Source of the DNA: a virus | DNA length: 46,979 nt | Reading direction: 5' to 3' (one strand) | Virus record (IMG/VR): IMGVR_UViG_3300045996_001067 | Location: 1-46,979 of that record | Shown here: positions 1 to 46,979 of the stretch, in pieces | How the letters are laid out: each line of letters starts with the position of its first letter | Position numbering within the stretch: position 1 is the stretch's first letter | Made by a program: the position numbers and the translations under genes | Notes under the pieces: model-generated | What the model saw: the letters and a program-made list of their open reading frames with translations, nothing else | What the model was told of the DNA's origin: nothing | The model's database searches: none

Positions 1-1
1 C

Positions 2-3000
2 AAGCGCGAGTGGCTCGACGACCGCACCCAGCAGATCATGGACGAGTACGACTCGGGCGAGCTGGAGCTGGAGATCCGCAAGGTCGACGGCAGCTGGGAG
101 TCGCTCACCGTCGAGGAGAGCGAAGACCTGAGCGACTACATCGGCCGCACCCTCGCCGACCGCTACGAGAACGAGGGCGTCACCGTCTTCGAGGGGGAGA
201 CGATGATGGTCGGCGAGAACAGCGCCGAGGCGATCGCCATGTCGAAGTTCTACGACGGCAAGATCCGCTCGTTCACCGAGAAGTACCTGAAGCCGCACGG
301 CGTCCGGGTCGAGACGGCGGAGATCGCGCCCGCCCCCGCGCCGTTCGAGATCCGCGTCGTCACCCACGACATCGACGACCCGACGCCGTTCGTGATCGAC
401 ATGGGGCAGGGCGCAGGCAACCCGCAGTTCGCCAGCTACTTCGACGCGCTCGGCTACCAGCACAACGAGTTCGGGGACATCCCCATGCCGCACCTGGTTC
501 TCGCGATGTCGAAGCAGGACGCGGAGCGGGGCAACTGGCTCGCCGAGATCGTCGACGGCGAGCGGATCCCCGGCCCGAAGGCGGAGGCGCTCGGGGAAGC
601 CACGATCTCGGGGGAGCCGCGGATCCCGTCCGACACGGCGATCGCCAACGGCGGCGGCGGCTACTACGTCGCCTGGAATAACGCGCCGAAGGGGATCAGC
701 CACCTGAACGGCGACCAGGCGCCGGGCGACTTCCTGTGGGGCAACAAGGTGTGGGGCAGCTACAGCTCCGAGGAGGACGCCATGTACGACGTCCGCCGCA
801 CCCTCGCCACCTACGAGGCGCGGGCGAAGAAGGGGGCCGCGGTCGGCACCGAGGTTCACTCCGTCGACGTCGACGAGAACGTGGCGGCGTTCATCCTCGC
901 CGGGCAGAAGCTGTTTCAGCGGGGCGGGGTGATCCGCCGCACCGAGGAGGAAGTGAAGGCCCGGATCGAGGAGCTGCACGCCTTCATCGACCCGCGCGTC
1001 ACCCAGATCACCCGCTACCTGGAGTCGAGCGGCCAGCAGACCAGGGCCGCCCGCGACCAGCGCGTCCGGCGCGTCCAGCGGAACCCGCGCGCCACCCATG
1101 ACATCGGCGGCGGCGAGTACGTCGACACGTCCGAGTGGAAGCCGATCCGTGAGCGCACCGGGGCGGAGGCACGCCAGCACACCCGCGAGCGGGCCGAGGA
1201 GATCCTGTGGAAGCACTCTCGCAACAGCCAGGATCCGCACCTTCAGAAGGTCGCTGCGGCGCTCGCCGAGCTGGACGAGCTGAACGATCTCGTCGCCCGC
1301 AACTACGACCCCGACGTCATCTTCGGCGACGCGGTCGCGCCCGGCTGGGACAAGGTGCAGGTGCGTGGCGCCGTCAGCTTCCGGCCGGAGGACGGCAGGG
1401 CGATCCTCCACGCCGTCGAGGGCGCCGCCGACATGTCGACGCTGATCCACGAGACGGGCCACCTGCTCCGCCGGTACGCGCTCACCCGGTACGACGAGGA
1501 CGTCGCCGCCAAGTGGGCGGGCGCGGTGCGCGACGCCGACGGCCGCTGGACGTGGACGGTCGAGGCGGAGGAGAAGTTCGCCCGCGGCTTCGAGCAGTAC
1601 GTGCGGGAGGGGCGGGCGCCCGGCGGCGTCGGCCTCCGCAACGCCTTCCGGCGGCTCGCGCAGCTGCTCACCGACATCTACCGGGCGATGATCGACGACC
1701 TGCCCGACCTGAACCCGCAGATGCGCGAGCTGTTCGACCGGCTGCTGCGGTACGAGAAGAAGCGGGGCGGCTCGCTCGTCGGCGCCGAGGACTTCGAGGG
1801 CGGCGTCAACTACGTGCCGTACCTGCGCGGCACGCCGATCCCCCGCGGGGAGGGCTACAAGATCGCCGGGGCGTACGTCCGCCAGCTGGGCCGGATGTTC
1901 GGCGGCGGCTCCCGGTCGGCGATCGGCGGCGGCCCCGACGACCGCGCACTGAGCCACGCCTTCACCGGGGCGCTGATGCAGACCGGCGCCTTCAAGATCG
2001 ACGTGGCGGAGGCGTCCGCCGACGCGCTGATGACCGCCGCCCGGCTGTCGGCGGCGCACCGGGCGCGCGAGGCGCTGCTGGCAGGCTCGACGGAGCTGCC
2101 CACCTACGTCGACGACGTCGCGATCAAGGTCGACCCGCGGATCAACCTGTCCGAGGACGCCCGGCGCATGTGGGACGAGTACGACGGCGCGGCGATGCGC
2201 GAGGACGGGTCGCTGTCGCGCGCCGACGTCGAGCGGATGGACTTCAACCTGTCGGAGGAGATCCGCAAGCAGGTGCTGCCGGAGGAGATCGACGGCGTCC
2301 CCACCAGGCTGCACGCCGCCACCCTGATCGACCGGATGACGGAGGTACGCAAGCACCTGATCGAGATCGGCGTGCGCGACTCCGACGAAATGGCGCGCGA
2401 GATCCTCGACCAGGTCGAGCCGATCGACAACGTCCGCTGGGTGTCGCGCGACATGCTCGACAAGTCCGGGCTGATCACCCCGCCGGGAGCGTCCCGCTGG
2501 GTGGCGCAGGGCCACGGGCGCAAGCGCCGCGGCGCGGCGAAGGCCGGGTGGCTCACCGTCGACGCCTTCAACGACATCACGAAGGCGGCGATCCTCTACC
2601 TGAACCCCGGCTACTACGTCAACAACCTGGTCGGCAACGGCTTTATGAACCTCGTCCAGCAGGGGCCGCTCGCCCTGGTGAACCTGCCGCGTGCAGCCCG
2701 GCTGCACTGGGAGCTGACGACGAAGGAGCGGGCGCTGATCGACCTGCTGATGGGGCGCGGCGCGGTCGGCGCGGCCGAGCTGCGGCTGGGGCCGAAGGCG
2801 CTGACCGACTCGCTCGCCCACCACGTCAACACGGTCGTCGACCTGATCCCCCGCCGGGCCGCGTTCCTGCACGAGACGCGCCCGTTCGTCCAGGAGGGCG
2901 AGAGCTGGGCGGACGGGCTGAAGCGGATGCTGAACGACGACTCCGAGGAAGGGCGGGCGCTGCTCGAACACGTCACCCGCCGGGCCGTCGATGCGATCGT

Positions 3001-4135
3001 CGACTACGAGCGGCTGTCCCCGTTCGAGCGGAGCCTCACCCGCTGGATCTTCTTCTACCCGTGGCTGAAGGGGGCGACCCGCTGGACGAGCCGCTTCGTC
3101 GCCGAGCATCCGGTGCAGGCGACGATCACCGCGCTGCTGCTGGAGCATGGGATGACGGTCGCGAACGAGCAGCTGGGGACGCGGCCCGCGTACACCCAGT
3201 TCAACTTCCCGATCTCGACCGAGACTCTCGGCCTCCGCTACCCGCTCGTCGGCGGCGAGATCGTCACGCTCTCCGACCTGGTCGGCGAGCATCAGTGGTT
3301 CGACGGCGGCCTGCCGATGACGATGAACACCCGCCAGATCTTCACGTGGATGACGCCGATCGAGCTGGCGCAGGTGATCAAGGGGACGATCGTCGGCGAC
3401 CCGGAGTGGCAGGCGATTCAGAACCTGACGCCGTTCATGTACGCCTTCGGCACCGCCCTCGTCGGGTACGACCCGTTCCGCCACCGCGAGCTGACCGGCC
3501 CCCTCTGGGAGAAGGTGTACGGGCAGGCGTTCGAGGGCCTGCCGCCGCAGCGGATCTACGACTCGCTCACCATGACGCCGGAGGAGCGGGAGAAGCGCAA
3601 CGCCGTCAGCGTCCTGCCCCGCTCCCGCACCTGGGATCTCGCCCGCCGCTTCGGCGGCTCGCTCGCGCCCGCACCGTTTTCACGTGAAAACGCAGCGCAG
3701 CTGCTGAAGAAGGCGCTCCCCGCCGGGGAGAAGAAGCTGGCGCTGGAGCTGGAGGCGAGCGAGGCGTTCGCGAAGGCGCAGGGGATCCGGGTGCCGGTCG
3801 AGATCATCGGGATCCTGAAGTGGCGCCGCGACCTGGAGCAGACCATGGCGGAGCTGAAGAAGGAGTCGGCCGACGGCAAGCTGACGAAGGAACAGCGCGC
3901 GGTCGTCACCGCCGACTTCTTCGTGCGCCTCTACCCCGACGCGGACGAGGGGGTGCGCGAGGCGATCGAGGAGGCCCGCGCCGAGGCGAACGAGACGGGG
4001 CTGCCCGACCCGTGGGAGCGGCTCCAGGCCGACCTGTACGACGAGGCGATGTACGACTACCGGCAGTGGAAGGAGGAGGTTGACGACTGGCACGAGGAGC
4101 AGGTCGTGCGTCGTCACCAGGCTGGCCGTGGCTAA
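2..4135 (+). CDS. Giant polyvalent virion protein, C-terminal part (5' end outside window start)
   Basis: The frame is open from the first complete codon, so the 5' end is cut by the window edge; the first internal ATG (38) is not a convincing start. It joins in frame to the gene that runs off the right edge, giving about 2529 codons. Visible blocks: a segment with the motif KFYDGKI (245-265) followed by SFTEKYLKPHG, which is the distal half of the EIQSDWHQ polyvalent-protein module of phages; a zincin-type metallopeptidase motif HETGH (1448-1462) in the setting STLIHETGHLLRRYA; a segment around NPGYYVNNLVGN (about 2600-2640); a hydrophobic, Trp-rich block FERSLTRWIFFYPWLKG (about 3023-3080); and a charged helical C-terminus. 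Inference: an ejected internal virion protein carrying effector or peptidase domains. The last 8 nt overlap the lysin gene. Confidence 0.8.
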   Translation, partial: KREWLDDRTQQIMDEYDSGELELEIRKVDGSWESLTVEESEDLSDYIGRTLADRYENEGVTVFEGETMMVGENSAEAIAMSKFYDGKIRSFTEKYLKPHGVRVETAEIAPAPAPFEIRVVTHDIDDPTPFVIDMGQGAGNPQFASYFDALGYQHNEFGDIPMPHLVLAMSKQDAERGNWLAEIVDGERIPGPKAEALGEATISGEPRIPSDTAIANGGGGYYVAWNNAPKGISHLNGDQAPGDFLWGNKVWGSYSSEEDAMYDVRRTLATYEARAKKGAAVGTEVHSVDVDENVAAFILAGQKLFQRGGVIRRTEEEVKARIEELHAFIDPRVTQITRYLESSGQQTRAARDQRVRRVQRNPRATHDIGGGEYVDTSEWKPIRERTGAEARQHTRERAEEILWKHSRNSQDPHLQKVAAALAELDELNDLVARNYDPDVIFGDAVAPGWDKVQVRGAVSFRPEDGRAILHAVEGAADMSTLIHETGHLLRRYALTRYDEDVAAKWAGAVRDADGRWTWTVEAEEKFARGFEQYVREGRAPGGVGLRNAFRRLAQLLTDIYRAMIDDLPDLNPQMRELFDRLLRYEKKRGGSLVGAEDFEGGVNYVPYLRGTPIPRGEGYKIAGAYVRQLGRMFGGGSRSAIGGGPDDRALSHAFTGALMQTGAFKIDVAEASADALMTAARLSAAHRAREALLAGSTELPTYVDDVAIKVDPRINLSEDARRMWDEYDGAAMREDGSLSRADVERMDFNLSEEIRKQVLPEEIDGVPTRLHAATLIDRMTEVRKHLIEIGVRDSDEMAREILDQVEPIDNVRWVSRDMLDKSGLITPPGASRWVAQGHGRKRRGAAKAGWLTVDAFNDITKAAILYLNPGYYVNNLVGNGFMNLVQQGPLALVNLPRAARLHWELTTKERALIDLLMGRGAVGAAELRLGPKALTDSLAHHVNTVVDLIPRRAAFLHETRPFVQEGESWADGLKRMLNDDSEEGRALLEHVTRRAVDAIVDYERLSPFERSLTRWIFFYPWLKGATRWTSRFVAEHPVQATITALLLEHGMTVANEQLGTRPAYTQFNFPISTETLGLRYPLVGGEIVTLSDLVGEHQWFDGGLPMTMNTRQIFTWMTPIELAQVIKGTIVGDPEWQAIQNLTPFMYAFGTALVGYDPFRHRELTGPLWEKVYGQAFEGLPPQRIYDSLTMTPEEREKRNAVSVLPRSRTWDLARRFGGSLAPAPFSRENAAQLLKKALPAGEKKLALELEASEAFAKAQGIRVPVEIIGILKWRRDLEQTMAELKKESADGKLTKEQRAVVTADFFVRLYPDADEGVREAIEEARAEANETGLPDPWERLQADLYDEAMYDYRQWKEEVDDWHEEQVVRRHQAGRG

Positions 4136-5183
4136 GACCCCCGCGAAGGCCCTGGCGACCGCCGCCGCGAAGCGTCACGGGATCCCCGTGCCGATCTTCC
4201 ACGCGCTCGTGTCGCACGAGTCGGGCTGGCAGGCGAACGTCGGTAGCTCCGCCGGAGCGTACGGCTGGGTGCAGATCCACCTGCCGTCGCACCCGTCGAT
4301 CTCGAAGGAGAAGGCGGCCGACCCGCGCTTCGCCTTCGGCTGGGGCGCGAAGTACCTGCGCGATCAGTACGACCGCTTCGGCTCGTGGAAGCTGGCGCTC
4401 GCCGCCTACAACGCGGGGCCGGGCGCGGTCGAGAAGTACAACGGGGTGCCGCCGTACGCCGAGACGGAGCGGTACGTCACCGGGGTGCTGGCGCAGGCGA
4501 ACCTGAAGGGCGGCTACCCGAAGCCGTCCGCCGCCGAGCAGGTCAGCCGTCCGTCGCTGACGTCCCCGTCGCCGCTCGCCGCACCGCCGCCGCCCGCCTA
4601 CTCCCCGGCCGACCTGGTCAGCAACCCGGCGTTCCAGACGCTCGGGATGATCGGGCAGGGGATGAAGCCGACCGAGGCGCTCGCGCAGCTGACGTCGATG
4701 TCGATCTCGACGCCGACCGCGGCGCCGCCGACGCCGATCACCACGCCGACGGTGCCGACGCCGAAGCAGGCGCCCGACCCGCAGACCAGGCCCGCCTTCC
4801 CGTTCAAGCCGGGCGGAGGCTGGGGCGGCTCGCAGGGGATCGCGAGCGGCTTCGCGCAGATCGGTCAGTCGGAGGGGCTGGCCGCCGTCAGCGAGAAGCG
4901 GTCGAAGAAGACGACGACGTCCGGCAGTGTGTCCGACCACTACGAGGGCAACCAGCAGGCGTACGCCTACGATCTCTCGAACGGCGACCGGCCCACCCCG
5001 GAAATGGACAGGGCCGCGATCCGCATGGCGAACCTCCTCGGTGTGCGCTGGCGGCCGGGCGACGGCCCGCTGGAGATCACGAAGGTCGTGAACGGATACC
5101 GGGTGCAGGTGCTGTACCGCACCGACACGGGCGGCAACCACTTCAACCACATCCATGTCGGCGTCCGCCGGTTCTCCGGCTAG
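4128..5183 (+). CDS. Virion-associated lysin: lytic transglycosylase plus M15-like peptidase domain
   Basis: A protein of 351 aa from GTG 4128, overlapping the preceding stop by 8 nt. A TTG at 4080 lies directly behind a GGAAGGAGGAGG tract, but the spacing is too short. The N-terminal third is an SLT/goose-lysozyme-type transglycosylase: IFHALVSHESGW holds the expected catalytic Glu (E31), then GAYGWVQIH and the substrate-binding stretch LALAAYNAGPGAVEKYNG. A Pro/Thr/Ala-rich linker follows (about residues 145-240). The last 90 residues contain SDHYEGNQQAYAYDLSNG and GNHFNHIHVGV, whose His/Asp pattern fits the zinc ligands of M15-type D-Ala-D-Ala peptidases. Such fusions cut both glycan and peptide bonds. 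Its place beside virion genes suggests local wall piercing at infection rather than terminal lysis. Confidence 0.8.
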   Translation: MAKTPAKALATAAAKRHGIPVPIFHALVSHESGWQANVGSSAGAYGWVQIHLPSHPSISKEKAADPRFAFGWGAKYLRDQYDRFGSWKLALAAYNAGPGAVEKYNGVPPYAETERYVTGVLAQANLKGGYPKPSAAEQVSRPSLTSPSPLAAPPPPAYSPADLVSNPAFQTLGMIGQGMKPTEALAQLTSMSISTPTAAPPTPITTPTVPTPKQAPDPQTRPAFPFKPGGGWGGSQGIASGFAQIGQSEGLAAVSEKRSKKTTTSGSVSDHYEGNQQAYAYDLSNGDRPTPEMDRAAIRMANLLGVRWRPGDGPLEITKVVNGYRVQVLYRTDTGGNHFNHIHVGVRRFSG

Positions 5184-5385
5184 GTCACGCCGGGCCGTAG
5201 ACGCCGCAGCGGCCGCTCTCGTGCGCGCTGCGGGCCGACCGGAGGCTCTCTGGTGGGATCACCTGTCCCACCACGAGCGTGAGGGCTGGCGGCATATGGC
5301 GCGCGTCGTCCTGGACGCATACGAAGGGGCCGCCCTCTCGGACGGCCCCCGTCGGCCTAGTGGCCGTCGTGCCAGGAACGCCTGA
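5155..5385 (+). CDS. Small hypothetical protein
   Basis: A 76-codon frame starting with ATG 5155 inside the end of the lysin gene. The middle reads like a real small helical protein (AALVRAAGRPEALWWDHLSHHEREGWRHMARVVLDAYEG), while both ends are Arg/Ala/Pro-rich and look less constrained. GTG 5221 is an alternative start. A strong hairpin lies over the 3' third, so transcription may end before the frame does. No function is recognised. Confidence 0.4.
   Translation: MSASAGSPARSRRAVDAAAAALVRAAGRPEALWWDHLSHHEREGWRHMARVVLDAYEGAALSDGPRRPSGRRARNA
5326..5349. terminator. Hairpin at the convergent end of the rightward and leftward operons
   Basis: GGGGCCG (5326-5332) and CGGCCCC (5343-5349) form a perfect 7-bp stem with a 10-nt loop. 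It sits where the late rightward operon meets the leftward operon that ends at 5412. There is no T-tract, so its role as a terminator is inferred from position and stem strength. Confidence 0.5.
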
Positions 5386-5411
5386 CCACGGCGCTCACCC
5401 CCTTTCAGCAG

Positions 5412-5585
5412 CTACGCATACCAGCACTGGCCGGTCGCGGCACTGCAACAGAGGCGCTTGCCGTCCCACGTGATCATGCAGGTGATCGTCGAGCCTCCCG
5501 GCCCATCCTCGGGGAAGGCCGAGGCTGCCGGGGCGGAGACGAGCAGCGCGACGGCTGCGGTGAGAGTGACGATGACCCGCTTCAC
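5412..5585 (-). CDS. Small secreted Cys-rich protein (third of a tandem trio)
   Basis: A 57-aa protein from GTG 5585, whose start overlaps the TGA of the upstream gene in a GTGA junction. Residues 1-23 form a classic Sec signal peptide: VKRV, a hydrophobic stretch IVTLTAAVALLVSA, then APAASA before the likely cleavage site. The mature part of about 34 residues holds four cysteines (C36, C46, C47, C54) and ends QCWYA. The cysteines could form two disulfides outside the membrane. It is the last gene of the leftward operon and follows two other secreted small proteins. The role is unknown; superinfection exclusion or envelope modification are possible but not shown. Confidence 0.7.
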   Translation of the reverse strand: MKRVIVTLTAAVALLVSAPAASAFPEDGPGGSTITCMITWDGKRLCCSAATGQCWYA

Positions 5586-5800
5586 GGGTTCACCCAGACC
5601 CAGGTTCCGTCACCCGGAGTGTGGCACCAATACCCCGGCACCGAGCCAGGGTAGACCGCGTGCCAGCCGAACTGGGCGCAGTAGTCGTACAGCGAGTGAT
5701 ACCCGCCGCCGCCCAGGTCGGCGTTCGTGGTGAAGACCGCCCCGCCCGCGGCGGGCACGAGGGTGAGGGCGGCGAGAGCGGTGACGATCAGCTTCAGCAT
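5582..5800 (-). CDS. Small secreted protein with C-terminal GTWVWV motif (second of trio)
   Basis: From ATG 5800 the product is 72 aa: MLKLIVTALAALTLVPAAGG is a signal peptide, followed by a Gly/Tyr/Trp-rich mature domain with two cysteines (YDYCAQFGW and PGYWCHTPGDGTWVWVNP). A start at 5824 would place non-hydrophobic residues before the signal, so 5800 is preferred; it follows the TGA of the upstream gene by 2 nt. The C-terminal GTWVWV matches GTWHWV at the end of the upstream protein, so the two are probably distant paralogues. Function is unknown. Confidence 0.75.
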   Translation of the reverse strand: MLKLIVTALAALTLVPAAGGAVFTTNADLGGGGYHSLYDYCAQFGWHAVYPGSVPGYWCHTPGDGTWVWVNP

Positions 5801-5802
5801 GA

Positions 5803-5988
5803 TCAGCACCGAACCCAGTGCCACGTCCCGGTGAACGGGTCGCGCATGTAGCAGTAGGCGTAGCCGTCGCCGCCCGGATCCTGCCAGGACTGGGACGAGA
5901 CGGTCTTGTCGCCCTCCTTCGCCCCGGCGGGCGCGGCCACGAGGCCGACGCTCGCCAGGAGCGTGACGATCAGAAGAAGCACCTTCAT
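5803..5988 (-). CDS. Small secreted protein with C-terminal GTWHWVRC motif (first of trio)
   Basis: A 61-aa protein from ATG 5988, preceded by a good ribosome site (GGGAAGGGAGATAC). MKVLLLIVTLLASVGLVAAPAGA is a signal peptide with an AxA cleavage site. The mature part of about 38 residues includes DPGGDGYAYCYMRDPFTG and ends TWHWVRC, with two cysteines that could pair. A longer in-frame extension to 6198 reads as out-of-frame sequence of the next gene and is rejected. A promoter candidate lies just upstream, so the trio may be expressed on its own as well as from the longer operon. No known family was recognised with certainty. Confidence 0.8.
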   Translation of the reverse strand: MKVLLLIVTLLASVGLVAAPAGAKEGDKTVSSQSWQDPGGDGYAYCYMRDPFTGTWHWVRC

Positions 5989-6020
5989 GTATCTCCCTTC
6001 CCTTGCGGTTGACGTGACAG

Positions 6021-6026
6021 ATCGTA
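6021..6026 (-). promoter_or_regulatory. Candidate -10 box for the secreted-protein trio
   Basis: TACGAT on the minus strand, reading CTAGTACGATCTG. It would start transcription about 25 nt before the ATG at 5988 and leave the ribosome site inside the leader. The -35 region (TGGCGC) is poor. Confidence 0.35.
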
Positions 6027-6248
6027 CTAGGTGGTGAGCGATCGCGCCAGCACCCTGATCTCGTCGAGGGTGTACCGCTCCAGCCACCAGCGGTGATACT
6101 TGGACATCGCCAGCTCCGCGTCGAGCGCGGGCAGATCGTTGTGTTCCGTGCAGGCGACGACCTGCGACGGGTGGAGAGGCGTGCCGCAGTAGACGCACCG
6201 CTCGACGGTCACCCCCTCGCGCAGCTCACGCCGGTCAACGCTTCCCAC
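6027..6248 (-). CDS. Small zinc-ribbon-like protein
   Basis: A 73-aa protein. GTG 6248 is chosen because AGGAGGGTCA directly precedes it; it overlaps the end of the HNH gene by 14 nt. CVYCGTPL followed by CTEHND gives a CxxC...CxxH pattern that may bind zinc. The second half (MSKYHRWWLERYTLDEIRVLARSL) is helical. No function can be named. Confidence 0.7.
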   Translation of the reverse strand: MGSVDRRELREGVTVERCVYCGTPLHPSQVVACTEHNDLPALDAELAMSKYHRWWLERYTLDEIRVLARSLTT

Positions 6249-6948
6249 TGACCCTCCTCTCCGCCGCCTCGGCGACGTCGGCGATCAGCTGCGCCCGGTT
6301 GATCCCGGCCCAGCCGAGGACGAATGACAGGACGTGATAACGCTTCAGCCTCGACGAGTACTCGTCCATGCCGAGGACGATCGCGAAGTCTTCCACCCAG
6401 CCGTCGAGGACGTCCGCCCCGATCTCCGCGTCGTCGGGGACGGTGACCACCCACTCCTTCGTCGGCCTCGCCTTCCCCGGCTTCGGGGTGGCGCGGTCGC
6501 TCCGCTTCTTGTGGTGCCCGCAGGTGGGGCAGACGTCGCCGTCGGCGAGCTGCTCGTGGTCGTGCGGGGCGACGCCCGGCGGCTGATGCACGAGCGGGCC
6601 ACGCGAGATCCACGAGTGGACTTCGGGCCGAGTCTCGTCGCCCACCTGAACGCGATCCTCCCACCAGAGGAGGCCGTCCTGCCAGCGGATCTTGGCGCGG
6701 TAGCCGCCGATCTCTCCGGTCACCTGGTTGTGATGGTCGAGGCAGAGGCCGACGCGGTTGCCGATCACGGTGCCGTCGGGCAGCTTCACCCAGTCGTACG
6801 GCTGGCCGCGGAGGTAGCTGCGCGGCCAGCAGTGGTGGGCGTGGACGCTCGCCTTCCCGCAGCCCGGCGTCGCGCAGATCTCGGCGACGTCGTAGGCGTT
6901 ACCGGGGTGGCCGCGAATCCCAAAGATGTCTGACGGCAGCAGTGTCAC
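6235..6948 (-). CDS. HNH-type endonuclease-like protein
   Basis: A protein of 237 aa from GTG 6948, in a GTGA overlap with the upstream stop. The longer frame to 7173 is the upstream gene read out of frame. C25xxxxC30 is followed by VHAHHCWPRS (H36, H38, H39), then GNRVGLCLDHHNQV, giving the His-Asn-His layout and zinc cysteines typical of HNH nucleases. A second CPTCGHH knuckle lies near residue 131, with helical sequence at the C-terminus. HNH proteins in phages nick or cut DNA in packaging, homing or host-DNA breakdown; its place among nuclease and SSB genes favours DNA metabolism over packaging. Confidence 0.7.
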   Translation of the reverse strand: MTLLPSDIFGIRGHPGNAYDVAEICATPGCGKASVHAHHCWPRSYLRGQPYDWVKLPDGTVIGNRVGLCLDHHNQVTGEIGGYRAKIRWQDGLLWWEDRVQVGDETRPEVHSWISRGPLVHQPPGVAPHDHEQLADGDVCPTCGHHKKRSDRATPKPGKARPTKEWVVTVPDDAEIGADVLDGWVEDFAIVLGMDEYSSRLKRYHVLSFVLGWAGINRAQLIADVAEAAERRVSGKR

Positions 6949-7187
6949 AACTGTCGCGCTTCGGGGAAGCACTGCTTGCACGGCCGCCCGATCTTGTCGG
7001 CGGTCGCCCGCTTCATCGGGATCGAGTCGTGGCCGGTCTTCGGACGCCAGAGGATGCGGCCGCAGTCGGCGAGCTGCGCGTAGTCCTCGCCCCGCTTCCG
7101 CTGCTTGCGGGAGTGGTAGACGAGATCGGTGTCGAGCAGCGACGTGCCGAGGAACCAGACGACGTCCTCCCACCAGCTCCTAGGCAC
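6945..7187 (-). CDS. Small Cys-containing hypothetical protein
   Basis: An 80-aa protein from GTG 7187, overlapping the upstream nuclease gene by 8 nt. It starts MPRSWWEDVVWFLG and carries one cysteine mid-sequence (LADCGRILW) and a CKQC pair near the end (GRPCKQCFPEARQL), a possible zinc site. It is coupled to the HNH gene by a TTGTGA junction. Function not recognised. Confidence 0.65.
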   Translation of the reverse strand: MPRSWWEDVVWFLGTSLLDTDLVYHSRKQRKRGEDYAQLADCGRILWRPKTGHDSIPMKRATADKIGRPCKQCFPEARQL

Positions 7188-8136
7188 CGGGCACCACCAC
7201 CGTCCGCTCGTGTTCCCAGGCGGGGCAGAACTTCCTGAAGCCGCAGAAGCGGCAGGCCGCTCCGCCCCGGTAGTCCATGAACAGGCCGGACGTCGGCCAG
7301 GCGTTGTCGGGGCCGTAGCGGTGCATGAAGTACTCGACCTGCCCGGCGTAGTCGACCAGCACCTTGCGCGTCCACTCCGCCACGTCGTCCCGGTAGGGCA
7401 GCGCCATTTCCGGGTCGGTGAGCGGCGTCGCGATCGACGGCGTCTTCGCCCGGCTGACCGAGTGGAAGTGCGTCGGCTTGCCGGTCGCGAGGCTGTAGAT
7501 CTGCCCCTGCATCCGCCAGTTGCTGTCCGGCTTCCGCTGCACCTGCTTGCCGGTTTTCAGATCGACGACGTTCCCCTCCTCCTCGACGTCGAGGTAGCCG
7601 ATGAACGGCACGGGGACGCCGGGCACGTACAGGTCGATGCGGCGCTCAGGCGGAGCCACGGGCTGCACGCGCGGGCTGACGGTGTGGTGGTACGCCTGCG
7701 TCATCCGCTCGCCGTCGCGGCGGTAGTCGTCCGGCTCGACGCCGTCGTCCCAGCGGATCTCCTCGACGCCGCCGTCGGCCTCGATCGCCTTCGGCCACGC
7801 CTCGTCGTGGAAGTACTCGACGACCTCCGTCACCGGCAGGTCGGCGTGCGTGACGACCTTCTGGGTGTGCGAGTGGGAGACGGCGGAGTGGACGGCGGAG
7901 CCGAGGGTCAGCGACCCGCCCGGCCGCTCCTTCCGTCCGAGGATGTACCGCTGGCGGTACTGCTCCGGGCAGATCTTCAGCATCCTGATCGAGCTGGCGG
8001 AGAACGAGCGGATGTAGCCGTCGAGCCACGCCTCCGCCGGGGGCTGCTCGATCGGCACCGCCTGCCCCGGAGCCGTCAGCAGGAACGACTCCGGGGGAGG
8101 GGGCAGGACGAACGGGCTGCGCTCGACCTCGGTCAC
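7180..8136 (-). CDS. PD-(D/E)XK nuclease, Cas4/RecB/AddB-like with iron-sulfur cysteines
   Basis: A protein of 318 aa from GTG 8136, in a GTGA overlap with the upstream gene. SASSIRMLKICPEQYRQRY (about 47-65) and GSAVHSAV are the N-terminal motifs of the PDDEXK_1/Cas4 family. GYLDVEEEGNVVDLKTGK holds the active-site Asp, then the D-x-K pair, and is followed by the QGQIYSL helix. C56 with C295, C298 and C304 (CRFCGFRKFC) gives the one-plus-three cysteine pattern that binds a 4Fe-4S cluster in AddB and Cas4. Such phage enzymes resect DNA ends for recombination and replication. No Cas1/Cas2 genes or arrays are nearby, so a CRISPR role is not suggested. Confidence 0.85.
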   Translation of the reverse strand: MTEVERSPFVLPPPPESFLLTAPGQAVPIEQPPAEAWLDGYIRSFSASSIRMLKICPEQYRQRYILGRKERPGGSLTLGSAVHSAVSHSHTQKVVTHADLPVTEVVEYFHDEAWPKAIEADGGVEEIRWDDGVEPDDYRRDGERMTQAYHHTVSPRVQPVAPPERRIDLYVPGVPVPFIGYLDVEEEGNVVDLKTGKQVQRKPDSNWRMQGQIYSLATGKPTHFHSVSRAKTPSIATPLTDPEMALPYRDDVAEWTRKVLVDYAGQVEYFMHRYGPDNAWPTSGLFMDYRGGAACRFCGFRKFCPAWEHERTVVVPGA

Positions 8137-8297
8137 GATCCAGCCTTCAGGTCGAAGCAGCCGGTGACCACGAGGATGTCGCCCGCGTACACCCACTTGC
8201 GCTTGCCGTCGACCTCGACCAGCACCTTGCCGCGCCTGCACTTCAGGAAGCGAACCTCGGTGGCGGTGAAGCCGACGACTGAGGCTTCGCGCAGCAT
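8133..8297 (-). CDS. Small hypothetical beta-rich protein
   Basis: A 54-aa protein from ATG 8297, sharing one base with the upstream TGA (TGATG). The alternating pattern VVGFTATEVRFLKCRRGKVLVEVDGKRKWVYAGDILVV suggests a small beta-barrel or SH3-like fold. It sits between the SSB-like protein and the nuclease and is coupled to both. Function is unknown. Confidence 0.65.
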   Translation of the reverse strand: MLREASVVGFTATEVRFLKCRRGKVLVEVDGKRKWVYAGDILVVTGCFDLKAGS

Positions 8298-9106
8298 CAG
8301 AACGGGATGCAGTCGGCGGCGTGAACCTCGCCGGGCACGGCGCCGCAGCCGGGGCACGGGGACTCGGCCGTGTTGACGTTGACGCCGCCGGGCACCTGCT
8401 GCGCGCCGGGCGCTCCGCCGTCGGCGGACATCCCCTGCGGCTGGGCCTGAGCCTGCGGCTGGGCCTGCTGCTGGGGCTGGTCGAACGCCTGCACGCCGAA
8501 GCGGGTCGGGCCGAAGACCAGGTACGCCATGCCGATCTCGGCGGCGGCGACCATCGCGACCGGATCCAACTCGATCTTCCCGGCCGTCACCAGCTCGATC
8601 GCGCCCTTCCAGGCGACCTGCCGGTAGATCTTCAGGTCGCGGGCGTCGGGCCGGTACGGGTCGACCGGCTGCTGCGGCTGAGGCGCCTGCTGCGGCTGAG
8701 GCTGGTACTGCGGCACCGGGGCCGGGGAGGAGACGGGCTGCATCTGCTGCGGGTAGCCCGCCTGCTGCGGCTGGGCCTGCATCTGCCCGGCCGGGGCGAT
8801 CGCGTTCAGGTAGCGGTTCGTGTACGGCTGACCGTTGTGCGGGTTCAGCGTCGTCGACGTCTCCTCCCGCACCTGCACCGTGACGACCTGCCCCATCAGG
8901 GCGTGAGCCTGCTGCACCAGCTCAGGCTTCTTCGTGTCGCACTTGTACGGGTACTGGCGGCCCTGCTCCTGAATCGAGAACCGCGTCCAGCCGGAGCTGC
9001 GCGGCTCGAAGCCGGTCAGCATCCCCGTCACCGTCTTGTCGACGGGGCCGGGCGGCTGCTGGTACTGCTGCTGAGGCTGGTACTGCTGCTGAGGCTGGTA
9101 CGACAT
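8297..9106 (-). CDS. SSB-like OB-fold protein with DCIPF C-terminal tip
   Basis: A 269-aa protein; ATG 9106 follows CTGGAGGACACG. It opens with a Gln/Tyr/Pro-rich tail, then a block (about 22-90, VTGMLTGFEPRSSGWTRFSI ... GQVVTVQVREETS) with the look of an OB fold. A long Gln/Pro linker leads to a helical block (PDARDLKIYRQVAWKGAIELV) and a further Gln-rich stretch. It ends with CPGCGAV and then AADCIPF. The last residues closely resemble the DDIPF tip by which bacterial SSBs recruit partners. Inference: a single-strand DNA-binding protein working with the neighbouring nuclease. The zinc knuckle before the tip is unusual. No fold comparison was run. Confidence 0.65.
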   Translation of the reverse strand: MSYQPQQQYQPQQQYQQPPGPVDKTVTGMLTGFEPRSSGWTRFSIQEQGRQYPYKCDTKKPELVQQAHALMGQVVTVQVREETSTTLNPHNGQPYTNRYLNAIAPAGQMQAQPQQAGYPQQMQPVSSPAPVPQYQPQPQQAPQPQQPVDPYRPDARDLKIYRQVAWKGAIELVTAGKIELDPVAMVAAAEIGMAYLVFGPTRFGVQAFDQPQQQAQPQAQAQPQGMSADGGAPGAQQVPGGVNVNTAESPCPGCGAVPGEVHAADCIPF

Positions 9107-9147
9107 CGTGTCCTCCAGTCGAGAATCAGAACATGAACGATGACCGT

Positions 9148-9156
9148 AGTGTAACA
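9148..9156 (-). promoter_or_regulatory. Candidate extended -10 upstream of the SSB-like gene
   Basis: On the minus strand TGTTACACT, an extended -10 (TGn plus TACACT), lies about 40 nt before ATG 9106, leaving the ribosome site in the leader. It closely matches TGTTACAGT ahead of the gene at 13933. No clear -35 is seen. Confidence 0.45.
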
Positions 9157-9169
9157 GATGGTGCAGACA

Positions 9170-9367
9170 TCAGTCCCGCTGGCGATGCTCCTTGGCGTTC
9201 GGACAGCTGGCGAAGTGGGTCTGCCGGAGCGGCGGCGGCTCGTTCGCGTAGCCGTTGTCGAAGACGAACAGCGGCACCTTCACCGGCTCCGGGTCGAGCG
9301 GGATCTTCCGCCCGGCCTTCGTCGTCGCCCAGATGATCTCGGCGCCGCACGACTTGCACCTGTTCAT
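9170..9367 (-). CDS. Small zinc-ribbon protein
   Basis: A 65-aa protein from ATG 9367, in an ATGA overlap with the upstream stop. MNRCKSCGAEIIWATTKAGRKIPLDPEPV and HFASCPNAKEHRQRD match a small zinc-finger protein that recurs in actinophages next to recombination and replication genes: CxxC near the start and H...C...H near the end. Its exact role is unknown to me. Confidence 0.75.
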   Translation of the reverse strand: MNRCKSCGAEIIWATTKAGRKIPLDPEPVKVPLFVFDNGYANEPPPLRQTHFASCPNAKEHRQRD

Positions 9368-9822
9368 CGTGCGACCTCCAGCTCGCCGGGGCCGACCTTC
9401 GTGAACTGGCGGCCGCGCCAGAACCCATCGCGCCCCCACGGGCCGACCTTCTCCAGTGGGAACTCGATCGCCTTCCCGCGCGAGCAGGCGGGGCACGGTG
9501 CGACCTCCTCGGTGCTGCCCAGCGGGCGGCCGACCGTCACCATGCCGTCGTCGTCGCAGACCTCGCACTGCGTCTCGCGCGACTCCGGCTCGCGGCGCCG
9601 CTCCGCCTCGTCCTTCACCAGCCGGACGAACGCGGGCACCGTCGGGATCTTCTCCGGGCCGCGGCCCTTCATCCACGTGTTGACGATCTCCATCGTCAGC
9701 TCGGCGTCCAGCTCCTCCAGGGCGGGCACCCAGGCGACGGCCGACTGCCCGGCGCGCTCCGGGTGCAGGTCGTAGAGGGCGGCGATGATCCCGAAGATCT
9801 GCTCGGCCTCGTCGCGCTTCAT
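9364..9822 (-). CDS. Putative replisome-organiser/helicase-loader-like protein with zinc knuckle
   Basis: A 152-aa protein from ATG 9822 (ATGA overlap). The N-terminal 70 residues (EAEQIFGIIAALYDLHPE ... AWVPALEELDAELTMEIVNTWM) are helical and resemble the N-terminal domain of phage helicase loaders such as SPP1 G39P. The C-terminal half has CEVCDDDG and CPACSRG, a four-cysteine zinc site. Context with SSB-like and nuclease genes supports DNA replication, but the family call is tentative. A simple zinc-binding accessory protein is the alternative. Confidence 0.45.
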   Translation of the reverse strand: MKRDEAEQIFGIIAALYDLHPERAGQSAVAWVPALEELDAELTMEIVNTWMKGRGPEKIPTVPAFVRLVKDEAERRREPESRETQCEVCDDDGMVTVGRPLGSTEEVAPCPACSRGKAIEFPLEKVGPWGRDGFWRGRQFTKVGPGELEVAR

Positions 9823-10019
9823 ACCGGCTTCTCCCGCGGGTCGACGCCGACCTCGGTCAGCGCGATCGCCAGCGCGTCCTCGAACGAGTGGTCACCGTGG
9901 CGGGCGTGTACGAACCAGCCCGACCCCTCCTCCTCACGCTCCCAGCCGGTCAGCTCCAGGAACCTGACGGACGAACGCAGGATCGCCTCCCCGATCACCT
10001 TCTCACGACTGACGGCCAT
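9819..10019 (-). CDS. Small hypothetical protein
   Basis: A 66-aa protein from ATG 10019, with a strong ribosome site (AGAGGAGGAGGA). It overlaps the upstream gene by 17 nt and the downstream gene by 4 nt. Mixed helix/strand sequence such as GWEREEEGSGWFVHARHGDHSFEDALAIAL. Not recognised. Confidence 0.65.
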   Translation of the reverse strand: MAVSREKVIGEAILRSSVRFLELTGWEREEEGSGWFVHARHGDHSFEDALAIALTEVGVDPREKPV

Positions 10020-10419
10020 TCCTCCTCCTCTCGATGTCGGCCTCGCGCGCCGCCAGGCGGGCCTTCGTGTCGGCGAGCAGGCTGCCGCGCTGGTCGGCGG
10101 CGTACAGGGCCAGCTTCTGCTCGTACTCGCGGTCGGACATGCGGATCCCGGCGCCTGCGAGCTGGAGATCCCCGGCGATGTACTGCGCGACCTGCGGCTT
10201 GCCGCGGACGGTCGCCATGTAGCAGGCGGCGATCACCACGTCCTGCGGCACGCCCTCCTCGATCAGCGCCTTGGCGTGGCGGCCGACGATCTCCTTCCAG
10301 CTGGGCGGCATCGTCACGCCCTGCATCTTCGCCGCGTCGACGACGGTTGCGAGGATCCCCTGCGCCGTCAGCGGCTGCGTCGGCTCCAGCTCTCCCTCGT
10401 GGTACGGGACGATTCCCAA
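10003..10419 (-). CDS. Hypothetical helical protein, first gene of the leftward DNA-metabolism operon
   Basis: The best start is TTG 10419 (LGIVPYHEG), 5 nt after GAGGAGGAGG; an upstream TTG at 10443 would put the ribosome site inside the gene. The product is 138 aa and mainly helical: PSWKEIVGRHAKALIEEGVPQDVVIAACYMATVRGKPQVAQYIAGDL, then a charged coiled-coil-like tail. It precedes the loader-like and SSB-like genes, so a part in replication initiation is possible. No family is recognised. Confidence 0.6.
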   Translation of the reverse strand: MGIVPYHEGELEPTQPLTAQGILATVVDAAKMQGVTMPPSWKEIVGRHAKALIEEGVPQDVVIAACYMATVRGKPQVAQYIAGDLQLAGAGIRMSDREYEQKLALYAADQRGSLLADTKARLAAREADIERRRNGRQS

Positions 10420-10445
10420 ATGAACCTCCTCCTCAGACTGCAACG

Positions 10446-10454
10446 ATCGTAGCA
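10446..10454 (-). promoter_or_regulatory. Candidate leftward promoter for the DNA-metabolism operon
   Basis: Minus-strand TGCTACGAT (extended -10) lies 27 nt before the TTG start. The surrounding 22 nt share 18 positions with the -10/start region of the rightward promoter at 19201-19229 (CCTGCTACG, T, GTTGCAGT). No good -35 is visible. Confidence 0.5.
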
Positions 10455-10937
10455 GGCATGTCGGCGGGATGCGACCTCGTGTTTCCCCAGCGCGCGCCCA
10501 CGGCTCGTCTCTCCCTGATCTGGGAGGCGGGGTTAGCAGCAGCCTTGGAGCGAGCTGGAGGCTGAAGCGTTAGCTTCCGTGTTCTCGATCTGGAGGGATC
10601 CCACACGTCTCCAGCTGGCGGCCCCCACTCCGGCTTCGGCCACGCGCGGTGCGATCCTCTCGTCCGCTGTCGGCGACCGTCGCCCGGTTGGACGCTTGGC
10701 ATGTCCCAGAAGGTACGTCCTCCCCGGCTGCCAGCTCCTCCTCCGAGACTCTCACGGAAGATGTCCGTCGACGGCGCTCGTCTAGGCGCGCTCCCCGGTC
10801 GAGTCGGACGGTTGCATTTCTTCCAACTTGCTAGATCTCCTTGCGCCCCGCGACGGATAGCCGTCGCACCTGGTACGCTTCCCTTGCCGTCTGGCAGCGG
10901 CGAGTGTAGCACGCTCCGGCCCTTCCCCCCGGAGTCG
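10455..10937. other. Non-coding block between divergent units
   Basis: About 480 nt with no convincing gene on either strand; the open frames here are short, Arg/Ser-rich and lack ribosome sites. It contains a small palindrome GAAGCGTTAGCTTC at about 10563-10576 and a promoter-like TACGCT near 10876 with no gene directly behind it. No tRNA signature was seen. It could hold a replication origin, a small RNA or operators; nothing decides this. Confidence 0.4.
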
Positions 10938-10973
10938 AGGGCGGCCTGTGACTAGATCTCCAGGCCGCCCTCC
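10938..10973. terminator. Strong hairpin
   Basis: GAGGGCGGCCTG (10938-10949) and CAGGCCGCCCTC (10962-10973) pair perfectly over 12 bp with a 12-nt loop. No T-tract follows. It insulates the non-coding block from the rightward two-gene unit. Confidence 0.6.
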
Positions 10974-11062
10974 GTGCTTCACGGTACGATGCGGGTGCGA
11001 GAAGGCGGCAGGCGTGGCCGCGATGCTCGACGGCTTCGAGCAGCGTCTACGTTGGATCGCGG

Positions 11063-11085
11063 GGAGGCCCTGTAGTGGGGCCTCC
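11063..11085. terminator. Second hairpin ahead of the rightward unit
   Basis: GGAGGCCC (11063-11070) and GGGCCTCC (11078-11085) form an 8-bp stem with a 7-nt loop. It lies just upstream of the candidate promoter at 11107, consistent with blocking read-through. Confidence 0.5.
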
Positions 11086-11106
11086 TGTCTATCCGGGCCG
11101 CCTCGG

Positions 11107-11112
11107 TACACT
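11107..11112 (+). promoter_or_regulatory. Candidate -10 of a leaderless transcript
   Basis: TACACT is followed by TCCGGC and then GTG 11119; the 6-nt gap predicts transcription starting at or beside the start codon. The same TCCGGC-GTG arrangement follows TACGCT at 41172. No ribosome site is present. Confidence 0.5.
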
Positions 11113-11118
11113 TCCGGC

Positions 11119-11406
11119 GTGCGCGTGAGTCTCGACACCGCCTCGGCGGCGCTTGCGGAACACGACGGCCGACCGCCGTCGAATCCGAAGGCGCTCGTGA
11201 CCATCGTCGTCGACGACCAGACGGACGTTGACGGCACGGTCGAGCTGGTCGTGGAGGGTGACCCCCACGCCAGCATCGAGGCCGTCGCGAAGTCCCTCGG
11301 CCTGGCGGTAGCCCAGCCCACCGGCAAGATCGCATCGACGATCCGGCCTGCCGCGTCCGAGGCTTTCATCAGCTCAGAACCGACCCAGCCGGGAGGAGGC
11401 AAGTAA
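11119..11406 (+). CDS. Hypothetical protein of a short rightward unit
   Basis: A 95-aa protein from GTG 11119, chosen because the -10-like TACACT ends 6 nt before it; the frame to 10948 passes through two hairpins and is rejected. The middle looks beta-rich (ALVTIVVDDQTDVDGTVELVVEGDP) and the end is Pro/Gly-rich. With the next gene it forms the only rightward pair in a leftward region. Not recognised. Confidence 0.6.
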   Translation: MRVSLDTASAALAEHDGRPPSNPKALVTIVVDDQTDVDGTVELVVEGDPHASIEAVAKSLGLAVAQPTGKIASTIRPAASEAFISSEPTQPGGGK

Positions 11407-11408
11407 GC

Positions 11409-11804
11409 ATGGCGAAGACGCAGAAGGCAGTGAAGGCGGAGGACATGCGGCAGACGATCAAGTCCGACCCGGCTGCGCCGGAGTCGCCGGTCGTGCCGAC
11501 CGAGGACGCGGATCTCACCGACGCGCCCGCGGAGCCGAAGGCCGTCAAGGTGAAGGAGGGCGACACCCTCGCCGCCCACGAGTCGCACGTGCTGCTCTCG
11601 TCGCAGGACGCGATCGACGAGCGGATCGAGCGTGAGCAGAAGGAGAACCTCACGACCGACGTGATCGCCCGCGAGCAGCAGGAGCGGGCCGTCGCGCACG
11701 AGGCGCAGGTGAAGGCGGACACCACGCCGCCCGCCGACCTGATCCCGCTCGACGACCGGCCGGACAGCGCGCGCAAGCGTGACGCGGCCGACGCGCGGGG
11801 CTAG
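11409..11804 (+). CDS. Charged hypothetical protein
   Basis: A 131-aa protein from ATG 11409, behind GGGAGGAGGCAAGTAAGC and only 2 nt after the previous stop. It is rich in Lys, Glu, Asp, Ala and Pro, has no hydrophobic core apart from HVLLSSQDAIDERIEREQ, and looks disordered or coiled-coil. A strong bidirectional terminator follows. Function unknown. Confidence 0.65.
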   Translation: MAKTQKAVKAEDMRQTIKSDPAAPESPVVPTEDADLTDAPAEPKAVKVKEGDTLAAHESHVLLSSQDAIDERIEREQKENLTTDVIAREQQERAVAHEAQVKADTTPPADLIPLDDRPDSARKRDAADARG

Positions 11805-11810
11805 AACCCG

Positions 11811-11852
11811 GACAGGGAAGGGGGAGGGCTAGCCGGACGCCCTCCCCCTGTC
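11811..11852. terminator. Bidirectional terminator between convergent genes
   Basis: GGGGGAGGGC (11820-11829) and GCCCTCCCCC (11839-11848) make a 10-bp stem, extended by outer GACAG/CTGTC. It lies between the rightward pair ending at 11804 and the leftward gene array ending at 11867. Confidence 0.7.
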
Positions 11853-11866
11853 GCGCGGGAGGAGAT

Positions 11867-12052
11867 TCAGACGTCGAAGCCTGCCCGGCGCAGCTGCGCG
11901 ATCGTGTTCTTCCGGGCGCGGTACTCGCTCGGGGTGGACGGGAACACCGCCACCAGCAGCCCGCCTCTGTAGACCTTCACGTGGTTCGACTTCACGATGG
12001 TGGCGCCTTGGCGCTCCAGCTCGCGAATCAGGTTCCGCTCCTCTTTCCTCAC
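11867..12052 (-). CDS. Small basic protein, HicA-like fold possible
   Basis: A 61-aa protein from GTG 12052, with the array ribosome site GAAGGAGGCACC. Sequence MRKEERNLIRELERQGATIVKSNHVKVYRGG... then PSTPSEYRARKNTIAQLRRAGFDV. The order of helix, strand pair and helix with an NHVKVY stretch recalls the small HicA/dsRBD-like fold, but the usual catalytic GSH is not present. It is the last gene of the array. No HicB partner is adjacent, so a toxin role is not claimed. Confidence 0.65.
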   Translation of the reverse strand: MRKEERNLIRELERQGATIVKSNHVKVYRGGLLVAVFPSTPSEYRARKNTIAQLRRAGFDV

Positions 12053-12056
12053 GGTG

Positions 12057-12097
12057 CCTCCTTCGGTTGACTGACGCCGGGCCTCAGACGGCCCGGC
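12057..12097 (-). repeat. Intergenic cassette repeat, copy 1
   Basis: Minus-strand order: hairpin GCCGGGCC/GGCCCGGC (12076-12083 with 12090-12097), CGTCAGTCAACCGAAGGAGG. The TGA of the upstream gene (12084-12086) lies in the hairpin loop. One C of the usual ACCC is missing. Confidence 0.8.
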
Positions 12098-12338
12098 TCG
12101 TGCTGCCTTCCTCGATCCTCATGTGGTAGTCGCAGGTCGTCGACTGCATCACGCCGTCGACGCCGACGACCTTCCAGACGGCGTAGCGGTACTCCATCCG
12201 GGGCGGGATCCGGCAGTGGCAGTCCAGGACGCGCTCGGACTTCGTGTGCCGGATCTCCGCCCGGTAGAACGCGACTCGACCCGCGGCCGCGCCTCGATCG
12301 AGGGCGGCCTGGGCCGCCTCGATCTCCTCGTTGGTCAT
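12084..12338 (-). CDS. Hypothetical protein
   Basis: An 84-aa protein from ATG 12338, three bases after the upstream stop (TGAGCGATG), so it is translationally coupled and is the one array gene here without its own repeat. A short helical start (TNEEIEAAQAALDRGAAAG) leads into CHCRIPPRMEYRYAVWKVVGVDGVMQSTTCDYH, with three cysteines and histidines that could bind metal. Not recognised. Confidence 0.6.
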   Translation of the reverse strand: MTNEEIEAAQAALDRGAAAGRVAFYRAEIRHTKSERVLDCHCRIPPRMEYRYAVWKVVGVDGVMQSTTCDYHMRIEEGSTSRAV

Positions 12339-12341
12339 CGC

Positions 12342-12578
12342 TCAGGAGAGCCGCGGGACGTTCAAGGCGGCCTCGATCGCCTCGGCCTCCGACATCCCCT
12401 TCCCGACCAGCGTCTTCAGCTGCTCCGGCTTGAACCGGAAGACCCAGCTGCCGTCCTCCCGGTAGATCGCCGCCGTGAAGAACGACGGGGGCGGGGCGAG
12501 CGGGCGGGTCGGGTCGGTGCCGGAGACGCTCTCGGGGGCGCCGTCGGGGATCGGGCGGAGCGTGTACTTCGGGTGCAT
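12342..12578 (-). CDS. Hypothetical protein
   Basis: A 78-aa protein from ATG 12578, with the repeat-borne ribosome site. The Pro-rich N-terminal half is followed by FFTAAIYREDGSWVFRFKPEQLKTLVGKGMSEAEAIEAAL, a strand pair and helix. Function unknown; organised with the following gene as a coupled pair. Confidence 0.6.
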   Translation of the reverse strand: MHPKYTLRPIPDGAPESVSGTDPTRPLAPPPSFFTAAIYREDGSWVFRFKPEQLKTLVGKGMSEAEAIEAALNVPRLS

Positions 12579-12583
12579 CTGTG

Positions 12584-12630
12584 CCTCCTTCGGGTTGACT
12601 GACGGGGGACGGCACCGCAGTACCGTCCCC
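12584..12630 (-). repeat. Intergenic cassette repeat, copy 2
   Basis: Hairpin GGGGACGG/CCGTCCCC (12605-12612 with 12623-12630), then CGTCAGTCAACCC and GAAGGAGG before ATG 12578. The stop of the upstream DUF932-like gene lies 9 nt before the hairpin in transcription order. Confidence 0.8.
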
Positions 12631-12639
12631 CTGGTGCGA

Positions 12640-13719
12640 CTACGCCGTCGCGAGCTGCGCCCACTCGCGGGCGGGCAGGCTGGCGAGCTGCCAGCCGAGG
12701 CCCTCCAGCTCGGCCTGGCGGTCGAAGTCGTCGACCTCCTTCGCCTGCGCGGTGACCGCGTTCAGCAGTCCCCACTGGCTCAGGTCGCCGCCCTCGACGA
12801 GGTTCCGAAGCACGCCCTCGCGCTCGTCCTCGGTGAGGCTGAACCGCGAGGCGAGCGTCTCGGTCGCGGCGATCGGGGCCTGGATCTTCTCGCCGTGAAC
12901 CGTCTCGGCGAGCTGCGCCACGATCTCCTCGAACCTGACCTCGCTGAGGACGGACTTCACCGTGTCACGAGCGACGAGCCAGAAGGCGTTGTCGTCCGCC
13001 TCGATCGTCTCGTCGGTGAAGTGCGTCTCGTCCTCGATCCGCTTTCCGACGTGCCGGGCCGCGACCGAGTGGTCGGGCACCGTCATGCCGTTGATGCAGA
13101 TCAGGCGCAGGATGAACGGCGAGATCGAGAGCATCCCGCTGCCGACCTCGCTGTTCTTGATCTCGATCCCGGCCTGCACCGCGTCGCCGACCTTGATCTC
13201 GCGCTCCAGGCCCGGCAGGACGGCCCGCATGTAGAAGCGGGTGTCCGTGAGCTGCGCCTGGTGGAACGTGAGGCCGGGGATGTCGTCGAACACCGGGAAG
13301 ATCCGGCGCGCGATCTCGATGTTGTCCATCCGCTTGTAGCGGTCGGACAGCCAGGCCCGGCCGACGCCGGAGCCTCCCTCGACGGTCGGCTTGAAGCCGC
13401 GCACGAGGCGCCGCTCCGGCTGCTCGTGCAGCCAGTGGTCGACGTTCCGGGCCAGCAGGCCCGGCGCCTCCGTGAGCATCCGGTCGAAGTACCGCTTGGG
13501 GATGCCCAGGTCGGTCGCGACCTGGCCGCGTGCGTGGCTGTTCAGCTGGAACGCGGCGACGCCGTTCGGGGTGTCGACGTTCAGGTCGACGACGTTGCCG
13601 CCGACGCCTGCCTCGACGACCGCCGACATGCGGCGGGTGTCCGCCACGACGTCCAGCTTCGCCTCGTCCTGCTTGACGATCTCCGCGAACATCTGCTCGC
13701 GGGTGAGAGTGGTAGCCAT
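12640..13719 (-). CDS. DUF932-like phage/plasmid protein
   Basis: A 359-aa protein from ATG 13719, the largest in the array. FQLNSHARGQVATDLGIPKRYFDRML, AWLSDRYKRMDNIEIARRI and the closing helical half fit the DUF932 (phage/plasmid-like protein) family, found in many phages and plasmids with no firmly assigned biochemical role. The composition is ordinary and the frame complete. DUF932 proteins are often expressed early in accessory regions, which agrees with its position behind the leftward promoter. Confidence 0.7.
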   Translation of the reverse strand: MATTLTREQMFAEIVKQDEAKLDVVADTRRMSAVVEAGVGGNVVDLNVDTPNGVAAFQLNSHARGQVATDLGIPKRYFDRMLTEAPGLLARNVDHWLHEQPERRLVRGFKPTVEGGSGVGRAWLSDRYKRMDNIEIARRIFPVFDDIPGLTFHQAQLTDTRFYMRAVLPGLEREIKVGDAVQAGIEIKNSEVGSGMLSISPFILRLICINGMTVPDHSVAARHVGKRIEDETHFTDETIEADDNAFWLVARDTVKSVLSEVRFEEIVAQLAETVHGEKIQAPIAATETLASRFSLTEDEREGVLRNLVEGGDLSQWGLLNAVTAQAKEVDDFDRQAELEGLGWQLASLPAREWAQLATA

Positions 13720-13727
13720 GGGAGCTA

Positions 13728-13750
13728 CCTCCTTTCCGGGTTGACTAACG
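13728..13750 (-). repeat. Intergenic cassette repeat, copy 3 (no hairpin)
   Basis: Variant CGTTAGTCAACCC followed by GGAAAGGAGG. The TAG of the HTH gene lies inside the core (CGTTAG). No clear hairpin arm is visible on the upstream side, so the core survives without the hairpin. Confidence 0.7.
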
Positions 13751-13933
13751 CAGCTTCCCGGCCGCCTGGAGATCTGCGACGGCCCGGTCGACCTGGGCGG
13801 CGTCGAAGATCATCCCGCAGCGTAGGTTCGCCACCGGCTCCGGCCAGAGGCCGCGACGCAGGAAGCGCAGGACGCGGTGGCGGGGGATGCCGTGCTTCTC
13901 GTGGATCTCGTGGGTGCCGACGATGTTGGTCAT
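13745..13933 (-). CDS. Small helix-turn-helix DNA-binding protein (MerR/excisionase-like)
   Basis: A 62-aa protein. ATG 13933 is favoured over GTG 13942 because a TACAGT box ends 7 nt before it and no ribosome site is present. TNIVGTHEIHEKHGIPRHRVLRFLRRGLWPEPVANL matches the winged HTH of MerR-like and excisionase-like proteins, followed by the second element GMIFDAAQVDRAVADL. With no integrase in the window, a transcriptional regulator is more likely than an excisionase. It is the only array gene with its own promoter-like box instead of the repeat ribosome site. Confidence 0.75.
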   Translation of the reverse strand: MTNIVGTHEIHEKHGIPRHRVLRFLRRGLWPEPVANLRCGMIFDAAQVDRAVADLQAAGKLR

Positions 13934-13940
13934 GCCAGGC

Positions 13941-13949
13941 ACTGTAACA
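13941..13949 (-). promoter_or_regulatory. Candidate leaderless promoter of the HTH gene
   Basis: Minus-strand TGTTACAGT (extended -10), then 7 nt (GCCTGGC), then ATG 13933. It closely resembles TGTTACACT upstream of the SSB-like gene. Confidence 0.55.
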
Positions 13950-13951
13950 GT

Positions 13952-13978
13952 GGTGACTGACGGCCCCTCGCGGGGCCG
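13952..13978 (-). repeat. Intergenic cassette repeat, partial copy 4 (core and hairpin, no ribosome site)
   Basis: Hairpin CGGCCCC/GGGGCCG (13961-13967 with 13972-13978) closed by GCGA, a GNRA-type tetraloop in the leftward transcript, followed by CGTCAGTCACC but no GAAGGAGG. The preceding gene ends TAGCACCCGG. Confidence 0.75.
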
Positions 13979-13982
13979 GGTG

Positions 13983-14261
13983 CTACTCGACGATCGCCTC
14001 CGGCTTCGGCATCTTGAACTCGACGCCCGTGTAGGCGTGCAGCTCCTCCTTCAGCTCGTTGACGACCACGTACAGATCCCAGGCGTCGTGCGGGCTGCCC
14101 TCGTCGTTGCTCGTCTCCCAGGTGATCACGATCACCGTCGGGACGCTGTTCGGGTTCGTGCCGAGGGCGGGGTGCGCGACGCACCGAATCTTCTCGACGA
14201 CCTCGTCGAGCGTGCCCAGCGGCAAGTCGGCGGGGATCTCGACGATCTGCTCGTACTTCAT
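13983..14261 (-). CDS. Hypothetical protein
   Basis: A 92-aa protein from ATG 14261 with the repeat ribosome site; a longer frame to 14348 runs through the repeat and hairpin. MKYEQIVEIPADLPLGTLDEVVEKIRCVAHPA, then VPTVIVITWETSNDEGSPHDAWDLYVVVNELKEELHAYTG, has an alternating beta/alpha pattern typical of a small folded protein. Not recognised. Confidence 0.65.
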   Translation of the reverse strand: MKYEQIVEIPADLPLGTLDEVVEKIRCVAHPALGTNPNSVPTVIVITWETSNDEGSPHDAWDLYVVVNELKEELHAYTGVEFKMPKPEAIVE

Positions 14262-14265
14262 GGTG

Positions 14266-14308
14266 CCTCCTTCGGGTTGACTGACGAGCAGGGCTAGTCG
14301 CCCTGCTC
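14266..14308 (-). repeat. Intergenic cassette repeat, copy 5
   Basis: Hairpin GAGCAGGGC/GCCCTGCTC (14286-14294 with 14300-14308) with the TAG of the upstream gene at the loop (14294-14296), then CGTCAGTCAACCC and GAAGGAGG. The stem is built partly from the coding end of the upstream gene. Confidence 0.8.
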
Positions 14309-14449
14309 CTCGATCTCGCGCAGGTGCGAGCGCAGTGCCCGCTCCCACTCGCGATCGCTGATGTCGGACACGATCAGCATCGCGATGCCGACGACTCCGC
14401 CGACGGTCATCAGGATCGCCAGGGCGGTCGCGAGGACGTAGGTGATCAT
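14294..14449 (-). CDS. Small single-pass membrane protein
   Basis: A 51-aa protein starting at ATG 14449, in an ATGA overlap with the HTH gene upstream. MITYVLATALAILMTVGGVVGIAMLIV is one transmembrane helix; the rest (SDISDREWERALRSHLREIEEQGD) is a charged cytoplasmic helix. Translational coupling to a LuxR-type HTH gene and the in-hairpin stop support a real gene. Function unknown. Confidence 0.7.
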   Translation of the reverse strand: MITYVLATALAILMTVGGVVGIAMLIVSDISDREWERALRSHLREIEEQGD

Positions 14450-14655
14450 GCGACCTCCAGCCGGACGATCCCGGCCCGGACGGCGGCGGCGGTCAGGCCG
14501 CGGATCCCGTCCGCTCCCAGCTTGCGGCAGACGATCTCCAGGTGCCCCTTCACCGTCCGCTCGCTGATGCCCAGCGCGTCGGCGGTGAGGGGCACGGTGC
14601 CCGCCCGGATGTATGCGACCAGCGTCTCGCGCTGGCGCTCGGTCAGCTCCTGCAT
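14446..14655 (-). CDS. Stand-alone LuxR/GerE-type helix-turn-helix regulator
   Basis: A 69-aa protein from ATG 14655. ELTERQRETLVAYIRAGTVPLTADALGISERTVKGHLEIVCRKLG is a clear GerE/LuxR HTH: the E-L-T-x-R-E start, the recognition helix SERTVKGHLE and the KLG end. There is no receiver or ligand domain, so it is a bare DNA-binding domain, like small phage regulators. It lies in one transcription unit with the membrane protein downstream and probably controls phage or host promoters. Confidence 0.8.
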   Translation of the reverse strand: MQELTERQRETLVAYIRAGTVPLTADALGISERTVKGHLEIVCRKLGADGIRGLTAAAVRAGIVRLEVA

Positions 14656-14659
14656 GGTG

Positions 14660-14696
14660 CCTCCATTCGTGGGTGACTGACGCCCCCGAAGGGGCG
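14660..14696 (-). repeat. Intergenic cassette repeat, copy 6
   Basis: Hairpin CGCCCC-TTCG-GGGGCG (14681-14686 with 14691-14696) gives a UUCG tetraloop closed by C-G in the transcript, then CGTCAGTCACCC and a weaker GAATGGAGG ribosome site. Confidence 0.8.
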
Positions 14697-14701
14697 GTGG
14701 A

Positions 14702-15481
14702 TCAGCTGCCGAGCAGCTCGATGAACACGTGCCCGCGCATCCGCTCGACGTTGAAGCCGACGTAGACCGCGGCGTCCTTTCGCACCCAGCCGCGGCTGGC
14801 GTGGTAGTGCAGGTTCAGCTTCACGTCCGCGTCGTAAGGACTCCGCGGCTCGCCCTTCCAGAAGACGAGATCGTCGGGTGCGTACGAGTCGTCGTCGGCG
14901 GGGTAGTCGAAGGCGTGGCTGAAGCCACGCTGCTTCATCGAGCTGATCACGCCGTTGAGCGTGTTCAGCAGCTCAGGCTCGCGGGCGCGGGCCAGCTTCA
15001 GCTCCAGCTTCGCCTGCTCCTCCCGCTGGATCTTCGCCCGCACGCTGTCGGCCTTCTCCTGCTCGTACTCGGCCCAGGTGGAGACGAAGCAGCCGCCGTT
15101 CTCCAGCGCGACCCGCGTCACCATCCGCGGCTCGACGCCCTCGCCTTCGGCCTCGTACTCCTCGACCGGCACGAACTCGCTGTAGCCGCGCCCGTAGCCG
15201 GTCGTGACGTACTCGCCGGACGGGGAGATCTTCCCCCGCTTCACCGGCTCCGCCAGCTCGACGATCATGCCGCGCAGCACCAGGCGGCGCTCCTGCGGAT
15301 TGTCGTGGCGGCTGTAGCTGAAGCGGGCGCCGCCGACGACCTTGAACGTCTCGACGATCTCGCCGCCGATCTCGACCAGCTTCGCCTTCACCGGCTCGCT
15401 CCTGCGGTAGCTGGAACGGGCCTCGGACGGGCTGAAGAAGACGGCGTACTCCTCGCCGACCTTCAGGTCTGACTTCCTCAT
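14702..15481 (-). CDS. Hypothetical protein
   Basis: A 259-aa protein from ATG 15481. The N-terminal half is beta-rich (VGEEYAVFFSPSEARSSYRRSEPVKAKLVEIGGEIVETFKVV), then a helical, Lys/Glu-rich middle (AEYEQEKADSVRAKIQREEQAKLELKLARAREPELLN) and a final strand-rich part. It may be a barrel domain plus coiled coil. No motif is recognised; the complete frame with array signals on both sides supports expression. Confidence 0.65.
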   Translation of the reverse strand: MRKSDLKVGEEYAVFFSPSEARSSYRRSEPVKAKLVEIGGEIVETFKVVGGARFSYSRHDNPQERRLVLRGMIVELAEPVKRGKISPSGEYVTTGYGRGYSEFVPVEEYEAEGEGVEPRMVTRVALENGGCFVSTWAEYEQEKADSVRAKIQREEQAKLELKLARAREPELLNTLNGVISSMKQRGFSHAFDYPADDDSYAPDDLVFWKGEPRSPYDADVKLNLHYHASRGWVRKDAAVYVGFNVERMRGHVFIELLGS

Positions 15482-15487
15482 GGGAAG

Positions 15488-15526
15488 CCTCCTCTCTGTG
15501 GGTTGACTGACGCCCCCGGAGGGGCG
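15488..15526 (-). repeat. Intergenic cassette repeat, copy 7
   Basis: Hairpin CGCCCC-TCCG-GGGGCG (15511-15516 with 15521-15526), a UNCG-type loop, then CGTCAGTCAACCC and a longer spacer before GAGGAGGC. The upstream gene ends in the conserved TAGCACC. Confidence 0.8.
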
Positions 15527-15531
15527 TGGTG

Positions 15532-15843
15532 CTACCAGCGTCCAGCGTCGCCGGGCAGGGCCTTCAGGTCGCCCGGCGCGTAGCCGGTGCCGACGGGGTC
15601 GTAGGGGCCGAAGTCCTCGATCGGCTGCTCGCCGTCGGGCGCCTGGAGGCCGACCAGCGGCCGGGCGTACTCGTCGAGCGGCCCGTGCGCCAGGAACCGC
15701 TCCAGGATGCTGAGGAAGCGGTCGCCGACGATGCCGACGTCCGGGGCGCGGACGAGCTGCGCGTGCAGCTGCCCGGCCGTCTCTCGGTCGATCTCGACGT
15801 TGAGGATGTCCCGGTCGAACGGGGTGAGCGAAGCGTGAAGCAT
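15532..15843 (-). CDS. Hypothetical protein
   Basis: A 103-aa protein from ATG 15843. MLHASLTPFDRDILNVEIDRETAGQLHAQLVRAPDVGIVGDRFLSILERFL is folded-looking; the C-terminal part is Pro/Gly/Asp-rich. It ends in TAG followed by the conserved CACC. Not recognised. Confidence 0.65.
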   Translation of the reverse strand: MLHASLTPFDRDILNVEIDRETAGQLHAQLVRAPDVGIVGDRFLSILERFLAHGPLDEYARPLVGLQAPDGEQPIEDFGPYDPVGTGYAPGDLKALPGDAGRW

Positions 15844-15847
15844 GGCT

Positions 15848-15892
15848 CCTCCTTCGTGGGTGACTGACGGCCCGGCCTCCAGCAACCGGGCC
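15848..15892 (-). repeat. Intergenic cassette repeat, copy 8
   Basis: Hairpin GGCCCGG/CCGGGCC (15869-15875 with 15886-15892) with a 10-nt loop, then CGTCAGTCACCC and GAAGGAGG. Confidence 0.8.
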
Positions 15893-15904
15893 TGCGTATC
15901 TCGT

Positions 15905-16168
15905 TCAGCCGTTCGTGTCGCTCACCCCCTCGCAGTCGCGGGTGACGCGGAGCCTGCCTGCGCTCCAGACGCGGCCGTCGGTGAAGACGCGGCACGCCAG
16001 GCGCTGCCCGCAGCCTGGGCAGTGGGCGGCGGCGGTGAGGCCGTCGGCGTCCGACCCGTAGCTCCAGGTCGGCGCGTGGCCGCGCTGCCTCGCCAGCTCG
16101 TCCTCGATCGAGACGATGCGGCCCAGCTCGCGCTCGTTGTGGATCACCTGCTCCTCAGTGGCAGACAT
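15905..16168 (-). CDS. Small zinc-knuckle protein
   Basis: An 87-aa protein from ATG 16168. A coiled-coil-like start (SATEEQVIHNERELGRIVSIEDELARQRG) is followed by HCPGCGQRLACRVF and a later cysteine (VTRDCEG), a possible zinc site. Unknown role. Confidence 0.65.
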   Translation of the reverse strand: MSATEEQVIHNERELGRIVSIEDELARQRGHAPTWSYGSDADGLTAAAHCPGCGQRLACRVFTDGRVWSAGRLRVTRDCEGVSDTNG

Positions 16169-16173
16169 CGGAT

Positions 16174-16208
16174 CCTCCTTCGGGTTGACTGACGCCCCCG
16201 AAGGGGCG
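16174..16208 (-). repeat. Intergenic cassette repeat, copy 9
   Basis: Hairpin CGCCCC-TTCG-GGGGCG (16193-16198 with 16203-16208), UUCG loop, then CGTCAGTCAACCC and GAAGGAGG. It follows TAGCACC of the upstream gene and is nearly identical to copy 6. Confidence 0.85.
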
Positions 16209-16212
16209 GGTG

Positions 16213-16491
16213 CTACTCGGCGACCGTGAGCAGGTCGAGGATGATCGCGTGCGCCTCGCCGATCGGGATCGAGCGGCCCTGCTGTCCGTCGTGGACGGCG
16301 ATGCTGAAGCGGCCGTCGGTGGCGTAGTCGAGGATGGTCGACAGCGCGCGTGCCGCCCGCAGCGTCTGGGTGGCCTGCGGGGCGGCGTCGTGCGAGACGC
16401 CGAGGGCGTTTCGGACGTCCCTCCGTGCTTCCTTGCGGGCCGTGGCTGAGTGGCGTCGTGCGAGCGTCTCTGCGTCCTTGCGCGTGAGCAT
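16213..16491 (-). CDS. Hypothetical protein
   Basis: A 92-aa protein from ATG 16491. A basic helical N-terminus (MLTRKDAETLARRHSATARKEARRDVRNALG) precedes a mixed domain (ALSTILDYATDGRFSIAVHDGQQGRSIPIGEAHAIILDLL). Basic charge suggests nucleic-acid contact, but no motif is recognised. Confidence 0.65.
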   Translation of the reverse strand: MLTRKDAETLARRHSATARKEARRDVRNALGVSHDAAPQATQTLRAARALSTILDYATDGRFSIAVHDGQQGRSIPIGEAHAIILDLLTVAE

Positions 16492-16497
16492 GATGCT

Positions 16498-16539
16498 CCT
16501 CCTTGGGTTGACTGACGCCCCTGGTGTCTCCCAGGGGCG
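16498..16539 (-). repeat. Intergenic cassette repeat, copy 10
   Basis: Hairpin CGCCCCTGG/CCAGGGGCG (16516-16524 with 16531-16539), a 9-bp stem with a 6-nt loop, then CGTCAGTCAACCC and AAGGAGG. Confidence 0.8.
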
Positions 16540-16545
16540 GCGGCG

Positions 16546-16812
16546 CTACCGCCTCGATGCGATCTCGCGGTCGACGGCCTCGTAGGCGATGTCCGAGACG
16601 TCGGTCGCCTTCACGTTCGCCCAGCGGTCGCTGTTCAGCAGCCGGGCCGCCACGACCTCCGTAGCCTCCAGCCGCAGTCCGTCGACGTCGTCGCCGCACG
16701 TGCTGGCGAGCTGCTCGACGGCCTCCGTCGCGAAGCTGGCGATCCGGTCGGCCCACGCTGTCTCCAGGCCGGTGACGTTCTGCTCGTAGGCGATCTCTCG
16801 ATCGGTGAGCAT
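16546..16812 (-). CDS. Hypothetical protein
   Basis: An 88-aa protein from ATG 16812, mostly helical and acidic: LTDREIAYEQNVTGLETAWADRIASFATEAVEQLASTCGDDVDGLRLEATEVVAARLL. It ends in the conserved-type stop TAGCGCC. Not recognised. Confidence 0.65.
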   Translation of the reverse strand: MLTDREIAYEQNVTGLETAWADRIASFATEAVEQLASTCGDDVDGLRLEATEVVAARLLNSDRWANVKATDVSDIAYEAVDREIASRR

Positions 16813-16816
16813 GGCT

Positions 16817-16886
16817 CCTCCTTCGGGTTGACTGACGTCCCCGGCGCGCAGGTGCAGCGCGGGGGACTGACGCCCCGTGAGGGGCG
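16817..16886 (-). repeat. Intergenic cassette repeat, copy 11, with a duplicated hairpin
   Basis: Two hairpins in tandem: CGCCCC/GGGGCG (16871-16876 with 16881-16886) followed in transcription order by CGTCAGTC and a second hairpin GTCCCC/GGGGAC (16837-16842 with 16862-16867, plus inner GCGC pairs), then CGTCAGTCAACCC and GAAGGAGG. It looks like two units fused after loss of the gene between them. Confidence 0.75.
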
Positions 16887-16889
16887 GTG

Positions 16890-17180
16890 CTACAGGCTGC
16901 GCTCCCGGACGCGGTGGGCGTACGGGGCTGGCCGCTTCACGCCGACGAACCCACGCTCGCGCAGGTGCCGCTCGGCGTCCTCGGCGCCGTTGTAGGCGCG
17001 GTACGCCTCGACGCGCTCGGTGTGGAAGTAGCCGCCGTCCGGGACGCGCCGGATGTCGACCCACGTCTCGCCGATCGAGTCGACGTAGACGCGCGCCTCG
17101 TTGCCGTTCGGGTGGGCGATCGTGAACAGGTCGCCGCTCCAGGCCCAGTGCGTGCCGAGGTATGTCAGGGTGACGGGCAT
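16890..17180 (-). CDS. Hypothetical protein
   Basis: A 96-aa protein from ATG 17180. MPVTLTYLGTHWAWSGDLFTIAHPNGNEARVYVDSIGETWVDIRRV is beta-rich; the second half (VEAYRAYNGAEDAERHLRERGFVG) is helical. It ends TAGCACC. Not recognised. Confidence 0.65.
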   Translation of the reverse strand: MPVTLTYLGTHWAWSGDLFTIAHPNGNEARVYVDSIGETWVDIRRVPDGGYFHTERVEAYRAYNGAEDAERHLRERGFVGVKRPAPYAHRVRERSL

Positions 17181-17184
17181 GTCT

Positions 17185-17218
17185 CCTCCTTGGGTTGACT
17201 GACGGCCCCGTGGGGCCG
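17185..17218 (-). repeat. Intergenic cassette repeat, copy 12
   Basis: Compact hairpin CGGCCCC/GGGGCCG (17203-17209 with 17212-17218), then CGTCAGTCAACCC and AAGGAGG. Preceded by TAGCACC. Confidence 0.8.
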
Positions 17219-17223
17219 TGGTG

Positions 17224-17400
17224 CTAGCTGAAGCTGACGCGCAGGCCGTAGCTCTGAGCGATGACGGCGGCCGCCTCGCGGTTCGTCAGGCCCGCGGCCT
17301 TCGCGAACGTCTGGACGGCAAGCCTGGCCTGCTCGGATGCCAGGGCCGGGTACTGCGCGCTCGTGAGTGTGTGGTTCTCGACGATGACGGGGGAAAGCAT
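17224..17400 (-). CDS. Small hypothetical protein
   Basis: A 58-aa protein from ATG 17400 with array signals at both ends (ribosome site upstream; stop TAGCACC and hairpin downstream), which is the main reason for calling it. Sequence MLSPVIVENHTLTSAQYPAL ... FAKAAGLTNREAAAVIAQSYGLRVSFS, helical, with a faint HTH-like look (LTNREAAAVIAQSYG). Function unknown. Confidence 0.65.
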   Translation of the reverse strand: MLSPVIVENHTLTSAQYPALASEQARLAVQTFAKAAGLTNREAAAVIAQSYGLRVSFS

Positions 17401-17404
17401 GGCT

Positions 17405-17442
17405 CCTCCTCTGGTGGGTGACTGACGCCCGCCGGAGCGGGC
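17405..17442 (-). repeat. Intergenic cassette repeat, copy 13
   Basis: Hairpin GCCCGC-TCCG-GCGGGC (17427-17432 with 17437-17442), UNCG-type loop, then CGTCAGTCACCC and AGAGGAGG. Follows TAGCAC of the upstream gene. Confidence 0.8.
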
Positions 17443-17448
17443 CTCGTG

Positions 17449-17802
17449 CTACGCGGCGGCTGCTTCGAGCCACGGTGCGACCATGCCGTCCGGGACGCGG
17501 CGGCGGGTCTGCTCGTAGAAGTCGGCGCGGTTCTTGTAGTAGGTGGCGTGCATGTCGGGGTCGATCTCGTACAGGGCGGCGAGCCAGAGGCCCCAGTCGT
17601 CCCAGGTGGCGGCGTAGTCGTAGCCTGCGCCGGTCTGGCCGCTGTTCTTCTTCCGGGTGTGCCGTGCGCCCAGGCCGGTCAAGCTGACCTCGAACGCCCG
17701 CGCCCGCTTCCTGCTCCCATGCTCCATGACCTCGGCGTCGACGTCGCGCGGCAGGGCCGCGAAGATGTCGGTGCGAGTGATGATGTCGGAGTGGAGACGC
17801 AT
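17449..17802 (-). CDS. Conserved actinophage-type hypothetical protein
   Basis: A 117-aa protein from ATG 17802, the promoter-proximal gene of the array. MRLHSDIITRTDIFAALPRDVDAEVMEHGSRKRARAFEVSLTG, then YAATWDDWGLWLAALYEIDPDMHATYYKNRADFYEQT, recalls a small protein widespread in actinophages and mobile elements: H-S start, HGSRxRxxAFEV, YAATxDEWG. Its function is unknown to me. Confidence 0.7.
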   Translation of the reverse strand: MRLHSDIITRTDIFAALPRDVDAEVMEHGSRKRARAFEVSLTGLGARHTRKKNSGQTGAGYDYAATWDDWGLWLAALYEIDPDMHATYYKNRADFYEQTRRRVPDGMVAPWLEAAAA

Positions 17803-17809
17803 GGTGGTT

Positions 17810-17854
17810 CCTCCTTCGGTGGGTTGACTGACGCCCGGTTAGTCAGGCCGGGCG
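17810..17854 (-). repeat. Intergenic cassette repeat, copy 14 (first in the transcript)
   Basis: Hairpin CGCCCGG/CCGGGCG (17832-17838 with 17848-17854) in the leader, then CGTCAGTCAACCC, a short insertion, and GAAGGAGG. No gene ends at this hairpin, so the hairpin is not only a gene-end terminator here. Confidence 0.8.
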
Positions 17855-18169
17855 GATCGTGCGCGCTCCTCGGTGCCCATCGGCGGCCGAGGTTGGTGAC
17901 GGGGGCGCTGCTCCCGCCGTTTCGGTGGTTCCCAGGGCCGACTGCTCGCGATCGTCCACCGTTAGTAGGCAGTTGCCTTCTAACCCGTGTCCGGTCTTCA
18001 GAGTCACCGATCGCTCGGCCCTTGAATCTCCTCCCGCTCCCCCCGCTCGTCACGAGGCCGGAGAGACGTACTGGCCCGTTGCCCGGCGATCGCTCCTCGC
18101 GCCCCGGTGAACCATTCTGTCCCCGTCCGCCCCTCCCGATTCAGCTGCTCGTTCGGTGCGGCATGGGGG
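17855..18169 (-). other. Untranslated leader of the leftward array
   Basis: About 315 nt between the leftward promoter and the first cassette. No frame has both a start with a ribosome site and coding-like composition. It contains the palindrome at 17961-17984. It could carry regulatory RNA structure. Confidence 0.5.
17961..17984. promoter_or_regulatory. Near-perfect palindrome, candidate operator
   Basis: GTTAGTAGGCA and TGCCTTCTAAC are inverted repeats matching at 10 of 11 positions around a central GT. The site is AT-richer than its surroundings and lies about 180 nt downstream of the leftward start point. Confidence 0.5.
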
Positions 18170-18198
18170 ACAATAGACCCGGCCGAATCAGCCGTCAA
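18170..18198 (-). promoter_or_regulatory. Strong leftward sigma70-type promoter
   Basis: Minus strand: TTGACG (18193-18198), a 17-nt spacer, TATTGT (18170-18175). It is the best promoter for the array. The 12-nt stretch CCACTTGACGGC over its -35 is shared with the rightward promoter at 19201. Confidence 0.75.
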
Positions 18199-18245
18199 GT
18201 GGAAATGTCGCTATTTGCGGGTTTTTTCTTTCAGATTGGCTCAAC
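18199..18245. promoter_or_regulatory. AT-rich tract upstream of the leftward -35
   Basis: A locally AT-rich stretch with an A-run on the minus strand (AAAGAAAAAACCC), directly upstream of the TTGACG box, in the position of an UP element. On the plus strand it ends in a T-run after a short CGC/GCG pairing, so a weak terminator is an alternative. Confidence 0.35.
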
Positions 18246-18276
18246 CATGCGGCCTCGTGCCGTCCGCCGCGGCAGG

Positions 18277-18282
18277 TAGACT
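18277..18282 (+). promoter_or_regulatory. Candidate -10 of a very short leader transcript
   Basis: TAGACT followed by 7 nt (GGCCGGG) and ATG 18290. The same hexamer and gap occur before the amidase gene (21929). The -35 region is weak. Confidence 0.5.
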
Positions 18283-18289
18283 GGCCGGG

Positions 18290-18316
18290 ATGACATCGAC
18301 CGGGGAGGACTCGTGA
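18290..18316 (+). CDS. Eight-codon leader peptide (possible)
   Basis: ATG ACA TCG ... TGA encodes MTSTGEDS directly after the TAGACT box. Its GGGGAGGA also serves as ribosome site for GTG 18313, and its stop overlaps that start (GTGA). It may couple translation of the membrane protein, or be an untranslated leader. Confidence 0.3.
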   Translation: MTSTGEDS

Positions 18317-18450
18317 TCGCCTTCGTTCTGTTCGCCGCCGCCGCGATCCTGGCGGCAGTCGCGGCCCTGGCATCGACCGGCCTCGACGAAACCCTCTACG
18401 GCCTCGCACTCGCCCTCGTCGCCGCCGGTCTGGCCGTCCAGGCGTACTGA
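18313..18450 (+). CDS. Small membrane protein
   Basis: A 45-aa protein from GTG 18313, behind GGGGAGGACTC. Two hydrophobic segments (VIAFVLFAAAAILAAVAAL and LYGLALALVAAGLAVQ) separated by ASTGLDET suggest a helical hairpin in the membrane. First gene of the rightward unit. Function unknown. Confidence 0.65.
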   Translation: MIAFVLFAAAAILAAVAALASTGLDETLYGLALALVAAGLAVQAY

Positions 18451-18454
18451 CCGC

Positions 18455-19072
18455 GTGAGCGACCACCCGCACGAGCTGGACGACGGCGCCGCTAGCGACC
18501 GGCCGGTCTTCGACCTGGCGTACGCGCTCGACGCCGTCCCCGTCCATGTCACCGTCTCGCCCGACGTCAACCTCGACTCGGAGGATCCCGCACTCGTGGA
18601 GGAGACGGGACGCCGACGGTGCGTAGCGGTGAAGGCGGCAGGCGGCCGGTGCAGCTCGGCGCCGGTTCACTCGCTGATCACGTGCAGCATCCACGGCGGC
18701 CTCGTAGACCCCAGCGAAGGGGGGAGGGCAGTAGCCAGGATCAGGAGGGAAGCCCAGCAGAGCGAGGAGGAGAGGGGGCGGTTGGCCCGCCTCTCCAGCC
18801 GCGACGTGATTCGTGAGGCCCTGGCGGAACGGCACACTCAGCTTCGGGCGACCGTCCACACCCTGCTCGACGCTGCTGCTGCGGGGGATCTCCAGGCTGC
18901 GAAGCTGGTGGGGCCGTACCTGAACCAGGCGCACGGCCTGCCCACTGAGCGGGTGGAGGTCACCACGCCCTCTAGTGGCGCTGATCTCGACGGCATGTCG
19001 ACCGCCGACTTGGAGAAGCTCGTGCGAGAGCAGCGGGCATCCCTTCGGGCCGTCGACGACCAGGCCGCCTGA
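18455..19072 (+). CDS. Possible terminase small subunit (zinc-finger HGG type)
   Basis: A 205-aa protein from GTG 18455, 4 nt after the previous stop. RRRCVAVKAAGGRCSSAPVHSLITCSIHGG matches the Cys/His knuckle with a terminal HGG seen at the start of many actinophage small terminases. Next come a helical block (REALAERHTQLRATVHTLLDAAAAGDLQAAKLV) and HGLPTERVEVTTPSS, followed by an acidic helix, also reminiscent of small terminases. Against this, the gene lies 5.5 kb upstream of the large subunit. A generic zinc-finger DNA-binding protein is the alternative. Confidence 0.45.
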   Translation: MSDHPHELDDGAASDRPVFDLAYALDAVPVHVTVSPDVNLDSEDPALVEETGRRRCVAVKAAGGRCSSAPVHSLITCSIHGGLVDPSEGGRAVARIRREAQQSEEERGRLARLSSRDVIREALAERHTQLRATVHTLLDAAAAGDLQAAKLVGPYLNQAHGLPTERVEVTTPSSGADLDGMSTADLEKLVREQRASLRAVDDQAA

Positions 19073-19200
19073 GCCGGGAAACGATCGCGAGAGGGGGGCA
19101 CCCCCGCGAAGGCGTGGAGCCGCGCGGAGCCTCTGACGGGGCCACCCCACCACATTCTACGCTGGCATCCCCCCTGTCACAACTGTCGCGTTCTGACCAC

Positions 19201-19229
19201 TTGACGGCCGCTAGCGACCCTGCTACGGT
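19201..19229 (+). promoter_or_regulatory. Strong rightward sigma70-type promoter
   Basis: TTGACG (19201-19206), a 17-nt spacer, TACGGT (19224-19229) with extended TGC. The predicted start is about 19236, leaving GGAGGG in the leader before ATG 19260. Confidence 0.75.
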
Positions 19230-19247
19230 GGTTGCAGTGCTAGCGAC
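19210..19247. promoter_or_regulatory. Paired 9-bp direct repeats flanking the -10
   Basis: GCTAGCGAC occurs at 19210-19218 (between the boxes) and 19239-19247 (just past the start point), 29 nt apart. Placement suits a repressor operator. The core GCTAGC is itself palindromic. Confidence 0.45.
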
Positions 19248-19259
19248 TGGAGGGACGTG

Positions 19260-19733
19260 ATGGACACGGATTCTGGAGGGTGGCCGATGCGGGATTCGCT
19301 GGAGGCGTCGGCTGATCGGGACGCGGCGACGGAGTCTCTGACGTGGCGTCGGGAGCGGGAGGATCACGCTCCGGCTTCGGGCGGCGTCATGGCCGACCGG
19401 GCGGCGGCGGAGGCGGTTCTCGACGAGATCAGCTCGCAGGCTTCGCACGCGGCGAATGAGATCCGGCGGATCTGCGAGGAGATCTCGGAGCAGACGGCCC
19501 GGCGCGAGGTCGTGCGGATGGTGAGCAAGGAGATCCTCACCGAGATCGTCCGTGACGAGGTCACGCGGCAGCTGGGCGAGCGGATCAAGGACGACCTGAA
19601 GACGCACGGGGTCGGCGACACGGAGCTGCGGTCGTGCCTGGAGGAGTTCGTCGCGGCCTGGCAGGACTGGGACGGCGACGACGAGGGCCTCGGCAGGGTC
19701 GCGGAGCGCGCGATCGTGCTGCTGTCGGCATGA
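19260..19733 (+). CDS. Coiled-coil hypothetical protein
   Basis: A 157-aa protein; ATG 19260 is preferred over the adjoining GTG 19257 because GGAGGG sits 5 nt away. A low-complexity N-terminus leads into a long helical region (EAVLDEISSQASHAANEIRRICEEISEQTARREVVRMVSKEILTEIV), probably coiled coil, with an acidic C-terminus. First gene after the strong rightward promoter. Function unknown. Confidence 0.65.
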   Translation: MDTDSGGWPMRDSLEASADRDAATESLTWRREREDHAPASGGVMADRAAAEAVLDEISSQASHAANEIRRICEEISEQTARREVVRMVSKEILTEIVRDEVTRQLGERIKDDLKTHGVGDTELRSCLEEFVAAWQDWDGDDEGLGRVAERAIVLLSA

Positions 19734-19897
19734 CCGCCGAGGAGCGCATCCGCTGGCTCGAAGAAACGCTGGAACGGATCCGCGACGACGGCGGCACCGA
19801 CTTCGGCGGCCAGGTGATCGTCGTCGTAGACGACAAGCGGGTCGGCCTGGAGGCGTACATCGACCACGCCCTCTCCGTCAGCCGGGGCGAATCGTGA
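19730..19897 (+). CDS. Small hypothetical protein
   Basis: A 55-aa protein from ATG 19730 (ATGA overlap with the previous stop). TAEERIRWLEETLERIRDDGGTDFGGQVIVVVDDKRVGLEAYIDHAL is a helix followed by a strand. Not recognised; coupled at both ends. Confidence 0.65.
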   Translation: MTAEERIRWLEETLERIRDDGGTDFGGQVIVVVDDKRVGLEAYIDHALSVSRGES

Positions 19898-20331
19898 GCG
19901 CGCTGATGCTCGTCTTCGTCGCGCTCGTCGTCGGCCACCAGCCGGTCGTCGCCTGCGACGCCGACGTCAACCCACCGCCCGGCATCGTGATCCCGCCCGG
20001 CTACGTCGTCGACGGCTGGACGTACCTCGACGGCAGCGAGATCCACCTGCACCCGGAGATCTGCCGCGGATCCCACGCGCCCGTCACGTCGGTGGCGTTC
20101 GCCCGCTCCTTCAACGTCGTCGCCCACGAGTCCTGGCACGCCCGCGGGATCCTCAGCGAAGGCTGCGCGGAGCTGTTCGCCCGGCTCGCCGTCTTCGACT
20201 GGTATCAGCGGGTGTGGCGCAAGCCGTCCCCCTGGCAGCTCTGGGACGGTGTCGCCGACTACAGCGACACGAAGCCGCCGGAGTACCGCACCTTCGACCT
20301 GACCTGCCTCCCCGCCCTGCTCGATGGGTAA
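19894..20331 (+). CDS. Predicted secreted zinc metallopeptidase (HESWH)
   Basis: A 145-aa protein from GTG 19894 (GTGA overlap). Residues 1-20 are hydrophobic with a possible cleavage site before CDAD, so it is probably exported. H78-E79-S80-W81-H82 is the HExxH zinc motif in VVAHESWHARGILSEGCAELFAR; E89 or E93 could be the third ligand. The family resembles short actinomycetal exported proteins with a HESxH...E pattern. Four cysteines outside the motif (C21, C57, C91, C138) could form disulfides. Substrate unknown; an early-expressed exported peptidase might act on surface proteins or peptidoglycan crosslinks. Confidence 0.65.
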   Translation: MSALMLVFVALVVGHQPVVACDADVNPPPGIVIPPGYVVDGWTYLDGSEIHLHPEICRGSHAPVTSVAFARSFNVVAHESWHARGILSEGCAELFARLAVFDWYQRVWRKPSPWQLWDGVADYSDTKPPEYRTFDLTCLPALLDG

Positions 20332-20665
20332 GGATCTGAAAGTCCAGCTGGGCGCACGAGTCCCCGGCGAAGTCAGGGAGCTGGCGGTCGCCGCCGCGAA
20401 GAAGCGCGACATCAGCCTGAACGAGTGGGTGGAACGCGCGCTCCTCCACTACGTCGAGCAGAACGAGATCGCCGTCAAGGTCGACGAGAGCGTACCGCCC
20501 GGCACCGTCGAGGTCAGGCAGGACGACCAGGTCGTCGCGACGATCACGAACGTCAGCACCGTGTCCGCCCGGCCGTTCCGCAACGACTGCCGCCAGGCGA
20601 CACTCCACTGGAAGTACGGGCCGGGACGCCCGTGCCGCTACTGCGAAGGAGAGGTCTATGCCTGA
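20324..20665 (+). CDS. Ribbon-helix-helix DNA-binding protein
   Basis: A 113-aa protein from ATG 20324, overlapping the previous gene by 8 nt. KDLKVQLGARVPGEVRELAVAAAKKRDISLNEWVERALLHYVEQ is a typical Arc/MetJ/CopG-type RHH: a strand, then two helices with SLNEWVE. The C-terminal half carries three cysteines (RNDC and CRYCEGE). RHH proteins repress promoters, and a palindrome or paired repeats nearby could be the target. Antitoxin is another common role, but no toxin follows. Confidence 0.7.
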   Translation: MGKDLKVQLGARVPGEVRELAVAAAKKRDISLNEWVERALLHYVEQNEIAVKVDESVPPGTVEVRQDDQVVATITNVSTVSARPFRNDCRQATLHWKYGPGRPCRYCEGEVYA

Positions 20666-20981
20666 CGAGATCCCGAAGCCGGAGTACTCCGGCCCGCAGA
20701 TCACCATGGACGACTTCCGCAACTTCGTCGCCGTCAAGTGCGCGAAGTACGGGGTCGAGGAGGCCGCGGTGCTGTACATGGCGGTCAGCGCGATCAACCG
20801 GATGCACGACGCCGCCGACCGCTGGGTCGACCTGGAGGTCGCCAACCAGACGTCCGCCCCCTTCTGGCTCACCGAGCTGGAAGGACGCCGGATCAGCGGG
20901 GCGCTCCGCTCCGCCAAGGGCGCCGAGTGCCGCCTGTTCCGCCGCGAGCTGCGGCAGGTCTTCAACCTCCAGCAGCCGTGA
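20658..20981 (+). CDS. Hypothetical protein
   Basis: A 107-aa protein from ATG 20658, behind CGAAGGAGAGGTCT. It is mostly helical (DDFRNFVAVKCAKYGVEEAAVLYMAVSAINRMHDAADRW), then LTELEGRRISGALRSAKGAECRLFRRELRQVF. Not recognised. Confidence 0.65.
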   Translation: MPDEIPKPEYSGPQITMDDFRNFVAVKCAKYGVEEAAVLYMAVSAINRMHDAADRWVDLEVANQTSAPFWLTELEGRRISGALRSAKGAECRLFRRELRQVFNLQQP

Positions 20982-21616
20982 TCCCGATCGCCGACACCCA
21001 CCGCCGCTACCTGGAGCTGGTCGCCAGGCACGGCACCGACAGCGAGAAGCAGCTGGTCGCCGACACCCTCCGCGAGGTACGCCGCGTCGTCCTGGAGCTG
21101 CGGGACGCCGGGGTCGAGTACACGTGGGAGCCGATGACCGAGATCATCATGCCCGACGTCCTCGTCGACCGGGCGATCCGCGTCGCCCACGCCCGGATCG
21201 AGCAGGCGAAGAAGTACCTGGAAGACAAGGAGGGCGCTGTCCGCAACGAAGACAACGAGATCCGGTCGGTACTCGGCCAGTACGCCGCCTGCCTGATCAT
21301 GGGGATCAACTTCGACGACGTCCCCCGCACCGCCAACGCCGGACGCGCCCACGGCAACATCGGCTCGAACCTCTCCGCGTTCATCCCGAACCCCGGCAGC
21401 TACCAGCTGATCGTCGGCGTCAAGGAGGATCCGGCCCGCCGGATGATCCTGATTCACCAGCTCTCCACCAAGGTGTTCGCCTGCCCCGGCTGGTTCCGGG
21501 CCGGTGACGCGCAGACCCGCGACTTCGCGAAGACGAACGTCCGCAACGGCGTCGAGTCACGCTTCTTCATCGTCCCCGCCAGCCTGATGCGGCCCCTCCG
21601 GGAGCTGTGGGAGTGA
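20978..21616 (+). CDS. Phage protein with a possible nuclease-like C-terminal domain
   Basis: A 212-aa protein from GTG 20978 (GTGA overlap); the longer frame is the previous gene out of frame. A helical first half is followed by YAACLIMGINFDDVP, SYQLIVGVKEDPARRMILIHQL, FACPGWFRAGDAQTRDFAK and FFIVPASLMRPLREL. This order (LG.. / LIV..D / GW..G.DA / FFVP..L.PL..L) recurs in phage proteins that look like a degenerate nuclease-type fold. The VRR-NUC gene directly downstream adds weak support. The assignment is from memory of similar sequences and is uncertain. Confidence 0.45.
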   Translation: MIPIADTHRRYLELVARHGTDSEKQLVADTLREVRRVVLELRDAGVEYTWEPMTEIIMPDVLVDRAIRVAHARIEQAKKYLEDKEGAVRNEDNEIRSVLGQYAACLIMGINFDDVPRTANAGRAHGNIGSNLSAFIPNPGSYQLIVGVKEDPARRMILIHQLSTKVFACPGWFRAGDAQTRDFAKTNVRNGVESRFFIVPASLMRPLRELWE

Positions 21617-21945
21617 ACGAGACGGAGTTCATGGATCAGGTCGCCGAGACGGCCCAACGGTTCGGCTGGCGCGTCGCCCACTTCCCCCGTTCCCGCTCGC
21701 CGCGCGGCAACCCCATGACCGCCGTCAAGTACGACGCGAAGGGCTACCCCGACTTGACGCTCGTCCGGGAGCGCGTCATCTTCGCCGAGCTGAAAGTCGA
21801 CTCGCGGGTGCGGATCGAGCAGGTCGAGTGGCTCGGCGCGCTCGAAGCCGCCGGGGCGGAGGTCTACGTGTGGAAGCCGAAGGACGCCGCCGAGATCGAG
21901 CGGGTGTTGCGGCGTCGTCCGCGACCCGTAGACTCTGAGGCATGA
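21613..21945 (+). CDS. VRR-NUC family nuclease
   Basis: A 110-aa protein from GTG 21613 (GTGA overlap). KGYPDLTLVRERVIFAELKVDSRVRIEQVEWLGALEAAGAEVYVWKP fits the PD-(D/E)XK-type VRR-NUC domain: the active Asp in GYPD, the ExK pair in AELK, and the Q..WL..L..AG.E.YVW ending. Stand-alone phage VRR-NUC proteins act as structure-specific endonucleases, for example on branched DNA before packaging. Its 3' end holds a promoter-like TAGACT for the endolysin. Confidence 0.85.
   Translation: MNETEFMDQVAETAQRFGWRVAHFPRSRSPRGNPMTAVKYDAKGYPDLTLVRERVIFAELKVDSRVRIEQVEWLGALEAAGAEVYVWKPKDAAEIERVLRRRPRPVDSEA
21929..21934 (+). promoter_or_regulatory. Candidate leaderless promoter of the endolysin gene
   Basis: TAGACT ends 7 nt before ATG 21942; TTGCGG stands 16 nt upstream as a possible -35. 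This could separate endolysin expression from the upstream operon even though the genes overlap (ATGA). Confidence 0.55.
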
Positions 21946-22637
21946 GGATCGTCAGCCGGAACAGCCCCAACCAGTCGCCGCGTCTGCCGGGCGACGTCAA
22001 CCTGATCATCTGCCACACCCCCGAAGGCGCCTACGACTCAACCGTCGCCTGGTGCCTCCGGCCGGGAACCGAGGTCAGCTACCACCTGCTGATCAAGAAG
22101 GACGGCAGCGAAGCCACCCAGCTCGTCCCGTGGGATCGGAAGGCGTGGCACGCCAAGGTGTACAACTCGATCTCGGACGGCGTCGCGATCGAAGGGTGGG
22201 CGCGGCTGTTCGATCTCGGCGACGCAGGCATCGACGAGTTCGTCGACGTGGTCGCGAAGCGGCTGATCGCGCGCAACCTGAAGCCGGTCTGGACGACCGA
22301 CGTCGCCAAGGGTGGCGTCTGCCGCCACGGCGACCTTCAGCGCGACCGCACCGACCCGACCCCCGACCTGAACGAGTGGCGGCTGTTCATGGCGATGGTC
22401 GCCGCCAGGCACAAGCAGCTCACCCAGCCGGACTGGCCGATCCCCGTCCCCAAGTGGTTCTGGACGTGGGCGCGCTGGCGCCTCGGAGTCGGCGAGTTCA
22501 AGCAGTACGGCCCCGCTTCAAGCAAGCACCGTCCCGGCCTGCCTGTTCCCCCTCCGGGGATCTCGTGGGCGCCGGGCGGCAAGCACTTCTGGGCGTGGCG
22601 TCGACTGCGGGCACTCGTGGACGCCCAGAAGGCGTGA
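21942..22637 (+). CDS. Endolysin: N-acetylmuramoyl-L-alanine amidase (amidase_2/PGRP type)
   Basis: A 231-aa protein from ATG 21942. H25 in LIICHTPEG, VSYHLLIKKDG, KAWHAKVYNSISDGVAIEG and CRHGDLQRDRTDPTPD give the zinc ligands and fold order of amidase_2 enzymes, which cut the bond between MurNAc and the stem peptide. The C-terminal 80 residues are Trp- and Pro-rich (WPIPVPKWFWTWARWRLG, WAPGGKHFWAWRRLRAL) and may bind the wall. No signal peptide is seen, so release would depend on a holin; small membrane proteins follow directly. Confidence 0.85.
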   Translation: MRIVSRNSPNQSPRLPGDVNLIICHTPEGAYDSTVAWCLRPGTEVSYHLLIKKDGSEATQLVPWDRKAWHAKVYNSISDGVAIEGWARLFDLGDAGIDEFVDVVAKRLIARNLKPVWTTDVAKGGVCRHGDLQRDRTDPTPDLNEWRLFMAMVAARHKQLTQPDWPIPVPKWFWTWARWRLGVGEFKQYGPASSKHRPGLPVPPPGISWAPGGKHFWAWRRLRALVDAQKA

Positions 22638-22640
22638 CGT

Positions 22641-22856
22641 GTGGCGCTCGACCCGAAGAAGGCCGACGAATGGTTCCCGATCTACGTTCGCTACCTCGGC
22701 TCGATCCTGGGGACGGCGCTCGTGACCGCCACCATCCTCGGCTACGCCGGACTTCAGTACGCCGGGGCGTACGCTTTCGTCACCGGCATGATCCTGTACA
22801 AGACCGTCCACGACTACAGGGGGGTCAGTGGCCGCAACCGCGACGACGATGCGTAG
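22641..22856 (+). CDS. Small membrane protein, holin candidate
   Basis: A 71-aa protein from GTG 22641, 3 nt after the endolysin stop. A short charged start, then two hydrophobic stretches (YLGSILGTALVTATILGYAGLQ and YAGAYAFVTGMILYK) and a charged tail (DYRGVSGRNRDDDA): the topology of a two-pass class II-type holin. Position after the amidase supports this. Confidence 0.6.
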   Translation: MALDPKKADEWFPIYVRYLGSILGTALVTATILGYAGLQYAGAYAFVTGMILYKTVHDYRGVSGRNRDDDA

Positions 22857-22983
22857 GGACGATCTCCACGAGTGGCTCCACGCCAGCTGGACGCACTGGG
22901 CGATCCTGTACGGCGTCGTCGTCCTGACCGTCTCCCTGGTCGTGCAGGTCATCGCCACCGTCCTGATCGGACGGCTGGTCTGA
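22828..22983 (+). CDS. Small single-pass membrane protein
   Basis: A 51-aa protein from GTG 22828, overlapping the preceding gene by 29 nt and sharing one base with the next start (TGATG). RRDDLHEWLHASWTHW is an amphipathic stretch, followed by AILYGVVVLTVSLVVQVIATVLIG, one transmembrane helix. Part of the lysis cluster; exact role unknown. Confidence 0.6.
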   Translation: MAATATTMRRDDLHEWLHASWTHWAILYGVVVLTVSLVVQVIATVLIGRLV

Positions 22984-23468
22984 TGCAGCCGCGCGAAGGC
23001 AGGCAGGGAGTACCTGGCCGCGAAGGCGCGGTCGGCCGTGAGGGCGCGACCGGCGCGACCGGCGAAGGCGAGATCGGCCCGGTCGGGCCGCAGGGCGAGC
23101 CGGGTGTCGGCGCCCCGCTCCCGCGCAAGGTGCGCGCCTCGTTCATCATCCTCACCCTCGTCTTCACGATCATCCTCACCCTGCTCGGCGGCGTCATCGT
23201 CCAGAACCGCTCGCTCGCGAAGGACGGCGACGAGGCGCACGAGGCGCTCTGCATCATCAAGCACTCCATGCGGCAGCGGGTCGAGTCGACCGAGGACTAC
23301 CTGCGCCTGCACCCGGACGAGCTGATCCTCGGTGTGCCGCGCGCACTGTTCGAGCAGCGGGTCGCCCAGGATCGCACCACCCTGGAGGACATGCGTCTCC
23401 TCGACTGCTCCGACGTCGACCACCAGATTCCGCGTACCCTGCCCGTCTTCCCGACGACCGAGGAGTAG
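22983..23468 (+). CDS. Membrane protein with N-terminal collagen-like repeats
   Basis: A 161-aa protein from ATG 22983. Residues about 5-43 are Gly-X-Y triplets (GREGAVGREGATGATGEGE, GPVGPQGEPGVG). A transmembrane helix (ASFIILTLVFTIILTLLGGVIV) follows, then an outer domain with two cysteines (ALCIIKHSMRQRVESTEDYLRLHP ... LLDC). The outer domain resembles a recurring small actinophage membrane protein. The collagen part would lie in the cytoplasm if the N-terminus is inside, which is unusual. Possible lysis accessory or spanin-like factor; not established. Confidence 0.65.
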   Translation: MQPREGRQGVPGREGAVGREGATGATGEGEIGPVGPQGEPGVGAPLPRKVRASFIILTLVFTIILTLLGGVIVQNRSLAKDGDEAHEALCIIKHSMRQRVESTEDYLRLHPDELILGVPRALFEQRVAQDRTTLEDMRLLDCSDVDHQIPRTLPVFPTTEE

Positions 23469-23471
23469 ACA

Positions 23472-23780
23472 ATGTTCCGCGAGTCCAGCACCGCCCGCAC
23501 CTACCTGCGAGGCTTCCTCGCAGCCGCGATCGCCGTCGCCTCCGCCGCCGGAACGATCTGGGTCGACAACCCGTACGCGAAGCTGGCGTCGGTGTTCGCG
23601 CTCGTCCTCGGCGGCTATCTCGGCCTCGGCGCCGCGATCCCGCAGGCCGAGCCGTTCTTCGGTGTGAAGCTGAAGAACGCGGAAGTGCCGCCGCCGCCCG
23701 CCTCCAAGGTCGACAACGAGCAGGCCGCCGAGGATCTCGCGAAGGTAGAGGAGTACGTCCATCCTCGGTACAAGCCTTAG
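23472..23780 (+). CDS. Membrane protein, holin candidate
   Basis: A 102-aa protein from ATG 23472, 3 nt after the previous stop. Two adjoining hydrophobic helices (YLRGFLAAAIAVASAAGTIWV and LASVFALVLGGYLGLGAAI) and a charged, Pro-containing tail give a second two-pass holin-like topology. It may be the true holin or an antiholin partner of the protein at 22641. Confidence 0.6.
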   Translation: MFRESSTARTYLRGFLAAAIAVASAAGTIWVDNPYAKLASVFALVLGGYLGLGAAIPQAEPFFGVKLKNAEVPPPPASKVDNEQAAEDLAKVEEYVHPRYKP

Positions 23781-23808
23781 CCGCGGCGAAGCGTTCGACC
23801 TGGCGAGG

Positions 23809-23988
23809 GTGATCCTCTGGGTCGTCCTCGTCCCCGCCTCCTACCTGCTCGGCTGGCTCAACAGCGTCGCCTTCGTCAGCCTCCTCTCGATCTGGGCGCT
23901 CGTCGAGACGTCCTGGTCGGCGTTCCGGGGTGGCGACGAGAAGGCGCTGCGCCGGATCGAGGAGAAGATCGACAGGCTCGGAGAGTGA
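23809..23988 (+). CDS. Small membrane protein with uncertain start
   Basis: From GTG 23809 the product is 59 aa: VILWVVLVPASYLLG and VAFVSLLSIWALVETSW are two hydrophobic stretches, followed by a charged helix (EKALRRIEEKIDRLGE). The 18 codons upstream (ending SRGEAFDLAR) also look coding but contain no ATG, GTG or TTG after the last stop. Either a rare start (an ATC sits 7 nt behind GAGGAG) or the short form is used. Lysis cluster member. Confidence 0.5.
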   Translation: MILWVVLVPASYLLGWLNSVAFVSLLSIWALVETSWSAFRGGDEKALRRIEEKIDRLGE

Positions 23989-23990
23989 CG

Positions 23991-24226
23991 TGGGCCTGCA
24001 CTACATCGAGCTGGACTTGGACTCGACGATCGAGGACGGCTGGGAGCGGCCCGACTGGCTGCACCCGCAGTGGGTCGACTACAGCATCCTGCTGATCCTC
24101 ATGTTCACCGTGAAAGCAACGCGGCCCCCCTGGGTAGGGAGGCCGCGTGCAGTCAACCGGAGGAGAGGTCAGCCTACCAGCGCAGACCCCCGTACGGCAA
24201 GCACTGCCACGGATGCCAGCCGCTGA
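23991..24226 (+). CDS. Small hypothetical protein at the end of the lysis operon
   Basis: GTG 23991 follows the previous stop by 2 nt. The first 45 codons (GLHYIELDLDSTIEDGWERPDWLHPQWVDYSILLILMFTVK) look real, with one short hydrophobic segment. The remainder is basic, passes through a strong hairpin and overlaps the opposing gene by 53 nt, so the 3' part may not be conserved. Confidence 0.4.
24119..24148 (+). terminator. Terminator hairpin after the lysis cluster
   Basis: ACGCGGCC (24119-24126) pairs with GGCCGCGT (24141-24148), with further CCC/GGG pairing inside. It separates the lysis genes from the opposing lysozyme-like gene and the terminase operon. Confidence 0.6.
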
Positions 24227-24578
24227 CGTTCCAGTACCGCTTCGCCGCCCGCGCCTGCGACCACGGATCCGGCCCGTGACCGAAACGCTCGCGCTCGCTC
24301 TCCCCCATCTGGAACATCCCCTTGTACTGGCCGTTCACCGCCTGCGTCGGCTGGTTCCGATGCCACCACCAGAGAGCCGACGCCTCGCACTTCGCGACCG
24401 TCACCGCCTCCCTGCTCTCGGGACAGCTGACGTTCGACTTGCCGCACCAGACGAGCTGGATCGCATGGACGGCGTTGTGGCGGCCCGGCTCGTAGTGGGC
24501 CGTTGCCATGCGGACGAACACGAGCGACACGGTGACGACGATCAGGAACGCGCCGATCATCCTCAGACTGTTCAGCAT
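24174..24578 (-). CDS. Secreted Rpf/transglycosylase-like protein in opposite orientation
   Basis: A 134-aa protein from ATG 24578, behind AGAGGAGGATC. A hydrophobic N-terminus (MIGAFLIVVTVSLVFVRMATA) is a signal peptide or anchor. VAKCEASALWWWHRNQ, GQYKGMFQMGESERERFGHGPDPWSQARAAKRYWNVSGWHPWQC follows the plan of actinobacterial Rpf/lysozyme-like domains: Cys-Glu at the start with Glu as acid catalyst, G.(Q/M)F.M, a late W.P(W).C, and the two cysteines probably paired. It is the only leftward gene between 18.3 kb and the right end, a moron-like placement. Confidence 0.7.
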   Translation of the reverse strand: MLNSLRMIGAFLIVVTVSLVFVRMATAHYEPGRHNAVHAIQLVWCGKSNVSCPESREAVTVAKCEASALWWWHRNQPTQAVNGQYKGMFQMGESERERFGHGPDPWSQARAAKRYWNVSGWHPWQCLPYGGLRW

Positions 24579-24607
24579 GATCCTCCTCTGTAGACCTACG
24601 GCGCGGG

Positions 24608-24613
24608 TACGCT
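24608..24613 (+). promoter_or_regulatory. Candidate -10 of the terminase operon
   Basis: TACGCT, 8 nt (AACCGATC), then ATG 24622; no ribosome site. It lies in the 43-nt gap between divergent genes and is the likely start of late transcription. Confidence 0.5.
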
Positions 24614-24621
24614 AACCGATC

Positions 24622-26328
24622 ATGTCGGTCGTCGTAGAGCCGGATCTGGCGCAGCAGGCGGAGTACCAGCTGAACCTGCGGCGGCTCCGGCGGGCCAAGG
24701 CGAAGGATCACCCGGCGTTCCTCGGCCACTTCGTCCACGCGATCGACCAGAAGACGGGTGAGGAGTTCGACTTCGACCTGCTCGACGAGGAGGAGGCCGA
24801 GTCGATCGACGTCGAGCCGCGCGGCACCGGCTGGTTCTGGCACCGCGAGCTGCTCAACTCCTGGCTCGCCAACACCCTCAGCCTCCAGTTGAAGGCGAGA
24901 CAGATCGGGATCACCTGGCTCGCCGCCCTGCTCGCCCTCTGGTACGCGATCTTCCGGCCCGGCACCCGCGTGCTGATCATCAGCGTCAACGAGGAGGAGG
25001 CGAAGAAGGTCATCGCCCGGATCTGGGGCATGTGGAAGTCGCTGCCCCCGTACCTCTCCACCGACATCGTCCGCGTCTCGAAGCCTGCCCGCGGCGGCGA
25101 CCCCTCCCAGGAGATCGAGTTCACGAACCTCGTCGACGAACGCAAGTCGACGATCCTCGCGCTGCCGCAGTCGGAGAAGGCCGGGCACGGCGAGACGGCT
25201 GCCCTCGTCATCCTCGACGAGCTGTCCCGCCAGGACTTCGCCCGCTCGATCTGGAAGGGCGTCTTCCCCGTCATCGACGGCGGCGGTCGCATCATCGCGA
25301 TCTCGACCGCCAACGGCGTCTCGAACCCGCTCACCGGGGAAGGCAACTTCTTCCACTACCTGTGGGTGAACGCGCTCACCATGAACATCGTCGCCCGCTT
25401 CCTCTCCTGGCGCCTCCACCCGAAGCGAGACGACGAGTGGTATCGCACGAACGCCGCCAGCCTTCCGCCGACCGACCGGGCCGAGCAGTACCCGTCGAAC
25501 CCGGAGGAGGCGTTCATCAACACCGGCCAGTGCTGGTTCGACCTGGAGAAGCTGAACGGCTACCAGGAGCGGTGGCGCAAGCTGGGGATGAAGTGGCTGT
25601 ACCGGCTCCGCCTCGTCGAGATCTTCACCGGCACCGAGGCGCCGAAGGCGAAGAAGTCGCGCACGAGCGTCGGCGAATGGCGGATCTACCTGGAGCCGCA
25701 GCCTGGCCGCCGCTACGCGATCGCCGCCGACGTCGCCTCCGGCAAGGGCACCGACTTCAGCTCCGCCCACGTGATCGACCTGGGCACCCGCGAGTGGGTG
25801 GCCGAGTATCACGCCCGTGTCGGCGAGGACGTGTTCGCGAAGGATCTGTACTACGCGGGGCGCTGGTACAACAACGCGAAGATCGCCGTCGAGAACCAGG
25901 GCGGCCATGGCACCGCCGTCATCATCAGCCTCCGTGACGGCGTCAAGGGCCGCAAGCCGTACACGAACCTCTACCGGCACGAGACGGACACGTCGCAGAC
26001 GACGAAGCCGCGCGAGCGGCAGGACTTCGGCTACCCGATGAACACCGAGACGCGGCCGCTCGTGATCAACCTGCTGGAGGCCGCGATCCGCGAGGAGACG
26101 CTGCCGTGGATCAGCCCGGAGCTGGACGCGGAGCTGCGGACGTTCAGCGTCGCGAAGGGCCTGCCGTCGCCTCGCGCGCAGGACGGCACGAACGACGACC
26201 GGGTAATGTCAGCAGCGATCAGCCTCGATCTGTACCGCCGCTTCGGACGGCACGACCGCAAGCGCCGTCCGCGGGGACGGTCAAGATGGAGGGACACGAT
26301 GTACTCGTGGGAGAGGAAGGCGAGCTGA
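24622..26328 (+). CDS. terL: Terminase large subunit
   Basis: A 568-aa protein from ATG 24622. The ATPase half has LKARQIGITW (K91-T98), the variant Walker A of many large terminases, Walker B LVILDE (195-200), and IIAISTANG as a coupling motif. The nuclease half shows AADVASGKGTDFSSAHVID, AVENQGGHGTAV and a late DDRVMSAAI, giving the RNase H-like acidic residues. It packages DNA into proheads with the portal. The full length and both domains are present. No ribosome site precedes the start, in line with leaderless expression. Confidence 0.92.
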   Translation: MSVVVEPDLAQQAEYQLNLRRLRRAKAKDHPAFLGHFVHAIDQKTGEEFDFDLLDEEEAESIDVEPRGTGWFWHRELLNSWLANTLSLQLKARQIGITWLAALLALWYAIFRPGTRVLIISVNEEEAKKVIARIWGMWKSLPPYLSTDIVRVSKPARGGDPSQEIEFTNLVDERKSTILALPQSEKAGHGETAALVILDELSRQDFARSIWKGVFPVIDGGGRIIAISTANGVSNPLTGEGNFFHYLWVNALTMNIVARFLSWRLHPKRDDEWYRTNAASLPPTDRAEQYPSNPEEAFINTGQCWFDLEKLNGYQERWRKLGMKWLYRLRLVEIFTGTEAPKAKKSRTSVGEWRIYLEPQPGRRYAIAADVASGKGTDFSSAHVIDLGTREWVAEYHARVGEDVFAKDLYYAGRWYNNAKIAVENQGGHGTAVIISLRDGVKGRKPYTNLYRHETDTSQTTKPRERQDFGYPMNTETRPLVINLLEAAIREETLPWISPELDAELRTFSVAKGLPSPRAQDGTNDDRVMSAAISLDLYRRFGRHDRKRRPRGRSRWRDTMYSWERKAS

Positions 26329-26329
26329 A

Positions 26330-26632
26330 ATGGTGATGGATGCACTCATGGGCGGAGGGGGCGGACTGCCGCCGGAGATCCCCGACCCGGAAGCGCCTGC
26401 CGCCCCTCCCGCAGGGCCGACCGGCGGAGGCAACGAGGTCGACACGCTGAAGACGCTGATCACGATGGGCCGCGACTACACCGCGATCCCCACCGTGACC
26501 GAGAAGGAGCGCCTCCAGATGGAGAAGTGCCTCACGATCTTCCAGCAGCTGCTCGCCGAGAACGAGAGCATGGCGAACCAGCTGACCGGGGCAGACCCGG
26601 CGCTTCAGAAGGCCCTCGGCCCGGCGGCCTAA
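26330..26632 (+). CDS. Small hypothetical protein between terminase and portal
   Basis: A 100-aa protein from ATG 26330, one base after the terminase stop. It has a Gly/Pro/Ala-rich N-terminal half and a helical C-terminal half (TEKERLQMEKCLTIFQQLLAENESMANQLT). A role in head assembly is possible from position only. Confidence 0.6.
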   Translation: MVMDALMGGGGGLPPEIPDPEAPAAPPAGPTGGGNEVDTLKTLITMGRDYTAIPTVTEKERLQMEKCLTIFQQLLAENESMANQLTGADPALQKALGPAA

Positions 26633-26633
26633 C

Positions 26634-28553
26634 GTGGCGGAGCGGAAGCCACGCTACAAGCCGACCGACGCCGAGAAGAAGGCGATCAACGAGCTGAAGC
26701 ACTGCATCGAGGAGGCTCGCCGCTGGCACACGACGTTCGCCCAGAAGGTCGAGCGCCGCTACAGCGCCTGGCGCGGCATGACCGCCGACAACGCGCCGAA
26801 GGGCTGGCGCTCGAACATTCACCAGCCGCTGCTGATCAACGTCGTCGAGGGGATGCTGTCCTCCATGGAGGAGGCGGAGCCGCAGTGGAAGGTGAAGCCG
26901 CGCGCCGTCCCCGGCATGAGCCTGGAGGAGGTCGTCGCCGCCACCACGAACGCCGAGGTCAGCCAGCACCTGCTCCAGCACCAGATGCGCGTCGACGACT
27001 TCGCCCACAAGCAGGGCGCGTTCATGCAGCAGGATCTGATCGCCGGGTTCACGCCCGGCAAGATCAGCTGGATCCTGGAGGAGCGGCCGCACCGCTTCCT
27101 CGACGACCCGGAGGAAATGGTCTACGACGAGACGGGCGGCACCATCGACATCGTCAACGTCCTCGACGAGTACGAGGAGATCAAGGTCTTCCGCGACGAC
27201 CCGACCTTCGAGCCGCGCGACGTCCGCGACTTCCTCTACCCGGAGTCCGCCACGAGCGTCGACACGGCCCCCTGGATCGTCGACCGCACCTTCGTCCACT
27301 ACAAGACCCTGGAGCGGATGGAGGAGAACGGCGTCTACAAGAACGTCCGCTTCGTGAAGGAGACGAGGCACAACCAGGACACGACGACCAGGCAGGGGCC
27401 GGACGTCGTCGCCGAGCGCGAGCAGCGGCTTCGCAACGCCGACCGCACCCGCGGCCTCGTCGAGATCTGCGAGCTGTGGACGGACGAGCGCGTGATCACC
27501 GTCGCGAATCGCTCGGTGCTGCTCCGCGACGAACCCAACCCGTTCTCGCACGGACGCAAGCCGTTCGTCGTCTGCTCCGCGATCCCCGACGCCTTCCAGA
27601 TCCCCGGCATCAGCGTGATCGAGGGACTCGCCCAGATGCAGGAAATGGTCTGGACGCTCCAGAACCTGCGGCTCGACACGACGCGCATGGCCGCCAACCT
27701 GATCACCCTCCTGCGCGGCGACGTCGAGAACCCCGACGACTACGAGTGGGCGCCGGGCGCGCAGTGGGTCGTCACCGATCCGAACCAGGTAAAGACGCTC
27801 GAAGTCGACCCGCGCATTTCCCAGACGACTATGCAGGCCGAGTCGCTTCTGAAGGGCGATATTCAGAACGTAATGGGCGGCCTCCCTTACACGGGCGGTG
27901 CGGAGTCGCAGACGATCGACCAGAAGACCGCAACCGGGATCTCGATCGTCACGAATATCGCGCAGGCAATTCTCGCCCGCCGCAAGCAGCAGTACCTGCG
28001 GACGTTCGGCCGGATCGGTCAGCACTTCCTCGCGCTCGATCAGCAGTTCCTCCGTGAGCCGCGGCTCGTCGAGATCGTCGGCGAGGCGAACAGCTCCGAG
28101 TACATCGAGGTCGACTGGAAGCAGATCCGCGGGATCTTCGACGTCAACGTGCAGATGCAGGGCGACTCCATGATGCGCCAGGAGCGTCGCGCCGAGTCGG
28201 GCGCGCTGCTGACCATGGCGCTCCAGGCGGCGCCGCTGATGGTGCAGATGGGTGTGCCGCTCGACCTGCGCCGCTTCTGGGAGAAGCACCTGGAGGCGTA
28301 CGACGTCACCGACAAGCTGACGTACTTCGCGCAGCCGTCCCCGTCGCCGCTTCAGGCGGGAGGGGGCGCACCCGGCACGCCGCAGGGCGCCGAGTCGCTG
28401 ATGGAGGACGCCTCTGGGCAGCTCGCGATCGGCGGGCAGACGAACGCGGCGCTGGCCGCCGGGCCGACCGCACCGTCGAACGGGGCGAGCCTCTCCGGTG
28501 GCGCCGCTATGCAGCAGGCTCTCGCGAAGGTAGGATCCGGGCGTAGTGTCTGA
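26634..28553 (+). CDS. Portal protein (P22-like, podovirus type)
   Basis: A 639-aa protein from GTG 26634. GWRSNIHQPLLINVVEGMLSSMEEAEP near the start, DVRDFLYPESATSVDTAPWIVDRTFVHYKTLERM in the middle, and EGLAQMQEMVWTLQNLRLDTTRMAANLITLL before the C-terminal helices match large portals of P22-like and phiEco32-like phages. The C-terminus is Pro/Ala/Gly-rich. It forms the DNA entry ring and docks the terminase. A stretch at about 27785-27980 uses AT-ending codons (ATT, GTA, CTT, AAT) that are rare in the rest of the gene. Confidence 0.85.
   Translation: MAERKPRYKPTDAEKKAINELKHCIEEARRWHTTFAQKVERRYSAWRGMTADNAPKGWRSNIHQPLLINVVEGMLSSMEEAEPQWKVKPRAVPGMSLEEVVAATTNAEVSQHLLQHQMRVDDFAHKQGAFMQQDLIAGFTPGKISWILEERPHRFLDDPEEMVYDETGGTIDIVNVLDEYEEIKVFRDDPTFEPRDVRDFLYPESATSVDTAPWIVDRTFVHYKTLERMEENGVYKNVRFVKETRHNQDTTTRQGPDVVAEREQRLRNADRTRGLVEICELWTDERVITVANRSVLLRDEPNPFSHGRKPFVVCSAIPDAFQIPGISVIEGLAQMQEMVWTLQNLRLDTTRMAANLITLLRGDVENPDDYEWAPGAQWVVTDPNQVKTLEVDPRISQTTMQAESLLKGDIQNVMGGLPYTGGAESQTIDQKTATGISIVTNIAQAILARRKQQYLRTFGRIGQHFLALDQQFLREPRLVEIVGEANSSEYIEVDWKQIRGIFDVNVQMQGDSMMRQERRAESGALLTMALQAAPLMVQMGVPLDLRRFWEKHLEAYDVTDKLTYFAQPSPSPLQAGGGAPGTPQGAESLMEDASGQLAIGGQTNAALAAGPTAPSNGASLSGGAAMQQALAKVGSGRSV
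28531..28536 (+). promoter_or_regulatory. Candidate -10 inside the portal 3' end
   Basis: TAGGAT, 9 nt, then GTG 28546. Weak; it fits the TAnnnT pattern before other starts in this genome. Confidence 0.35.
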
Positions 28554-28863
28554 AGCCACGTCGCAGCCGGTCGACACGAAGCGCATCCTCCAGCATCGGG
28601 CGGAGCTGTTCGCAGGCTTGGCGCTCACCGACGGCTATCAGGAGCTGGTGCGCGAGCTGGACAGGAAGGCCGATCGGATGCGGAAGGCCGCGGGCATCTA
28701 CGCGCTCTCCCCCGAAGGGGCGAACCAGCGGCAGCTCGACTACGACCGCGGATTCATCGACGCGCTGAAGTACATCCCCACCATCATCGCTCATAGCGAG
28801 CGGGTGCTGGAGAAGCTGGACGAGCAGGTGTCGGAGCCGGACGACGAAGGGAGTTTGTGGTGA
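28546..28863 (+). CDS. Hypothetical helical protein between portal and scaffold
   Basis: A 105-aa protein from GTG 28546, overlapping the portal by 8 nt. Helical and charged: TKRILQHRAELFAGLALTDGYQELVRELDRKADRMRKAAG, then QRQLDYDRGFIDALKYIPTIIAHSERVLEKLDEQ. Possibly a head-assembly factor; no family recognised. Confidence 0.65.
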   Translation: MSEATSQPVDTKRILQHRAELFAGLALTDGYQELVRELDRKADRMRKAAGIYALSPEGANQRQLDYDRGFIDALKYIPTIIAHSERVLEKLDEQVSEPDDEGSLW

Positions 28864-29972
28864 GCATGGATGCGAGGGCCTTCGCGCAGGCGCGGGCCGA
28901 CAAGCTGGCGGCAGCGATGGGCGACGAGGACGCGCCGGAGGTCGACCTGCCGGAGGAGCCGGAGGAAGCGCCGGAGGGCGCAGCGGCGGACGCCGGGGAC
29001 AGCCCCGACCGTGACGACGATGAGGGGCACGCTGCTCAGGAAGGGGAACCCGACGACGCCGCTGCGCCGTCCGACGAGCCGGAGGAGCCGGACGACGAGG
29101 CCGCAGCCGCCGTCGACGCAGCCGACGCCGCCGAGGCCGAGCTGGGCGAGGACGCCACCGCCGAGGAGATCGCGGAGGCGCGCGACGCCGCCGTCTCCGA
29201 GTTCTACGTCGGCCGCTACAAGACCCGTGAGGCCGCCGAGGAGGCGTACGCCGAGAAGGACGAGACGATCAAGCGGCTGTACGCCGAGCGCGAGCAGCTG
29301 AAGGCGCAGGTTCGCCAGCAGCCCGCCGCCCAGCAGGATCAGCTCGACGAGGGCGAGTGGCGCACGTGGGCGCAGGAGACGATCGCCGAGGGCGGCGGTC
29401 AGCAGGGCGCTCTCGCCGCGCTGAAGGCCGGGGGCATGGCGGGATACCAGCTGTACTTGGAGGAGTGGTCGGCCGACGAGGACTCCCGGTCGGAGGCGCT
29501 CGCCTTCAACACGGCGCTGATGCAGGAGATCGCGCAGGCCCGGCCCGCCCAGCCCGCCGAGCCGCAGGAGGATCCCGCCGACCGCCACCGCGAGGCCCGC
29601 GAGCTGGTGCTGATCAAGCGGCCCGACCTGCCGGAGTACGAGGACGCCATGATCGAGGTCGTCGACAAGCTGGACGCCCCCACCCGCGAGTGGCTGAAGC
29701 AGCAGGCCGCCCAGGGGGTGCATGGCGAGGCCCGCGTCCTCGACTACCTCTACCTCGAAGCGCGCTCCGCCAGCCCCGGCACGAAGTCGCTCGCCGCTGC
29801 AAAGGAGGCAGAGCGTAGGGCGTCGTCTGCAAGGCGTGCTAAGGTGGGAGCCACTGTTGCAAGTGCCGAGGCCACGCCCGGTCGTACCCCTCTCTCCGAG
29901 GCCGACCAGCGGGTACTCGACATGGTCAACAAGCGTCGCGAAGTGTGGGGCCTGGAACCGAAGGAGCAGTAA
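28860..29972 (+). CDS. Scaffolding protein
   Basis: A 370-aa protein from GTG 28860 (GTGA overlap, AAGGGAG 6 nt upstream); GTG 28857 and ATG 28866 are alternatives. The first 120 residues are highly acidic and Ala/Pro-rich, followed by coiled-coil-like helices (EFYVGRYKTREAAEEAYAEKDETIKRLYAEREQLKAQVRQ). The C-terminus is basic and helical, as expected of capsid-binding ends. Position directly before the major capsid gene supports the call. Confidence 0.75.
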   Translation: MSMDARAFAQARADKLAAAMGDEDAPEVDLPEEPEEAPEGAAADAGDSPDRDDDEGHAAQEGEPDDAAAPSDEPEEPDDEAAAAVDAADAAEAELGEDATAEEIAEARDAAVSEFYVGRYKTREAAEEAYAEKDETIKRLYAEREQLKAQVRQQPAAQQDQLDEGEWRTWAQETIAEGGGQQGALAALKAGGMAGYQLYLEEWSADEDSRSEALAFNTALMQEIAQARPAQPAEPQEDPADRHREARELVLIKRPDLPEYEDAMIEVVDKLDAPTREWLKQQAAQGVHGEARVLDYLYLEARSASPGTKSLAAAKEAERRASSARRAKVGATVASAEATPGRTPLSEADQRVLDMVNKRREVWGLEPKEQ

Positions 29973-30049
29973 GCCTCCCGCCCAGTACCCCCCGCCCGGA
30001 GCGAGATCACGATCCACCGTAACCCGATCTCACGAAGGGATGGACTGAA

Positions 30050-31225
30050 ATGGCGATCACCAAGGGAACCGTCAGCACGACGGATCTCCTGGCAGACGCA
30101 CTCGTCGTCGACATGGACGACGAAATGCGGATGCTGGACGCCGACACCAGCCAGTACTCGACGCTCACCATGTCGACTCGCTCCAGCGAGACGACGCGGG
30201 AGAAGTTCAACTGGCTGGAGCATGACCTGTTCCCGCGGCTGGCGAAGGTCGGCGCGGGCGGCTACCTGGTCGGGGCCACCACGGTTCCGGTCGAGGCCGG
30301 TCAGGGCGCGAACATTCGCGTCGGCGATGTCCTCCGCAACATGGCGCGCGGCGACGCCATGTGGGTCACCGCGGTCGCCGGAGACACGCTCACCGTCGTC
30401 CGGCAGGTGGGCATCACCGCCGCCGTCGCCGGTACGGCAGGTGACACGCTGCTGATCATGTCGAACGCGAGCGCCCAGGGCGCGGACTTCGGCCAGACGG
30501 CAGTCCTCCTGCCCACGCTCGGCTACAACTACACGCAGATCTTCCGCCACGGCTACACGTTCTCGAACACGGCGTCGAAGGTCGAGCTGTACGGCGGCCG
30601 GGAGCCTGCTCAGGAGTCGGCGCTGAAGGGCGTCGAACACAAGCGGGCGATCGAGTACTCCGGCTTCTGGGGCGCTCGGGACATGAAGACCGACCCGGTG
30701 TCCGGGGAGCCGACCGGCTTCACGGGCGGCCTGGTGGAGTTCATCACCACGAACAAGCAGGACGTGAACGGCCCGCTCACGGTCGATTACGTCGACTCGT
30801 TCCTGATGACGGCGCTCCGCTACGCCGGACGGCCGGTCATGTACGTGTCGCCGCTGGCGGCGCTTCAGATGTCGAAGTTCAACCGTGGGGGCATGGGCAG
30901 CGCCTGGCGCCCCTCGCGGGAGAACGTCGCCGGTCTGAAGGTCGACGCCTTCATGTCGGGCGTCTACGGGTACGAGGTTCCGATCGTCGTGAAGAAGGAC
31001 TGGCTCGACTTCCCGACGACCCTCGATCAGTACGGCGGCTGGGTCTTCATCGTCGATCACGACTCGATCGACTGGCGGCCCCTCCGCGACCGCTCCACGA
31101 AGCTGCTCACCGCCCGCCAGCATCCGGGCGCTGACCGGATCTCCGAGGAGTACCTGACCGAGGGCGGCTGGCAGGTGTCGAATCAGTCGCACCACGCGAT
31201 CCTCTACGGGATCACCGCCACGTAG
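30050..31225 (+). CDS. Major capsid protein (DUF5309/SU10 type)
   Basis: A 391-aa protein from ATG 30050. TTDLLADALVVDMDDEMRMLDADTSQYSTLT, KFNWLEHDLFPRL, QIFRHGYTFSNTASKVELYGG, EHKRAIEYSGFWGARDM and the late VFIVDHDSIDWRPLRDRSTKLLTARQHPGADRISEEYLTEGG follow the DUF5309 family, which includes the major capsid protein of podovirus SU10 and adopts an HK97-like fold. Length and placement after the scaffold agree. A strong hairpin follows, as is common after this highly expressed gene. Confidence 0.85.
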   Translation: MAITKGTVSTTDLLADALVVDMDDEMRMLDADTSQYSTLTMSTRSSETTREKFNWLEHDLFPRLAKVGAGGYLVGATTVPVEAGQGANIRVGDVLRNMARGDAMWVTAVAGDTLTVVRQVGITAAVAGTAGDTLLIMSNASAQGADFGQTAVLLPTLGYNYTQIFRHGYTFSNTASKVELYGGREPAQESALKGVEHKRAIEYSGFWGARDMKTDPVSGEPTGFTGGLVEFITTNKQDVNGPLTVDYVDSFLMTALRYAGRPVMYVSPLAALQMSKFNRGGMGSAWRPSRENVAGLKVDAFMSGVYGYEVPIVVKKDWLDFPTTLDQYGGWVFIVDHDSIDWRPLRDRSTKLLTARQHPGADRISEEYLTEGGWQVSNQSHHAILYGITAT

Positions 31226-31248
31226 GCCGTAGGCCCTGGCACAATGTT

Positions 31249-31277
31249 GGGCGGGACGCTCCGGCTGCGTCCCGCCC
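31249..31277 (+). terminator. Hairpin after the major capsid gene
   Basis: GGGCGGGACGC (31249-31259) and GCGTCCCGCCC (31267-31277) form an 11-bp stem with a 7-nt loop. No T-run; it may act as partial terminator or protect the capsid mRNA. Confidence 0.65.
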
Positions 31278-31304
31278 AGCACCCTCTAGCCGGAAGGGAG
31301 CTAC

Positions 31305-31931
31305 ATGAGGTTCATCAGCCACATCAACCGCTTCGGGGTCAAGATCTTCGACCGCAAGGTCGAGATCCTCGGAGGCGGCGTCGAGCGCGAGCTTCGGCCG
31401 CAGCTGGTCGCCAACTTCCAGATGGGCGACGTCACGCCCGACGAGGTTCGCTTCGCCGAGCAGACGTTCAACCTGAACGGGCGCACCACCGAGATCGACA
31501 CGGTGACGCCGACCAACATCCTCTCCAGGCTCTCCACGTACGACACGGAGAACGAAGGCAACCTGGAGACGTACCACCAGATCGACCTTCAGATGGAGGG
31601 TCAGCCGACGCCGAACGGGCGCGGCGTCTGGGGGGAGGGCACTACGAAGCAGCTGGTCGAGGAGGCGCTGATCCGGCGCGGAGACGGCCAGATGTTCGCC
31701 CCGATCGTCGAGGCGCGGCTGACGCCCCCGTGGCCGCGGTACGACGACTTCCGCGGCTCGATCGAGGAGCTGGTCACGAAGGTCGAGGACGACGGCCACC
31801 ACCTGCCCGCCGTCATCGCCTACGAGAAGCAGAACCTCCATCGGCCCGACGTCCTCGCCGCCCTCCAGGAGAAGCTGGAGGAGATCGAGGCGGAGGTCGC
31901 CGCGACGCCCGCGTCGGAGTTCGTCACGTGA
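31305..31931 (+). CDS. Virion-region hypothetical protein
   Basis: A 208-aa protein from ATG 31305, behind GGAAGGGAGCTAC. RFISHINRFGVKIFDRKVEILGGGVERELRPQLVANFQ is followed by mixed sequence and an acidic helical C-terminus (ALQEKLEEIEAEVAAT). Position right after the capsid suggests a head or joining component; no motif recognised. Confidence 0.65.
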   Translation: MRFISHINRFGVKIFDRKVEILGGGVERELRPQLVANFQMGDVTPDEVRFAEQTFNLNGRTTEIDTVTPTNILSRLSTYDTENEGNLETYHQIDLQMEGQPTPNGRGVWGEGTTKQLVEEALIRRGDGQMFAPIVEARLTPPWPRYDDFRGSIEELVTKVEDDGHHLPAVIAYEKQNLHRPDVLAALQEKLEEIEAEVAATPASEFVT

Positions 31932-32104
31932 CCACCGGGCAGTCGCCGCGGACGTTGAAGACGGCCGAGCAGGTGCAGGCCGAACGTGAGGCCGACTGCG
32001 AGCGGCGGGGCCTGATCCTGATCCCGCAGACCGGCTACAAGACGCACGAGACGAACCTTCAGCGGTTCGATCGTGGTCTGCGCGAGACGAGGCGCGGATC
32101 GTGA
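31928..32104 (+). CDS. Small hypothetical protein
   Basis: A 58-aa protein from GTG 31928 (GTGA overlap). Basic and helical (TLKTAEQVQAEREADCERRGLILIPQTGYKTHETNLQRFDRGLRE). The much longer open frame upstream is antiparallel shadow sequence. Not recognised. Confidence 0.6.
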   Translation: MTTGQSPRTLKTAEQVQAEREADCERRGLILIPQTGYKTHETNLQRFDRGLRETRRGS

Positions 32105-32499
32105 GGCGCTGGGCGAAGCCCGCGACCGTCCTGGAGGTCGACCACTCCCGCGGGGAGATCGTCACGTTCCCGGACGGGCGGCGCTACGCCGACGTCGACA
32201 TCACCCTGCCGGAGGAGGACGTCGAGCGCCTCCGGCAGGGACGTCTCTGCATCTTCTGCCTGGAGCCGCAGGAGATCGCCTTCCCGGAGCGGTGCGGCGT
32301 CTGCACGTTCCCGATGCGCCAGCAGCAGATGGAGGTCTTCACCGCCCGCTACCAGCCCGGCTCGAAGCTGGTCGGCTCACGGCTCGACCTGAACGAGGAG
32401 GCTGACCGGCTCGCCGAGCTGGACGCCTACGAGCAGAAGCACGGGATCATCCTCCCCGACCACGTCAAGTTCCCGCAGGGCTACCGGCCGTCCGGGTAG
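32101..32499 (+). CDS. Zinc-ribbon hypothetical protein
   Basis: A 132-aa protein from GTG 32101 (GTGA overlap). A beta-rich start (ATVLEVDHSRGEIVTFPDGRRYADVDI), then CIFCLEPQ and CGVCTFPM as a four-cysteine zinc ribbon, then a charged helix. Unknown role in the head/tail gene block. Confidence 0.65.
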   Translation: MRRWAKPATVLEVDHSRGEIVTFPDGRRYADVDITLPEEDVERLRQGRLCIFCLEPQEIAFPERCGVCTFPMRQQQMEVFTARYQPGSKLVGSRLDLNEEADRLAELDAYEQKHGIILPDHVKFPQGYRPSG

Positions 32500-32504
32500 C
32501 TCCG

Positions 32505-32510
32505 TACACT
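32505..32510 (+). promoter_or_regulatory. Candidate -10 with ribosome site in a short leader
   Basis: TACACT, then GGAGGCGCGC, then ATG 32521. GGAGG could serve translation if the transcript starts right after the box. Confidence 0.35.
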
Positions 32511-32520
32511 GGAGGCGCGC

Positions 32521-32835
32521 ATGGCGAAGGAGACGTTCAAGGCAGGCAGCACCTACCGCGGGCCGCTCGCGATCTTCGACGACGAGCAGGTCGACGGTGT
32601 GCGCGGCTTCTACGCGCTCACGAAGGACGGCAAGGAGCTGCTGAAGCACCGCGGCAAGCCGGTGCGCCTCACCCAGATCGACCTGGCGCCGGGCGACCCG
32701 GACAACGGGGACGAGCGGTACGTGATCGCCGAGAAGGACGGGCCGATGCAGCTGAACGCCCGCCCGAACGACGGCGTGATCGAGCTGGAGCCGGAGAACG
32801 TGCGTGGCAAGACCGACGTGAGTCCGGGAGGCTAG
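32521..32835 (+). CDS. Hypothetical protein
   Basis: A 104-aa protein from ATG 32521. Beta-rich with charged turns: KETFKAGSTYRGPLAIFDDEQVDGVRGFYALTKDGKELLKHRGKPVRLTQIDLA. Likely a small virion or joining protein from context; not recognised. Confidence 0.65.
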   Translation: MAKETFKAGSTYRGPLAIFDDEQVDGVRGFYALTKDGKELLKHRGKPVRLTQIDLAPGDPDNGDERYVIAEKDGPMQLNARPNDGVIELEPENVRGKTDVSPGG

Positions 32836-32837
32836 AC

Positions 32838-33443
32838 GTGGACGCAGCACTGGAGAATCGCCTGTTCCGCCCGGTCGCGATGGACATCGCGCAGTGGAAG
32901 GTCGGCCCTGCCGCCGAGCTGCTCCGTCCGGGCCTCGCCGACATCGAGATCCCGCGGCTCGACCTGAGCCGTCTCCGCAAGGCGTTCGACGTGCTGCTCA
33001 TGGCGAGCGGCAAGGGCAACTACCTGAAGGAGAAGTTCCGCAACGAAGTCCTCGGGGCCGTCGCCTACGCCGCGCCGGGCACCGCGTACTTCGGCCTCTG
33101 GACGACCGCCGCCGCGACCGACCACTCCGCCTCCCACGGCGGCACGGCAGGCGAAGTCTCCGGCGGCTCCTACGATCGTGTCGCGAAGACGAACAACACG
33201 ACGAACTTCGCGACGATCACGGGTGCGGCCGCGAAGGTCAACTCGAACGCGATCACGTGGGCGGCGGCGACCGCCAACTGGAACAGCTCGAACACGATCC
33301 CGCAGCTGCTCGTCCTCGACGGCAACGCGAAGACGTCGGCGGACAACCTGCTGCTCTGGGCGGACTTCGCGGTCGCGAAGGCGATCCTGCTCGGCGACAC
33401 CGCGCAGATCAACACGAGCGCCTTCAGCTGGACGGAAGCCTAG
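32838..33443 (+). CDS. Minor virion protein
   Basis: A 201-aa protein from GTG 32838. KGNYLKEKFRNEVLGAVAYAAPGTAYFGLWTTAAATDHS, GGTAGEVSGGSYDRVAKTNNTTNFATITG and NAITWAAATANWN make a beta-rich domain of the kind found in small actinophage tail or head proteins (Y.gLWTt.. / G.EvsggsY.R.....). Its precise place in the particle is unknown. Confidence 0.6.
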   Translation: MDAALENRLFRPVAMDIAQWKVGPAAELLRPGLADIEIPRLDLSRLRKAFDVLLMASGKGNYLKEKFRNEVLGAVAYAAPGTAYFGLWTTAAATDHSASHGGTAGEVSGGSYDRVAKTNNTTNFATITGAAAKVNSNAITWAAATANWNSSNTIPQLLVLDGNAKTSADNLLLWADFAVAKAILLGDTAQINTSAFSWTEA

Positions 33444-33455
33444 ACCGGAGGCCAC

Positions 33456-33788
33456 GTGCCGACCGGCTGGCCGCCCAACTTCACCGTCCCGTTCCCGCCG
33501 CTCCAGTTCTCCCGTGACTACTGGGAGACGCTGAACCGCAAGCAGATCCTCGACCTTATCCCTGGGATCAGGATCGTCAATACGACGCAGCAGGAGCGGA
33601 ACCTGCTGGCGGGCGTCCGCTGCGACGAGGGCCACACCGTCACCGGGAAGGCGCTGGAGCGCACCGAGGACGGCGCACGCTGGCTCGTCGCGCTGTGCGA
33701 CGTCGACCACGACCCGATCGGGCAGTCCTCCCGGACGCTGTTCGTCCCGTTCGACCCGTGGTACTACGTCGACTTCGTGCGAGGCTAG
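33456..33788 (+). CDS. Hypothetical protein
   Basis: A 110-aa protein from GTG 33456. A Pro/aromatic-rich start (PTGWPPNFTVPFPPLQFSRDYWETL), then VRCDEGHTVTGKALERTEDGARWLVALCDVDHDPIG with CxxxH and CxxxH spacing. It ends in FVPFDPWYYVDFVRG. Not recognised. Confidence 0.6.
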   Translation: MPTGWPPNFTVPFPPLQFSRDYWETLNRKQILDLIPGIRIVNTTQQERNLLAGVRCDEGHTVTGKALERTEDGARWLVALCDVDHDPIGQSSRTLFVPFDPWYYVDFVRG

Positions 33789-33792
33789 GCCC

Positions 33793-36738
33793 ATGGCGAT
33801 CATCAGCATCGACTCGGGGAACCACGGGGCGTTCTCCACGTCGGGCGGCATCTACTCGGTCGTCGGCGCGACGCCGGGGCGCGACACGACGACCGTGCGG
33901 GCGGGCGAGCCTTGCTCGGTGCTGTTCGACGCGATCAACGAGTACCTGCGGCGCACCGCGCTGGCGTTCGGCACGATCTCGCTCGGCAGCGCCGCCCGTA
34001 TGCCGTCGCTCCCGGCCTCCACCGCCCAGTCGATCTGCATGGCGACCGACGGCGCGACCATCGTCGAGCTGCGGGTGCGCTCCGACGGGAAGCTGGCGAT
34101 CTGGATCGGCGGCTCCGAGTATGTCGCCAGCGCCTCCGCGGTGATCTCCGCCGCCACCTGGTACTGGCTCTCCCTGTTCGTCGACATGTCCACGAACCCG
34201 TGGCGGATCAAGGCGGCCGTCGACGAGACGGAAGTGATCTCGACGACGGTCGGGCTGGCAGGCACCAGCCCCTCGATCTACGGCTGGGGCAACGCTACCT
34301 CCGACGCTGTCAATCAGTCGTGCATGGTGGCGGCGATCGACCACACGCCGGAGCTGCTCCCGAAGTACAAGATCCGGGCGTTCCTCCCGAACGGCGTCGG
34401 CAGCCACAACCTCGACGCCTCCCCGTCGGATCACTTCGAGAAGATCGTGAGCGGCTCGCCGACCGCCCTGACGTCCGCGGAGACGGACTCCTGGCAGACG
34501 ATGGACGACGTGCCGATCTTCGCCGACGAGGACGGCGTGCAGGTGAAGGCGGGAGGCACCGCCACCCAGTACCTCGACCCGGACGGCAACGGCACCGCGA
34601 CCGCCTGGACGAACACGTGGACGAACGTCGACGATGCTGTCAGGCAGCCGACGACGCCGGGGGCTGACGCGATCACGACCGGCACCGACGAGGCGTCGGA
34701 GACGCTCACGTTCGAGACGGGCACCTACGTCTCCGGCGGCACCTACCGGCTGTGGGTGTACGGCGGAGCCGGGACGAAGCGCGCGATCGACGTCGCCTAC
34801 TCGGTGAACGGGTCGGATCCCGGCACCGGACACGCGAGCCGCGCCGAGCTGACCCGTGACGCGACGCTCCAGTGGCACTCCCGCGACCTGACGATCACGT
34901 CGCAGGCTGAGCTGGACGCGCTGCGGGTGCAGCTGATCTGCAACGCGACCGCCGGGGGTGGTGGTGCGGGCATCGCCGACGTCCGCTGCGTCTACCTGGA
35001 GATCCCCGGCTCCGAGACGCAGCCGTCGAACCTCCTCTATGCCGAGTACGAGGTCGCCAACACGACGGACGGTGACCCGGTCGCTGTTAGCGGTGTCGCC
35101 ACCCTGAAGGTCGCCTCCGGGGTCGGCTCGAACAGCATCACCGTCAAGGCGGAGATCGGCGCTACGTCCAACAACATCGCCAACGGCGCCAGTGTCGGAT
35201 CCGCCAACAGCTTCCAGAAGGCGACGTGGGGGGTGTCCCCCTCCCAGACCGACTTCAACGCCGCCAAGGTCAGGTTCGGCTTCACCAACGACGCCTCCCC
35301 GGCGCCGAAGATGATCGCCTTCCAGCTGGAGGCGATTTTCAGTGACTCCGGCCCCGCCCCCGTCACGTTCGCCGCCAGCCCCGCCGGGGCCGCCAGCGTC
35401 GCCGTCGCGAACGCCGTCACGCGGGCACTGTCCGCAGCGGCCGCCGGGGTCGCCGCCGTCCAGGCAGCGATCGCCCGCCTCCGCAGCGTCGGGGCGGCCG
35501 CCTCCGGCCAGGCGACCGTCAGCGCAGACGTCACCCGCACCCGTGCCGTCTCCACTCCCGTCCAGGGGGCCGCCACCGTCGACGTCGCGCTCACCGTCAC
35601 CGCGGGAGGGGGCCTCGTCACCTTCGACGCCGCCGTCTCGGGACAGGCGACCGTGGCGGCGGGCCTCGGCAGGACGCTCCCGCTCTCCTCCGCGATCACC
35701 GGGCAGACGTCGGTGGCGCTCGCGCTCGCGCGCAGCCGCCCGCTCGACTCGACGGTAGCGGGGCAGGCGTCCGTCTCCTCCGTCTTCGCCCGGCAGCGCG
35801 CGCTCGAAGCGGCGGTCACCGGGCAGGCTGCGATCACCGCGGCGTTCGCCCGGCTCGTGTCGCTCTCCGCGGAGGTCGCCCCCTCGGTCATCCTGTCGGG
35901 CGAGGGCATCGTCGGCGGCTTCCTGGTGGGGGAAACCACCGGGGGCGCGATCGTCCTGGTGGATCTCGACGTCACGCCCGCAGGTGGCGGCCTCGTCACG
36001 TTCACCGCCAGCGTGGCCGGGCAGGCGTCCGTCGCGGTTCCCCTCTCCGGCATCCGGGCACTCGTGGTGCCTGTCTCTGGCGCAGGCACGATCGCCGCCA
36101 GCAGCCTCCGCACCCGCGGCCTCTCCGCCAGCGTCGCAGGTCAGGCGTCGGTAGCCGCTGCGCTCGTGCGGCTCCTCAGCCTCGCCGCCTCCCCGCACGG
36201 CGTCGCCACCGTCGCTGTCGCGCAGGCCCGCGTCAGGGAGCTTCAGGCGGCGGTCGCGGCCGCCGGGAACGTCAGCGTCTCCATTCTCACGCTGGGAAGC
36301 CTCGTCACCTTCGCCGCTAGCGTCACCGGCCAGGCGACCCTCACCGTGGCGGCAGGCCCGATCCGCGGTGTGTCCGCGAGCGTGGCGGGCCAGGCGACCG
36401 TCGCCGCCGTCAACGCCGCCCGGCGCGGCATGGCCGCCAGCGTCGCAGGGCAGGCGTCCATCGGCGTCGTCCTCGGCCGCAGGATGCCGCTCGCCGCGGC
36501 CGTCACCGGACAGGCCAACATCGTCGCGGCTCTCTCCCGGATCATCCCGCCGCTGCTGATCCCCTCGGTCTGCGACGACGTCACCCTCGTGGCGGCTGTC
36601 GAGGATGCGCTGACGCTCAACGGGATCTCCTGCGACGACGTCACTCTCACCGTTGCCACCCTCGAAGACGACCTGCCGCTGGTATCCGCCGCGTGCGACA
36701 CTATGGTGCTGGTGGCGGGCGAAACGGAGGAGAGCTAA
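33793..36738 (+). CDS. Large virion protein with lectin-like head and 20-residue GQA repeats
   Basis: A 981-aa protein from ATG 33793. The first 190 residues (FSTSGGIYSVVGATPGRDTTTVRAGEP ... SQSICMATDGATIVELRVRSDGKLAIW ... WYWLSLFVDMS) look like a LamG/concanavalin-type sandwich. A second beta-rich domain follows (YRLWVYGGAGTKRAIDVAYSVNG). From about residue 510 the chain becomes tandem units of the form LxAxVxGQAxVxxAxARxRx with 20-residue spacing. The last 60 residues hold a cysteine-containing motif repeated three times (CDDVTLV, CDDVTLT, CDTMVLV). Probably a receptor-binding or particle-surface protein; the tailspike follows. Confidence 0.65.
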   Translation: MAIISIDSGNHGAFSTSGGIYSVVGATPGRDTTTVRAGEPCSVLFDAINEYLRRTALAFGTISLGSAARMPSLPASTAQSICMATDGATIVELRVRSDGKLAIWIGGSEYVASASAVISAATWYWLSLFVDMSTNPWRIKAAVDETEVISTTVGLAGTSPSIYGWGNATSDAVNQSCMVAAIDHTPELLPKYKIRAFLPNGVGSHNLDASPSDHFEKIVSGSPTALTSAETDSWQTMDDVPIFADEDGVQVKAGGTATQYLDPDGNGTATAWTNTWTNVDDAVRQPTTPGADAITTGTDEASETLTFETGTYVSGGTYRLWVYGGAGTKRAIDVAYSVNGSDPGTGHASRAELTRDATLQWHSRDLTITSQAELDALRVQLICNATAGGGGAGIADVRCVYLEIPGSETQPSNLLYAEYEVANTTDGDPVAVSGVATLKVASGVGSNSITVKAEIGATSNNIANGASVGSANSFQKATWGVSPSQTDFNAAKVRFGFTNDASPAPKMIAFQLEAIFSDSGPAPVTFAASPAGAASVAVANAVTRALSAAAAGVAAVQAAIARLRSVGAAASGQATVSADVTRTRAVSTPVQGAATVDVALTVTAGGGLVTFDAAVSGQATVAAGLGRTLPLSSAITGQTSVALALARSRPLDSTVAGQASVSSVFARQRALEAAVTGQAAITAAFARLVSLSAEVAPSVILSGEGIVGGFLVGETTGGAIVLVDLDVTPAGGGLVTFTASVAGQASVAVPLSGIRALVVPVSGAGTIAASSLRTRGLSASVAGQASVAAALVRLLSLAASPHGVATVAVAQARVRELQAAVAAAGNVSVSILTLGSLVTFAASVTGQATLTVAAGPIRGVSASVAGQATVAAVNAARRGMAASVAGQASIGVVLGRRMPLAAAVTGQANIVAALSRIIPPLLIPSVCDDVTLVAAVEDALTLNGISCDDVTLTVATLEDDLPLVSAACDTMVLVAGETEES
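35621..36560 (+). repeat. Tandem 60-bp (20-codon) coding repeats
   Basis: At least six consecutive in-phase 20-codon units are clear: three around 35680-35870 and three around 36375-36555, each with the core GQA(T/S)V preceded by V(A/T) and followed by an Arg. Intervening units are degenerate. Region limits are approximate. Confidence 0.7.
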
Positions 36739-38219
36739 TGGCGCGTCCGTACGCGCGTACGACGTGGGTTGACGACTCTACCCCCGTCGACGCCGCCCAC
36801 CTGAACAACATCGAGGAGACGATCGAGCTGCTCGACGACGACCTGGCCGCCTTGGAGGCAGGAGGCGCTGGAGGCCCGCGCGGCTGGGTCGACGTCAAGG
36901 ACTACGGGGCGGCCGGGGACGGCTCCACCGATGACACCGCGGCGGTGAACGCGGCCATTCAGGCGCTGCTGACGCTCGGCCGGAGCGTCCTCTACTTCCC
37001 GCAGGGCAACTACCGTCTCGCGACCGGCGGGCATGTCCTCCACGACGGCGTCAAGCTGCTCGGTGACGGGATCGGCTCCACCATCATCGTCTGCGAGGCG
37101 AACGCCAGCGCGTTCATCTACGGGCCGGAGACGCAGCCGTACACCCAGGAGCGGGGCAGCTGCGAGGGGATCTGGTTCATGGGCAACACCGGGGCCAGCT
37201 GTGTCGCCCTGGAGATCCGCGGTAGCTGGGGCTACACGATCCGGGATTGCAACTTCGGCAACTACAACGGCGGCCCCGGCCGGTTCACGAACGGCGCGGC
37301 GATCTGGGCGAACAGCAGCGCGTCCGGCCACTGGGTCGAGGGGTTGACGCTCCAGCAGGTCAACATCGGCTACTGCAAGACCGCGATCCGCTTCTCCCGC
37401 GCGACCGGCACGACGTCGGACGCCAAGTCGTTCGCCTACCTGCGGATCGACAACACGAACATCAACCTGGGCGCCGACCAGACGGGGATCGACTTCGGCG
37501 GCTCGACCGGCATGGAGGTCGGCACCTACTCGGCCCGGATCAACGTCCACTACTGGATGGACGGCAACAACGCCTGCGCCTTCCACCTGAAGAACACCTG
37601 CTGGGTCAACAAGGACGTCGACATCGACGTGAACCTGGAGTCCATGCAGGGCGCTACCCACACCGGCATGGTGCGGCTGAAGACCGACTCGGGCGCGACC
37701 AGCGCGACCGTCTTCCGGGTGCGCGGCTGGTTCGGGCATGACATGGGCACCGGCACGGTCGTCGACTCGCTCGGCGGCAGCCCGAAGATTCAGGTCACCC
37801 AGCTCTACCAGGGGAACCTCGACCGTCCCGGCACCGCCCTCGACGCGGCCGCCCACCACGACCACGCCGGGGTCGGATTCAGCGTCAGCGCGAACCGCGT
37901 CACCACGCACCTGTGGGGCTACAGCAACGCCAACTCGCCCGCCGTCGTCGTCTCCCGCCGTCCGTTCGCCACGAACCCCGGCGCGGCGTTCGACGCGGAC
38001 GCGAACGCGATCGGCTTCTTCTCCTGGGACGGCACCCGCCCGTACTTCGCGCTCGGCACGCCGACGACGCACGTGAGGATCCTCACCGGCACCGGCACCC
38101 CGGAGGGTGTGGTCACCGCTCCCGTAGGCTCTCTGTTCCTTCGCCAGGACGGCGCTGCGACGACCACCCTGTACGTGAAGACGTCCGGCACCGGCAACAC
38201 CGGCTGGACGGCCAAGTAG
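36738..38219 (+). CDS. Tailspike with pectate-lyase-type beta-helix
   Basis: A 493-aa protein from ATG 36738, with GGAGGAGAGCTA upstream; the start overlaps the previous stop (TAATG). RTTWVDDSTPVDAAHLNNIEETI is an attachment-type head. VKDYGAAGDGSTDDTAAVNAAIQALL is the signature of the Pectate_lyase_3 family, followed by Gly-rich beta-helix sequence. The end (GSLFLRQDGAATTTLYVKTSGTGNTGW) is a common small fibre tip domain. Such proteins bind or cut surface polysaccharide and decide host range. Confidence 0.85.
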   Translation: MARPYARTTWVDDSTPVDAAHLNNIEETIELLDDDLAALEAGGAGGPRGWVDVKDYGAAGDGSTDDTAAVNAAIQALLTLGRSVLYFPQGNYRLATGGHVLHDGVKLLGDGIGSTIIVCEANASAFIYGPETQPYTQERGSCEGIWFMGNTGASCVALEIRGSWGYTIRDCNFGNYNGGPGRFTNGAAIWANSSASGHWVEGLTLQQVNIGYCKTAIRFSRATGTTSDAKSFAYLRIDNTNINLGADQTGIDFGGSTGMEVGTYSARINVHYWMDGNNACAFHLKNTCWVNKDVDIDVNLESMQGATHTGMVRLKTDSGATSATVFRVRGWFGHDMGTGTVVDSLGGSPKIQVTQLYQGNLDRPGTALDAAAHHDHAGVGFSVSANRVTTHLWGYSNANSPAVVVSRRPFATNPGAAFDADANAIGFFSWDGTRPYFALGTPTTHVRILTGTGTPEGVVTAPVGSLFLRQDGAATTTLYVKTSGTGNTGWTAK

Positions 38220-38222
38220 AGT
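38217..38222 (+). promoter_or_regulatory. Candidate -10 overlapping the tailspike stop
   Basis: TAGAGT, 6 nt, then ATG 38229, with no ribosome site. The TAG is also the tailspike stop codon, so chance is a real alternative. Confidence 0.3.
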
Positions 38223-38228
38223 GGACGC

Positions 38229-38930
38229 ATGAATCGCGGTGAGCTGGTCAAGAGGGTCAGCCGTCTGCTCGGGATGGGGGCGGATCCCACTCACGGCTCC
38301 GACGACCTGGAGCTGCTCCAGGATCTCGCGGACGAGGCGATCAAGGACATCCTCGCGCGCACCCGCTTGCAGGTGCGCTGCGTCGACATCACCCTCACCG
38401 AGGGGCAGGACGAGTACGAGCTGGGCGACGACGTCCTCCAGCTGCACACGCTCACCCGTGGCGACAAGGAGCTGACCGAGTACATGGCCGGGGACGTCGG
38501 CCGCTCCGGCTCCTACACGTACGGGGTGGTCGGCTACAACCGGCTCGTCCTCGGCTGGTCGCCCACCAGCGAGGAGAGCGGGCTGGAGCTGAAGGCGTGG
38601 TACACCCGCCAGCCGACGCCGATGACTGACGACGCGCACGACCCGTCGGACGCGGTCTACGGCGGCGTCCCCGTCGAGTTCCACCAGGCGATCGTCAACT
38701 ACATGGCGTGGCACGCCGCTGACGTCGTCGGTGACGCTGGCTCCGGCCGCGGCGAGAAGTACCGGATCCTCTACGAGGGCCAGGACGGTCAGGGCCTGAT
38801 GGGCAGCAACATCGGGAAGATCCGGTTGGCGATCAACCGACGGGCGAAGTCCGGCAGCTCCCGCGCACGCCTGCCGCGGGCGGGGACGATCGGGATCATC
38901 GACGTCGACCGCGACTACTTCAGGGGGTAG
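38229..38930 (+). CDS. Head-to-tail adaptor-like protein
   Basis: A 233-aa protein from ATG 38229. Helical N-terminus (NRGELVKRVSRLLGMGADPTHGSDDLELLQDLADEAIKDILART), a beta-rich centre (VRCVDITLTEGQDEYELGDDVLQLHTLTRG), then VPVEFHQAIVNYMAWHAADVVGD. This plan is common in podovirus adaptors that sit under the portal (P22 gp4/T7 gp11-like). The call rests on layout and on the gp10-like gene next to it. Confidence 0.6.
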   Translation: MNRGELVKRVSRLLGMGADPTHGSDDLELLQDLADEAIKDILARTRLQVRCVDITLTEGQDEYELGDDVLQLHTLTRGDKELTEYMAGDVGRSGSYTYGVVGYNRLVLGWSPTSEESGLELKAWYTRQPTPMTDDAHDPSDAVYGGVPVEFHQAIVNYMAWHAADVVGDAGSGRGEKYRILYEGQDGQGLMGSNIGKIRLAINRRAKSGSSRARLPRAGTIGIIDVDRDYFRG

Positions 38931-38933
38931 CTC

Positions 38934-40421
38934 GTGGCCGACATCGTGACCCTGTGGCGCGAGAGCAGGGGGATCCACCAGGACGCCGGGCGCGACCGTG
39001 TGCCGGTCGGCAGTGTCTGGGACATGATCGACTTCGTCCCGCGCCTGCTGGGCGCACCGATCCGCGGCCGGGGAGGCTGGAAGTACCACTCGGGCGCCCT
39101 GGGTGGCGCACCGACTGCGATGATCTACGCGCCGTACAAGGGCGGCGCGCGCCTGCTCGCCCTGTACGGAACCACGCTCGTCGACGTCACTACGGTAGGG
39201 TCGGCGGCAGTCGCGGTCGGCGGCGGCGTGGTCGCCTCCAACACGAACCCGCTGTTCCACCGCGACCGGGTGATCATCCCGGCGGCCGACGGTGCAACCG
39301 CAGCGTCGATCGTCACCTACAACGGGACGGTCTTCACGGGCGCGGCAGCCCCGGTGTCAGCCCTGAAGGGCCGCTACGGCACCGTCTTCAAGGACAGGAC
39401 GATCCTCGCGAACGCCGTCGGGGAGGAGACGACCGTCGCTTTCTCGAAGCCGGGTGACCCGACCGTCGCCTGGGACGCTCTCTCGCTGATCCGTACGTCC
39501 CTGCCGGTCACCGGCCTCGCGGCCCAGCGCAACCAGATCCTCGCCTTCCACGAGGGGTCGGTCGAGCGGATCCGCGGCACTTCCCCGCCTGACTCGTCCG
39601 CCTCCGACCCGACCGGCGACATGATCCTCGACTCCCTGTTCGACCGCGCAGGCTGCTACGACTCCCGCTCGATCGCTCTCTGGCAGGACAACGTCGTGTT
39701 CGCCGACGGCCGCGGCGTCCATATCACGGACGGGGCGATCGTCCGCAACATGGTGAGCCAGGGCGGCATCGAGTCCCTCTGGCGCTGGTACTTCTCCGGC
39801 GACCCGTCGCGCGGTGCGGTCGTCTCGCTCGCCGCCGGGATCTTCCGTGACCTGTACATCGTCACGATGCGGAACGTCAGCGGCCCGCCGATCACGTTCG
39901 TCTGCGACATCCCCACCCGCCAGTGGTACAGGCTCTCGAACATCGACGCGGCCGCCTTCGCCTTCAGCCTCGGCGCGAGCGAGAAGCTGTGGGGCGGCGA
40001 CGTGGCAGCGCAGCGGGTCGTCGACCTGTCCGCCATGTACGCGCCCGACCGCACCGTCACCCAGGTCGACGCGGACGGCACCGCGGTGTTGCCGGTCATG
40101 GAGACGGGGTGGACGCGCTTCGGCAAGGGGCAGGAGGGGCTGAAGCGGTTTAACGACGTCTTCCTCAGCTTCGAGACGGGAGAGACGTCGACGGTGAAGG
40201 CGATCCGCCTCTCGTTCCTGCACTCCCCCGCGAGCGACTCCCACTACCACACGATCGAGGACATCGCGCACGCCGCCGACTACAAGCGCGACCGGGTGAC
40301 GCTCGGCACCACCCTGTTCGGACTCGGCGCGAAGATCGAGGCGCTCGTGCCGACGAAGGATCTCCGCCTGTACGACATGGGCGTGCGGATGGAGACGCTG
40401 GAGGAGCATCGGCTGACGTGA
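38934..40421 (+). CDS. Tail nozzle/packaged-DNA stabilisation protein (P22 gp10-like)
   Basis: A 495-aa protein from GTG 38934. The chain is strand-rich with repeated short blades: LLALYGTTLVDVTTVG, RVIIPAADGATAASIVTYNGTVF, GRYGTVFKDRTILANA, NQILAFHEGSVERIRG, DNVVFADGRGVHITDG, FRDLYIVTMRN. This resembles the beta-propeller nozzle proteins of podoviruses; P22 gp10 has a similar length (472 aa). It would plug the tail after packaging. Confidence 0.65.
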   Translation: MADIVTLWRESRGIHQDAGRDRVPVGSVWDMIDFVPRLLGAPIRGRGGWKYHSGALGGAPTAMIYAPYKGGARLLALYGTTLVDVTTVGSAAVAVGGGVVASNTNPLFHRDRVIIPAADGATAASIVTYNGTVFTGAAAPVSALKGRYGTVFKDRTILANAVGEETTVAFSKPGDPTVAWDALSLIRTSLPVTGLAAQRNQILAFHEGSVERIRGTSPPDSSASDPTGDMILDSLFDRAGCYDSRSIALWQDNVVFADGRGVHITDGAIVRNMVSQGGIESLWRWYFSGDPSRGAVVSLAAGIFRDLYIVTMRNVSGPPITFVCDIPTRQWYRLSNIDAAAFAFSLGASEKLWGGDVAAQRVVDLSAMYAPDRTVTQVDADGTAVLPVMETGWTRFGKGQEGLKRFNDVFLSFETGETSTVKAIRLSFLHSPASDSHYHTIEDIAHAADYKRDRVTLGTTLFGLGAKIEALVPTKDLRLYDMGVRMETLEEHRLT

Positions 40422-41155
40422 GCAGCTTCAGGTACGGCAGCGACATGGACGCGGAGGACAACAGGCCGCTCTCCGACCGCGAGCGCAACCTGGTGAAACG
40501 GCTGTTCTCGGATCCGTTCGCGATCCCGATCGAGTTCAAGGCGTGGCTCGTCACCTACCTGGAGGGGAACCCGCCGCTGCTGACGACTGCGTCGATCTTC
40601 GGCTTCCGCTCCGCCGTCGCCCAGCAGATCGAGGCGCTGGAGACGGCCGACTTCCTGCCGGGGATGATGCTCGACTACGGTGGCGCGACCGACCCGGACT
40701 CGCACTGGCTGATCTGCGACGGCCGCACCCTCGACCGCACCACCTACGCGCTCCTGTACGGCGTCCTCGGTTTCGCCTACAGCCCCGTGCCTGGCGTCGA
40801 CCCTGGCGGCAACCTGTTCCACATCCCCGACTTCCGCGACCGGATCCCGATCGGCAAGGGATCCCAGACGGAGTCGAACGCGCTGGGGAAGCGGGCCGGG
40901 TCGCGGACGGTGGCGCTCTCGATCACCCACATGCCCGCCCACAACCACGGCGGCGGCAACCACTCCCACGCCTACAACGTGCAGGCGTTCCTGGCCGGGA
41001 CGGACACCGCGATGCGCCGCGACGTGGTCAACGCCGGGCAGGAGTCGGGCGCGATCGCCAACTCCGGCTCGGTCATCAACACCGAGGGAAGCGGCACCGC
41101 GCACGACAACATGCCGCCGACGCTGACGGCGAACAAGATCATCTACGTGGGCTGA
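40418..41155 (+). CDS. Tail collar-domain fibre protein
   Basis: A 245-aa protein from GTG 40418 (GTGA overlap). DFLPGMMLDYGG, HWLICDGRTLDRTTYALLYGVLG, NLFHIPDFRDRIPIGKG and the final HDNMPPTLTANKIIYVG are the marks of the phage tail collar domain (T4 gp12-like). The His-rich THMPAHNHGGGNHSHAY stretch may bind metal ions along a trimer axis, as in gp12. Probably a short host-binding fibre. Confidence 0.85.
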   Translation: MSSFRYGSDMDAEDNRPLSDRERNLVKRLFSDPFAIPIEFKAWLVTYLEGNPPLLTTASIFGFRSAVAQQIEALETADFLPGMMLDYGGATDPDSHWLICDGRTLDRTTYALLYGVLGFAYSPVPGVDPGGNLFHIPDFRDRIPIGKGSQTESNALGKRAGSRTVALSITHMPAHNHGGGNHSHAYNVQAFLAGTDTAMRRDVVNAGQESGAIANSGSVINTEGSGTAHDNMPPTLTANKIIYVG

Positions 41156-41171
41156 CGTCCTCGGCAGTAGC

Positions 41172-41177
41172 TACGCT
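41172..41177 (+). promoter_or_regulatory. Candidate leaderless promoter of the internal-protein genes
   Basis: TACGCT, TCCGGC, then GTG 41184. The TCCGGC-GTG context equals that at 11107-11121. A poor -35 (CTGACG) stands upstream at a 14-nt spacing. Confidence 0.5.
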
Positions 41178-41183
41178 TCCGGC

Positions 41184-42104
41184 GTGGCTTTCCTTCCGGC
41201 ACCGGGCGGGTCGAACAAGGGCCTCAGCGAGTGGGAGAAGCAGCTGCTCGCGCAGGTCGTGTCCGACCAGGGGTTCGCCCCCGTCATGCCGACCGCCGGG
41301 GCGCCGCCCGCACCGGGCGTGCCCGCCGGAACGTCGACCGGGGTGAAGGTGCCGGGAGAGGTCAGGATCCCCGGCGTCGACCCTGACTGGAACGCGCTGA
41401 TCGCAGGAGATCCGACGCTGATGCAGACGGAGGCCGACCTGGATCTGTTCGGCAACCGGCTGAACGAGGCGGCGCGCGCCGCGATCCGCAAGGCGGTCAT
41501 CGGCGCCGGGCTGATCCCGCAGGGCGCGACCGGCGACATCGACGCGGCCACGATCGAGGCGGCGAAGGCGAACCGCATGTCGGCCGCCGCCGAGCTGGAG
41601 TCGCAGCGCAACCGCGGCACCACCGACCTTCAGGCCGCTCTGGCGGCCCGCGGCATCCTCGACTCCGGCGCGCTCACCGGAGGGCAGCAGCGGATTCAGG
41701 AGGGCTACGAGAAGGGCACCACGAGCATCCTGAACCAGCTGCTCGACCTGATCTCCGGCGTGGAGAGCGACCGCACCGAGCAGGACTTCAGCCTCCGCCA
41801 GCAGCGCGCCGCGATGCGCCAGGCTGCGGCGCAGCGGATCTTCGCCGACCCCCGCTACCAGCAGGGAGGCTCGTCGACCGCGAAGCTGGATCCCGGCTCC
41901 GGCCTGTACGTCACCGCAGACGGCCGCTGGTACGACGTGAACGGCAACCGGGTGAACCCGCCGGGCGCGGGCGCACCGCAGGTCGCGGCGTCCATGAGCT
42001 ACACGCCGCCGCCCGCCCCCTCGTACCAGCCCGCTCCGGGCGCACCCGTCGTCTCCGACATCTACGGCGACGTCGGGTACAAGAAGCCGATCCTGATGTA
42101 CTAG
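41184..42104 (+). CDS. Putative internal virion protein
   Basis: A 306-aa protein from GTG 41184. Long helical, Ala/Gln/Arg-rich middle (RLNEAARAAIRKAVIGAGL ... ELESQRNRGTTDLQAALAARGILDSGALTGGQQRIQEGYEKG) and a Pro/Tyr-rich end. The phrase LAARGILDSGALTGGQQRIQ is typical of phage proteins encoded just before giant internal proteins. Probably ejected or located in the head core; inferred. Confidence 0.6.
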   Translation: MAFLPAPGGSNKGLSEWEKQLLAQVVSDQGFAPVMPTAGAPPAPGVPAGTSTGVKVPGEVRIPGVDPDWNALIAGDPTLMQTEADLDLFGNRLNEAARAAIRKAVIGAGLIPQGATGDIDAATIEAAKANRMSAAAELESQRNRGTTDLQAALAARGILDSGALTGGQQRIQEGYEKGTTSILNQLLDLISGVESDRTEQDFSLRQQRAAMRQAAAQRIFADPRYQQGGSSTAKLDPGSGLYVTADGRWYDVNGNRVNPPGAGAPQVAASMSYTPPPAPSYQPAPGAPVVSDIYGDVGYKKPILMY

Positions 42105-42114
42105 GAGGGCGACC

Positions 42115-43521
42115 ATGGCTCGGAAGCCGCCGCCCAAGAAGAAGACGAGGAAGATCCCGCGCGTCCCGACGCTCGCCGAGCAGGCGGCGCAGATCGCGGC
42201 GATGTCGATCAACCCGCAGCTCGGGTCGCTGAACGCGGCGATCACCGACGCGGAGGGTGACCGGCTCGCCAGCATCCGGGCGGCCGAGGGTCTGACGAAG
42301 GCGCTTGCCGGGATGACGGCCGGGGACGCCGCCGCGGCGCGGGACGCTTACGCCGCGGCGGCCGACCGGATCTCCGGCTACACCGGGCAGCTGACCGGCG
42401 CCGTCCGGGCCGCGCAGGAGGGGGCGGTCGCCGCCGACGGCGGACTGATCCGCACCCTCCAGACGCCGGGCGACCTGATCACCCACGCCGGGGACAACGC
42501 CAACGTCAGCGCGTTCCTCGGCGGCATCCCCGCGCAGGGCCTCGCCAGGGAGGCCGCGAACGTCCTCGTCAACATGCAGGATCGTCGCCTCGCCGCCGGG
42601 AAGTCGCTCGTCGACCAGGGCCTCGTCAGCAGCTTCCAGCAGCAGGGCGAGATCGGGAAGCTGCGCCAGCAGGCGGCGGAGATCGAGTCGAAGCGTCCCG
42701 GCGTGGTGCTGGAGGCGCTCATGGCGCTCCGCCAGCAGGCGAACCAGGATCGCGCGACGAACGTGCAGGTCGGCTCGCTCCAGCTTCAAATGGCGAAGAC
42801 CGTCCAGGAGCAGGCTGTCGCGATGACGAACCTGACCGGCCAGGTGCATGTGGTGCGGAAGGGGAAGGTCGTCAACACCGGCCGGGTCGCCCGCGGCTCC
42901 GACGCCTACGTGCAGGCGCAGGACGCCAGCGTGAGCGCCACGAACGCGGCCGCCCGCAACGCCACCACGCAGGCGCGCGACCTGACGAACGCCACCGGCT
43001 ACCTTCACGTCGTCCAGAAGGGCAAGGTCGTCAACACCGGGCGGAAGGCTCCCGGCTCCCGCGCCGAGACGGCACGCAAGTCCGCCGCCGGTCGGGCCGC
43101 CGCGAAGAAGGGGACGACGCAGCGCAACCGGGCGGACGCGGTGAAGAACATGAACGACGACCTGGCTCGCGCCTCGAACATGGGGGCCGGGTACGCCCTC
43201 CAGCTGCGCGGCGAGCCGGTGCCGAACCCGCGGCCGGGCGGGTACGCCAAGGGCCGCTCCGGCTCCTACATGCTCGCGCCCGGCAAGGTCAGCGAGCTGG
43301 GCCGCAACGCCACCACCACGAACGACCCGCAGAAGGCCCGGTACGACTCGACGTTCACGTATCAGTCGGCGTACGACCAGCTCTACAACTACATCGGCGC
43401 CGACACGCTCCGGTCGCGCTACGGCCTCAGCAAGCAGCGGGTCGACACCCTGATCAAGAAGCTGCTGGCCGGGGCAGGCTGGGCCGCCCCCGCCGTCGGC
43501 ACGCGCCGCTCGGGGCGGTAG
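42115..43521 (+). CDS. Putative internal virion protein with duplicated KGKVVNTGR motif
   Basis: A 468-aa protein from ATG 42115, behind TAGGAGGGCGACC. Basic start (ARKPPPKKKTRKIPR), then a long Ala/Gln-rich helical region. QVHVVRKGKVVNTGRVARGS and YLHVVQKGKVVNTGRKAPGS are two copies of a short hairpin-like motif about 60 residues apart. The final 60 residues are helical. Basic charge and Ala-rich helices suit a DNA-associated internal or ejection protein. Confidence 0.6.
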   Translation: MARKPPPKKKTRKIPRVPTLAEQAAQIAAMSINPQLGSLNAAITDAEGDRLASIRAAEGLTKALAGMTAGDAAAARDAYAAAADRISGYTGQLTGAVRAAQEGAVAADGGLIRTLQTPGDLITHAGDNANVSAFLGGIPAQGLAREAANVLVNMQDRRLAAGKSLVDQGLVSSFQQQGEIGKLRQQAAEIESKRPGVVLEALMALRQQANQDRATNVQVGSLQLQMAKTVQEQAVAMTNLTGQVHVVRKGKVVNTGRVARGSDAYVQAQDASVSATNAAARNATTQARDLTNATGYLHVVQKGKVVNTGRKAPGSRAETARKSAAGRAAAKKGTTQRNRADAVKNMNDDLARASNMGAGYALQLRGEPVPNPRPGGYAKGRSGSYMLAPGKVSELGRNATTTNDPQKARYDSTFTYQSAYDQLYNYIGADTLRSRYGLSKQRVDTLIKKLLAGAGWAAPAVGTRRSGR

Positions 43522-43524
43522 CCA

Positions 43525-46500
43525 GTGCCGCTCGATCGCGGCACGCGCGGCACCGATCCGGCCCGGATCAAGCCGCCGCCGAAGAAGCGCCCGAAGCCGC
43601 CGCCGATCCGGCAGATCGTCGGTAGCTGGCAGCCGCCCGCGCTGAAGGACGCGCCGGTCATCGTGCCGCGCACCGACATCCGTCCGCCCGACACGATCGA
43701 GCGGGCGAAGGAGGCGCGCGCCGCGAACGTCAAGCGGGGCGCACGCCCCACGGGCGGGCCGGGCAAGGCGGAGGTCGCGAAGGCGACGAAGGCGGTCACC
43801 CGCGCCGTCAAGCAGCCGACCGGCAAGCACGTGAGCGAGCTTCAGCGGCAGATGGTGCAGGCAGGCTTCGCCGTCGACGTCGACGGGATCTGGGGGCCGC
43901 AGTCCGAGAAGGCGTGGCTCCAGTTCTCCGGCACCCTCAACGCGGCCGCGACCGACGTCGCGAAGCGCGAGCGCAAGCAGGCGGTGGCGGACATCCGGCA
44001 GCGGGTCAGGCGGGCACTCGTGAACCCGCCGTCGGTCACCGCCGACGAGAAGCTGTTTCTGTTCGGCTTCCAGGGGGCCGCGGAGATCGACCGCGCCTAC
44101 CGGGAGAGCATCGAGGAGCTGTCCACGCAGCGGCTCGCCGCCGTCAAGCCGAAGGTGTGGGGCAGCCTCGGCATGGAGCCGGTGCAGATCGTCGACCCGT
44201 CCGTCCCCGGCGGCGTCCGCTACACGGTACGGGAGAAGTTCGGCTGGAAGGACAACCCGCTGCTGAAGAACCGGCCGACGCGCGAGCAGGCGCTGGAGAA
44301 GGCGACCGGCGACCAGATGATGCGCGAGCTGGCGCCCGCCCTCGAAGGCGTGCCGCGCCTCCAGTACCTGACCGGGGCGAGCGAGCTGATCGCCGGTCAG
44401 GAGATCCCGCGGCTGCTGCGCGGGGAGGACTTCCACACCGGCATCCTCGCCCTGGAGGTCGCCTCGTTCCTACCGTTCCTCCGCGGCCCGAAGGCGATCG
44501 CCCAGGCGGTGCGCGCCGCCCGCGACGGAGGGGAGGCCGTCGAGGTCGCCCGCTACGCCCGCGCCGCCAAGCTGGTCGACTTCTACTCGCGCAAGCAGCG
44601 CCTCCCCCGCGGCGCCACCCGCGCCCAACTCGACGAGGCCGCGAAGATCGTGCAGGAGGCCGAGCAGATCCCGACCACCCTCGGCCGCGCCGTCAAGTCG
44701 TTCCGCGCGCAGATGCGCCAGCCCGGCCCGATCCTCACCGGCACCGCCCGCGCCGTCGGCAGGGTCAGGACGGCCCGCCAGCGGCCGCTTTCGCACCTGG
44801 CGCTCGAAGTCAACGTGCCGCAGGCGCAGTCGTTCACCGGCAGCGTCGTCGAAGACCTGATCGACGCGGCCCGCCCGACGATCTCCAAGGGTGGCTTCAA
44901 CCCGATCAAGACGCCGGAGGGCAGGGTGGGGGAGGAGCTGGGCCGGAGCCTGCGGATCGGCGAGCGGATCGACACCGCCGCCGCCACCGCCCTGAAGAAG
45001 GTCGGCCGCCAGCTCGACCCGGCGGAAGGCTACGCGCTCCGTCTCCTCGCCGAGCAGTCGCAGGGCGGCCTCACGATCGAGGAGCGGATCGTCTTCCACA
45101 CCGAGCAGGCGATGCAGTCGACCGACCCGAAGCAGACCGTCTACCACGCCGTCCACGCCGACCTGATCACCCGCGCCTCCCAGCTGCTCGACGAGGCGGA
45201 GGACGGCACGCTCGCGATCACGCCGAAGGCGAAGAAGCGGCTGCGGGAAGCGTGGGGCCTGCTCCAGGAGACGACCGGCAAGCGCGAGGAGCTGTACAAG
45301 CAGCTGGGCAGGCTCACCGACGAGCAGATCACCGCCCGCGTGAACGCGCCCGGCCGGGTGGTGAAGGGCGCGAAGTACCAGACGTTCGAGGCGCAGATCG
45401 CCGCCGACCTGAAGGCCAGCACCCAGCGGGCCGCCGTCCACCAGCTCGTCGACGTCGTCATGGCGGAGCAGCCGCTGGCCGGGGAGTCGTACAAGCAGCT
45501 GCTCGACTCCGCCGCCCGCGCGTTCGCGCACCGCCGCAACGAGAAGTACCTGCTGCGGGAGATCGCCCGCGTCGAGCAGCAGCTTCAGCAGCCGCAGCTG
45601 ATCGCGGAGGGGCCGGAGGAGGCCCGCCGCCTGTTCGACCAGCTCGACGAGCTTCAGATGATGCTGCGCGACGGCCCGGTGAAGGCGAGCGACTTCTACG
45701 ACCGGCTCGCCGGGACGTCGATGCGCGCCCCCGAAGACGGCATGGACGCCCTGTTCCAGTCGGAGGGTGGCGTCCACGAGCTGACCGGCTTCCGCTCCAC
45801 CCTCGTCGACGCGATCGTCGCGAAGATGCCGGAGAAGGCATCGGCCCAGCAGATCGAGGGGATCCTGAAGTCGGCCGGGGTGAAGGAGGAGGAGATCGAG
45901 TGGTCGGGCCTGCGCGAGTTCCTCGCCGGATCCCGGCTGACCGACAAGGAGATCTTCGACGTCGAGCAGGCGGCGTACGACCCGGAGGTCGCGCGCTCGC
46001 TCGGCCACGACGCCGCCGAGTACCGGGTGAAGGAGGCGATCGAGCAGGCGGAGCGCGCCCGCCGCCTCGACCCGCAGCCGCGGAAGTCGTACACCCGCGA
46101 GGAGGTTCTCTCGTGGCTCGACCAGAACCAGCTGAAGGTGGAGGAGCGGGTCGCCGACCAGCCGAACGCAGTCGGGGTCACCGACGAGGAGAGGCGCACC
46201 CGCTTCGGCCAGTACGCGCTGGACGAGGCGGAGCAGCACGACTACCGGGAGATCCTGATCCGCCTGCCCGCCGACAAGTACGGCCGCATGTACACCTACG
46301 AGTCGCACTGGCCGGACGACCAGAACGTGCTGCTGCACATCCGCGCCACCGACCGGCTGACCACCACCGCCGCCGACCCGGATCCGAAGCGCACGTTCTT
46401 CGTCGAGGAGATCCAGTCCGACTGGCACCAGGCCGCTCAGAAGCAGGGCTACCTCGACCCGAACAGGGACATGCTCGCCGACCCGCAGATCCAGCGGATC

Positions 46501-46979
46501 CTCGGGGAGTTCAGCGACGTGCGCGCCCAGCATGACGCGCTGCTCGCCGCCCACCCGGAGCTGAAGCCGCAGTTCCGCTTCTGGACGATCGCCCCCGCCT
46601 TCCGTGACGTGATCGAACCCACCAGGATCGCCGGGATGGACACCGGCTGGGAGCTGGCGCTCGTCGACCCGTACGCCGTCAAGCAGAACCTGCGCTCGAT
46701 CCAGCAGATCGTCGAGTCGATGACCAAGCGGTTCGAGACGCTCGACTCCCCCACCACCCCCGGCATGTTCCGGCTGCGCGAGACGTGGGAGGATGCGCGC
46801 GGCGAGAAGTACGTGGGCGCGATGGGCGACGTGGACGTCAGCCGCGAGGACGCCGACAAGTTCCTGGCGACGATCAACGGCAACACCGAGCGGATCTACA
46901 ACCAGCCGAAGGAGGACGGCTCGATCCTCCGGGCCGACGACCTGCGCGCCCACTACCGGATCTGGGTGGAGCTGGAGCG
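43525..46979 (+). CDS. Giant polyvalent virion protein, N-terminal part (3' end outside window end)
   Basis: GTG 43525 begins 3 nt after the previous stop; the frame is open to the window edge (1151 codons). A Pro/Lys-rich start precedes LQRQMVQAGFAVDVDGIWGP (about 43838-43897), a peptidoglycan-binding PG_binding_1-type repeat. A long helical region follows. From about 45800 comes the polyvalent-protein module: MPEKASAQQIEGILKSAGVK, EIEWSGLREFLAG, REEVLSWLDQNQLKVEE, DYREILIRLP, SHWPDDQNVLLHIRA and EIQSDWHQ (46408-46431). Its continuation, KFYDGKI, is at the window start. These multi-domain proteins are thought to be injected with DNA. I do not see the usual GYDxxAWTTG segment between the two halves. 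Confidence 0.8.
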   Translation, partial: MPLDRGTRGTDPARIKPPPKKRPKPPPIRQIVGSWQPPALKDAPVIVPRTDIRPPDTIERAKEARAANVKRGARPTGGPGKAEVAKATKAVTRAVKQPTGKHVSELQRQMVQAGFAVDVDGIWGPQSEKAWLQFSGTLNAAATDVAKRERKQAVADIRQRVRRALVNPPSVTADEKLFLFGFQGAAEIDRAYRESIEELSTQRLAAVKPKVWGSLGMEPVQIVDPSVPGGVRYTVREKFGWKDNPLLKNRPTREQALEKATGDQMMRELAPALEGVPRLQYLTGASELIAGQEIPRLLRGEDFHTGILALEVASFLPFLRGPKAIAQAVRAARDGGEAVEVARYARAAKLVDFYSRKQRLPRGATRAQLDEAAKIVQEAEQIPTTLGRAVKSFRAQMRQPGPILTGTARAVGRVRTARQRPLSHLALEVNVPQAQSFTGSVVEDLIDAARPTISKGGFNPIKTPEGRVGEELGRSLRIGERIDTAAATALKKVGRQLDPAEGYALRLLAEQSQGGLTIEERIVFHTEQAMQSTDPKQTVYHAVHADLITRASQLLDEAEDGTLAITPKAKKRLREAWGLLQETTGKREELYKQLGRLTDEQITARVNAPGRVVKGAKYQTFEAQIAADLKASTQRAAVHQLVDVVMAEQPLAGESYKQLLDSAARAFAHRRNEKYLLREIARVEQQLQQPQLIAEGPEEARRLFDQLDELQMMLRDGPVKASDFYDRLAGTSMRAPEDGMDALFQSEGGVHELTGFRSTLVDAIVAKMPEKASAQQIEGILKSAGVKEEEIEWSGLREFLAGSRLTDKEIFDVEQAAYDPEVARSLGHDAAEYRVKEAIEQAERARRLDPQPRKSYTREEVLSWLDQNQLKVEERVADQPNAVGVTDEERRTRFGQYALDEAEQHDYREILIRLPADKYGRMYTYESHWPDDQNVLLHIRATDRLTTTAADPDPKRTFFVEEIQSDWHQAAQKQGYLDPNRDMLADPQIQRILGEFSDVRAQHDALLAAHPELKPQFRFWTIAPAFRDVIEPTRIAGMDTGWELALVDPYAVKQNLRSIQQIVESMTKRFETLDSPTTPGMFRLRETWEDARGEKYVGAMGDVDVSREDADKFLATINGNTERIYNQPKEDGSILRADDLRAHYRIWVELE

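Follow-up and report, generated by a model that had tools for sequence, protein, structure and literature searches.

Intergenic units of the operon

The window, meaning the whole analysed stretch of 46,979 nucleotides, was found to carry 14 gene-start units and one accessory copy on the minus strand between 12.07 and 17.83 kb, where unrelated genes were separated by them. The 14-copy repeat between leftward genes of the original prediction was present as described. The exact core CGTCAGTCA stood before genes in 13 copies, a variant core CGTTAGTCA at 13742-13750 belonged to one gene-start unit, and an extra copy CGTCAGTCC at 16864-16872 was part of a double unit. The units are listed below, with a slash marking the predicted cut.

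17825-17832, minus strand: unit 1, in cis at the leader end, GUC/AGUCA, predicted cut 17830/17829
17419-17426, minus strand: unit, predicted cut 17424/17423
17196-17203, minus strand: unit, predicted cut 17201/17200
16864-16871, minus strand: accessory site of the double unit, GUC/AGUCC, predicted cut 16869/16868
16829-16836, minus strand: unit, predicted cut 16834/16833
16509-16516, minus strand: unit, predicted cut 16514/16513
16186-16193, minus strand: unit, predicted cut 16191/16190
15861-15868, minus strand: unit, predicted cut 15866/15865
15504-15511, minus strand: unit, predicted cut 15509/15508
14674-14681, minus strand: unit, predicted cut 14679/14678
14278-14285, minus strand: unit whose hairpin loop holds the upstream stop, predicted cut 14283/14282
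13954-13961, minus strand: unit preceding the HTH gene, predicted cut 13959/13958
13742-13749, minus strand: unit GUU/AGUCA, base 17 being U as the hammerhead rule permits, predicted cut 13747/13746
12596-12603, minus strand: unit, predicted cut 12601/12600
12068-12075, minus strand: unit whose hairpin loop holds the upstream stop, predicted cut 12073/12072

Taken alone, the core was no rarer than chance (21 matches to the 9-mer with one mismatch, 15.9 expected). In its structured form it did exceed chance: the core followed by AAGGAGG was recorded nine times on the minus strand and never on the plus strand or in the reversed control, and GTH/AGTC occurred 17 times on the minus strand (15 within the operon) and twice on the plus strand. 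Ribosome binding did not explain the core, as had correctly been noted before, and pairing with 16S rRNA was rejected because the pairing segments lay in the wrong order.

A fully paired hairpin preceded the predicted cut in all 15 units of the window, its 3' arm ending 1-4 nt before the GUC/A junction. Thirteen different 3' arms were counted among the 15 units, all of them paired, and pairing fell to 56% when the arms were swapped between units as a control; the variable but paired hairpin described earlier was thereby confirmed. The same description had joined a stop codon, a tetraloop hairpin, the core and a ribosome site, and needed correction in some details. The loops measured 4-19 nt and were tetraloops in only about half of the units, and no clear ribosome site was seen at the unit at 13958, before the HTH gene. 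The hairpin of the unit at 13746 was weak, and two units held the upstream stop codon inside the hairpin loop. TAG stops before the units were dismissed as a special feature, being equally common in structural genes (9/17).

The leader RNA

A structured leader sat between the promoter-like sequence of the operon and the first unit. This leader, at 17.83-18.16 kb, was absent from the original prediction; it is the key to the system.

18170-18198, minus strand: promoter-like TTGACG-17 bp-TATTGT, proposed from sequence as the sole promoter of the operon
17830-18162, minus strand: leader RNA, 5' end approximate; homologous covarying RNA in 20 phages
17830-18023, minus strand: conserved structured domain of the leader, followed by the first unit
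18015-18021, minus strand: helix A 5' strand GGGCCGA, pairs with 17935-17941
17935-17941, minus strand: helix A 3' strand UCGGCCC
18009-18014, minus strand: helix B 5' strand GCGATC, pairs with 17948-17953
17948-17953, minus strand: helix B 3' strand GAUCGC
18002-18006, minus strand: arm 1 UGACU, complementary to AGUCA of every unit (stem I)
17995-18001, minus strand: putative catalytic strand 1, CUGAAGA (C3-A9); [C/G]UGAN[G/C]A in 20/20 leaders
17985-17994, minus strand: hairpin D, CCG-GACA-CGG, immediately 3' of A9; covaries across 20 leaders
17961-17984, minus strand: hairpin E, immediately 3' of D
17956-17960, minus strand: stem II 5' strand GGUGG, pairs with 17924-17928
17924-17928, minus strand: stem II 3' strand CCACC, adjoining GAA
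17921-17923, minus strand: putative catalytic strand 2, GAA (G12-A14), in 20/20 leaders
17918-17920, minus strand: arm 2 ACG (15.1-15.3), complementary to CGU of every unit (stem III)

Stem II was pseudoknotted with helices A and B, and hairpins D and E were joined without unpaired bases, so that a perfect four-way junction resulted. The leader gave no match to the Rfam covariance models, including that of the hammerhead, and a group I intron, RNase P, tmRNA and a T-box were rejected as its identity for lack of an Rfam match. A pseudoknot local to the first unit (suggested in group A by a TGACT loop facing the core) was rejected as well, since the motif was absent in G010 and G011 and outside group A.

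Matching of leaders and units in related phages

The comparison was made with 20 related phages, all of the sequences coming from uncultivated phages. About 290 contigs of the lineage were detected by terminase; cultured relatives were searched and none was close. The core was far more conserved than its flanks in the related phages, a comparison on which the original prediction had staked its repeat and which it survived.

A structured leader was found upstream of the first unit in 20/20 phages that could be examined. Eight recognition types were distinguished by the last four nucleotides of arm 1 and positions 15.1-15.2, namely GACT with AC, GCCT with GA, GACC with AG, GACT with AG, GGAA with AC, GACC with TG, GATC with AG and TGAC with AC. 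The gene-start units fitted the leader of their own phage and hardly any other: the assignment of every set of units to its own leader ranked first of 40,320 permutations (sum 79, mean 11.9). In G000, 14 leader-matching sites were located at starts and one was antisense, and full matches to the leader in G010 were limited to 6 of about 12 units.

The same correspondence was recovered from the units when the leader was left out of the analysis. The arm 1 complement ranked 1-4 of the 1,024 pentamers by enrichment upstream of ribosome sites in 13/20 phages and 10th in one further phage, the enrichment for the GGAA, AGCC and UUGAC arms requiring a 4-nt match or a wider window. An arm UGAUC was predicted from the core GAUCA before the leader was inspected, and it was found; GGAA-CUGANGA and CGAAAC, predicted from GUC/UUCC units before the leaders were located, were found in 3/3 phages. 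A longer arm 1 was accompanied by a longer conserved unit, and the pairing of stem III ended sharply, position 16.3 being paired in 177/207 cases and 16.4 in 65/207. Broad pattern scans returned mostly chance matches, and 84,980 genomes scanned for host or prophage matches yielded four isolated ones, probably by chance.

Hammerhead-like features of the leader and its predicted targets

The CUGANGA strand with a paired C3-G8 was present in 20/20 leaders, three of which (G002-G004) carried the compensated swap to G3-C8. The GAA strand was likewise present in 20/20 leaders and was followed at 15.1 by A in 17, G in 2 and U in 1. The 15.1-16.1 pair covaried as A-U, G-C or U-A, and the 15.2-16.2 pair as C-G, G-C or A-U. 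Natural C3/G8 covariation and a U15.1-A16.1 variant have both been described in active hammerheads (PMC3088659). In all eight recognition types stems I and III could be formed with the unit on either side of the predicted cut. Base 17 was C in 194, U in 13, G in 3 and A in none of 210 sites, that is, C or U in 207/210. In G022 and G023 the 15.1-16.1 pair was G-C and the triplet UCC, a combination that is poor in minimal hammerheads. Unit-base hairpins compete with stem III; like the variants of G022 and G023 and the incomplete matching in G010, this speaks against the hammerhead reading.

Covariation was found in stem II, hairpins D and E and helix B. Stem II was 99% paired against 70% after shuffling, and its pair adjoining GAA was G-C in all leaders, in keeping with R10.1-Y11.1 of the hammerhead. 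Stem II did not, however, directly follow CUGANGA, as hairpins D and E intervened in every leader, a placement contrary to all known hammerhead alignments (PMC10085705). The hammerhead reading was at first dropped because C10.1 and C11.1 are unpaired, and was resumed once stem II proved to be displaced behind D and E. The four-way junction of D and E could preserve the hammerhead geometry.

Proposed mechanism

We proposed that the units are, most probably, target sites of a trans-acting hammerhead-like ribozyme encoded once at the head of the operon, by which early polycistronic RNA would be converted to monocistronic mRNAs. The leader arms UGACU (before CUGAAGA) and ACG (after GAA) would pair with C-G-U-C/A-G-U-C-A before each early gene, the C before the cut staying unpaired in hammerhead fashion, and cleavage at the units would split the early polycistronic transcript between genes. 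A 2',3'-cyclic phosphate and a 5'-OH are the ends known from hammerhead chemistry. The upstream product would thus end in a hairpin and GUC with a 2',3'-cyclic phosphate, shielded from 3' exonucleases, and the downstream product would carry a 5'-OH on its first nucleotide, which would usually lie 20-27 nt upstream of the start codon, with the ribosome site following shortly after.

Five things were directly observed: a leader that is conserved, its complementarity to the units on both sides, the replacement of this complementarity over eight recognition types, a consensus for the catalytic core, and the restriction at the base before the cut. From these sequence features we infer that cleavage occurs, that it takes place in trans as well as in cis, and that it serves the production of stable monocistronic mRNAs. 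We lean, with less assurance, towards a multiple-turnover hammerhead-type ribozyme that would serve as the dedicated mRNA-processing enzyme of the phage, cutting the first unit to free itself, diffusing and cutting all early transcripts, its specificity and all its dispersed targets having been recast jointly in at least eight forms.

Alternative explanations

The leader might instead be a non-catalytic antisense or scaffold RNA controlling translation or mRNA stability, with the hammerhead-like core as a relic. The strongly supported leader-unit pairing and the position of the sites a short distance upstream of ribosome sites would suit such an RNA, and the inserted hairpins would fit a relic. 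We considered it unlikely, since CUGANGA and GAA were intact in 20/20 leaders though the surrounding helices changed sequence completely, and since antisense pairing needs neither a C3-G8 and a 15.1-16.1 pair that change only with compensation nor an unpaired base 17 limited to C or U.

It was judged more improbable still that the hairpin and core are recognised by a phage or host protein (a nuclease or an antitermination factor) that would bind or process the RNA there, the leader being a further binding site. A hairpin flanked by a single-stranded, invariant core is what protein-RNA sites typically look like, and leader function is known for HK022 put and similar RNAs. However, if the core were a protein site, its changes from AGUCA to GGUCA, GAUCA, AGGC or UUCC would not be mirrored by the reverse complement in the leader, and a shared early protein of RNA-binding type was sought and none was found.

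Units dividing unrelated genes and hairpins after stop codons would also be explained if the units were ordinary terminators joined to a strong ribosome site, or joints at which exchangeable genes recombine. These readings are scarcely credible and are contradicted by the leader-unit covariation: neither needs complementarity to a leader, the unit hairpins were followed by GUCAGUCAACCC instead of the U-tract of intrinsic terminators, and the hairpin sequences differed between units and therefore offered little homology for recombination. A DNA-level operator or recombination site was rejected on the variable spacing and the conserved RNA pairing. Of the three roles offered in the original prediction, protein binding and homologous joints went unsupported, as the core covaried base by base with the leader RNA, and RNA processing was the one favoured by the evidence.

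Significance and closest known systems

Among natural ribozymes that cut other RNAs, RNase P is the textbook case; small nucleolytic ribozymes in nature are, to our knowledge, almost exclusively self-cleaving elements. No natural ribozyme with many separate targets of this kind appears to have been described. Here a small-ribozyme core is the putative enzyme for about 5-17 targets per genome; what is new is the system of one ribozyme with many dispersed natural targets, the proposed cleavage chemistry being of a known kind. Natural trans-acting hammerheads thus become a directly testable question, and the system shows a putative RNA enzyme co-evolving with many substrates simultaneously. A natural solution to orthogonal operon processing would be offered, with eight recognition pairs already given, and the inserted perfect four-way junction and the helix bridging stems I and II provide new structural ideas for a short-armed hammerhead.

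The leader and its units shared with bimolecular hammerheads and the natural self-cleaving types I-III the CUGANGA and GAA strands, the G10.1-C11.1, C3-G8 and 15.1-16.1 pairs, a cleavage triplet with C or U at 17, and short stems I and III. They differed in that the substrate strand came from about 5-17 dispersed sites rather than one site within the ribozyme, in the insertion of D and E between A9 and stem II, and in the pseudoknotting of stem II with helices A and B. RNase P RNA, like the proposed ribozyme, acts on sites in other RNAs and recognises a hairpin with a short single-stranded tail, but its core and structure are unrelated and its substrates are others.

Clustered self-cleaving prophage hammerheads have been proposed to cut long phage transcripts between genes (Perreault et al. 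2011, PMC3088659); the proposed purpose is the same, whereas a complete ribozyme lies at each site there and one ribozyme would serve all sites here. The SAS/ESAS of cluster K mycobacteriophages (PMC3203893) also place a short conserved sequence and an inverted repeat before many non-structural phage genes. The SAS is a 13-bp GGGATAGGAGCCC that includes the ribosome site, and the present core differs in sequence and position, as had been maintained from the outset. The ESAS repeats are conserved in sequence and lack RNA covariation, whereas the present hairpins vary in sequence and stay paired; the same test applied to the TM4 SAS found no hammerhead-like partner leader. In the discontinuous hammerhead of mammalian Clec2 mRNAs (cited in PMC6155905) the ribozyme and substrate strands also lie far apart in sequence, but they serve one substrate in the same 3' UTR, in contrast to the many intergenic sites found here.

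Gene-start units of the operon

The minus-strand operon at 17.83-12.07 kb of the 46,979-base IMG/VR viral record consisted of small genes, mostly unrelated to one another, and nearly each of them was preceded by a unit. The unit described in the original prediction, a hairpin followed by GTCAGTCA, ACCC, AAGGAGG and the start codon, was borne out on this strand over the same region. The gene-start cores comprised 13 exact copies of GTCAGTCA and one CGTTAGTCA, which departed from the core only at base 17, the unpaired base before the predicted cut (GUC|A). One accessory copy, CGTCAGTCC, was also found. Of the 17 minus-strand occurrences of the motif GTH|AGTC, 15 fell within the operon; two others were on the plus strand. 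The replication block at 6-12 kb carried no units. A lone GTC|AGTCG outside the operon (10003-10021, minus strand) was possibly a chance occurrence or a weak target.

The hairpin was fully paired in all 15 units of the window, and its 3' arm stopped 1-4 nt ahead of GUC|A. There were 13 different 3' arms among these hairpins, and the exchange of arms between units lowered the pairing from 100% to a mean of 56%. In two units the upstream stop codon was located in the hairpin loop. Doubled units, composed of a core, a second hairpin and then either a second core or ACCC with a ribosome site, were observed at 16829-16872 (minus strand) and in the viral contigs L132 and L135. Other genes of the window were as follows:

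14446-14655, minus strand, small LuxR-type HTH protein (Pfam GerE), inside the operon
13745-13933, minus strand, HTH/excisionase-like protein, inside the operon, no Pfam match
12640-13719, minus strand, DUF932/phrog_1362 protein, also downstream of a unit in the related phage G004
7180-8241, minus strand, PDDEXK exonuclease, conserved in the lineage

Related phages and the conserved leader

Matching units were found in five further viral contigs. The terminase, portal and capsid genes were common to these phages (57-83% identity), and the genes between units mostly differed. No close cultured phage was found, the top identities being ~30% for the terminase and ~28% for the capsid. When the upstream regions of the six phages were compared, a conserved stretch of ~200 nt was located between the promoter and the first unit. 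This leader, the 5' end of which was inferred from the promoter-like sequence, matched no Rfam family, even at permissive settings. The phages were all uncultivated.

More members were recruited by a wider search with the terminase and the neighbouring gene at 18455-19072 (plus strand); a related terminase was encoded on 292 stretches, and the best 80 of these were kept. The neighbouring gene, divergent from the leader, was present in the eight phages checked (the window, G001-G005 and G010/G011). Its product contained a C-x-G-x-R-C...C-x2-H pattern, had no match in Pfam or PHROG, and recovered L328 and L330 when used as the query. In G010 the early region overlapped at both contig ends (L311 end, L309 start), and an inserted sequence followed the leader relative to the nearly identical G011.

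Complementarity between leader and units

In the window, the unit C-G-U-C|A-G-U-C-A paired with leader ACG (after GAA, arm 2) and UGACU (before CUGAAGA, arm 1). Several members of the wider search carried units with another core, and in each of them the leader nucleotides directly 5' of CTGANGA were the reverse complement of its own core. From the core GATCA of L387, TGATC was predicted before CTGA, and TTGATC-CTGATGA was then found; likewise, GGAA before CUGANGA and CGAAAC downstream were predicted from the GTC|TTCC units of L353, L365 and L378, and both were found in all three.

Eight arm combinations occurred across 20 phages; since phages of one recognition type are kin, the independent observations were the eight types. 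When gene-start sites were counted for every leader in every phage, a clean diagonal was obtained, and the identity assignment (summed score 79) ranked first of 40,320 permutations (mean 11.9). In a leader-blind test, the 1,024 pentamers were ranked by enrichment upstream of ribosome sites; the complement of arm 1 took ranks 1-4 in 13 of the 20 phages and rank 10 in another. In the remaining six, only four arm nucleotides paired or the sites lay outside the interval used in this test. In G010, the full fit was seen in only half of the units.

Anatomy of the leader

In hammerhead numbering, the leader was ordered as arm 1, C3-U4-G5-A6-N7-G8-A9, hairpins D and E, the stem II 5' strand, the 3' strands of helices B and A, the stem II 3' strand, G12-A13-A14 and arm 2, and the unit contributed positions 16.3-16.2-16.1-17|1.1-1.5. 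Helices A and B, hairpins D and E and stem II changed in sequence in nearly every phage with pairing kept. The stem II strands were 99% paired, against a mean of 70% and a maximum of 84% when shuffled among phages (5,000 shuffles), and the pair adjoining GAA was always G-C. C3-G8 was swapped to G3-C8 in G002-G004, G033 carried a U15.1-A16.1 variant with matching CAC|GGUC units, and G022/G023 had G at 15.1 with C at 16.1 in the units. Natural C3/G8 covariation (to U3-A8) and the U15.1-A16.1 variant are on record for active hammerheads (PMC3088659). It was also observed that most leaders outside group A (L398-L405, L328, L330, L129) carried the anti-Shine-Dalgarno-like CCUCCUCCU just 5' of helix A; through this sequence, pairing might reach as far as the ribosome site of a bound unit.

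Stems I and II of hammerheads run side by side, in contact. In the leader, helix B bridged the far ends of these stems, and it presumably stands in for the usual tertiary contact. The leader differed from hammerheads by hairpins D and E, inserted between A9 and stem II and joined with essentially no unpaired bases, so that the core, D, E and stem II formed a perfect four-way junction. By the criterion of Eckert et al. (PMC10085705) it fell outside the standard hammerheads and was therefore named hammerhead-like.

Rules at the predicted cut site

Of 210 units, 194 had C at base 17, 13 had U, three had G and none had A, as would be expected from the hammerhead H17 rule with its C preference. On the stem III side, 16.3 was paired in 177 of 207 units and 16.4 in 65, and on the stem I side 1.5 was paired in 144 units and 1.6 in 62. 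With arm 1 UUGACC and GGUCAA units, 1.6 was paired almost always, thus the conserved core length followed the arm length. The distance from the predicted cut to the start codon clustered at ~20-27 nt, and at ~41-47 nt in group C.

Known systems and proposed mechanism

Complete self-cleaving hammerheads flank phage genes and were proposed to yield gene-length mRNAs (Perreault et al., PMC3088659). The proposed purpose is alike here; however, one leader ribozyme would serve all sites. No natural trans-acting hammerhead with dispersed targets was reported in the literature searched, mostly outside subscription journals. The SAS/ESAS of cluster K phages, which the original prediction had set apart from these units, was confirmed as a different element; RNA-hairpin behaviour of its repeats was rejected by the authors who described it (PMC3203893). 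The hammerhead-leader test used here found no partner leader for SAS in phage TM4.

The proposal of cleavage by the leader is founded on the leader itself, the sites, the two-sided complementarity, its rewriting across phages and the core consensus, all read at the sequence level. Hammerhead cleavage leaves cyclic phosphate and 5'-OH ends (PMC6155905). By analogy, the upstream product would end in the hairpin and GUC with a cyclic phosphate, and the next message would begin with a 5'-OH. With every new 3' end closed by a hairpin and every ribosome site preceded by a short 5' leader, the products would be stable, translatable monocistronic mRNAs. The target RNA would be the leader's own transcript, other transcripts or both, and the leader could release itself because it ends in a unit.

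In group A, the first-unit hairpin (17833-17850, minus strand, and G001-G005) carried TGACT, complementary to its own core, in a loop or bulge; it was not kept in the other groups. This TGACT is a possible competitor of the ribozyme arm, and the first cut may thereby be delayed or regulated. Group C units had a second hairpin after the predicted cut; it would cap the new 5' end too, which fits the logic of end protection. In L328 and L330 of this group, hairpins stood on both sides of CUCC|AGGC, the first being closed by GGAGG/CCUCC, and it is possible that CCUCC alternatively pairs with the ribosome site, acting as a switch.
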